Shown here in pieces: positions 1 through 36,652 of a stretch of 36,652 nucleotides of DNA (positions are counted from its first letter, which is position 1; every line of letters begins with the position of its first letter). The translations under genes were made by a program, and so were the position numbers. The notes under the pieces are model-generated. The model was given only the letters and a program-made list of their open reading frames with translations, was not told where the DNA came from and searched no databases. This DNA is from Prevotella sp. (lineage in GTDB: Bacteria > Bacteroidota > Bacteroidia > Bacteroidales > Bacteroidaceae): positions 1 through 36,652 of the forward strand of contig JAFZVV010000006.1 in NCBI GenBank assembly GCA_017617615.1, in the 5' to 3' direction.

Positions 1-785
1 CGGAAGATGTTCACGTTGGGGCACCAGAAAGTGAGTTCGGGGTTACCGGGATAATAGATGGCACCCATGGGCACGTTGAACACGTTGTGGTCGGAGCGGT
101 TCCAGTTGGCACGGGCCTCGTCGGAAACGGTAGAGAACACGTCGTAGAACAACTTGGCATCAAATGATGCCGCCATGCCTATGGGCTGCGGATAGACGGT
201 ATAGCCACCCTGCCTTACGCCGTGACATGCCTCGCTCCACCAGTTGTAGGAAGGGATGCCCAGACGGTCGATGGATATCGACTTGTTCATCATCAGTCCC
301 ACCTTCTCCTCGGGAGTGAGGAGCGAGATGAGGTTCTCCACGCGCTCCTCATTGGAGAGGCGGGTGTCGAGATAGGGATAGCGGTGGCCCGCTTCTGCCA
401 CGACGGCATGACTCACGTCGGCCGTCACCGACAGGGCGGCGAGGGTCTTGCCGTTTTTGTCGAGCAGTTCCACGCTGCGGTTGACCTTTCCCTGCTGGGA
501 GGTAGGGTTGAAGACCACCAGCACCTTGGCCTCGCCACCCGGGGCGACGACCTCGTCGGGACAGATGGCCTGTATGCACCCACACGAAGGGATGACCGTG
601 CCGAAGGTGACGGGTGCTTTCGAGATGTTACGCATGGTGAAATAGTGGCACACGGCACCGTCGCATGCCTCTATACGACCGAAGTCCCACTCATAGTTGT
701 CGAATTTCGCCGCGCTTTTCTGTTGCGCCAGCGATGGTGCTGCGAGAAGCAGACTGGTAATGATGCAAAAAAACAGTTTCTTCAT
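1..785 (-). CDS. Secreted glycoside hydrolase family 3 enzyme with N-terminal DUF1573 domain (C-terminus beyond window)
   Basis: The ATG is at 785 and the frame stays open to the window edge, giving 261 residues. Residues 1-21 form a signal peptide (MKKLFFCIIT, then a Leu/Ala stretch ending LAQQ). Residues 25-125 look like DUF1573, an immunoglobulin-like fold: it has the family's SCGC motif at 67-70 and a PGGEAKV strand near 82-88. From about 137 the sequence is a typical GH3 N-terminus: YLDTRLSNEERVENLISLLTPEEKVG, then NWWSEACHGV at 181-190, YPQPIGMAASFD at 198-209, and LTFWCPNVNIF at the edge. This spacing resembles beta-xylosidase/beta-glucosidase members. The catalytic Asp lies beyond the window, so activity cannot be judged. 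The gene starts 15 nt after the stop of the esterase and is probably cotranscribed with it, which fits arabinoxylan breakdown (inference). The family call is strong; the substrate is not. Confidence 0.85.
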   Translation of the reverse strand, partial: MKKLFFCIITSLLLAAPSLAQQKSAAKFDNYEWDFGRIEACDGAVCHYFTMRNISKAPVTFGTVIPSCGCIQAICPDEVVAPGGEAKVLVVFNPTSQQGKVNRSVELLDKNGKTLAALSVTADVSHAVVAEAGHRYPYLDTRLSNEERVENLISLLTPEEKVGLMMNKSISIDRLGIPSYNWWSEACHGVRQGGYTVYPQPIGMAASFDAKLFYDVFSTVSDEARANWNRSDHNVFNVPMGAIYYPGNPELTFWCPNVNIF

Positions 786-800
786 ATTTCTTGGATGTTG

Positions 801-2669
801 TTATTTCAAGTTTTTCAGTGTCTTCTCCAAAGCCTCGCGACGGTCGCGCCAGGTTTTGTAGTCGCTGGCACGCAGGGTGGTGACCTTCATCGGACTGCCG
901 AGGTTGAGTTGTTTCTCGTCGGTAAGGCCAGTGACGAGGAGACAGGGCTTGGCCTGTTTCCCGGCTATCAGCTTGTCGGCGATGGCATCGGCGCCACCCA
1001 CCTTGAACCAACTCTCAAAGGTGTCGTCGGGTCCGGAGACGAGGAGCACGACATGCTTGATTTCCTTCGAGTCGGCAGCGGGGACGTAAACGCCCCTCAG
1101 GAGGTTGAGGTCATAACTCACATGCCCGTGGGGGATGTCGCCCATCGTGGTGAAGCTATAGGGGTTGTAGGGGTTGTTGCAGACACTGTACTTGAACCCC
1201 TTGTCGGGCGAGAGGTACATGTTGCTGGGGTCGACCACCTTGGCTCCGTCGACGACGAAGCAGTATTTGTATACCTGTGCCGCCTTGTCTTCTATCGTCA
1301 CTTTCCACACGCCTTCTTCATCTTTCGTCATGGGGAAGGGTTCAAAACCCTCCATCCATAACGACACGTCCCGTGCCTCAGGAGCCTTCAAGCGGAAGGT
1401 AACGTTGTCCTCGCCGAAGTCGGGCGAGATGATGGGTCGGGGGAACAGGCGGGCCATCACACCTGGAGTGAACGGTTCCTCCTTGCCTGTGGCGGCGGGG
1501 GCAGGCTTGCCCTCACTCATCGCCTTCGCCGATGCCTCGGGATTGAAGAGCAGGCGGAAGGTCTTGTCGAGGAAGAACTTCGCATTCATCCACGTGTGGC
1601 CGAACTTGTCGGTGGTGAATTCTTTTACCGAACGGATGCCTTTCTTGTCGAGGAACTCCATGTAATCACGTCCTGTTCCATAGAGGAAATCATCGGTACC
1701 GATGCCGAGCCAGAAGAGGTGGATTTTGGCGTTGGTGTCGGCAGCATTGTCGTAGACACCGGGAAGGTTGGTCTGGGTGAACGAACTATAGGAGCACAGG
1801 TAAGAGAACTTGTCGAGGTTGAGGAGACCGCAGGAAAGCCCCTGATTGCCACCTCGGGAGAATCCGCCGATGGCGCGGTGGTCGCGGTCGTTGATGGTGC
1901 GGTAGTGGCTCTCCACGTATGGCATGAGATCTTTCACGAGGTCGTTGCTGAACACGTCGTTGCCGAAGCCCATCTGTGACATCTGTCCGCTCTTCTGAGG
2001 TGGCAGCAGCTTATAAGGGTTGCCATAGGGCAGCACGATGATCATCTCCTTGGCAGCACCCTCTGCGAGGAGATTGTCGAGGATATAGTTCATGCGTCCC
2101 ACCTTGTAGTACACCTCCTCGGTGTCAGTAGTACCGCTGATGAGGTAGAACACAGGATATTTCTTGTTCTCGTCGGTGGCGTATGAGGGAGGAAGATAGA
2201 CAATGGCGTTGTTGGTGGCGCCAAGGCTGTTGGAGTAGTAGTGAATATATTCCACCACGCCGTGGGGCACGTTGCGGATGTCGTGGGCCAGCGGTGCCTT
2301 GCCGGGAATCTCCAGCAGGCTGTTCTTGAAACCCTCGTTGGGGAAATACTGCTCGCAGAGAGGGTCCATCACGCTCACGCCGTCGACCTCGAAGTGGTAG
2401 GGGTACATGTCGGGAGCGGCGGGACCGAGGGTAACGGTCCACATCCCGGTCTTGGCATCACGCGTCATGTCGTGCCGACCGGCGAACTGCACGTCGACCG
2501 CCACTTTCCTGGCGTTGTCGTTCTTGTAGAGGAAAGTCACTGTGCCGTCGGGGTTGCAGACGGTGGAAGATGGTGTGGGGAATGGCTGCGCCATGGCATG
2601 CGCGCCAACGACGAAGAGCGCCGCTACCATCGCGGTCCTTGCTTTCGTCAGAAAATTAACTGCTGTCAT
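801..2669 (-). CDS. Secreted CE1-type esterase (feruloyl/acetyl xylan esterase-like) with a second, truncated esterase module
   Basis: This 622-residue protein has a signal peptide at 1-27 (cleavage after AMA). Residues 30-125 form an E-set/CBM48-like domain. Residues 132-380 form an esterase-D type alpha/beta hydrolase with nucleophile Ser271 in GFSRGG, probable acid Asp326 in GIGTDDF, and His358 in KFGHTW. Family knowledge: such two-domain proteins in Prevotella and Bacteroides remove feruloyl or acetyl groups from xylan. Residues 405-500 are a second E-set domain, and 510-622 resemble the start of the first esterase domain (IPHGHVSYD against VPHGVVEYI; VSGPDDTFESWFKVGG against ISGTTDTEEVYYKVG). 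That copy stops before any nucleophile motif, so it is probably non-catalytic. A TAAATTTG -7 element lies at 2727-2734. The gene is first in the transcription unit, followed by the GH3 gene. Confidence 0.85.
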   Translation of the reverse strand: MTAVNFLTKARTAMVAALFVVGAHAMAQPFPTPSSTVCNPDGTVTFLYKNDNARKVAVDVQFAGRHDMTRDAKTGMWTVTLGPAAPDMYPYHFEVDGVSVMDPLCEQYFPNEGFKNSLLEIPGKAPLAHDIRNVPHGVVEYIHYYSNSLGATNNAIVYLPPSYATDENKKYPVFYLISGTTDTEEVYYKVGRMNYILDNLLAEGAAKEMIIVLPYGNPYKLLPPQKSGQMSQMGFGNDVFSNDLVKDLMPYVESHYRTINDRDHRAIGGFSRGGNQGLSCGLLNLDKFSYLCSYSSFTQTNLPGVYDNAADTNAKIHLFWLGIGTDDFLYGTGRDYMEFLDKKGIRSVKEFTTDKFGHTWMNAKFFLDKTFRLLFNPEASAKAMSEGKPAPAATGKEEPFTPGVMARLFPRPIISPDFGEDNVTFRLKAPEARDVSLWMEGFEPFPMTKDEEGVWKVTIEDKAAQVYKYCFVVDGAKVVDPSNMYLSPDKGFKYSVCNNPYNPYSFTTMGDIPHGHVSYDLNLLRGVYVPAADSKEIKHVVLLVSGPDDTFESWFKVGGADAIADKLIAGKQAKPCLLVTGLTDEKQLNLGSPMKVTTLRASDYKTWRDRREALEKTLKNLK

Positions 2670-2726
2670 AAATAGTCGATATTAAGGTGGGTTCTTCAAA
2701 AATCCCACGAATAAGTTAATGGTATG

Positions 2727-2734
2727 CAAATTTA
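2727..2734 (-). promoter_or_regulatory. Predicted -7 element (TAAATTTG) of the esterase-GH3 unit
   Basis: On the minus strand the octamer TAAATTTG matches the Bacteroidota TAnnTTTG -7 consensus. It implies a 5' leader of about 50 nt before the ATG at 2669. No clear -33 TTG is visible at the expected spacing. Confidence 0.5.
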
Positions 2735-2919
2735 CGAAGAATTACCCGATTGCCCCACTCTGCTTGTATCTTATTATATTGTATATGTAACATCGGGTGG
2801 TACTCCACCTTAAGCCACAAGTAATTGTACTATTGCGACAGGATTTTGCTGTATTTTTACGTTTTGTCCAAAAAGTCGGCAACTGTCGTTTCTATTTGAA
2901 TGAAAAATAGCAAAAATTG

Positions 2920-2950
2920 TTGGAAACAGGAATTCTCTCGCTTAGTTTTG
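2920..2950 (+). promoter_or_regulatory. Predicted promoter (TTG / TAGTTTTG) of the small ORF
   Basis: TTG at 2920-2922 and TAGTTTTG at 2943-2950 are separated by 20 bp, matching the Bacteroidota -33/-7 arrangement. Transcription would start near 2956. This excludes the in-frame upstream ATG at 2953 and favours the ATG at 3031. Confidence 0.55.
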
Positions 2951-3030
2951 CAATGTCGAAAGACAAAAAGCAAATCCAAACAGGTTCGCCTGTCACAAAA
3001 CAAAAAAATAGTAACCAAAAAAATACAATT

Positions 3031-3192
3031 ATGAAAACAATGGAATTTACAACAACGACAGTTGCCCAGTTTGAGAATGAGGCAATGGCAGAGAAATTCA
3101 AGAAGTCTTTAAAGCGTGCCTTGACAAGTACCTTCAAGTTCTTGCTGTTCATCAGTCCGGTTTACCCACAGTGTACCCAGGAAATGAAATAA
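3031..3192 (+). CDS. Small hypothetical protein, 53 aa
   Basis: The family is not recognised. The ORF encodes 53 residues beginning MKTMEFTTTTVAQF, with a charged helix-prone middle (EAMAEKFKKSLKRAL, about 17-31), a hydrophobic stretch FKFLLFISPVY (about 34-44) and an ending with one Cys (PQCTQEMK). It has no signal peptide and the hydrophobic run is too short for a classical membrane span. The start was chosen because the predicted promoter at 2920-2950 places the transcript start after the alternative ATG at 2953. Its stop overlaps the ATG of an 18-codon micro-ORF (3192-3248), and a perfect 14-bp inverted repeat follows at 3296-3330. It faces the ClpX-like gene tail to tail. It could be a membrane-associated peptide, an adaptor, or a non-functional ORF; support is mainly the promoter and terminator-like frame. 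Confidence 0.45.
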   Translation: MKTMEFTTTTVAQFENEAMAEKFKKSLKRALTSTFKFLLFISPVYPQCTQEMK

Positions 3193-3248
3193 TGAAGATA
3201 CATGCCTATATTCATCACCCCTTCCCCGACAACGTGGTTACAGAATAA
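3192..3248 (+). CDS. Possible 18-aa micro-ORF overlapping the previous stop (TAATG)
   Basis: The ATG overlaps the TAA of the 53-aa ORF, an arrangement that permits translational coupling. The 18 residues (MKIHAYIHHPFPDNVVTE) have three His and two Pro and match nothing known to me. It may be fortuitous; only the overlap and position before the hairpin argue for it. Confidence 0.2.
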   Translation: MKIHAYIHHPFPDNVVTE

Positions 3249-3295
3249 AAAACAGAAAGAAATCATTTCCTCCTTAAATGTAGGACCAAGCCAGT

Positions 3296-3330
3296 GAGAG
3301 CCTCAAAAGCAGTTGACTTTTGAGGCTCTC
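3296..3330. terminator. Perfect 14-bp inverted repeat between convergent genes
   Basis: GAGAGCCTCAAAAG (3296-3309) and its exact complement (3317-3330) enclose a 7-nt loop. It lies between the 3' ends of the small ORF (plus) and the ClpX-like gene (minus). Neither side has a strong U-tract, so a bidirectional terminator or transcript-stabilising hairpin is the best reading. Confidence 0.6.
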
Positions 3331-3403
3331 ATCATTCTGCAAGTAAAGTGATGTCATTCTTCCAGACTACCAATGAATCACCATACTTTATAGCTCCAAA
3401 AAA

Positions 3404-4699
3404 CTATGCCGTTTTCAACTCCACGAAATATTTGTCGACGATGATTTGCTGGGAGTTGGGCGCGTACATGTCATCACTCAGGATATTGAACAGCAGTGAC
3501 TTGAGTCCCCTCACACCCAGGTGTCGGCGGATAGAGGCTGCTGCGATGGCCCTTGCTCCGTCTTCGGTAACCGAGATGTCGACATCGCGCATCTTGAAAT
3601 AGTTGACGAAAGTGGTGACAGGCGAATCCACCGAGTGGAGCAGGATGTTGACCAGGTCGTCTTCCTTCAGTTCCCTGGCATATACATATTGTAGAATTCT
3701 ACCAGTGAGTTCATCGCGGTGGAAATACTTGGCGAAATCGTCATCGTTGACATATTGATGGTAATCGCCCTCCAAATTGAATCCGCTCCCATTGGCAAAA
3801 CCGATACCATGGTCGCCAAGGCGCTTTCTGACGATATCCTCGATGCCGCGGAACACCCCAGTGAAGATGAACAGCATTTTGTTGGTTTTCATGCTCGTTT
3901 TCTCGTTATGGTAGATGGCGTCAGTTTGATTGAACGTCAACGTGTTGCTATCATCAATGATGTTGAGCAACTCATTGAGAATACGCTCATTGTAGCAACC
4001 ATTTTCAAATAACTTGTCGAACTCATCGAAAATAATCACTGCCGACGACATATCCTCCTTATATTTCATATAGAGTTGGGTGAACACAGTGGTGAGGGTA
4101 TTGCCCATGATGCCCTCCTGTACAAGACTGTTACAGTTGACCACCCCGAAAGGAACCTGAAAAATTTCAGCCAGTTTATGTGGGCCATAGGTCTTGCCGA
4201 CTCCCGAAGGACCGTGAACAAGAAGACTGGGACGGGGAAGATTCAACTGTTCGTCGTTTTTCCTGATTTCGTGCAAATAGAAGCAAAATGAAAGTTTTCG
4301 TGCATATTCAGGCTGACCAATGAGGTATCCACTCAGCCATTGCTCAATCTGTTGCGGGACGACCAAATGAGGAGCGGCTTCCATGACGGTTATTCCCCTG
4401 CCCTCAATCAACTGCACGACATCACCAAAGGAAACTGGGCCAATCTCTTTTTCCCAATTGCGAATGTGACGCTTGATATATCCATTATTGCTGGAAGAAT
4501 TGACGAAATCCATACGCTGTCTGGTAAGTAGACGAATGGTTTCCAACTTGTCGTTATTCAGTTGATTGGGAAGCATGGCGAGATGGTTCTTGATGACACG
4601 GATGTCGAGTAAAGGATTGAGAAAAAGCAAATGCCGGATTTGCTGGTTGAGTTTTTCTGACACAGATTCCTTGTCTTTTCTACTTGTTAAATTCTGCAT
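3404..4699 (-). CDS. Divergent ClpX-like AAA+ ATPase lacking the zinc-binding domain
   Basis: This 431-residue protein follows the ClpX order from about 120: Walker A GPSGVGKT (163-170), Walker B VIIFDEFDK (221-229), sensor 1 region MLFIFTGVFRGIEDIVRKR (275-293), an IGF tripeptide (299-301) where ClpX has its ClpP-docking loop, a candidate Arg finger in LTGRIL (R334), and sensor 2 GVRGLK (R397) in a ClpX-type C-terminal helical domain. It has no CxxC zinc finger. Residues 1-120 are an unfamiliar, mostly helical domain. The GYVG pore loop of ClpX aligns with GIMG (196-199), so the aromatic pore residue is absent, and I see no RKH loop. It is probably a cytoplasmic unfoldase or remodelling ATPase that may still dock ClpP. 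The true clpX is expected elsewhere in the genome. It stands alone behind a predicted leader of about 540 nt. Confidence 0.75.
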   Translation of the reverse strand: MQNLTSRKDKESVSEKLNQQIRHLLFLNPLLDIRVIKNHLAMLPNQLNNDKLETIRLLTRQRMDFVNSSSNNGYIKRHIRNWEKEIGPVSFGDVVQLIEGRGITVMEAAPHLVVPQQIEQWLSGYLIGQPEYARKLSFCFYLHEIRKNDEQLNLPRPSLLVHGPSGVGKTYGPHKLAEIFQVPFGVVNCNSLVQEGIMGNTLTTVFTQLYMKYKEDMSSAVIIFDEFDKLFENGCYNERILNELLNIIDDSNTLTFNQTDAIYHNEKTSMKTNKMLFIFTGVFRGIEDIVRKRLGDHGIGFANGSGFNLEGDYHQYVNDDDFAKYFHRDELTGRILQYVYARELKEDDLVNILLHSVDSPVTTFVNYFKMRDVDISVTEDGARAIAAASIRRHLGVRGLKSLLFNILSDDMYAPNSQQIIVDKYFVELKTA

Positions 4700-5248
4700 G
4701 AAAAAAATCGGATTTAAAATTTTTATTTAAACATAGATTCGATTGAGTGTCTCAATCATGAGGGAGAGCAAATGAAATAACAAATTCATTAACCCTAATA
4801 GCATTCGGCAATATGATTATTCCTATAAGAGCAAAAGTGTAATCACTCATTTTAAAAACTTTAACTATTATCCACTTGCAGGTAACTACTGAGTAACTAC
4901 TACTTTTATCAATAGATGAACACCAAATATTTAGTAGACTGAACATATTTCTACCAAAAATGTTTTGTACGTTGAAAACATATGGCTATATCTCCAATCA
5001 GGTGCATAAATGAGCCATCCATTCCCAAAAAACGAACGCTGCAGTCCATCTCTGAACTGCAGTGCACAAGCCTATGTTTAACTAAAAATCCTTTTCAAAA
5101 CCAAAGGGAGCCTCACGGCGACCTTTGTTGTCCAATTAAACAATCTAATTAAATACCTTAAACCTAATAACTAAAAACCTAAATCTATTACTACTAACCT
5201 AAACAATCTATTAACCTTGAATGATTGACTTCTCAATCATTGACAATG

Positions 5249-5279
5249 CAAAATTACTACCTTTATCCATGCAAAACAA
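5249..5279 (-). promoter_or_regulatory. Predicted promoter (TTG / TAATTTTG) of the ClpX-like gene
   Basis: On the minus strand TTG (5277-5279) and TAATTTTG (5249-5256) are separated by 20 bp. I found no consensus -7 nearer to the ATG at 4699, so the transcript would carry a leader of about 540 nt starting within the 8-bp dyad at 5220-5241. Confidence 0.45.
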
Positions 5280-5316
5280 TTTTTTCAAGGTAAATCTCTA
5301 AAAATATACGGTTTTC

Positions 5317-5330
5317 TTGATGTAAATCAA
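5317..5330. promoter_or_regulatory. Perfect FNR/CRP-type palindrome TTGATGTAAATCAA
   Basis: The site matches TTGAT-N4-ATCAA exactly. It is centred about 80 bp upstream of the predicted start of the ClpX-like transcript, a spacing used by Crp/Fnr activators. It is also downstream of the terminator of the 150-aa gene, so control of the ClpX-like gene is the simplest reading (inference). Confidence 0.45.
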
Positions 5331-5411
5331 CCGCTGTGTGCGATAACAATGCATTTTTATCGAAAATTTGCAAAAATTGGAAGTTTTTTTGAATGGGGGA
5401 TACTGCAAAAA

Positions 5412-5439
5412 AAAATATCCGCTTGAAAGCGGATATTTT
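5412..5439 (-). terminator. Rho-independent terminator of the 150-aa gene
   Basis: Arms AAAATATCCGCTT (5412-5424) and its complement (5427-5439) form a tight hairpin. Read on the minus strand it runs into a tract of T residues (A-tract on plus at 5407-5415), five bases after the stop codon. Confidence 0.8.
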
Positions 5440-5444
5440 GCTTG

Positions 5445-5897
5445 TTAGGTATTTGAAACCGTATTGTTGTCTGTCACTTTTTTCACATACATGTATTTGG
5501 GATAGTGGCCGAGCACGAAAAGCGTTACCGGGCAAAGCCACAGCGTGTCTCTTTGAAATTCTCGCCTGAATGCCTCGAGGCCTACCTTATAGGTACTGCC
5601 ACCGGTCAGTGAACTCTCCGTTTGCTTCAGTTCAAAATAACCTTCATGTTTCTCGGGTTCCTTTGTGGGTATCACGCTTATCTTGGTCGTCGTTCCGTCA
5701 TCAGACAAAAGTTCACACATATCATCTGCACCGCTTACCATCAATAGATTGTGGTGGTCGAACGGCCATTCTGGAAACACGACATACCAACCGCCATCTT
5801 CTTCTTTCTGGAACTCGATTTGATACTCATCTTTCCTACCAAACACGCTTTTGGCCATCTTGCCAGCACCATTCATCAAATCTTCTAAAGTGTACAT
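5445..5897 (-). CDS. Hypothetical protein, 150 aa (possibly DUF6717-like)
   Basis: This soluble-looking protein of 150 residues has no signal peptide. The N-terminus MYTLEDLMNGAGKMAKS is followed by YQIEFQKEEDGGWYVVFPEW (about 25-44), LMVSGADDMCELL (52-64), a variable middle, then DTLWLCPVTLFVLGHYPKYMYVKKV (about 117-141). The blocks IEF-K..WY...P-W, GAD.M..L and WLCPVTLF-YPK-IYVK remind me of small Bacteroidota proteins grouped as DUF6717, but this is from memory and unverified. No function is known. It is transcribed alone: a rho-independent terminator sits directly after the stop and there is more than 400 bp of gene-free sequence upstream, with no clear TAnnTTTG promoter. Confidence 0.65.
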   Translation of the reverse strand: MYTLEDLMNGAGKMAKSVFGRKDEYQIEFQKEEDGGWYVVFPEWPFDHHNLLMVSGADDMCELLSDDGTTTKISVIPTKEPEKHEGYFELKQTESSLTGGSTYKVGLEAFRREFQRDTLWLCPVTLFVLGHYPKYMYVKKVTDNNTVSNT

Positions 5898-6324
5898 AAA
5901 TAAATGATTTTTGATTGAATTTCTAAATGATTGATTAAAACTCTCATTAGTATTATCGGATTGAATCTACAATCTCCGACGAATACCATCCCATTTTTAT
6001 AGACTATGGTGTCTTTGAATATTCCTCCTTTGTTCGTTGTTATTAGTTTTATTTGACATAGAATAATGTATTGATATCATGAGAGAGATTTGGATAAAAA
6101 ACCAAGACTGATTATTTCATCCTTCAATTCAACATAGTTCATCGAAAAACTTTCTTTCATAAGTATTATTTATTGCGTAATATTTACGCTATGCCTGCCC
6201 TTGCATTGGCAAAAGGTGTGCCAATGAAAATAGTAATTGCACTTGGGGTCACTATTATATGCCAAAAATGGTTGATAATGTGCCACAATGACACAAAATA
6301 TGTCATTGTGGCACTTTTTATTAC
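5898..6324. other. AT-rich intergenic region with strong hairpins, possible small RNA
   Basis: This 427-bp stretch has no supported ORF. It contains a dyad GCGTAA-TAT-TTACGC near 6175-6189, a hairpin CATTGGCA/TGCCAATG (6204-6226), and a perfect 14-bp stem (6280-6314) followed on the plus strand by TTTTTATT. A terminator pointing right with no plus-strand gene before it leaves room for a plus-strand noncoding RNA. I see no perfect plus-strand TAnnTTTG promoter. Confidence 0.45.
6280..6320 (+). terminator. Perfect 14-bp hairpin followed by T-tract
   Basis: GTGCCACAATGACA (6280-6293), a 7-nt loop and the exact complement (6301-6314) precede TTTTTATT on the plus strand. It also sits 3' of the minus-strand 114-aa gene, where it has no U-tract, so its intrinsic direction is plus. 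Confidence 0.65.
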
Positions 6325-6669
6325 TCAGCAAACCAGATAACTATCCGTTTCCTTCTTTTTCTTATTCTTTCTCAAATCCTCCAACTTCTTCTCAAACTCC
6401 TTCTTCTCCTTTCTCTCTTCCTTCATAATTCTACTTACCTCTTCCTTCCAACTTTGCTTAAATTCATCCATATCATATTCCAAATCCTTCAACTCATCAG
6501 CACGGAAATAACCATTCCTTACCACATAATCTTCAATCCTCCTCTTCATCATCTGACCTGTCTTATAACGAGCCATCTCAATCGGATCCTGTTCAAAAGT
6601 GAACCACTTTTCAACTTTCACACCACCTAATTCAACAACCTTTTTCTTTACTGTAATTTTAATTTTCAT
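6325..6669 (-). CDS. Small charged coiled-coil hypothetical protein, 114 aa
   Basis: The family is not recognised. The protein starts MKIKITVKKKVVELGG and ends in a long Lys/Glu-rich helix from about residue 65 (KQSWKEEVSRIMKEERKEKK and on), which looks like a coiled coil. It has no signal peptide and no membrane span. The ATG at 6669 is preferred over the in-frame ATG at 6702 because a TATTTTTG -7 element at 6714-6721 would start transcription near 6706, leaving no leader for the longer form. It stands alone, with the AT-rich gap downstream and the tandem repeat upstream. High Lys/Asn content and low GC set it apart from the flanking conserved genes. It may belong to mobile or accessory DNA. 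Confidence 0.55.
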   Translation of the reverse strand: MKIKITVKKKVVELGGVKVEKWFTFEQDPIEMARYKTGQMMKRRIEDYVVRNGYFRADELKDLEYDMDEFKQSWKEEVSRIMKEERKEKKEFEKKLEDLRKNKKKKETDSYLVC

Positions 6670-6713
6670 AAATATTAAATTTATATACAACAACGTGTCC
6701 ATCTACATATTGA

Positions 6714-6721
6714 CAAAAATA
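6714..6721 (-). promoter_or_regulatory. Predicted -7 element (TATTTTTG) of the 114-aa gene
   Basis: It matches TAnnTTTG on the minus strand and decides the start codon of the gene at 6325-6669. Confidence 0.45.
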
Positions 6722-6760
6722 CAGAAAAAGTAATCTGTTTTTTCAATTAATTTTTTGTCA

Positions 6761-6930
6761 TTGCATATTTGACACCAAGTCGAATATAGGCGGCGGCTCG
6801 GAAATGAAAATAAAAAAGGGGTTTTTATTTTGCATTTCACTCGTCTTGCATATTTGACATCAAGTCGAATATAGGCGTCGGCTCGGAAATGAAAATAAAA
6901 TAGGTGTTTTTATTTTGCATTTCACTCGCC
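6761..6930 (+). repeat. Two tandem 85-bp repeats (about 94% identical) upstream of the sulfatase
   Basis: Copies at 6761-6845 and 6846-6930 differ at about five positions, and a third copy begins at 6931 (TTGCA, then diverges). Each unit contains an AT-rich inverted repeat (AAAATAAAAA/TTTTTATTTT in copy 1) and a TTTTGC segment that acts as the -33 box in the last copy. The third copy start has three extra bases that create the correct 19-bp spacing and a perfect TATATTTG. Confidence 0.9.
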
Positions 6931-6944
6931 TTGCACTATATTTG
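6914..6944 (+). promoter_or_regulatory. Predicted promoter (TTTG / TATATTTG) of the sulfatase
   Basis: TTTG (6914-6917) and TATATTTG (6937-6944) are separated by 19 bp. Transcription from about 6951 excludes the upstream TTG start at 6915 and supports the ATG at 6963. Confidence 0.7.
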
Positions 6945-6962
6945 CAAAAACGAATACTGATT

Positions 6963-8375
6963 ATGAAAAAACGACTTTTGCGATATGGCAGTATGATGGC
7001 AGCTGCCGCCGTCGTCGCTCCTAACGGAGCCGAGGCAGGCAACAAGAAAGAGCCGGCGACTCCCGAAAAGCCCAACATCATCTTCATCCTCGCCGATGAC
7101 ATGGGATATGGCGACCTCTCCTGCTTCGGCAGCCAGTATGTGAAGACCCCCAACATCGACCAACTCGCCGCCACCGGTACACGCTTCACCCAGTGCTATG
7201 CCGGCAGCGGTATCAGTTCGCCCTCACGCTGTTCGCTGATGACCGGCAAAAACAGCGGAAACACCCGCATCCGTGACAACCAGTGTCCGGTAGGTGGCAT
7301 ACAAGGCATAAAAATCAACGCGCGGGGCGACACCACCTATATCCGCCGTGCCAACCTCCTGCCAGAAGACACCACCATCGCCACCGTGTTGGGCAGCGCC
7401 GGCTATCGTACTTGTCTGGTGAACAAATGGCACCTCGACGGCTATGACCCTGGCTCGTCGCCCAACCACCGCGGTTTCGACGAGTTCTATGGCTGGACCA
7501 TCTCCACCGTACACTCCAACTCCCCCTACTACTATCCATACTACCGTTTCGACAACGACAAGCTCATCCATATCAAGGCGAATGCCCATGACAGGCACGT
7601 GAAACACAACACCGACCTGTCGACCGACGATGCCATCCGCTTCATCAAACGCAACAAGAAGAATCCGTTCTTCCTCTACCTCGCCTTCGATGCCCCACAC
7701 GAGCCCTACATCATCGACAACACCGTGTGGTATGACGACGAGACATGGGACATGAACACCAAACGCTATGCCGCCCTCATCACCCATATGGACGCCGCCA
7801 TCGGACGGTTGCTCGCAGAACTCGACCGGCTGCACCTGCGTGAGAACACCATCGTCATCTTCGCTTCCGACAATGGCGCTGCCGTACAGGCACCGCTTCA
7901 ACTATTCAACTGCAACGCGGGGTTCCGCGGACGCAAGGGACAACTCTACGAAGGAGGGATACGCGTGCCGCTCATCGTCAACCAACCCGGAAAGGTGCCG
8001 GTGCAGACGCTTAGCAACATCGTCTACTTCCCCGACATCATGCCCACGCTGGCCGCCCTCACCCATGCCACCGATTACCTGCCACAACACCTCAACGGCA
8101 TCAATATCCTACCGCTGTTCTATGGGCAACAGGTAGACACCGACAACCGTCTGCTCTACTGGGAATTCCCAGGAAAGCAGCGGGCAGCGCGCCGAGGCGA
8201 CTGGAAATGCGTCACCATCAAGCAGGACGCACCACTTGAATTGTATAACTTGAAAGAAGACATCACGGAAAGCCATAACCTGGCCGACCAATATCCAGAG
8301 ATGGTGGCGGAATTCGACCGTCTGATGCGCGCCTCGCGCACACCATCCCCCTATTGGCCCCTACCTGGGGAGTAA
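6963..8375 (+). CDS. Exported S-type sulfatase (arylsulfatase family S1)
   Basis: This 470-residue sulfatase begins with a signal-like N-terminus (MKKRLLRYGS, then an Ala-rich stretch) and a Lys/Pro-rich linker. The catalytic domain starts at KPNIIFILADDMGYGD, where Asp45 and Asp46 bind the metal. The activation motif is SSPSRCSLMTG (85-95): the residue to be converted to formylglycine is Ser85, so this is a Ser-type enzyme that needs an anaerobic sulfatase maturase. Such a maturase is encoded convergently next door (8361-9596). Later family features include FASDNGA and GFRGRKGQLYEGGIRVPLIV. Sulfatases of this kind remove sulfate from host or dietary glycans; the substrate cannot be told. The ATG at 6963 is chosen from the promoter at 6914-6944, rejecting a TTG start at 6915. 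Its last 15 nt overlap the maturase 3' end. Confidence 0.92.
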   Translation: MKKRLLRYGSMMAAAAVVAPNGAEAGNKKEPATPEKPNIIFILADDMGYGDLSCFGSQYVKTPNIDQLAATGTRFTQCYAGSGISSPSRCSLMTGKNSGNTRIRDNQCPVGGIQGIKINARGDTTYIRRANLLPEDTTIATVLGSAGYRTCLVNKWHLDGYDPGSSPNHRGFDEFYGWTISTVHSNSPYYYPYYRFDNDKLIHIKANAHDRHVKHNTDLSTDDAIRFIKRNKKNPFFLYLAFDAPHEPYIIDNTVWYDDETWDMNTKRYAALITHMDAAIGRLLAELDRLHLRENTIVIFASDNGAAVQAPLQLFNCNAGFRGRKGQLYEGGIRVPLIVNQPGKVPVQTLSNIVYFPDIMPTLAALTHATDYLPQHLNGINILPLFYGQQVDTDNRLLYWEFPGKQRAARRGDWKCVTIKQDAPLELYNLKEDITESHNLADQYPEMVAEFDRLMRASRTPSPYWPLPGE

Positions 8376-9596
8376 ACCCTTGGCTATCGCCTCCATCACC
8401 CTTGCCGGCGCACCATCATCACGGTGCCACTCACGCGCCATGAAGTGCATATAAGGCGCCACATGGGCGAAGAACTGCCGATAGCCCTCACAAAGCCAAT
8501 TCAGAGCCGCCTCTCCATCACCTGCATGGACGAGGCGGTTTTTCGGACACTCACCGTGGCATGCAAACAAATATGGGCATTCACGGCACTTTCGGGGCAA
8601 AGCGGTCTTGAGCCGAGCGAAGATGCCCTGTCGCTCGGAATAGCCCAATGCAGCCAAGGGCTGTTCGCTGATATTGCCCAACTTATAGGCAGGAAAGACG
8701 AAGTGGTCGCAAGAATAGACATCACCGTTCCACTCCATCGCCAACACATGCCCGCACTCTGCCGACATGGAACAGACACCCGGCGCCACGCCCACCCAGT
8801 TGGCCAACGTAGCATCGAAGAGTTGCACGAACACCTCTCCCACGTCCTCACGCACCCAGTCGTCGAAGACCGCGCAAAGGAAATCACCCCACTGCCCCGC
8901 CGACACCGTTTCTGCCGTCACCTCAGGAGCGACGCCCTCCGACGGCGCGAAAGGTTCCTGTCCGTCGGCACGCTCCACAATGGGCGTGAACTGGATATAC
9001 CGACACCCTATCTCCTTGAAGAAACGATAGAACTCATGCGGATAACGGGCATTCATGCTGTTGACCACCGCCATGGCGTTCCATTCCACGCCAAAACGGT
9101 TGAGCAGGTCGATACCCTTCATCACCCTTTCCCAGGTTCCTTTACCGCCATGGTCCTTACGGTATGCATCATGCATCCACTGCGGACCGTCTATCGACAC
9201 GCCTACCAACCAGTGGTTGTCGCGCAGGAATGCGCACCACTCCTCATTGAGGATGGTACCGTTGGTCTGCAGACAGTTGTCGATAACATGCCCTCCTGCA
9301 TACTTCTGCTGCAAGCGCATGGCGTTCTGGTAGAACGACAACGGACGGAGCGTCGCCTCACCGCCATGCCAGGTGAAGAGCACCTCGCGCTGCGTCTGGG
9401 CATTGATATACTGCCGGGTGAACCGTTCAAGCAGATCGTCGCTCATGACATGACGGGCGACACCGGCATATAAGTCTGACTTCTGGAGATAATAACAATA
9501 ACGGCACGACAGGTTGCACCGCGCGCCGACAGGCTTGAGCATCACATAAAACGGACGGACAAAGGGAGAAAGGATTTGCTTGGGGTCGCCGGCCAT
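8361..9596 (-). CDS. Anaerobic sulfatase-maturating enzyme (radical SAM/SPASM)
   Basis: This 411-residue radical SAM protein has the CxxxCxxC cluster motif at Cys27, Cys31 and Cys34 (RCNLSCRYCYYLQK). The C-terminal SPASM region has further cysteines: CSMSAECGH, YSCDHF and KCRECPYLFACHGECPKNR. This is the layout of anSME, which converts a Ser or Cys of sulfatases to formylglycine in the cytoplasm before export. The start at 9596 is 2 nt after the ispF stop; the longer in-frame ORF would run through ispF and is rejected. It is the last gene of the minus-strand porU-porV-ispF run and converges with a Ser-type sulfatase, its probable client. Confidence 0.93.
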   Translation of the reverse strand: MAGDPKQILSPFVRPFYVMLKPVGARCNLSCRYCYYLQKSDLYAGVARHVMSDDLLERFTRQYINAQTQREVLFTWHGGEATLRPLSFYQNAMRLQQKYAGGHVIDNCLQTNGTILNEEWCAFLRDNHWLVGVSIDGPQWMHDAYRKDHGGKGTWERVMKGIDLLNRFGVEWNAMAVVNSMNARYPHEFYRFFKEIGCRYIQFTPIVERADGQEPFAPSEGVAPEVTAETVSAGQWGDFLCAVFDDWVREDVGEVFVQLFDATLANWVGVAPGVCSMSAECGHVLAMEWNGDVYSCDHFVFPAYKLGNISEQPLAALGYSERQGIFARLKTALPRKCRECPYLFACHGECPKNRLVHAGDGEAALNWLCEGYRQFFAHVAPYMHFMAREWHRDDGAPARVMEAIAKGLLPR

Positions 9597-9598
9597 CC

Positions 9599-10078
9599 TC
9601 AGTCTTTCTCTATAAGGACGGTGGCGTAGGCCGACATACCCTCCTGACGGCCGGTGAAACCCAGTCGTTCGGTGGTGGTGGCCTTGATGGAGATGTTGTC
9701 GGGATCGGTACCCATCACCTCGGCAAGACACTGCTGCATGGCAGGGATATGGGGATTGAGCTTGGGGCGCTCGGCACATACCGTGGCATCGATATTCCCT
9801 ACCCTATAGCCCTTCGTAGCAATGAGGCGCACCACGTCGCGCAGGATGACCTTGCTGTCCATATCGAGCGTAGCATCCGAGGTATCGGGGAAATGATAGC
9901 CGATGTCGCGCATGTTGGCGGCACCCAGCAAGGCATCGGCAATGGCATGGATGAGCACGTCGGCATCACTGTGGCCCAACAGCCCCAAATCATGGTCGAG
10001 ACGGATGCCGCCCAACCACAAATCACGACCTTCCACCAACTGGTGGACATCGTATCCGAAACCTACACGTATTTTCAT
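9599..10078 (-). CDS. ispF: 2-C-methyl-D-erythritol 2,4-cyclodiphosphate synthase
   Basis: This 159-residue protein is full length for IspF. It catalyses cyclisation of CDP-methylerythritol phosphate in the MEP isoprenoid pathway. Visible landmarks are GFGYDVHQL near the start (metal ligands Asp10 and His12), LGHSDADVLIHAIADALLGA with the third metal-binding His, HFPDTS, and the C-terminal KATTTERLGFTGRQEGMSAYATVLI block. It starts 9 nt after the porV stop and ends 2 nt before the maturase start, so translation is probably coupled in one transcript. The isoprenoid role has no obvious link to its neighbours. Confidence 0.97.
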   Translation of the reverse strand: MKIRVGFGYDVHQLVEGRDLWLGGIRLDHDLGLLGHSDADVLIHAIADALLGAANMRDIGYHFPDTSDATLDMDSKVILRDVVRLIATKGYRVGNIDATVCAERPKLNPHIPAMQQCLAEVMGTDPDNISIKATTTERLGFTGRQEGMSAYATVLIEKD

Positions 10079-10087
10079 GACTACAAT

Positions 10088-11272
10088 TTACCTGCGCTTG
10101 AACAAGTCTTTGATACCGTCCATGTCGAACGAGAGCGTGAAACGCAGCGTCTGGTCGAGGGGGTTGCTCTTTGCCGTGGCAATCACATAACCCGCATCGA
10201 GAGAGAAGACGCTCATCCTGAAGCCGGCACCCACGGTGAAGTACTTGCGGTTACCTTTCGTCTCGCTCTCATGATGGTATCCCGCACGGAGGGCAAACTG
10301 GTCGTGATACACATACTCGGCACCCACACTCCACTGTATCTCCTTCAACTCCTCGGAAGCACCATTGGGCGCATCGCCGAAACTCTTGAAGATACCACCG
10401 ATGCTCGACACGTCGAAATACTCTTTCTCCAAACGGTCCTGATACTCCTGCGAGGTTTCCTCTTCCTTCTGCCTGGGATAGGTGGGAACGAGCAACTTAT
10501 TGGCATCGGCAGCGATGGTAAAGCGGTTGTACTCATCGACGGGAATCATCAGTGAGGCACCCAGACGCAGATTGGTGGGGATAAACTCGCTGTGCTCGTC
10601 ACCACCGAAAGTAATCTTGCTACCGATGTTGCTGACATTCAAGCCCAGACCCAACTGACACTCCCTGGCACCCAAGTTCAGGTAATTCTGGTAGTAGCAC
10701 GAGATGTCTGCGGCAAAGGCAGAACCAGGACTGGTATCCTCGGTGAAGTCGTAGGTAAGGTCGGAGTAGATCCACCTCACGCCAGCCGAGATAGAGAACT
10801 TCTCATTGAGCATAAGCGAGTAGGCCACGTCGAGCGACATCTCGTATGGGTTGATGGTCATGTCGTTGGTGGCATCGAGCGAACTGCTGGTGTACACCTC
10901 GCCGAGCGAGAAATAGCGCAGCGAACCCGACACGGCACTGTAGTCGCCTATGCGGTAGTAGCCCACGAGGTAGGCGAGGTCCATGTCGTTGACCAACTGC
11001 CGGAGCCACGGGGTGTAGTTGAGTGCCACGCCGGCACGGGAGATGGTGAACGGGTATTTGGCGGGGTTCCAGTATTGCGACACCACGTCGGGGTCGGTAG
11101 CAGCACCCACGTCGCCCATACCTGCCGAACGGGCGTCAGGGGCGATGGTCTGCGAGGTGACCGAGGTGTTCACGGGGTTGAACATCTCCTCTTTCTGCGC
11201 CTTTGCCGTCAGTGCGACGAAGGCGAGGACGAGGAGTGAAAAGATTCTCACTATACTTATTTTTACTTTCAT
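10088..11272 (-). CDS. porV: Type IX secretion outer-membrane protein PorV
   Basis: This 394-residue protein has a signal peptide ending TAKAQ (about 1-25), then the conserved PorV N-terminal region with TIAPDARSAGMGDVGAATDPDVVSQYWNPAKYPF. The rest is beta-barrel-like, with alternating patterns and an aromatic C-terminal strand (LRFTLSFDMDGIKDLFKRR). Family knowledge: PorV is a FadL-like outer-membrane shuttle that receives cargo from the translocon and delivers it to the PorU sortase. Location 47 nt downstream of porU agrees with this. The ATG at 11272 directly precedes the signal peptide. Other T9SS translocon genes are not in the window. Confidence 0.93.
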   Translation of the reverse strand: MKVKISIVRIFSLLVLAFVALTAKAQKEEMFNPVNTSVTSQTIAPDARSAGMGDVGAATDPDVVSQYWNPAKYPFTISRAGVALNYTPWLRQLVNDMDLAYLVGYYRIGDYSAVSGSLRYFSLGEVYTSSSLDATNDMTINPYEMSLDVAYSLMLNEKFSISAGVRWIYSDLTYDFTEDTSPGSAFAADISCYYQNYLNLGARECQLGLGLNVSNIGSKITFGGDEHSEFIPTNLRLGASLMIPVDEYNRFTIAADANKLLVPTYPRQKEEETSQEYQDRLEKEYFDVSSIGGIFKSFGDAPNGASEELKEIQWSVGAEYVYHDQFALRAGYHHESETKGNRKYFTVGAGFRMSVFSLDAGYVIATAKSNPLDQTLRFTLSFDMDGIKDLFKRR

Positions 11273-11319
11273 TACTGACCGTATTCGGGTTACAACAATA
11301 TTACTAACGGCAAGAGGCG

Positions 11320-14300
11320 CTAATTATTGCCTATCACGATGAGTTTCTTGGCTTTCGACACCATGTCGCTGCCATCACACGACACTCGCACACGGTAGAG
11401 ATAGACACCTGTCTGCAACCGCTCGCCGCCACCGGTGGTGAGGTCCCAGTCGATGGTCATCGCCCCTGTGGTGGAGACTTCCGTCTCGGTATATTTCCAC
11501 AGTTGCCTGCCGCTCATGTCGAAGATATCGAGTTCCACGTCCATCGTACTCCCCATGCGGTCGTGGTTGATGATGAAGGTGGTAGAGGTCTTGGCGGGGT
11601 TGTCGGTGCAGCCAATGCTGTAGAGCGTAGGTTTCAGACCGCTCACCACGTTGAAGGAGAGTTCGGCGGTGGTGGAGTTGTTGAGCATGTCCCAGGCGCG
11701 GAACCGCAGGGTATGGTGCCCCGGCGCAAGGGCGGGGATACTGTACGATGTCTTGCCGCTGGTGTAACTGCCGAAGTCGTAGGTGAAATTGTCGTTGAGC
11801 AGGTAGGTACGCGACATGTCATTGTCGATGACCAGCTCCAGGTCGTGGCCGATACCCGTGCCGGCTGCGTTGATGCCGTCCTTGTCGGTAATCTGCGCCA
11901 CGAAATATGGGGTGGAGTTCACCTCGTCGCCATTCGAGAACGACGGGGTATTGAGATAGCAGAACACCGACGGCCCGATGGAGTCGTTGTCGGTCACCTG
12001 CGTGCCGCCCACGATGAAACGGTCGGTGGCGCCATGGGCGATGCGCGTATGGGTATCATCTACGGCATAGAGGTTTATCATGCCACTGCCATTGGAATAG
12101 TTGATGTCCATGGGCACGGCGAAGGTAAAGGCGAAGTTGCCGGCACGCACACTGTCGGAGCCGTTGAAGAGCACGTTGGGACGGTCGTAGTACTGGAACA
12201 GCGTCCTTGCGTCCTCGGCCTGGCCCTTGCACACCACCAGTTTCTCGGAGTCGCGCACGGTGCCCGTGACAATGCCGTTGAACGTCGTGGCATGCTCGCC
12301 ATTGCACTCCACATGTCCCTTCACGCTCACGGTCTCCCCCGCATGGATGATGATATCGGCATCGTTGGCAAGCGCCCTGCCGTTGATGCTGTCGACCACC
12401 GTCCTGAGCATCGGCACGTTGAGACTCATCGCCGGGTCGCCGAGGAGAGAGAAGCGCAACTTGTTGGCCGTCACGTCCTCGCCGCCGACAATCATCTGGT
12501 TCTTCGCCAGACGCTGTGCCTCGCCAAGGGTGATGGGGCGCTCGCCTGTATTGTCGACCACATACCTCAAGTAGGCACGGTTGAGCGAGGCATTATAGCC
12601 CTGATACACCGTACGGGTGGTGGTGAAGGTGGCTACTGCCCCACCCTTCTTGTTGACGAGCATGGCCACACCAATGTTCTCGTCGACACCGTCGAAAGGA
12701 GAGATGTCGCACGAGGCAGTAATCCACAAGGGCAGGTTGGTATTGGTGAACTGTTGGAAATCCTTCAGGATGAGCACACGCTCATGCGAGATGTTGATTT
12801 CAGAGCCATGCCCCGAATAGTCAAAGATGAGGGCACCCGAGGCCTGTAGTTGTTTGATTTCCTTCGTGGCATCGGGATAGGTATTGCCTGTAGAGGTGGT
12901 GACACGCGTATAGGCGTCCCACATCACTTTCTTCGTCTGGTAACCGGGGTAGTTGTTGGCCACGATATTGGCGAGGCTGTTGGCATCGCTCATGTGGCTG
13001 TTGGAGTTGCCATCATCGCCGAGAACAGCGATGATGTTCTGCCAACTGCCGGCATTGGCGTTCTCCACATAACTGATGGTCTTGTCGGTGAGGGTCTTCG
13101 CGTCGTCGACGGTGGAGACGGGGAAACGGCCTATGGAGAGGTCGAGTTTGTCGGACGACATGGGGTTGACGCCCTCGCCGTCGTCAAGGAGACCATAGAA
13201 CCCGTCATCGACGATGCAATTCACTTCATTATAGGAATCCTCACTCTCATAGCAGAGCAGCAGGTCGTCGGCGGAATAGCCCCGGCAGTCGGAAGTGAGC
13301 AGGCGGTTGTCCCATTTGCCATCGCCGAAGAGGAAAAGGTGCTTGGGCATATCGGCCTCGCTGGTGGCACGGTCGTAGAGCATCTTCATATAGCGCCGGT
13401 AGGCATTGGCATCGGGGGTACCGCTCGAGAACTCGTTGTATATCTCGTCGGCAGGCACGATGCGCACCCGCATCGAGTCACGCTCCTCGTGCATCTTCGC
13501 GATGCGCTGGGCCTGACCGAACAGTTTCTGCGATGTGGGGATGATGATGACGAGGTCGGCAGGACCATGGGCATGCAGGTTCTGGTTGGTGATGCCATAC
13601 ACGTATTCGGGCTCGGGCAAGGAGGCTGAAGACAACCGCGGCAATGCCCGGGGTGAAGCGGTACAGATATCGATGTAGTCGAGTCGCGCAGGACCACCAG
13701 AGAGGGTGGTAATCGTGACGGTGTCGGTGCTGTTGAGGTTATACACGTCGTAGGTACCGACGGCCTCATAACCTTTGTCATAGCTACGCAGCGTGATGGA
13801 GAGGGTGCCGAGAATGGAGTCGTTGAGACTCACCTGCACCCGGGTGGCATTGCCTGCGGTCACCACGACAGCGATGGTTCCCTGCCTGTCACCACTGGGA
13901 TTGGCGAGGGTAAAGGCATGCGACTGTCCGGCGGCTATGGGTGTATTCTCGAAGAGTTTCCTCCCGCCATGGAACCAGGCGAAGTTGTCTACCTCATGCA
14001 GCGAATGGTAATTGGCGGGCATGGGATAGCAAGAGGCGACGAAGGCAGCACTGTCGAGCAGGGAGGGTGTGTCGTCGCACTGCGTAATGAAATAATAGCC
14101 GTAGTCGGAATAGGGATTGCGGATGCGCTTCATCGAGGAAGGCTGCGACCAACTCACCGGGCCCTGGGCATAGAACAGCCGACGGCCGTTGATGGTGCAG
14201 GTAGGCACTTCCTTCAGGTCATCGGTGGCAACCAGTTCGTCGGGCACCAACCGTTCGTTCTGCAGCGCGCCGCCATAGCCAAAGACCTTTACTTTGGAGA

Positions 14301-14859
14301 GATCTGAGAAGCCCGCCTGGCGCACCAATGCCTCGGTGAGCTGGTAGATGCCCGAGGAGGGCACCCTGATCTTTGCCCAGTGCCCGGAGGCAAGGACGGA
14401 GTTTTCGGCATAGCGCTGCGAGGCTGCCAGCGGTGCCCTCCTTGCTCCCGCACGAACGGGACGGGCCTCCACGGCGAGCATAAAACTCACCAGAAACTGG
14501 TATTTCCCTTCTCTGTAAACCAACGGAACGAAACGCACCTCCATGGCACCTTTTTTCCTGTCGACCACAATGGTGGTCTCAGGCTCGGGCATCTCGGGCA
14601 GGGGCGCATCGGTGACACGATGGTAGCGCCGGATGTCGGAGGGTGTCATGTCGTAGAACTCGGGATAGCGGATACTGACGGTATATACCGAGTCGGCATA
14701 ATGCTCACCCAGCGGTATGCTGCACCCAAACTGGGGCAACACGGAGTCTATCCTCACCTCGTCGGCGGTGAGGTTGTAGAACCGCTGTGCCCCTGCCGTC
14801 GCGAAACAGGCGAGCAGCAGGATGACGAGCATGGACAACCGGTATGACTTACTTGACAT
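11320..14859 (-). CDS. porU: Type IX secretion sortase PorU (C25 peptidase)
   Basis: This 1179-residue exported protein is the expected size for PorU. The signal peptide is 1-25 (MSSKSYRLSMLVILLLACF, ending AGAQ). The gingipain-like C25 domain spans about 470-830: FLFGDGKWDN, catalytic His684 in DYSGHGSE and catalytic Cys717 in TASCDISPFDG. A long beta-rich region follows, and the C-terminus is a T9SS sorting domain (IFDMSGRQLWKY, GVYLYRV, ending SKAKKLIVIGNN). PorU removes the C-terminal signal of T9SS cargo and attaches it to lipopolysaccharide at the cell surface. The start at 14859 overlaps the upstream FAH gene by 11 nt; an ORF extension to 15036 would lie inside that gene and is rejected. 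porV follows directly. Confidence 0.95.
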   Translation of the reverse strand: MSSKSYRLSMLVILLLACFATAGAQRFYNLTADEVRIDSVLPQFGCSIPLGEHYADSVYTVSIRYPEFYDMTPSDIRRYHRVTDAPLPEMPEPETTIVVDRKKGAMEVRFVPLVYREGKYQFLVSFMLAVEARPVRAGARRAPLAASQRYAENSVLASGHWAKIRVPSSGIYQLTEALVRQAGFSDLSKVKVFGYGGALQNERLVPDELVATDDLKEVPTCTINGRRLFYAQGPVSWSQPSSMKRIRNPYSDYGYYFITQCDDTPSLLDSAAFVASCYPMPANYHSLHEVDNFAWFHGGRKLFENTPIAAGQSHAFTLANPSGDRQGTIAVVVTAGNATRVQVSLNDSILGTLSITLRSYDKGYEAVGTYDVYNLNSTDTVTITTLSGGPARLDYIDICTASPRALPRLSSASLPEPEYVYGITNQNLHAHGPADLVIIIPTSQKLFGQAQRIAKMHEERDSMRVRIVPADEIYNEFSSGTPDANAYRRYMKMLYDRATSEADMPKHLFLFGDGKWDNRLLTSDCRGYSADDLLLCYESEDSYNEVNCIVDDGFYGLLDDGEGVNPMSSDKLDLSIGRFPVSTVDDAKTLTDKTISYVENANAGSWQNIIAVLGDDGNSNSHMSDANSLANIVANNYPGYQTKKVMWDAYTRVTTSTGNTYPDATKEIKQLQASGALIFDYSGHGSEINISHERVLILKDFQQFTNTNLPLWITASCDISPFDGVDENIGVAMLVNKKGGAVATFTTTRTVYQGYNASLNRAYLRYVVDNTGERPITLGEAQRLAKNQMIVGGEDVTANKLRFSLLGDPAMSLNVPMLRTVVDSINGRALANDADIIIHAGETVSVKGHVECNGEHATTFNGIVTGTVRDSEKLVVCKGQAEDARTLFQYYDRPNVLFNGSDSVRAGNFAFTFAVPMDINYSNGSGMINLYAVDDTHTRIAHGATDRFIVGGTQVTDNDSIGPSVFCYLNTPSFSNGDEVNSTPYFVAQITDKDGINAAGTGIGHDLELVIDNDMSRTYLLNDNFTYDFGSYTSGKTSYSIPALAPGHHTLRFRAWDMLNNSTTAELSFNVVSGLKPTLYSIGCTDNPAKTSTTFIINHDRMGSTMDVELDIFDMSGRQLWKYTETEVSTTGAMTIDWDLTTGGGERLQTGVYLYRVRVSCDGSDMVSKAKKLIVIGNN

Positions 14860-15466
14860 TGAACTCCAATAATTTCTTTTCTTCCACAAATCCCTCGATA
14901 TGGTCGTCGACATGTGCCTCTCCATCGCCCTCAGGCGAGCCAGTGAAGAGGAGATCGCCGGTACGCAACGTGAAATAGCGACTGATATAGGCCACGAGGC
15001 TGTCGATGTCGTGGCGCATGTCGCCAGCGAAGCCACGTTGCACGGTAGTGCCGTTCACATTGAGATGGAAATGCAGGCCGTCCACCTGTCCCACCTCCTC
15101 TACTGGCACCCAATCACCTATGGCAGCCGCCCCGTCGAAACTCTTGCAGAGATCCCAGGGCAACCCCTGCTGACGCAACTCCCGTTGAAGGTCGGTGGCG
15201 GTGAAATCGACACCACACGTCACGGCATCATAGTAGCGGTGGGCAAAGCGCTGTGGAATGCTCTTTCCCAACCTACAGATACGTACCACAAGCGACACGC
15301 CGTAGCCAACGAGCCCGATGTCATCGGGCAAGAAAAATGGACGTCGCCCCTTAAGCAGCGACGAATCGGCCTTGGTGAAAATCACAGGGTTGTGGTAAGA
15401 GAATAACGTATTTTCGCCCGAATTATTGTGTGGGGCGTAGTTGGCATCGACAGCAAAAATCTTCAT
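14849..15466 (-). CDS. Fumarylacetoacetate hydrolase family protein
   Basis: This 205-residue protein starts MKIFAVDANY, a typical start for the short FAH family. It contains the conserved core: a Glu-less N-part with IFTKADSSLL, FLPDDIGLVGYGVSLVVRI, the middle block FAHRYYDAVTCGVDFTATDLQ, then KSFDGAAAIGDWV and the C-terminal LLFTGSPEGDGEAHVDDHIEGFV. Members act as acylpyruvate hydrolases, oxaloacetate decarboxylases or related C-C hydrolases with a metal ion. The exact substrate cannot be assigned. The ATG at 15466 is preferred over an in-frame start at 15517. Its end overlaps the porU start by 11 nt, so it is cotranscribed with the secretion genes, a placement that may be only historical. 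Confidence 0.85.
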   Translation of the reverse strand: MKIFAVDANYAPHNNSGENTLFSYHNPVIFTKADSSLLKGRRPFFLPDDIGLVGYGVSLVVRICRLGKSIPQRFAHRYYDAVTCGVDFTATDLQRELRQQGLPWDLCKSFDGAAAIGDWVPVEEVGQVDGLHFHLNVNGTTVQRGFAGDMRHDIDSLVAYISRYFTLRTGDLLFTGSPEGDGEAHVDDHIEGFVEEKKLLEFNVK

Positions 15467-15581
15467 GACGGCAGACGGGATACTGATGATGCCATCGTGC
15501 CCACGAACTCCTATCATGAACAGCAGACTCTGGTGCTGCGCTGCGGGTTCGTGGACAAGATGGCAAGAAGCGTGTGACGGT

Positions 15582-16259
15582 TTATCTGACGACCACCTTG
15601 CGAGTGGTGCCGTCGCTCATACGGAGGATATAGACACCATGAGTGAGGTAGGCCACGGGCTGGCCGTCGAGGGTGTAGCGTCCCACGATATGGGCAGGAC
15701 GCCCACTGATGCCCTCTTTCACGCCGACAGGGTCGGGATAGATGAACTTCACGGTAATCATCGGACCAAAGTCAGAGAAGCCAAACTCACCGAATCCGAG
15801 GTCCTCGCCCATCTCTATCTGCAACTCGACGTCGCATTCGCCATAAGCATCGGGATACCACTCCGTCTGCAGGTCACCGCTCGTAGCACCCGGGGCGATG
15901 GTACCTGACGCAGAACTGAAATAGCCTGGCTCCGTGCGTCCAGGAAGACATGAACCAAGGGCACAGGTCATGTAACAGCCATTGTCGATACGGGTAATCT
16001 CATTGGCGAGCCTCACCAGGTCGGTGGCAGTGCCGCTCACGTTCTTGATCATGAAGTTGGAGGGAATCATCACCGTCAGTTCGCCAGTCTCTGGGTCTTC
16101 CTCCGTGACGTAGTTGTCGATGACATACACCGAGCCATGGGGGATAATCTCGCCAGCGTTGGTGACAAACTCAAACGAGTGGTCCACCTCCTCTTCCTGG
16201 GCATATCCTACTGTCGTGCCTACACACAACGACAGACAAAAAAGTAAAAGTTTTCTCAT
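15582..16259 (-). CDS. Secreted protein with type IX sorting domain, function unknown
   Basis: This 225-residue protein has a signal peptide (MRKLLLFCLSLCVGTTVGYAQ) and a beta-rich body with an acidic start (EEEVDHSFEF). The body includes three Cys (CYMTCALGSC, about 94-103) and GPMITVKFIYPD. The last 45 residues resemble a T9SS C-terminal domain: VGRYTLDGQPV and GVYILRMSDGTTRKVVVR. It should therefore cross the outer membrane by the system that porU and porV, downstream in the same run, help form. The annotated start is the ATG at 16259; a TTG nine bases upstream is in frame but less likely. A TAAATTTG -7 element lies at 16288-16295, making this the first gene of the six-gene run. Its function is unknown. 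Confidence 0.8.
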   Translation of the reverse strand: MRKLLLFCLSLCVGTTVGYAQEEEVDHSFEFVTNAGEIIPHGSVYVIDNYVTEEDPETGELTVMIPSNFMIKNVSGTATDLVRLANEITRIDNGCYMTCALGSCLPGRTEPGYFSSASGTIAPGATSGDLQTEWYPDAYGECDVELQIEMGEDLGFGEFGFSDFGPMITVKFIYPDPVGVKEGISGRPAHIVGRYTLDGQPVAYLTHGVYILRMSDGTTRKVVVR

Positions 16260-16287
16260 CTTGCGCAATTTTGATGTTTTCTGTTGG

Positions 16288-16295
16288 CAAATTTA
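16288..16295 (-). promoter_or_regulatory. Predicted -7 element (TAAATTTG) of the porU-porV run
   Basis: It matches TAnnTTTG on the minus strand, about 29 bp upstream of the ATG at 16259. No clear -33 box is seen. Confidence 0.5.
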
Positions 16296-16395
16296 AGTAT
16301 TATTTCCGACATTTTGCCGTTGACCATGGTTTTTCTTTTCACATGATGGGCGAAAACACAAAAAACCGAAAGACAAACCAACAGTATATCACGAT

Positions 16396-16429
16396 GAGGA
16401 GGCCTGCCACAAAAGCAGCAAGCCTCCTC
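16396..16429 (-). terminator. Hairpin downstream of cysK
   Basis: GAGGAGGCCTGC and GCAAGCCTCCTC pair with one mismatch around a 10-nt loop, 83 bp after the cysK stop. There is no U-tract, so termination is likely but not typical. Confidence 0.5.
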
Positions 16430-16511
16430 ACGCAATCATCTTCTCTTTTCGGGCAAGTAACTTCCCAACCTTTCTACTTCCCCTCAAACCAGTTAAGCGA
16501 AACTCTGACCT

Positions 16512-17459
16512 TTACAAAGGATAGTCTTCGAAAGCGTAGAGCACGGTAGAGAGATAGCGCTCACCTGTATCGGGCAACAGCACCACGATGCGCTTGTCTT
16601 CGTTACCTGGACGAAGGGCTATCTGGGTGGCGGCATAGAGGGCTGCACCTGCGGAAATGCCTACAAGGAGGCCTTCCTGACGGGCAATCTCACGCCCCGT
16701 ACGGATGGCATCATCGTTGTCTACATCATACACCTCATCTATCACTCCTGCATCGTAGGTCTTGGGGACAAACCCGGCTCCGATGCCCTGAATCTTATGA
16801 GGACCGCTCTGACCACCGTTCAACACAGGCGAAGACTTAGGTTCCACGGCAATCACCTGAACACCGGGATTCTGTTCTTTCAGGTATTTGCCAGTACCGG
16901 AGACCGTACCGCCCGTACCCACACCTGCGACGAAGATGTCGACCTTGCCATCCGTGTCGCGCCAGATTTCCGGACCAGTGAAAGCATAGTGCTTGGCGGG
17001 ATTGGCAGGATTCTCGAACTGCTGGAGGATGATACTGCCCGGAATGGAGTCGCGCAAGGCTTCAGCGGCACGTATAGCACCAGGCATGCCGTCTTTCCCT
17101 GAGGTCAGGCGGACCTCCGCACCATAGGCCTTCACGAGGTTACGGCGCTCGATGCTCATCGTCTCGGGCATGGTGAGTATCAGTTTGTATCCCTTGACGG
17201 CGGCTACCAAAGCCAGTCCCACACCGGTATTGCCACTGGTAGGCTCAATGATGGTGGCGCCAGGCTTCAGCAATCCCTTCTGCTCTGCGTCTTCTATCAT
17301 CGCCAAAGCAATTCGATCCTTGACAGAACCACCTGGATTGAAGTACTCCACCTTTGCAATGAGGGGCGTCTTGATGCGCTTTTCCTGTGAGAACTTATTG
17401 AGTTCAAGCAATGGCGTATTGCCGATGAGCGCTGTCAGCTGTTTTGCAATCTTTGTCAT
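16512..17459 (-). CDS. cysK: Cysteine synthase A (O-acetylserine sulfhydrylase)
   Basis: This 315-residue PLP enzyme is full length for CysK. The start has LIGNTPLLELNKF; the PLP lysine is Lys47 in NPGGSVKDR; the substrate loop is PTSGNTGVGLA. Further conserved blocks are KYGLTMPETMS-like (LILTMPETMSIERR), GVGTGGTVSGTGKYLKEQNP and VGISAGAALYAA, and the C-terminus LLPDTGERYLST is typical. It makes cysteine from O-acetylserine and sulfide. It lies downstream of metY on the same strand, separated by 179 bp of repeats, so the two sulfide-assimilating enzymes may share expression. Confidence 0.97.
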   Translation of the reverse strand: MTKIAKQLTALIGNTPLLELNKFSQEKRIKTPLIAKVEYFNPGGSVKDRIALAMIEDAEQKGLLKPGATIIEPTSGNTGVGLALVAAVKGYKLILTMPETMSIERRNLVKAYGAEVRLTSGKDGMPGAIRAAEALRDSIPGSIILQQFENPANPAKHYAFTGPEIWRDTDGKVDIFVAGVGTGGTVSGTGKYLKEQNPGVQVIAVEPKSSPVLNGGQSGPHKIQGIGAGFVPKTYDAGVIDEVYDVDNDDAIRTGREIARQEGLLVGISAGAALYAATQIALRPGNEDKRIVVLLPDTGERYLSTVLYAFEDYPL

Positions 17460-17477
17460 AATATATCAGTTTAATAA

Positions 17478-17491
17478 TTTTCAATCTTCAA
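17478..17491 (-). repeat. Two-unit fragment of the TTGAAGA/TTGAAAA heptamer repeat
   Basis: TTTTCAATCTTCAA lies just upstream of cysK and is the same unit as the larger array at 17581-17636. Together they flank the block at 17494-17572. Confidence 0.7.
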
Positions 17492-17493
17492 AT

Positions 17494-17572
17494 GTCGTGC
17501 AAGTTGAGCGCAAAAGAAAGCTTGCTTTCATTATGCCGAAACGCCGCCGACATTCGGGACGAAGTCCCAATT
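17494..17572. repeat. REP-like intergenic block between metY and cysK
   Basis: A GC-richer insert with the palindrome GAAAGCTTGCTTTC (about 17516-17529) and the arms GGGAC/GTCCC (near 17555-17568). It is flanked on both sides by heptamer repeats. It resembles dispersed intergenic repeats that I recall from Prevotella genomes, but this is unverified. Confidence 0.4.
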
Positions 17573-17580
17573 TTTAATTT

Positions 17581-17636
17581 TCAATCTTCAATCTTCAATT
17601 TTCAATCTTCAATTTTCAATCTTCAATCTTCAATTG
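17581..17636 (-). repeat. Heptamer tandem repeat, eight units (TTGAAGA/TTGAAAA)
   Basis: Eight 7-bp units, TCAATCT or TCAATTT on the plus strand, begin two bases after the metY stop codon. On the metY strand they read as repeated TTGAAGA/TTGAAAA. The same unit recurs at 23582-23608 and 36624-36651. Confidence 0.9.
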
Positions 17637-17638
17637 TA

Positions 17639-18928
17639 TCATATCTTCTCAAATGCCTGGTTGAGATCATCGATGATATCGTCGATATGCTCGGTGCCGA
17701 TGGAGAGGCGGATGGTGGAAGGCGTGATATGCTGCTCTGCCAACTCCTCGGGCGACAACTGGGAGTGAGTAGTGGTATAGGGATGGATGACGAGGCTCTT
17801 CACGTCGGCCACATTGGCGAGCAGCGAGAAAATCTGCAACGCATCGATGAACTTCCATGCCTCTTCCTGACCACCCTTTATCTCAAAGGTGAAAATGCTT
17901 CCGCCACCATGGGGGAAATACTTCTGGTAGAGCGCATGGTCGTGATGGCTCTCGAGAGCCGGGTGGTTCACCTTTGCTACCTTGGGATGGTTGGCAAGGA
18001 AGTCGACCACCTTCAGCGCATTCTCCACATGACGCTCCACACGCAGACTCAGTGTCTCGACACCCTGCAAGAGGATGAAGGCATTGAAGGGCGAGATGGC
18101 AGCACCGGTATCGCGCAAGATCACGGCCCGGACGCGGGTAACGAAGGCTGCGGCACCCACTGCCTCGGCAAAGACGATGCCGTGATATGAGGGGTCGGGC
18201 TTGGCCAGCGTGGGGAACTTCTCAGGATTGGCCAGCCAGTCGAACTTACCACCATCCACGACCACACCACCAAGACTGGAACCATGTCCGCCCAGGAACT
18301 TCGTAGCGGAGTGTACCACGATATCGGCACCATGCTCAAGCGGACGGATGAGATATGGTGTGCCGAAGGTGTTGTCGACGATGAAGGGGATGCCATGACG
18401 ATGTGCCACTGCAGCCACTCCCTCGATGTCGAGCACGTCGCTGTTGGGGTTGCCAAAGGTCTCGGCATACACAACCTTCGTGTTGGGCTTGATGGCTGCC
18501 TCAAGGGCATCGAGGTCGTTGACATTGATTATGGTATTGGTGATGCCCTGGGTGGCAAGTGTGTGGGTTATCAAGTTGTAAGAACCACCATAGAGGTTGT
18601 CGGCAGCTACGATATGGTCGCCTGCCTGAACGATGTTCTGAAGGGCATAAGTAATGGCAGCGGCGCCACTGGCTACCGCCAGGCCTGCCACACCACCCTC
18701 GAGGGCTGCCACACGGTCTTCGAACACCCCCTGTGTGGAGTTGGTCAAACGTCCGTAGATATTCCCGGCATCACGCAACCCAAAACGGTCGGCAGCATGC
18801 TGGGAGTTATGGAACACATAACTCGTGGTCTGGTAAATGGGCACCGCACGGGCATCGGTTGCGGGGTCGGCCTGTTCTTGACCTACATGAAGTTGCAATG
18901 TCTCGAAATGGTAGTTCTTCGTACTCAT
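17639..18928 (-). CDS. metY: O-acetylhomoserine sulfhydrylase
   Basis: This 429-residue protein belongs to the Cys/Met metabolism PLP family and has the length of O-acetylhomoserine sulfhydrylases (cystathionine lyases and synthases are shorter, near 380-400). Seen: [33 protein letters not shown] at the start, YGRLTNST, the Asp block [18 protein letters not shown] lysine Lys210 in [12 protein letters not shown], and the C-terminal [18 protein letters not shown]. It makes homocysteine from O-acetylhomoserine and sulfide. It is divergent from an Lrp/AsnC regulator. Its promoter (18966-18997) overlaps one of two CCAAAT direct repeats, suggesting local control. Confidence 0.93.
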
Positions 18929-18965
18929 GATCTTTTCCTTTCTTTAATTGTTTGTTTTCTGGGTA

Positions 18966-18997
18966 CAAAGGTACGGACAATAGTTATATATTCCAAA
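18966..18997 (-). promoter_or_regulatory. Predicted promoter (TTTG / TACCTTTG) of metY
   Basis: On the minus strand TTTG (18994-18997) and TACCTTTG (18966-18973) are 20 bp apart, a near-ideal Bacteroidota promoter. Confidence 0.7.
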
Positions 18998-19037
18998 TTT
19001 TATATGAAATTTAGAAGAAACAACTATATATCCAAAT
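18985..19037. promoter_or_regulatory. Candidate regulator sites: two TATATAT(T)CCAAAT direct repeats
   Basis: TATATATTCCAAAT (18985-18998) and TATATATCCAAAT (19025-19037) repeat at a 39-bp centre spacing, nearly four helical turns, between metY and the Lrp gene. The first covers the -33 box of metY. Binding by the adjacent Lrp/AsnC protein is inferred. Confidence 0.4.
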
Positions 19038-19169
19038 CTATTAGAAAATAACTCCATTCCAAGATGTTTTTTGCAAGCTTGTTAGAATATTATTCTAAAA
19101 AAGGGTTACAAGAGGACTTTTCTTGCTATTATTTTCCTGCAATTCTATCTGTTATATAGAAAAATTGCC

Positions 19170-19177
19170 TATATTTG
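19170..19177 (+). promoter_or_regulatory. Predicted -7 element (TATATTTG) of the Lrp-family gene
   Basis: A perfect TAnnTTTG on the plus strand, 29 bp before the ATG at 19207. Confidence 0.6.
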
Positions 19178-19206
19178 CAGTGTGAAAAAGAACAAACGAC
19201 CAAGTC

Positions 19207-19671
19207 ATGACTGATACTTTAGATGCAACAGACCTGCAGATACTGAAAACGCTGCAGAAAAACGCGAAACTGACGACCAAGGAACTGGCTGATGCCGTGC
19301 ACCTCACCCCTACACCCGTATTTGAGCGCCAAAAGCGCCTCGAACGACAAGGATACATCAAGAAGTATGTCGCCATACTCGACCCGGAAAAGTTGGGCCA
19401 GGGTCTGCTCGTATTCTGCAAGGTAAAACTGAAACAGATAAACCGCGAAATTGCCGAAGACTTCGTCAGGCAAATCCTCCGCATCCCCGAGATAACGGAA
19501 TGCTACAACACCAGTGGTGCCTACGATTACCTGCTTAAGGTACGCGCACGTGACATGAAGCAATATCAGGAGTTCGTGCTTACCAAACTCGGCGACATCG
19601 ACACCGTCGGTTCCATAGAGAGTACCTTCGTCATGAGCGAGGTGAAGCAAAACTACGGCATCAACATATAA
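19207..19671 (+). CDS. Lrp/AsnC family transcriptional regulator
   Basis: This 154-residue protein has the family layout: an N-terminal winged helix-turn-helix (LDATDLQILKTLQKNAKLTTKELADAVHLTPTPVFERQKRLERQGYIKKYVA, about 5-56) followed by an AsnC-type ligand-binding/oligomerisation domain (FCKVKLKQI; FVRQILRIPEITECYNTSGAYDYLLKVRARDMKQYQEF). The GAYDYLLK segment is where amino acid effectors bind in this family. It is transcribed away from metY, so control of metY and itself in response to an amino acid such as methionine is likely but inferred. A bidirectional-looking terminator follows 7 bp after the stop. Confidence 0.92.
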   Translation: MTDTLDATDLQILKTLQKNAKLTTKELADAVHLTPTPVFERQKRLERQGYIKKYVAILDPEKLGQGLLVFCKVKLKQINREIAEDFVRQILRIPEITECYNTSGAYDYLLKVRARDMKQYQEFVLTKLGDIDTVGSIESTFVMSEVKQNYGINI

Positions 19672-19677
19672 TAGCCA

Positions 19678-19702
19678 AAAGCCTCCCGGAATGGGAGGCT
19701 TT
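19678..19702. terminator. Terminator between the Lrp gene and tsf
   Basis: AAAGCCTCCC (19678-19687) and GGGAGGCTTT (19693-19702) form a 10-bp stem around a GGAAT loop. It lies between convergent genes and can serve both strands. Confidence 0.8.
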
Positions 19703-19730
19703 CGGTTTATTACAGTTGTGATAGACTTGC

Positions 19731-20732
19731 TTACTCTGCGCGGAGGGTGAAGCGCTTGAAGTCGACCACCTTCAGGTCTTTGTCGGCAGCCTTCAGGTAG
19801 GCAGCGACATTCTCCTTGTTCTCAGCCTGGATGAACTCCTGGTTGACAAGGCAGTTCTCCTTGAAGAATTTGGCCAAACGACCCTTGGCAATGTTCTGAA
19901 TCATCTGCTCGGGCATGTTGGCAGCTTTCTCGGCAGCCACTTTCTCCTTGATCTCACGAGCCTTGGCAGCCTCCTCTTCGGTGAGCCAGCCCTTGGCGAT
20001 GTTGGAGCTGATGTGGTCTTCGCTGTCAACGAGATTGGCATTGATGCCAGCCTTGTTGATGGCTGCCACCACGGCCTTCTCAATCTGCTCTTCCTTGGTC
20101 TTCTGGATAGCCACCTGGAGCTCATTGTCCTTCACCGACTGTGGCACACTCTCCTCGTCGAGGGCGACGGGGTTCATGGCTGCCACCTGCATGGTGATGG
20201 CGTGACCCTGGGTCTCGAAATCCTTGTTGAGCTGCACGAGGGTGCAGAGGATGTTCTTGCCCTGGTGGTTGTAAGAATAGATGTTCTTTCCCTCGAGGTA
20301 GTTGTAGCCATCAAGCTCCATCTTCTCACCGGTGATACCCGAGCGCTGCATCACAGCGTCGGTAGCCTTCTGACCGTCGGCGAGCACGAGTTCCTTCACC
20401 TCGTCGAGACTCTTGCACTTCTTCTCCACGGCAGCATCGAGGATGCTCTGTGTGAGTGCAATGAAATCGGCACCGTTGGCCACGAAGTCGGTCTCGCACT
20501 TCAGGGCGAGGATTGCTGCAAAATCGTCGGCAACCTTCACGAGCACACAGCCGTTGGAGGTCTCACGGTCGCTGCGCTTGGCGGCGATAGCCAGGCCACG
20601 CTCACGAAGCAGGTCCTTGGCCTTGTCGAAGTCGCCCTCTGCCTCGGTGAGTGCCTTCTTGACGTCGGCAAGACCTGCACCAGTCATAGCGCGGAGCTTC
20701 TTGATGTCTTCCATATTTGGTTTGTAAGCCAT
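19731..20732 (-). CDS. tsf: Translation elongation factor Ts
   Basis: This 333-residue protein is the nucleotide exchange factor for EF-Tu. The UBA-like N-terminus IKKLRAMTGAGLADVKKALTEAEGDFDKAKDLLRERG is diagnostic, followed by LALKCETDFVANGADFIAL, the contact region for EF-Tu. The C-terminus contains the dimerisation block and ends VVDFKRFTLRAE. It follows rpsB by 47 nt on the same strand, the usual order, and closes the rplM-rpsI-rpsB-tsf run before the terminator at 19678-19702. Confidence 0.97.
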   Translation of the reverse strand: MAYKPNMEDIKKLRAMTGAGLADVKKALTEAEGDFDKAKDLLRERGLAIAAKRSDRETSNGCVLVKVADDFAAILALKCETDFVANGADFIALTQSILDAAVEKKCKSLDEVKELVLADGQKATDAVMQRSGITGEKMELDGYNYLEGKNIYSYNHQGKNILCTLVQLNKDFETQGHAITMQVAAMNPVALDEESVPQSVKDNELQVAIQKTKEEQIEKAVVAAINKAGINANLVDSEDHISSNIAKGWLTEEEAAKAREIKEKVAAEKAANMPEQMIQNIAKGRLAKFFKENCLVNQEFIQAENKENVAAYLKAADKDLKVVDFKRFTLRAE

Positions 20733-20779
20733 AACTATATGAAGATTAAAATATTAAAGAATAAAAATTTAAAACAATA

Positions 20780-21667
20780 TTACTCAGCGGCGGGAGCCTC
20801 TTCTTCAGCAGCGGGAGCTTCGGGCTCTGCTACGGGAGCCTCAGCCTCAACGGCAGGAGCCTCAGCAACCTCAGCCTCCTCTGCAGGAACTTCCTTGCGG
20901 GCCTTGCGGGCACGCTTTGGACGGGCGTCGGCAGCCTCTTCGCTCTGCTCGGCAGCAGCCTTCTCATCAGCCTTCTCAGCCTTACGCTCCTCGAGACCTT
21001 CTGCGATAGCAGCGCAGCAGGCGGTGAGGATGACATCGATGCTGTCCTTGGCATCATCGTTGGCAGGGATGACGAAGTCGATGTCGGCAGGATCGGAGTT
21101 GGTGTCCACGATACCGAATACAGGGATGCCAAGGCGCACGGCCTCTTTCACTGCGATGTTCTCCTTCATCACGTCGACGACGAAGAGAGCGGAGGGCAGG
21201 CGGGTAAGGTCGGCGATGGAACCAAGGTTCTTCTCAAGCTTGGCTCGCTGACGGGTAATCTGCAGGAGCTCACGCTTCGAGAGGTTGGAGAAAGTACCGT
21301 CTTGCATCAGTTTGTCGATGTTGGCCATTTTCTTCACGGCCTTGCGGATGGTGGGGAAGTTGGTGAGCATACCGCCCGGCCAACGCTCGATCACGTAAGG
21401 CATGTTGATGCTTGTAGCCTTCTCGGCCACAATGCTCTTAGCTTGTTTTTTAGTAGCGACGAAGAGAACTTTCTTGCCAGACTTGGCGATTTGCTTGAGA
21501 GCCTCTGCAGCCTCGTCGATCTTGGCGACGGTCTTGTGCAGGTCGATGATGTGGATACCATTGCGCTCCATGAAGATATAAGGAGCCATTGCCGGATTCC
21601 ATTTGCGGCGAAGGTGGCCAAAGTGGCAACCAGCCTCCAGCAACATGTCAAAATTTGTTCTTGCCAT
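20780..21667 (-). CDS. rpsB: 30S ribosomal protein S2 with acidic Ala/Glu-rich tail
   Basis: This 295-residue protein starts ARTNFDMLLEAGCHFGHLRRKWNPAMAPYIF and contains ERWPGGMLTNF, LTRLPSALFVVDVMKE, VFGIVDTNSDP and DVILTACCAAIAEG, all hallmarks of S2. After about residue 228 it has a low-complexity extension: a Lys/Arg patch (RPKRARKARK) followed by about 40 residues of Ala, Glu, Pro and Val. The bacterial S2 core is near 230-240 residues, so the tail is extra. It is preceded by a 226-bp gap after rpsI that may carry a leader RNA, and is followed by tsf. Confidence 0.97.
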   Translation of the reverse strand: MARTNFDMLLEAGCHFGHLRRKWNPAMAPYIFMERNGIHIIDLHKTVAKIDEAAEALKQIAKSGKKVLFVATKKQAKSIVAEKATSINMPYVIERWPGGMLTNFPTIRKAVKKMANIDKLMQDGTFSNLSKRELLQITRQRAKLEKNLGSIADLTRLPSALFVVDVMKENIAVKEAVRLGIPVFGIVDTNSDPADIDFVIPANDDAKDSIDVILTACCAAIAEGLEERKAEKADEKAAAEQSEEAADARPKRARKARKEVPAEEAEVAEAPAVEAEAPVAEPEAPAAEEEAPAAE

Positions 21668-21893
21668 TTTTTAAATGATTGATTGTTGTTTACGTTCCTT
21701 TTAGTTGAATTCTACTTTCCACCCTCCCCAGGGCCATAGCCAAGGGAACATCACACAACGATAGTAGGGCAGGCCCACCGGTCCGCATGAATGTAGGATG
21801 AAAAGCGTTTGTAACCAGCCGATGAGTAATCGCAGGCAACAACGGCCAGGAGTCTCACCAGTTTGGATGCTAAACTCAGCCAGACAATGCGTA
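21668..21893 (-). promoter_or_regulatory. Intergenic region upstream of rpsB, possible leader RNA
   Basis: 226 bp between rpsI and rpsB, far larger than the 9-bp rplM-rpsI gap. Read on the minus strand it is GC-rich for an intergenic region, with short pairing segments such as GGGCC/GGCCC near the middle and a polypurine AAAAGGAACG close to the rpsB start. An S2-type autoregulatory leader is a reasonable but unproven reading. Confidence 0.35.
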
Positions 21894-22286
21894 TTAACGC
21901 TTGCTGAACTGGAAGCGGCGACGTGCCTTGGGCTGACCCGGTTTCTTGCGCTCCACAGACCTGGAGTCGCGGGTAAGGAATCCCTGGCTCTTGAGTGCCT
22001 TCTTGTCCTCGGCGTTAATCTTCACCAGCGCGCGGGCAATGGCCAGACGCAGCGCTTGGCTCTGTCCGGTGAAGCCACCACCGTCGAGGTTCACTTTCAC
22101 GTCGTACTTGTCGGCCACGTTGAGCAGGTTGAGTGGCTGCTTCACCACATACTGCAGGATGGCTGAGGGGAAATACTCAGTGAGGTCTTTCTTGTTGATG
22201 GTAATCTTGCCGCTACCCTCTGAGAGGTAAACGCGTGCCACAGCACTCTTGCGACGACCAATTGCGTTAATATATTGTACTTCCAT
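21894..22286 (-). CDS. rpsI: 30S ribosomal protein S9
   Basis: This 130-residue protein matches S9 throughout: INAIGRRKSAVARVYLSEGSGKITINKKDL at the start, the GGGFTGQSQALRLAIARAL core, and the conserved C-terminus LTRDSRSVERKKPGQPKARRRFQFSKR, whose last Arg contacts P-site tRNA. It begins 9 nt after the rplM stop, the usual bacterial pairing with L13. No anomalies are seen. Confidence 0.98.
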   Translation of the reverse strand: MEVQYINAIGRRKSAVARVYLSEGSGKITINKKDLTEYFPSAILQYVVKQPLNLLNVADKYDVKVNLDGGGFTGQSQALRLAIARALVKINAEDKKALKSQGFLTRDSRSVERKKPGQPKARRRFQFSKR

Positions 22287-22295
22287 TATTCCTGA

Positions 22296-22757
22296 TTATT
22301 TATACTGGTTAATATCAATGGCTTTGGGCTTCTGTGCCTCATGAGGATGCTCGGTTCCCTCATAGATATAGAGGTTGTAGAGCAGGCTGCGGCCGAGAGG
22401 ACCTTTGGGGAGCATGCCTTTCACGGCATGACGGATGATGCGCTCGGCACCATCTTTCTTCAGACGGAGCTTGGCAGGGGTATCAAAGCGCTGACCGCCG
22501 GGATAACCAGTATAGCGGGTGTAGAGTTTGTCGGTCTCCTTGTTACCAGTGAAGACCACTTTCTGTGCATTGATGATAATCACATTGTCGCCACAGTCTA
22601 CATGCGGGGTGAATGTGGGCTTGTACTTTCCGCGGAGCAGCTTGGCTACCTTAGAGCAGAGACGGCCTACCACCTGTCCGGAGGCATCGATGACCACCCA
22701 CTCTTTCTTGGCTGTTTCCTTGTTCACGGAAATAGTCTTGTAACTTAAAGTGTTCAT
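22296..22757 (-). CDS. rplM: 50S ribosomal protein L13
   Basis: This 153-residue protein has the L13 hallmarks KEWVVIDASGQVVGRLCSKVAKLLRGKYKPTFTPHVDCGDNVIIINA, RHAVKGMLPKGPLGR and the YEGTEHPHEAQKP end. The start is the ATG at 22757 (MNTLSYKTISVN); a longer in-frame form to 22913 would run through the predicted leader and promoter and is rejected. It is first in the rplM-rpsI-rpsB-tsf unit, with a TACCTTTG element at 22903-22910. Confidence 0.97.
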   Translation of the reverse strand: MNTLSYKTISVNKETAKKEWVVIDASGQVVGRLCSKVAKLLRGKYKPTFTPHVDCGDNVIIINAQKVVFTGNKETDKLYTRYTGYPGGQRFDTPAKLRLKKDGAERIIRHAVKGMLPKGPLGRSLLYNLYIYEGTEHPHEAQKPKAIDINQYK

Positions 22758-22896
22758 TTCAAAATTTAAATTTTCTACTAAAAAACAATTATTAATTAAT
22801 AATGTGGAATGACGATTCACTAACCATCGCGCCTGGCCAAAAGCACAACTATTAACACGCCGTTCCTGGGGTTCTAAGTGTATCCCCGTAATAATC
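22758..22896 (-). promoter_or_regulatory. Predicted L13 leader RNA
   Basis: About 139 nt lie between the predicted transcript start and the rplM ATG. The leader can pair internally (GGGG/CCCC around positions 22867-22886) and carries an AT palindrome TTATTAATTAATAA near the start codon. Autoregulatory L13 leaders are known in Bacteroidia; membership of that family was not tested here. Confidence 0.45.
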
Positions 22897-22902
22897 GGAC
22901 TG

Positions 22903-22910
22903 CAAAGGTA
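22903..22910 (-). promoter_or_regulatory. Predicted -7 element (TACCTTTG) of the ribosomal protein unit
   Basis: A perfect consensus TAnnTTTG on the minus strand, about 146 bp before the rplM ATG. Confidence 0.6.
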
Positions 22911-23014
22911 CAACTTTATATTGGGTTCATGGTATGCCCAAGCCGTCGATTTAAGGATTATTAGCGGTTTTAAGATTATTTAACTGACCCAAAACGTGTC
23001 CAGTAAAAAAATCA

Positions 23015-23512
23015 TCAGTAGTTCTCGATAATCTCTCGGGCTTTTTGCTTGCGCTTAGCACTCTTGCTTTTAGGCAGGATTTTTCCCAGGAACTGGCCGA
23101 TGATTCCCAGCAGGTTGCCACCCGAAGGGTTGGCGCCAAGCAGTTGGGCGTCGGTCTTGTTGAGAACAAGCATCTTGTTCATGTTCTCCCTGATTTCATC
23201 ATTCTTTCCTTTTCCGAAAACCACCACCTCGCGTATGCTCATGTATTTCGACACGAGGAACACGGTGTCGCGCACCTCGGAGAGGTTGAGAAGCCGACTC
23301 TCGTAGTTGACATGCGTGAACACCAGACTCTTGCAACTGTCGGGCACAGAGAAATAACCCAGCGAGTCGGTGATGTCGACACCTGCGCTGCTCCGCACGC
23401 TTACCTGACTGATAGGCTCGAGCGACTCCACGTCGCATACCACCAGCCGTCGCTGTGCCGTGGCCCAAAGCGACAGGAAAGCAAATACCAATGTGAGCGA
23501 GAACCTGTTCAT
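23015..23512 (-). CDS. Exported protein with carboxypeptidase regulatory-like domain
   Basis: This 165-residue protein has a signal peptide (MNRFSLTLVFAFLSLWATAQ) and a CarboxypepD_reg-like beta-sandwich: RLVVCDVESLEPISQVSVRSSAGVDITDSLGYFSVPDSCKSLVFTHVNYES, about 22-70. It ends in a linker and a basic C-terminus (KILPKSKSAKRKQKAREIIENY). In TonB-dependent receptors this domain is followed by a barrel; here it stands alone. Such single-domain proteins occur in Bacteroidota and have no assigned function. The ATG at 23512 is preferred because the signal peptide starts there; in-frame starts at 23530 and 23560 add non-signal residues. It is transcribed alone between the PUL and the ribosomal protein unit. 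Confidence 0.7.
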   Translation of the reverse strand: MNRFSLTLVFAFLSLWATAQRRLVVCDVESLEPISQVSVRSSAGVDITDSLGYFSVPDSCKSLVFTHVNYESRLLNLSEVRDTVFLVSKYMSIREVVVFGKGKNDEIRENMNKMLVLNKTDAQLLGANPSGGNLLGIIGQFLGKILPKSKSAKRKQKAREIIENY

Positions 23513-23581
23513 GGAAACAAAAGTATACATTATTTTCCAATCCCATCGGACAATATACACATATTAAAAACAATTAGTGAA

Positions 23582-23608
23582 TTTTCAATCTTCAATCTTC
23601 AATTTTGA
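23582..23608 (-). repeat. Heptamer repeat, about three units
   Basis: TTTTCAATC, TTCAATC and TTCAATT units on the plus strand, the same family as 17581-17636, located between the susD terminator and the next gene. Confidence 0.7.
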
Positions 23609-23619
23609 AAAAAGGGAAA

Positions 23620-23644
23620 GGGGGCAACTGTCACAGCTGCCCCC
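23620..23644 (-). terminator. Rho-independent terminator of the susC-susD unit
   Basis: GGGGGCAACTG and CAGCTGCCCCC pair with one mismatch around a TCA loop. On the minus strand it is followed by CCCTTTTTT, giving a U-rich tail, 38 bp after the susD stop. Confidence 0.75.
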
Positions 23645-23681
23645 AAACCTAAAACCTAAATAAAATTATCCTAATGAGTAA

Positions 23682-25631
23682 CTAATCTCTGTAAGCAGGA
23701 TTCTGGTAGAGTTTCTTGGCCTCATCGTCCATCTCCATGCCGTCGAGCTGACCCTGTGGGATAGGACGGAGGTAGTAACCAGCAGGAATGTCGCGCTTGA
23801 ACTCCTGGAGGTCCTTGTCGGTATAGCCACTGCCTGCGATGTGGTAAGTGGTGGAACGCTCGGCCCACTTCTGAGTGCGCACGAGGTCGAACCAACGGTA
23901 GCCCTCGCCCCAGAACTCACGGCTACGCTCGTCGAGGATGTAGTCGATGGTGATGGTGGCAGGAGTGGCGGCCAGCATCTCGGCAGTGTGGTCTGCCGAC
24001 AGCGGGGCTCTGTTGTTCACGCAATAGGTCTGCTTGCCGGCACGGGCACGGAGCACGTTGACGAGAGCCTTGGCCTCTTCGTTCTTGTTGAGTTTCACGG
24101 CTGCCTCGGCAGCAATGAGATAGAGCTCAGAGAACTTGGCGATATTCCACGGCCGTGGGCTGCCACCGTTGACCTTGCTGCCAAGACCAGTGCCGTTGTC
24201 AGTACGGTAGATTCCGAGTTTCCAGTTGATGGGGTACTTCTTGCGGCTGATATGGTTCACGGCTACTACGAAGTCGGCACGTCCAGGCATCTCACCGAAG
24301 CCCAACTTTCCGTCAGCGCCAGTGTAGTTGATCTTACTGTCCTCGCTTTCAGGCACCCAACTGAAGTAGATTTCGTTCTGTCCCACTTTCATGCCGTTAG
24401 CACCGATAACATATTCGGCGGGATTACCAGCCTTATGCCAGTTGGTGAAGTAACTCAAGGTGAACGTTGCATCGTAGCGTGAGTCGATGGCCTTGACGGC
24501 ATCTTCCCAAACACCACCCTCGATGAAAGCATCGGCCACAGGAGCCATACGGGTCCAAGGACGTCCAAGACCTTGAACGGCCTCACGCTGAACGGGGTTG
24601 ATGGAATTGCCAGAAGGATCCTTGGCAATCATCTCTGTATAGTTCCAGGTTTCCATCCAGTAAGCGAAGTTCTCGGGGGAACCACCGCTACCCCAACCGT
24701 AACCGGTGCCACCATTACCATACTTCTCGTCTTCATCGTGGTCGGCATAGAGCATGATTTCGGAATTGCGGTCATTAGTAGCCACGTTCACGTCGTAGAA
24801 AGTGGGCTGCAAGCCATAAGGACCAGGATTGTTGATGGCTGCCATGGCGGTGTCGTAAGCCTTCTGGAAATAGCTGTTGGCCTGACCGGCATCACGGTTG
24901 CACTCCGGATAGGTGGGGATATTGTTCGGGTTCTGGAGCCACCAGGCATAGGTAAGGTAAGCCTTGGAGAGAATCAGACGGGCGAGGTTCTTCGTGGCCG
25001 TACCGGTGAGGCGCGGGTTCTCGGGCAGGTCGGCAACTGCCTTCTCCAGGTCGGAGAAGATGGCAGCATAGACCTCGGGCACGGTGTTGCGCACAGAGGT
25101 ACGTACGGTAGAAGTGTTGAACTTCAGTTCGCCGGCACCCAGGTCGAGGGGCACGCCTCCGTAGGTCTGCACCAAGATGAAATAGTCGAAAGCACGGAAG
25201 AAGTAAGCCTCTGCAAGCAAGGACGCATCTATACCAGCTTCAGCACCATTCTCAATGATACCACTGGCGGTGTTGATATTGGCAAAGGCAGTGCCCCAGC
25301 ATCCGCCGGCAATACTGTTGGTAGAAGTCATGGAACCCACACCTGAGAGGTCGGCATCCTTGAAGTTTCCATCAGCCGACTGTGCATAGGTGTATTCGTC
25401 GGTACCTGTCTCAAGACTGTTCAGATAATAACCATTGCCATAGAAATAGCGCAGGTGAGCATAGAGCGATGTCAGACCGCCCTCAATACCAGCCTTCGTG
25501 TTGAAGAATGTAGGGTCGAACTGGCTGCGTGGCTGCTCGTCAAGGATGTCCGAGCAAGAGGTCAATGTTGTCGAGAGACAACAGCATACAAAGCCCGCAG
25601 CAATGATATATTTGATACTTTTCGTTTTCAT
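23682..25631 (-). CDS. SusD/RagB family outer-membrane glycan-binding lipoprotein
   Basis: This 649-residue protein has a lipoprotein signal (MKTKSIKYIIAAGFVCCCLSTTLTSC) with Cys26 as the lipidation site, then SDILDEQPRSQFDPTFF, a usual SusD opening. The TPR-like helical half includes SLLAEAYFFRAFDYFILVQTYGGVPL. The C-terminal part has RPWNIAKFSELYLIAAEAAVKLNKNEEAKALVNVLRARAG and ERSREFWGEGYRWFDLVRTQKW-like motifs. SusD proteins cap the SusC transporter and bind polysaccharide at the cell surface. It starts 31 nt after the susC stop, so the pair is cotranscribed. The glycan cannot be predicted from the sequence. Confidence 0.96.
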   Translation of the reverse strand: MKTKSIKYIIAAGFVCCCLSTTLTSCSDILDEQPRSQFDPTFFNTKAGIEGGLTSLYAHLRYFYGNGYYLNSLETGTDEYTYAQSADGNFKDADLSGVGSMTSTNSIAGGCWGTAFANINTASGIIENGAEAGIDASLLAEAYFFRAFDYFILVQTYGGVPLDLGAGELKFNTSTVRTSVRNTVPEVYAAIFSDLEKAVADLPENPRLTGTATKNLARLILSKAYLTYAWWLQNPNNIPTYPECNRDAGQANSYFQKAYDTAMAAINNPGPYGLQPTFYDVNVATNDRNSEIMLYADHDEDEKYGNGGTGYGWGSGGSPENFAYWMETWNYTEMIAKDPSGNSINPVQREAVQGLGRPWTRMAPVADAFIEGGVWEDAVKAIDSRYDATFTLSYFTNWHKAGNPAEYVIGANGMKVGQNEIYFSWVPESEDSKINYTGADGKLGFGEMPGRADFVVAVNHISRKKYPINWKLGIYRTDNGTGLGSKVNGGSPRPWNIAKFSELYLIAAEAAVKLNKNEEAKALVNVLRARAGKQTYCVNNRAPLSADHTAEMLAATPATITIDYILDERSREFWGEGYRWFDLVRTQKWAERSTTYHIAGSGYTDKDLQEFKRDIPAGYYLRPIPQGQLDGMEMDDEAKKLYQNPAYRD

Positions 25632-25662
25632 ACCTAAATAATTATTCGTTTTATTCGTTGTT

Positions 25663-28600
25663 TTAGAACGTCACGTTAATACCGAATAGGAAGTTGCGTG
25701 TGGCCGGGGTATTGTAGCCCACGATAGGCATCTTGTGCTTTCCGGAGTACTCTCCGTATGCCACAGCCGTATTCTCGTTTGCCCAGGAGTTGGTCTCAGG
25801 ATCAAGTCCACTCTCGTTGTTGAAAGGCGAGAAGAGCACAAAGGGATTCTGCACTGTTGCATAGACGCGCAGACGGCTGATACCGAAGTCCTTCACTGCC
25901 TTCAAATTAGTGAAGTTGTAGCCGAGGGTGATGGCACGGATCTTCAGGTAACCGGCATCGAAGTAGCCGAGGGTAGAGCCATACTTGGGGTTGTCGCCGC
26001 TCAGGATTCCGCCGGGTTTCGGATACTTGGCACCGGTGTTTTCCTCTGTCCAGTAGTCAACGTCTATATTGTTGCGACGACCTGTCAGCATGTTCAGGTA
26101 ACCGTTGGAAGAGTGAATGGCACTGATGAGCTTACCGCCAATCTGGAAGGCTCCGATGACGTTAAGGTCGAAGCCCTTGTAGCCTACGGTCGTGTGGAAA
26201 CCGCCAAGCAAGTCGGGCTCCATACTCATAATCTGACGGTCTTCAGGACCGATGGCGCGGGTGGGCAGGCCATTGGCGTCATAGTCACCCGTATACTTCA
26301 CCTTGATCATACCTACATTGCCACCGGGCTCGAGGATGTTCATGGCAGCCTCTTCTCCGGCCTGCCACAGGCCAACGTACTCATAGTCGTAGATGACGTC
26401 GATTGGATGGCCCACGAACCAGCGGTTACCCTCATCACGGTCCTCACCTGATGCCAGGGCTGTCAGTTTATTACGGTTAGCATAGAGGTTGATACCTGCA
26501 TCCCAGGTCCAACCGTTCTTGTTGTCGAGGATGATGCCGTTCAAGGTAAACTCCCAACCCTTGTTCTCTGTCTTGCCGATGTTGCCGGTAAAACTGCTCA
26601 CACCCGAAGTGGAAGGCAGAGAGACATCGAGCAGGATGTCATTGGTCTTCTGGATATAGTATTCCAATGAACCGTAGAGGCGACCCCTGAACAATGAGAA
26701 ATCGACACCGAAGTTCCAAGTCTTGGAATACTCCCAACCCAGGTCAGGGTTAGGCAGGGCATTCACATAGTAACCTGCCATGTAGTTGGTGCCGTCGCCG
26801 AAGTTGTAGTTGCGGATAGCCAGACCACCAAGTGTCGAATAAGGGCTGATACTCTGATTGGACGTCTCACCGTAGCCTACACGTAACTTCAGGTTGTCGA
26901 GCCAATCCAGGCCTTCCATGAAACTCTCACGGCCAATGTTCCAGCCTGCACTGATAGCGGGATAGGTGTGCCATTGGTGACCCTTTGCCAAACGTGAAGA
27001 AGCATCAGAACGCACGGCTGCCGAAAGCATATACTTGTTGTCATAAGAGTACATCACACGGCCCATCCAGGAAATCAGGCCACTCTGCCAGTAATTGTAG
27101 CCGACGAGGTTGGCCTGTCCTGTGGCCTTGTCAAGGGCATAGTACTGGAAATAGTCGGCAGGGATGCCTTGTGCAGAACCACCGCTTTGTTCGAAAGTTG
27201 TCTGTTCTGCCGAATACATGCCCACGACATTGAAATTATGCTTGCCGAATGAACGGTCGTAGGTAATCAGGTTTTCAATAGCCCAGTTATAGGTCTGGTT
27301 CTCGTATACAGAACCGCTGTTGACGGCATTGGCATCCTTATTATTTATACCAGTACCTGTGAAAGAGCCAGATTTTGAAGAACGGAAGTTCAGACCAATG
27401 TTGATGCGGTAGCTCAAGCCTTCAACCCACGGACACTTCACCTCACCGAAAAGGGTGTTGTAAGAACCAATACCCTTGTTCTCACTCAGCCAGACATCCT
27501 TGTCACGCTCAACAGTCTCCTTGGTGACAACCACCTGGTCGTCGGCAGGAAGGGCGTTGTAGCGTTTCAGGTTACCGTCTGCATCGTATGGACTTGACAG
27601 CGGAGTTGAACTCAAGATATTATACATATTGTTCACACCCTCATTCTTGCGATAACTGTTGTTGGTGCTCAGTCCGAAACGGAACCACTTGCCCACCATC
27701 TGGTCAAAGTTGCCGCGAACGCTGATGCGGTTGTAACCCTCAGTGGGAACGACAGACTCATCATGATAGTAGCCAGCCCCGAAACTGTAACTGCCACCAT
27801 TAGTACCACCCGAAACACTCAGGTCGTGGTTGTGACTCACGCCGGTCTGATAATAGAGGTCCTGCCAGTCGGTATTGGTGTTGTCATTCTCATCGAGCGA
27901 GTTCTGGTACTTGCCTGCATATTGACGGAACTTCGAGAAAGTGGGACCGTCCATCATGGGATATTTGTTGAACACGGTCTTGAAACTCACATAGCCATTA
28001 TAACTTACCTTGGCGGGAGTTCCCTGGGTGCCCTTGACTGTGGTGATGATAATTACACCATTGGCACCACGGCTACCGTAGATGGCGGTAGCAGAAGCAT
28101 CCTTGAGGATATCAAGCGACTTGATGTCGGTGGGGTTGATATCTGAGAGTTGTCCCATGAAGGGGATACCATCGAGCACGATGAGCGGGTCGTTAGAGGC
28201 GCTGAGCGAACGCTGGCCACGGATGCGGATCTGCATCTCTGAACCAGGTTTTGACGATGTCTGTGTCATGAGCACACCGGCGACACGTCCCTGGAGAGCC
28301 TGCGCAGCATTGGTGGCTGCAATCTGGTTGAGTTTCTCGCCGTTGACATTGGCTACCGAACCCGTGACGGCCTCACGGCGCTGTGTGCCATATCCGATGA
28401 CCACCACCTCGTTGAGGTTGCCGCCCTCGGCTTCCAGAACGAAATTGAAATTCGACTGGTTGCCCACCCTGATTTCCTGGGTGATATAACCCACATACGA
28501 CACCACGAGTGTCGCACCTGGCTGTACGTCGAGCGAGAAGTTTCCGTCGAGGTCGGTCACCGCACCATTCGACGTACCTTTTTCCAGCACCGTGGCACCG

Positions 28601-28770
28601 ATGAGGGGTCCATCGGCATCCACGACGCGTCCCGACACTCTCTTCGATTGCTGCACCTCCGTAGTGGCTGGCGACTCAATGGTCGATGCAACCACCTGTG
28701 GCGTAGCGATGAGCCCAAACAATGAGCACAATCCCACCACTGAGATAGTTTTTCTTGAGATTACATGCAT
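25663..28770 (-). CDS. SusC/RagA family TonB-dependent outer-membrane transporter
   Basis: This 1035-residue protein has a signal region (about 1-29), a carboxypeptidase-like domain (SGRVVDADGPLIGATVLEKGTSNGAVTDLDGNFSL, about 46-80) and the SusC linker NEVVVIGYGTQRREAVTGSV. The plug has QALQGRVAGVLM, SLSASNDPLIVLDG and DILKDASATAIYGSRGANGVIIITT. A 22-strand type barrel ends NFLFGINVTF. It imports oligosaccharides with energy from TonB. susD follows. Its promoter (28840-28869) is preceded by a dyad (28899-28949) that may bind the adjacent hybrid two-component regulator. Confidence 0.96.
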   Translation of the reverse strand: MHVISRKTISVVGLCSLFGLIATPQVVASTIESPATTEVQQSKRVSGRVVDADGPLIGATVLEKGTSNGAVTDLDGNFSLDVQPGATLVVSYVGYITQEIRVGNQSNFNFVLEAEGGNLNEVVVIGYGTQRREAVTGSVANVNGEKLNQIAATNAAQALQGRVAGVLMTQTSSKPGSEMQIRIRGQRSLSASNDPLIVLDGIPFMGQLSDINPTDIKSLDILKDASATAIYGSRGANGVIIITTVKGTQGTPAKVSYNGYVSFKTVFNKYPMMDGPTFSKFRQYAGKYQNSLDENDNTNTDWQDLYYQTGVSHNHDLSVSGGTNGGSYSFGAGYYHDESVVPTEGYNRISVRGNFDQMVGKWFRFGLSTNNSYRKNEGVNNMYNILSSTPLSSPYDADGNLKRYNALPADDQVVVTKETVERDKDVWLSENKGIGSYNTLFGEVKCPWVEGLSYRINIGLNFRSSKSGSFTGTGINNKDANAVNSGSVYENQTYNWAIENLITYDRSFGKHNFNVVGMYSAEQTTFEQSGGSAQGIPADYFQYYALDKATGQANLVGYNYWQSGLISWMGRVMYSYDNKYMLSAAVRSDASSRLAKGHQWHTYPAISAGWNIGRESFMEGLDWLDNLKLRVGYGETSNQSISPYSTLGGLAIRNYNFGDGTNYMAGYYVNALPNPDLGWEYSKTWNFGVDFSLFRGRLYGSLEYYIQKTNDILLDVSLPSTSGVSSFTGNIGKTENKGWEFTLNGIILDNKNGWTWDAGINLYANRNKLTALASGEDRDEGNRWFVGHPIDVIYDYEYVGLWQAGEEAAMNILEPGGNVGMIKVKYTGDYDANGLPTRAIGPEDRQIMSMEPDLLGGFHTTVGYKGFDLNVIGAFQIGGKLISAIHSSNGYLNMLTGRRNNIDVDYWTEENTGAKYPKPGGILSGDNPKYGSTLGYFDAGYLKIRAITLGYNFTNLKAVKDFGISRLRVYATVQNPFVLFSPFNNESGLDPETNSWANENTAVAYGEYSGKHKMPIVGYNTPATRNFLFGINVTF

Positions 28771-28839
28771 AAGTTTTGATTTTAAATAATAGTTAATAAA
28801 ATTAGGTGTATTCTAGGTCATGTTTGATTTTGTTCGTTG

Positions 28840-28869
28840 CAAAGTTAAATGAAAAAACACGAGCATCAA
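28840..28869 (-). promoter_or_regulatory. Predicted promoter (TTG / TAACTTTG) of susC-susD
   Basis: On the minus strand TTG (28867-28869) and TAACTTTG (28840-28847) are 19 bp apart, giving a leader of about 65 nt. Confidence 0.7.
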
Positions 28870-28898
28870 TCAACTATTGTTCCAACACCTTTTGAAAA

Positions 28899-28949
28899 CG
28901 TTTCATGCCTTAAAAAAGCGATTTTTTAACGAAAAGGCAGCATGAAACG
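28899..28949. promoter_or_regulatory. Dyad upstream of susC, candidate operator of the hybrid regulator
   Basis: CGTTTCATG (28899-28907) and CATGAAACG (28941-28949) enclose a second perfect dyad TTAAAAAA-GCGA-TTTTTTAA (28910-28929). The structure begins 30 bp upstream of the susC -33 box and 35 bp after the regulator's stop codon. It could be an activator site, a terminator of the regulator gene, or both. Confidence 0.5.
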
Positions 28950-28983
28950 GCAGTTTTAGTCACGGAAAAAGGAGTTTGTAAGG

Positions 28984-31900
28984 CTAAGGCTTTCCTGCTT
29001 TCTCGGCATATTCGGTGGGGGTCATCCCATAATGTTTCTTGAAAGCGGTAGAGAAATAGGTCTGGTTGTTGAATCCCACGGCAAAAGCGGCCTGGGCGAT
29101 GTTGATTTTTCCTTCGCTGATGAGGCGGGCAGCCTGCTTCAGACGCAGGTTGCGGATGAACTCACCCGTCGAAACGCCCGTAATCTCCTTCATCTTGCGG
29201 TGAAGTTGGGTGCGGCTGAGGCCTACCTCGCCAGCTAACTTGTCGACACCGAAGTCGGGGTCCTGAATATTCTCGTTGATGGTACGCATCACACGTTCCA
29301 TCAGCGCATCGTTATTCCCCTTCACCTCCACGTTTTCCATCTTGTCGGTCTGGCTCAACGCACCCGAAAACTTGCCCCTGAGACGACGCACGTTCTCCAC
29401 GAGGTTGTCGATGAGCACATGGAGTTCCTCCATATCGAAGGGCTTGGAAAGATAGGCATCGGCACCTTTCTTCAAACCCTCAAGACGGTCGCTCACCTCG
29501 GTTTTCGACGTGAGGACGACAACGGGAATGTCGCTGATATTGGCATTGCCCTTAATCTCGCGGAGCAGGCTGATACCGTCCATCACAGGCATCACCACAT
29601 CGGTCACCACGAGGTCGTAGGGCTCGCCGGTGAGCAACATCTTCAGGGCATCCTTGCCGTTGGCAGCGGTATCTACCCTATACCAGTCCGACAACTCGTC
29701 TTTCACATAACGTGTCACTTCCATATCGTCGTCTACGATGAGAAGATGGTAGTTGCGCGAGGCTTGCCGCTTGACAGTTTTCTTTTGCGTGGGTTCCTCT
29801 TCCACCATCTGCTCCGGGCGCAGGTGTTTGTTTCCCAGGGGAAGCGACACGTCGAGACAGGCACCCTGCCTACCGTCGATGCGGTTGTAGGCCTTGATCT
29901 TTCCTCCGTGCAAGAGTACGATGGAACGACTGAGGTTCAGGCCTATCCCCGTGCCGTCGAGATGGGTAAGACTGGAGTTGCGCCCCTGATAGAAACGCTC
30001 AAAGAGTTTGTCGGTATTCTCGCTGCCGAAACCAATGCCGGTGTCGGTCACCTGGATATTGGCATTGGTGCCGTCGGAGGAGAGGGCCACGGTGACTTGT
30101 CCCCCATCCTGGGAGTACTTGAAGGCGTTGGAGAGCAAGTTGCTTATCACCTTATCGAACTGCTTGCGGTCTATCCACGCCATCAGTTTGTCGTCGGCAT
30201 GTTCGAAATTGAAACTGATGTTGCGCTGCCGGGCATTATACTGATATAGGGAACAGATGCCGGAGATGAACCCTACGAGGTCGGTGGGCGAGCAATGGAG
30301 CCGCATCTGGTTCTTGTCGATTTTCCGCTCGTCGAGAATCTGGTTCACCAGGAGCAGCAGCCGCTGCGCGTTGCGGTCGATGGTGTTGATGTCGTCGACA
30401 CTCTGTGGGTCGGTGACACGCTGTTTCAGTTTGTTGAGCGGACCGAGGATGAGCGTGAGTGGCGAACGGATGTCGTGGGTGGCATTGATGAGGAACCGCA
30501 TCTTCTGCTCGTCGAGACGGGCACGCTGACGGCGGTTGAAATAGAGCATGGAAAGCAAGAGAAGGCCCAGTCCGAGCAAGGCATAGGCGAGATAGGCCCA
30601 GGTGGAAGCATACCACGGGGCTCGCACCACCACGGTGATGACACCCGTAGTGCCAACCAGCACGCCGTTGCTCATCGCCCTTACCTCCACCTTGTAAGTG
30701 CCAGGTTTCATGCGGTTGAAGGTGATGCTGTTGACGCCATCCTCCAAGGTAATCCACTCACCATTATTGAGCCGGTAACTGAAACTGGGGTTATCGGCAA
30801 TACTGAAGTTGAGCATGGAGAACTCCATGGTGAACGTGCGTTGGTCATAGGGCACCACGAACCGCTGTGTCAGGGTGCCCACCGCTTTCCCGTCGATGAT
30901 GAAATTGGTGAGATATACCTTTCCGTCCTTGTTCTCCTTGCTGCTTCTCACGTCAGTGGGATGAAATGCCACGAGACCTTCATTGCCACCCAAGAAAATG
31001 CGGCCATCGGCGTTGACGATGGCTGCCCGTGCATTGAACTCCCTCATCTCGAGTCCGTTGCCGGCAGTATGGCCCACAAACTGCTGTAGCATGGCATCAT
31101 ATTGCCAGATACCATTGGCCGAACTGATCCATAAGTTGCCGTCGCTGGAGAGGATAATGGAATTGATTGACTTGCTGGCCATCACCTCGGAGTGGGGGAA
31201 GGCGGTCAGCTCGTTTTTCTCGCGGTCGTAGCAATAGAGTCCCTGGTCAGTTCCTACCAACATTGTACCGTCAGGCTGTTCACAGAAAGAGAAAGCCTTG
31301 GCATTCTCCAACTGCGTGTTCCAACCGAAGATACGGAAATTGTTGTCGGCGGGGTTCATCACACAGAAACCGCGGGTGGTGCCTATCCATAGCAGACCGC
31401 TGTGGTCGATATAAAGCGAGATAATCCAGTCGTTGCACAGATGGCCTTTCTTCGGGTCATCGTGAGCCATGACCAGATGCTCAGTCTGTCCGGTGGCGGC
31501 ATGGTATATGCACAGGCCCTTGCCGAAGTCGCAGATATAGTAGTTGCCTTCGCCGTCATCGGTCATACAGTTGATGCCCCAGCCGTCGACAGTGAGTTTC
31601 GGGGTGCTGGCACCATTGAGGGGATTGTAACTATATAAGGTATTCTCGCTTCCCACCCAGTAACCGCCTTGCTTGTCGCGGTAGATGGTGTTGGCTCCGG
31701 AGGGCGAGGCGGGCGCGGGAGTGATATGCCCGTCAGTATCGAAATGGTAAATGCCGCTCTTCTGCACGGTGCACCACACACCGCCGCTGTCGTCGGCTGC
31801 CAGCGACGACACACCGCTTCCCAGGATATAGTTCTGTGAGGCAAACGTCCATGTGTGGAACGCCTCCGTATCCTGGTTGAACTCCAACAAGCCCTTTTTA

Positions 31901-32865
31901 TAGCAACTCACCCACAGGTTATGGTCCTTGTCCTCCATGACAAAGTTCACATTGGCAGAGGAGAGGCCATAGCGTCCGCCGTTGTCTACCTGTCGCAGCA
32001 CCGTGCCGCCCTTGTCGATGCGATACAATCCCTTGCCTGAGGTGCCGAGATAAAGGATCCCGTCATGGGTCTGCTGTGCCCATCTGATGGAAACCTTGCT
32101 GTCGAGGGCCTTCATGTCGTAACCGGCGTCCAAAAACTGACCTGTGGCATGGTCGTATCTCAAAATGCCATACATACAGACAGCGATGAAATCGCCCGAG
32201 TCGGTATTCAGGAATTTCACTACCGGACCATATGGTGAACTGATATCCTTGATAGAAGTGGGATGAAGCCCACTCATCCTCATACGGGTAATCGTTGAGG
32301 TCTGATGTCCCAGCCACAACGTATGGTCACCATCGTACCACACCACAGAAATATGTCCCTTCGGATTGCTCTTCCACAACTCTGCCTCACGGCTCACCTT
32401 GTCGCTTCCGTCCTTGATGACGAAGATGCCGAAGTCTGCCGTGCCTATGATGATGTTGCCCTGGGCATCTTCTTCCAAGCAGAGGACACGCGTGATGACC
32501 TTATCGGGAAAAGGATAGCGCACGAAGCAATTGCGTGCCTCGTCGTAACGGCAGAGGCCTTGCATGCACCCCACCCAAAGGCGGTGCTTGCTGTCTTCGA
32601 GAAGACATGCCACATCATTGTTGATGAGCGACGTGGAGTCGTTCTTGTCGAAGAAGAACTGTGAGAAACGATAGCCATCGAAACGGTTGAGCCCATATTG
32701 GGTAGCCACCCAGATATAACCATGATGGTCTTGCAGGATATAGCCGATGGAAGTGCTCGACAACTTGTCGGATGTGAACAGCCTGCTGCTTACCGCCCGT
32801 GCCCCCAACAGGAAGGACAGCGCCAAACAGAGCATGAAAAAACGTTTCATCAGGTTTGATTTCAT
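28984..32865 (-). CDS. Hybrid two-component system sensor-regulator (HTCS)
   Basis: This 1293-residue fusion has, in order: a signal peptide (1-25); two seven-bladed periplasmic sensor propellers with repeats such as IGYILQDHHGYIWVATQYGLNRFDG (about 30-690); a Y_Y_Y domain (about 695-765); one membrane span near AYLAYALLGLGLLLLSMLYF; a histidine kinase with His797 in NATHDIRSPLT, N-box ISNLLSNAFKYS and G-boxes DTGIGFG and GTGIGLNLS; a receiver with Asp1089 in VVTDVVMPVMDG and DDD at its start; and an AraC-type DNA-binding domain (last 100 residues). It senses a glycan fragment in the periplasm and activates the adjacent susC-susD. All key catalytic residues are present. A TAACTTTG -7 element lies at 32907-32914. 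Confidence 0.96.
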   Translation of the reverse strand: MKSNLMKRFFMLCLALSFLLGARAVSSRLFTSDKLSSTSIGYILQDHHGYIWVATQYGLNRFDGYRFSQFFFDKNDSTSLINNDVACLLEDSKHRLWVGCMQGLCRYDEARNCFVRYPFPDKVITRVLCLEEDAQGNIIIGTADFGIFVIKDGSDKVSREAELWKSNPKGHISVVWYDGDHTLWLGHQTSTITRMRMSGLHPTSIKDISSPYGPVVKFLNTDSGDFIAVCMYGILRYDHATGQFLDAGYDMKALDSKVSIRWAQQTHDGILYLGTSGKGLYRIDKGGTVLRQVDNGGRYGLSSANVNFVMEDKDHNLWVSCYKKGLLEFNQDTEAFHTWTFASQNYILGSGVSSLAADDSGGVWCTVQKSGIYHFDTDGHITPAPASPSGANTIYRDKQGGYWVGSENTLYSYNPLNGASTPKLTVDGWGINCMTDDGEGNYYICDFGKGLCIYHAATGQTEHLVMAHDDPKKGHLCNDWIISLYIDHSGLLWIGTTRGFCVMNPADNNFRIFGWNTQLENAKAFSFCEQPDGTMLVGTDQGLYCYDREKNELTAFPHSEVMASKSINSIILSSDGNLWISSANGIWQYDAMLQQFVGHTAGNGLEMREFNARAAIVNADGRIFLGGNEGLVAFHPTDVRSSKENKDGKVYLTNFIIDGKAVGTLTQRFVVPYDQRTFTMEFSMLNFSIADNPSFSYRLNNGEWITLEDGVNSITFNRMKPGTYKVEVRAMSNGVLVGTTGVITVVVRAPWYASTWAYLAYALLGLGLLLLSMLYFNRRQRARLDEQKMRFLINATHDIRSPLTLILGPLNKLKQRVTDPQSVDDINTIDRNAQRLLLLVNQILDERKIDKNQMRLHCSPTDLVGFISGICSLYQYNARQRNISFNFEHADDKLMAWIDRKQFDKVISNLLSNAFKYSQDGGQVTVALSSDGTNANIQVTDTGIGFGSENTDKLFERFYQGRNSSLTHLDGTGIGLNLSRSIVLLHGGKIKAYNRIDGRQGACLDVSLPLGNKHLRPEQMVEEEPTQKKTVKRQASRNYHLLIVDDDMEVTRYVKDELSDWYRVDTAANGKDALKMLLTGEPYDLVVTDVVMPVMDGISLLREIKGNANISDIPVVVLTSKTEVSDRLEGLKKGADAYLSKPFDMEELHVLIDNLVENVRRLRGKFSGALSQTDKMENVEVKGNNDALMERVMRTINENIQDPDFGVDKLAGEVGLSRTQLHRKMKEITGVSTGEFIRNLRLKQAARLISEGKINIAQAAFAVGFNNQTYFSTAFKKHYGMTPTEYAEKAGKP

Positions 32866-32906
32866 TTCACATCGCGTTTAATCGGACAAATGGTCTTAGT
32901 ATGGTG

Positions 32907-32914
32907 CAAAGTTA
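32907..32914 (-). promoter_or_regulatory. Predicted -7 element (TAACTTTG) of the HTCS gene
   Basis: It matches TAnnTTTG on the minus strand, 41 bp before the ATG at 32865. No clear -33 box is visible. Confidence 0.5.
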
Positions 32915-33115
32915 GCATTTTTTCCTTTCACTTTTCGAAATTATTGCATGAAAACTACAGTAATGAAACAAAATCGAAAAGCAAAGGAACGGGACTCATG
33001 TCGTGCCTGACAGGAAATAGAAAATGGAAGACAGGCCATTGGGCTGTGGCAGATAGAAATATGAAACAACAAGAAAAAATAGGAGCTGAAAAAGAAGGAA
33101 AAAAGAAAAAAGTCG

Positions 33116-33123
33116 TAACTTCG
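33116..33123 (+). promoter_or_regulatory. Weak -7 element (TAACTTCG) before the threonine aldolase
   Basis: One mismatch from TAnnTTTG, 16 bp before the ATG at 33140. This would give a very short leader. Confidence 0.3.
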
Positions 33124-33139
33124 CCACAAAAAAGAGAGA

Positions 33140-34180
33140 ATGATATCCTTTGAATGCGACTACAACAACGGTGCTCACCCCGATGTGCTGCGCCACCTGG
33201 TGGAAACGAACAGCGAACAGACACTTACCTATGGCTTCGACCGCTACAGCGACAGCGCCCGCGAGAAGATTGCGGCAGCATGTGGGGTAAAAGCCGACGG
33301 CGTGCACCTGCTCACTGGCGGTACGCAGACCAACGCCACCGTCATCGACGCCATGCTGCGCTCATATGAGGCGGTGATATGCCCTGCCACCGGACATATC
33401 AACGTGCATGAGGCAGGAGCCATAGAGGCCAGCGGACATAAAGTCATCGGACTGCCACACCAAGGAGGAAAACTCGAGGCCCAGACGCTCGACCGGTTCA
33501 TGAACGTGTTTGAGAACGACGAGAGCCGTGACCATGTGGCACAGCCCGGCATGGTATATGTCAGCCTGCCTACGGAGATGGGCACGCTCTACACTGCCGA
33601 CGAGTTGAAGGAATTATACGAGACATGCCAACGCCACCAACTGCAACTGTTCGTCGACGGGGCACGCCTGGGCTATGCACTGGCAGCCAAGGGCAGCACA
33701 GTCACCCTACCCTTCCTTGCCCGGCACTCCGATGCCTTCTACATCGGCGGCACCAAAGTGGGGGCGCTCTGCGGCGAGGCGGTGGTGTTTACCCACGACA
33801 ACTCTCCTCGCTGTTTCTTCACCATCGTCAAACGCCATGGTGCATTGTTAGCCAAGGGGCGCCTCACCGGCGTGCAGTTCGATGCCCTCTTCACCAACCA
33901 ACTCTACATGCGCATCTCTCGCCATGCCATCGACATGGCAGAGCGACTGCAAAAGATTTTGGTGGAGGCCCGACTGCGCATGTTCGTCGACTCCCCCACC
34001 AATCAGCAATTCGTCGTATTACCCAATGCACTGATGCACCGCCTCGAACAGCAGGTGCTTTTCACCCATTGGGAACCCTTCGACGATGACCATACCGTAT
34101 GCCGTTTCGTGACCAGTTGGGCAACCACCGTCGAAGAGTTGGAAAAACTGAAGGAAATCCTCCGCGACGCTACGACTTGA
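33140..34180 (+). CDS. Low-specificity threonine aldolase family protein
   Basis: This 346-residue PLP enzyme is of the beta-eliminating lyase/threonine aldolase family. Seen: MISFECDYNNGAHPDVLRHL at the start, LTGGTQTNATVIDAML, GHINVHEAGAIEASGHKV, YVSLPTEMGTLYT, FVDGARLGYAL with the PLP-ring Asp, and the PLP lysine Lys206 in YIGGTKVGALCGEAVVF. It should cleave threonine or allo-threonine to glycine and acetaldehyde. The gene ends inside the 3' end of the CoA ligase gene (11-nt convergent overlap). Together with the ligase and the dehydrogenase it forms a threonine/glycine cluster. Tyrosine phenol-lyase and tryptophanase are longer and less similar. Confidence 0.88.
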   Translation: MISFECDYNNGAHPDVLRHLVETNSEQTLTYGFDRYSDSAREKIAAACGVKADGVHLLTGGTQTNATVIDAMLRSYEAVICPATGHINVHEAGAIEASGHKVIGLPHQGGKLEAQTLDRFMNVFENDESRDHVAQPGMVYVSLPTEMGTLYTADELKELYETCQRHQLQLFVDGARLGYALAAKGSTVTLPFLARHSDAFYIGGTKVGALCGEAVVFTHDNSPRCFFTIVKRHGALLAKGRLTGVQFDALFTNQLYMRISRHAIDMAERLQKILVEARLRMFVDSPTNQQFVVLPNALMHRLEQQVLFTHWEPFDDDHTVCRFVTSWATTVEELEKLKEILRDATT

Positions 34181-35360
34181 GCACACCGAGTTCGCGGCCT
34201 ACCTTAATGAACGCCTCGATGCAACGGTCGAGTTGCTCACGGTTGTGCCCTGCCGAAATCTGCACACGGATGCGTGCCTGACCTTTCGGCACCACGGGAT
34301 AATAGAACCCCGTGACGTAGATGCCCTCTTCAAGCATGCGGTTGGCATAGACCTGCGAGAGCGGAGCGTCGTAGAGCATCACGGCACATATGGCGCTCTG
34401 GGTGGGCTTGATGTCGAAGCCTGCCGCCATCATCTTGCCACGGAAATACTCCACATTCTCTACCAGGCGGTCGTGAATCTCGTTGCTCTCCTTCAACATC
34501 TTGAACACCTCGAGGCTCGCACCGATAATACAGGGCGCCAAGGAGTTGGAGAACAGGTAAGGACGGCTGCGCTGGCGCAGCATCTCAATAATCTCCTTAC
34601 GACCCGTAGTGAACCCACCGAGGGCACCACCAAACGACTTGCCCAACGTGCCAGTGTAGATATCTACACGACCGTAGGTACCGCACAATTCGCTCACGCC
34701 ATGACCTGTGGCACCTACCACACCTGCCGAGTGCGACTCGTCGACCATTACCAGCGCATCGTATTTCTCTGCCAGGTCGCAAATCTTGTCCATCGGTGCC
34801 ACATTGCCGTCCATGGAGAACACACCGTCGGTGACGATGATGCGGAACCGCTGTGCCTGCGCCTCCTGAAGACAACGCTCCAGGTCGACCATGTCGGCAT
34901 TGACATAACGGTAGCGCTTCGCCTTGCACAGCCGCACGCCGTCGATGATCGACGCATGGTTGAGGGCATCGGAGATGATGGCGTCTTCATCGGTAAACAA
35001 CGGCTCGAACACACCGCCATTGGCATCGAAACAAGCAGCATAGAGGATGGTATCTTCGGTCTTGAAATACTCGGAGATGGCTGCCTCAAGTTGTTTGTGG
35101 ATGTCCTGCGTGCCACAGATGAAACGTACCGATGACATGCCGAAGCCACGCTCGTCCATCATCCGTGTGGCGCCTTCGATAAGGCGGGGATGGTCGGACA
35201 GTCCGAGGTAGTTGTTGGCACAGAAATTGAGCACTTCCTTGCCTTTCACGCTTATGGCTGCTTTCTGCGGGCTCTCGATGATGCGTTCTTCCTTGTAAAG
35301 CCCGGCTTCACGAATCTCAGCAATCTCTCGTCTGAGATGTTCTTGCATTTTTCCAAACAT
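34170..35360 (-). CDS. kbl: Glycine C-acetyltransferase (2-amino-3-ketobutyrate CoA ligase)
   Basis: This 396-residue protein belongs to the alpha-oxoamine synthase family. Seen: LNFCANNYLGLSDHP, GFGMSSVRFICGTQDIHKQLE, DALNHASIIDGVRL, the Asp/His pair MVDESHSAGVVG, PLP lysine Lys241 in TGTLGKSFGGALGG, and RPYLFSNSLAP. Full-length Kbl is near 398 residues. It splits 2-amino-3-ketobutyrate with CoA into glycine and acetyl-CoA. Serine palmitoyltransferases, also present in Bacteroidota, are close relatives, but the divergent threonine dehydrogenase downstream of the shared intergenic region supports Kbl. The ATG at 35360 follows a strong promoter (35405-35435); the longer in-frame ORF to 35423 would start before the -7 box and is rejected. 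Confidence 0.92.
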   Translation of the reverse strand: MFGKMQEHLRREIAEIREAGLYKEERIIESPQKAAISVKGKEVLNFCANNYLGLSDHPRLIEGATRMMDERGFGMSSVRFICGTQDIHKQLEAAISEYFKTEDTILYAACFDANGGVFEPLFTDEDAIISDALNHASIIDGVRLCKAKRYRYVNADMVDLERCLQEAQAQRFRIIVTDGVFSMDGNVAPMDKICDLAEKYDALVMVDESHSAGVVGATGHGVSELCGTYGRVDIYTGTLGKSFGGALGGFTTGRKEIIEMLRQRSRPYLFSNSLAPCIIGASLEVFKMLKESNEIHDRLVENVEYFRGKMMAAGFDIKPTQSAICAVMLYDAPLSQVYANRMLEEGIYVTGFYYPVVPKGQARIRVQISAGHNREQLDRCIEAFIKVGRELGVLKS

Positions 35361-35682
35361 AACATTAGATTTAGATTCAACTACTGAAGTATTTTTCTGA
35401 AAGACAAAGGTAGTGCAAAACAAGCGTAAAGCAAAGAAAAAAGAAGGTTTTTTATCGTATTCTCATGAAAATCACCTATTTTGAAGAGGATATGCCGCCT
35501 ATAGAAGATGAGTTTTTCGGTGACCTGGCGTGAGTCGTGCCCGTCTTCTATGTCTGGAGAAGATGTCGTGAACGCGATGTGAGGATAGCAAGAAAAAATA
35601 TTCAATTTTTATCCAAGAAAAGTGGGATAATTGAAAAAAAAGTGTTTAATTTGCGGCACGAAACCAACTTAACTCAGTATAT
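35361..35682. other. Intergenic region between kbl and the threonine dehydrogenase
   Basis: 322 bp between divergent genes. It carries the kbl promoter (35405-35435), a 22-codon plus-strand ORF (35465-35533), an 8-bp inverted repeat ATAGAAGA/TCTTCTAT (35501-35551), and a weak TTAATTTG -7-like element (35646-35653) before the dehydrogenase gene. Confidence 0.6.
35405..35435 (-). promoter_or_regulatory. Predicted promoter (TTTG / TACCTTTG) of kbl
   Basis: On the minus strand TTTG (35432-35435) and TACCTTTG (35405-35412) are exactly 19 bp apart. It fixes the kbl start at 35360. Confidence 0.75.
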
Positions 35683-36645
35683 ATGAAAAACATATTGGTA
35701 ATCGGTTCTACCGGCCAGATTGGGTCGGAACTGACAATGGAGTTGCGCCGGCGCTATGGCAACGACCATGTGGTGGCAGGCTACATCCCCGGGGCAGAGC
35801 CCAAGGGCGAACTACATGAGACAGGCCCCATGGCACTTGCCGACGTCACCAACGGCGAACAGATAGCCGAGGCAGTGAAGAAACACGAGGTAGATGCCAT
35901 CTACAACCTCGCGGCACTGCTCTCCGTCGTGGCAGAGAGCAAGCCCAAACTGGCATGGCGCATCGGCATCGACGGACTGTGGAACGTGCTTGAGGTGGCA
36001 CGCGAGAACAACTGCTCGGTGTTCACGCCCAGCAGTATCGGGTCGTTCGGACTGAGCACGCCTCACGTGCGCACACCACAAGACACGATACAGCGCCCAC
36101 GCACCATCTACGGGGTGTCGAAAGTGACCACCGAACTGCTCAGCGACTACTATTTCTTCAAATACGGGGTCGATACCCGCTCGGTGCGCTTCCCCGGCAT
36201 CATCTCATATATCACCCCTCCGGGAGGAGGTACCACCGACTATGCCGTCGATATCTTCTACTCTGCCGTACGGGGCGAGAAATTCATCTGTCCGCTACGC
36301 AAGGGCACCCTGCTCGATATGATGTACATGCCCGATGCCCTGAAGGCCGCCATCACCCTGATGGAAGCCAACCCCGACCGTCTGGTGCATCACAACGGCT
36401 TCAACGTGGCCTCGATGAGTTTTGCACCAGAAACCATTTTCGCGGAAATCAAGAAACACCGTCCGACATTCGAGATGGACTACGACGTAGACCCACTGAA
36501 GCAGAGCATTGCCGACAGTTGGCCCGACAGGATGAACGACACCTGTGCGCGCCGCGAATGGGGATGGGCACCCAACTACGACATCCGTTCGATGACCACC
36601 GACATGCTGGAGAAACTTTCTTTAAAATTGAAAATTGAAAATTGA
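35683..36645 (+). CDS. L-threonine 3-dehydrogenase, SDR (epimerase-like) type
   Basis: This 320-residue NAD-binding protein has an extended SDR fold. The nucleotide motif is GSTGQIGSEL (8-17), followed by ADVTN, IYNLAALLSVVAE and TPSSIGSFG. The catalytic pair is Tyr143 and Lys147 in TIYGVSKVTTELL, then SVRFPGIISYITPPGGGTTDYAVDIF, a block typical of the UDP-galactose-epimerase-like threonine dehydrogenases known from Flavobacterium. It oxidises threonine to 2-amino-3-ketobutyrate, the substrate of the divergently transcribed Kbl. The last residues (KLKIEN) and the stop codon are encoded by the heptamer repeat at 36624-36651, so the repeat replaced or extended the natural end. An epimerase role is less likely given the neighbour. 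Confidence 0.92.
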   Translation: MKNILVIGSTGQIGSELTMELRRRYGNDHVVAGYIPGAEPKGELHETGPMALADVTNGEQIAEAVKKHEVDAIYNLAALLSVVAESKPKLAWRIGIDGLWNVLEVARENNCSVFTPSSIGSFGLSTPHVRTPQDTIQRPRTIYGVSKVTTELLSDYYFFKYGVDTRSVRFPGIISYITPPGGGTTDYAVDIFYSAVRGEKFICPLRKGTLLDMMYMPDALKAAITLMEANPDRLVHHNGFNVASMSFAPETIFAEIKKHRPTFEMDYDVDPLKQSIADSWPDRMNDTCARREWGWAPNYDIRSMTTDMLEKLSLKLKIEN

Positions 36646-36651
36646 AAATTG
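36624..36651 (+). repeat. Heptamer tandem repeat AAAATTG x4 spanning the dehydrogenase stop codon
   Basis: Four exact AAAATTG units, possibly continuing past the window edge. They contain the last codons and TGA of the upstream gene and belong to the same family as 17581-17636 and 23582-23608. Confidence 0.9.
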
Positions 36652-36652
36652 A

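Follow-up and report, generated by a model that had tools for sequence, protein, structure and literature searches.

The aromatic residue of the pore-1 loop is regarded as central to the grip of ClpX-type motors. Published work, drawn on here from excerpts of the cited reports, indicates that unfolding by ClpX relies on contacts between substrate side chains and the pore loops (PMC6677533), and that forms departing from the canonical protein occur: Myxococcus xanthus possesses, beside its canonical ClpX, an additional ClpX3 that is 43.54% identical to E. coli ClpX, is devoid of the N-terminal domain and of the RKH motif, and contributes to growth at elevated temperature (PMC11423568). Since ClpX3 still serves growth under heat, such ClpX variants are able to function (PMC11423568). 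The protein described here resembles ClpX3 in lacking both the ClpX N-terminal domain and RKH, but carries a new N-terminal domain, none being reported for ClpX3 in the excerpt available (PMC11423568). ClpI of Actinomycetota, likewise recognised from sequence, is an additional Clp unfoldase class with a variable N-terminal domain and, according to the excerpt, ClpP-docking loops in just one sub-class; unlike the protein described here, it is of the double-ring ClpB/ClpC type and its unfolding motifs are intact (PMC10149685).

The gene lies on the minus strand at 3404..4699 of a stretch of Prevotella DNA of 36,652 nucleotides, analysed as a whole and hereafter called the window, with its ATG at 4697-4699 and its stop codon at 3404-3406. 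The 431-residue product is a ClpX-like AAA+ unfoldase of a group termed here the GIxG-pore family. Residues ~110-431 are ClpX-like both by sequence and by predicted fold, the AlphaFold2 model of this core matching the ClpX fold. The first-pass annotation had read Walker A/B and sensor 2 as retained, and all three were found in the protein and are conserved across the family: Walker A, GPSGVGKT, at residues 163-170 (4190..4213, minus strand), Walker B, IIFDEFDK, at 222-229 (4013..4036, minus) and sensor 2, GVRGLK, at 395-400 (3500..3517, minus). The arginine-finger motif GRI at residues 333-335 (3695..3703, minus), in which Gly333 and Arg334 are invariant, completes the AAA+ ATPase motif set. 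The large and small AAA+ domains, these motifs and the fold are thus common to ClpX and the window protein, whose docking loops also agree in position and in kind of residue. In contrast, the window protein has a helical N-terminal domain instead of the zinc-binding domain, GIxG instead of GYVG and no RKH loop; it belongs to a separate clade, its gene is not beside clpP, and it falls far below both NCBIfam cut-offs for ClpX (154.5 bits against 359 for NF003745 and 134.5 against 370.75 for TIGR00382). Assignment to HslU was also considered and rejected, the TIGR00390 score being 41.5 bits where 362.45 is required. The protein is best filed as a ClpX-type unfoldase that, by its defining features, is not ClpX.

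The N-terminal helical domain (residues 1-108; 4376..4699, minus) stands where ClpX has its zinc-binding domain, and was predicted by AlphaFold2 to comprise helices at residues 13-26, 33-45, 48-67, 73-85, 91-98 and 105-108. Its earlier description as unfamiliar was borne out: a Pfam search with residues 1-108 gave nothing significant (the top match reached 14.8 bits, the cut-off being 27), and the best E value of a PDB sequence search with the domain was only 0.18. The loss of the zinc-binding domain extends to the relatives, as a scan for CxxC...CxxC in the first 150 residues was negative for the window protein and for 119 relatives (0/120, among the matches listed of 267). This part of the protein is also the more variable one, with a mean column entropy of 2.51 bits over residues 11-108 against 1.70 over 110-431 in 162 single-domain sequences. 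That set includes the window protein and leaves out P0001, which is the window protein with a later start, and two tandem fusions, P0178 and P0179.

The pore-1 loop reads EGIMG at residues 195-199 (4103..4117, minus), with no aromatic residue, while ClpX reads (E/Q)AGYVG. The replacement of the GYVG aromatic, already pointed out in the first-pass annotation, holds throughout the set of 162: residue 197, a tyrosine in ClpX, is Ile in 161 sequences and Val in one. The position that follows is freer (Val 108, Ile 23, His 9, Arg 9, Met 4, Leu 2, Glu 2, and one each of Asp, Gln, Tyr, Gly and Lys), so that tyrosine occurs at residue 198 in a single sequence. Residues 256-272 (3884..3934, minus), which align with the ClpX RKH loop, read FNQTDAIYHNEKTSMKT and lack RKH; these letters, at whatever position, appear in four of 120 relatives among the matches listed of 267. 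Canonical ClpX, on the other hand, has both GYVG and RKH at 35/35 loci, a docking slot of the form V/I-G-Y/F, and the zinc motif at 32/35. These loci come from six carriers of the family and from 29 genomes of the taxonomic family of the genome at the centre of the surveys (G002), which we take to be the Bacteroidaceae of GTDB; of six rows labelled canonical ClpX in the first ClpX alignment, two were wrong-strand ORFs and are not counted. Because unfolding depends on contacts between substrate side chains and pore loops (PMC6677533), the change from Tyr to Ile together with the loss of RKH should alter recognition and grip. Judged from the aligned sequences, the N-terminal domain and the pore change define the family and are not special to the window protein.

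Searches returned 267 proteins at E <= 1e-5 and 229 with a profile at E <= 1e-40, homologue counts resting on 120 listed of each. In a maximum-likelihood tree of 49 proteins, 23 family rows fell on their own side of a 100/100 branch, the others being 12 host-type ClpX and 14 further bacterial, phage and viral ClpX-like proteins; the tree was drawn with midpoint rooting and without an HslU outgroup, and the program cautioned that L079, a viral row with a long branch, joins at the branch of the family. Placement within canonical ClpX with an intact aromatic pore loop, which the first-pass annotation had named as contrary to its proposal, was not what emerged. The dN/dS values of the window gene against its relatives L001-L005 are 0.28, 0.14, 0.28, 0.16 and 0.15, and the gene is under purifying selection. 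As P0111 carries the name ClpX from its source, annotation based solely on the AAA core can mislabel proteins of the family. Each of the two tandem fusions, P0178 (772 residues) and P0179 (776 residues), is built of two unfoldase units, of which the first (copy 1) retains EGIVG and has EDF/TDF as docking tripeptide, and the second (copy 2) keeps IGF with QAGIFG/HGGFVG at pore-1, an arrangement that suggests a possible split of labour between subunits. The phenylalanine in copy 2 of P0179 (HGGFVG) means that the family is not entirely free of aromatics at pore-1.

A tripeptide of the ClpP-docking type, IGF, is present at residues 299-301 (3797..3805, minus). Alignment confirmed its position in the docking loop: it falls on the GxGF loop in ClpX chains of solved structure and on the V-G-Y/F slot in host-type ClpX. 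In the AlphaFold2 model it lies at the edge of an internal disordered stretch, residues 301-308 (pLDDT <50). The glycine is present in 162/162 sequences and is followed by Phe in 154 and Tyr in eight; the first residue is I/V/L/M in 144, and the other 18 read KGF (13), TGF (two), PGF, SGF and RGF (one each). Outside the tripeptide the loop (295-315) has a mean entropy of 3.36 bits, whereas the columns of the tripeptide itself have 1.85, 0 and 0.28 bits; by this comparison the tripeptide is a conserved island inside a variable loop.

Potential partners are encoded in the carriers of the family. All nine carrier genomes tested have a ClpP match of 253-267 bits, and in seven of them there is a second, weak match (26-32 bits) to a frame of ~600 residues that is presumably SppA-like. 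The separate canonical clpX asked after in the first-pass annotation was found in the relatives' genomes, one above cut-off in each of G001-G006, alongside 3, 2, 3, 1, 1 and 2 family copies, respectively; by eye, the three copies in G001 and the three in G003 represent the same three subfamilies. With the conserved docking tripeptide, this coexistence fits the earlier suggestion of a ClpP partner with different substrate recognition.

The family is small, patchily distributed and from rumen and related bacteria. Within the genus to which G002 belongs, members were found in seven of 299 genomes, including the previously known carriers G001-G004, and, G002 aside, they were found in none of 393 genomes of its order and none of 296 of its phylum; these surveys scored the best first-look candidates, 4 to 14 per genome. 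A looser search (E <= 1e-20) gave a match in 189/201 genomes, with scores outside G002 of 203-225 bits among those listed, which is the level of canonical ClpX; four genomes (G027, G167, G177 and G195) had two or three matches each, and the extra ones may be distant family members. The six relatives' genomes are labelled Prevotella or Prevotellaceae, sheep omasum and yak rumen being named for two; we take the label RUG on the other four to stand for rumen.

The copies occur in differing surroundings. The window and L002 have in common the gene and 166 bp upstream, with nothing further upstream, and everything downstream to base 1 of the window, save ~0.7 kb extra in L002. The blastn blocks of the other loci, 3394-4848 (L001), 3396-4847 (L003), to 4776 (L004) and to 4771 (L005), cover the gene and 72-149 bp upstream and stop near the stop codon, and the match of L006 lies inside the gene, with one 70-base match elsewhere. 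Relatives of the downstream esterase (71-74% identical DNA) are found in G001, G003-G006, G267 and G274, each time on a different contig from the family genes. This block pattern fits relocation of a single gene together with its upstream region. The stretch at 4700..4848 (minus), identified from the blastn blocks and the alignment, travels with the gene among otherwise unrelated loci and may contain its promoter. Downstream of the stop codon, a 16-bp inverted repeat at 3295..3331 (minus) is a candidate transcript end: the 61-nt stretch holding it has a minimum free energy of -27.4 kcal/mol (z -4.57), but it was absent from the matches of the terminator-like search and, as the T-run is missing, it is not a textbook terminator. 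The palindrome occurs again in G005 (89% over 35 bases).

Elsewhere in the window, ~2995-3197 has more than 12 matches among those listed in G002, G004 and G005 (identity 73-92%, length 36-200 bases) and resembles a dispersed repeat that includes a small ORF. A DUF6717 protein (5445-5897; Pfam, 82.1 bits) is encoded upstream of the unfoldase gene. A sulfatase (6960-8375; Pfam, 197.7 bits) is neighboured by a putative radical SAM enzyme for sulfatase maturation (8361-9779, minus) and by a putative ispF (9599-10078, minus), and two ORFs at 10088-15036 encode putative T9SS PorV and PorU; these four were assigned by eye.

In the neighbourhoods surveyed the family genes are solitary, with no clpP nearby. 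A small adaptor-like protein is encoded adjacent to the unfoldase in two other branches, in 2/9 carrier genomes, and does not adjoin the window gene. Several homologues of this partner (P0154-P0159, P0161, P0162, P0165-P0167, P0169 and P0172-P0175) are rich in tryptophan (Trp 4.8-7.3%, Gly 0.5-2.1%), with Trp at sites where relatives have Gly; they probably come from organisms reading TGA as Gly, presumably Absconditabacteria/Gracilibacteria, and were translated with TGA as Trp. No such Trp-rich protein was present among the 164 unfoldase matches examined. In L103, L107 and partly L110, the surroundings of one subfamily are syntenic and include genes for a GrpE-like protein (73 bits, L107), for a LysM/zinc-ribbon protein and for a metallophosphatase, and protein kinases are found near two members (L002, 7926-9194, Pkinase 105.8 bits; L107, 6118-7173, linked by BLAST to the L002 kinase).

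Taken together, these findings make it moderately likely that the window protein works as an accessory AAA+ ring, built on the ClpX plan, in partnership with the host ClpP. Six subunits would form the ring, and the helical N-terminal domain would pick particular clients instead of ssrA-type tags, helped in two other branches by the adaptor-like protein encoded alongside. The Ile side chains would grip more softly than Tyr, which would suit labile or pre-unfolded clients or partial remodelling, and contact through the IGF loop would let the chain pass into ClpP. Paralogues of the same genome, with V/I/L, H or R as the third pore-1 residue and differing N-terminal domains, would serve different clients. 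Some observations speak against a ClpP partner, namely the 18 sequences with another first docking residue, the lack of linkage to clpP, and an adaptor-like partner that occurs in few carriers and away from the window gene.

The loss of the aromatic and of RKH could also make the pull too weak for proteolysis. A remodeller independent of ClpP, acting on a specific complex by partial unfolding or disassembly and then letting it go while the docking-like loop meets another partner, would agree with a pore-1 position that is aromatic in 0/162 sequences, with the replaced RKH loop of the window protein and with solitary genes; mitochondrial ClpX is reported, in the excerpt available, to activate ALAS through partial unfolding (PMC7077987). 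We nevertheless consider such a remodeller unlikely, as Gly followed by Phe/Tyr is invariant in a loop that otherwise drifts, as docking to ClpP would require. Still less probable is a modulator of the housekeeping ClpXP, forming mixed rings with ClpX or competing for ClpP and thereby tuning its use: the docking slot is that of host-type ClpX, and ClpX coexists in the six genomes, but identity to ClpX is just 23-28% among the matches listed, the Walker, finger and sensor motifs are the protein's own and conserved, and a distinct N-terminal domain with several paralogues suits an autonomous motor better. A defence or conflict module, also raised in the first-pass annotation, would suit the rarity, patchiness and unrelated neighbourhoods of the family and a CHAT-TPR protein near the L110 copy, but is very improbable, since the IetA and IteA matches are weak and generic to AAA (best PADLOC IetA 25.3 bits; IteA 26.3 against 510), no effector gene is found repeatedly next to the copies, none of four window neighbours scanned matched PADLOC, and viral or phage matches are <=35% identical among those listed.

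Returning to the partnership with ClpP, the family could, as a tentative and somewhat doubtful proposal, represent an undescribed class of unfoldases working with ClpP in rumen and related bacteria, with an isoleucine grip, several paralogues per genome bearing their own N-terminal domains, dedicated adaptors in some branches, spread of the gene on its own together with its promoter, and tandem fusions alternating grip and docking subunits. A natural family that has isoleucine at pore-1 almost throughout and keeps the docking tripeptide lends itself to testing the strength of grip that proteolysis requires and the way in which a new N-terminal domain rewires client choice.
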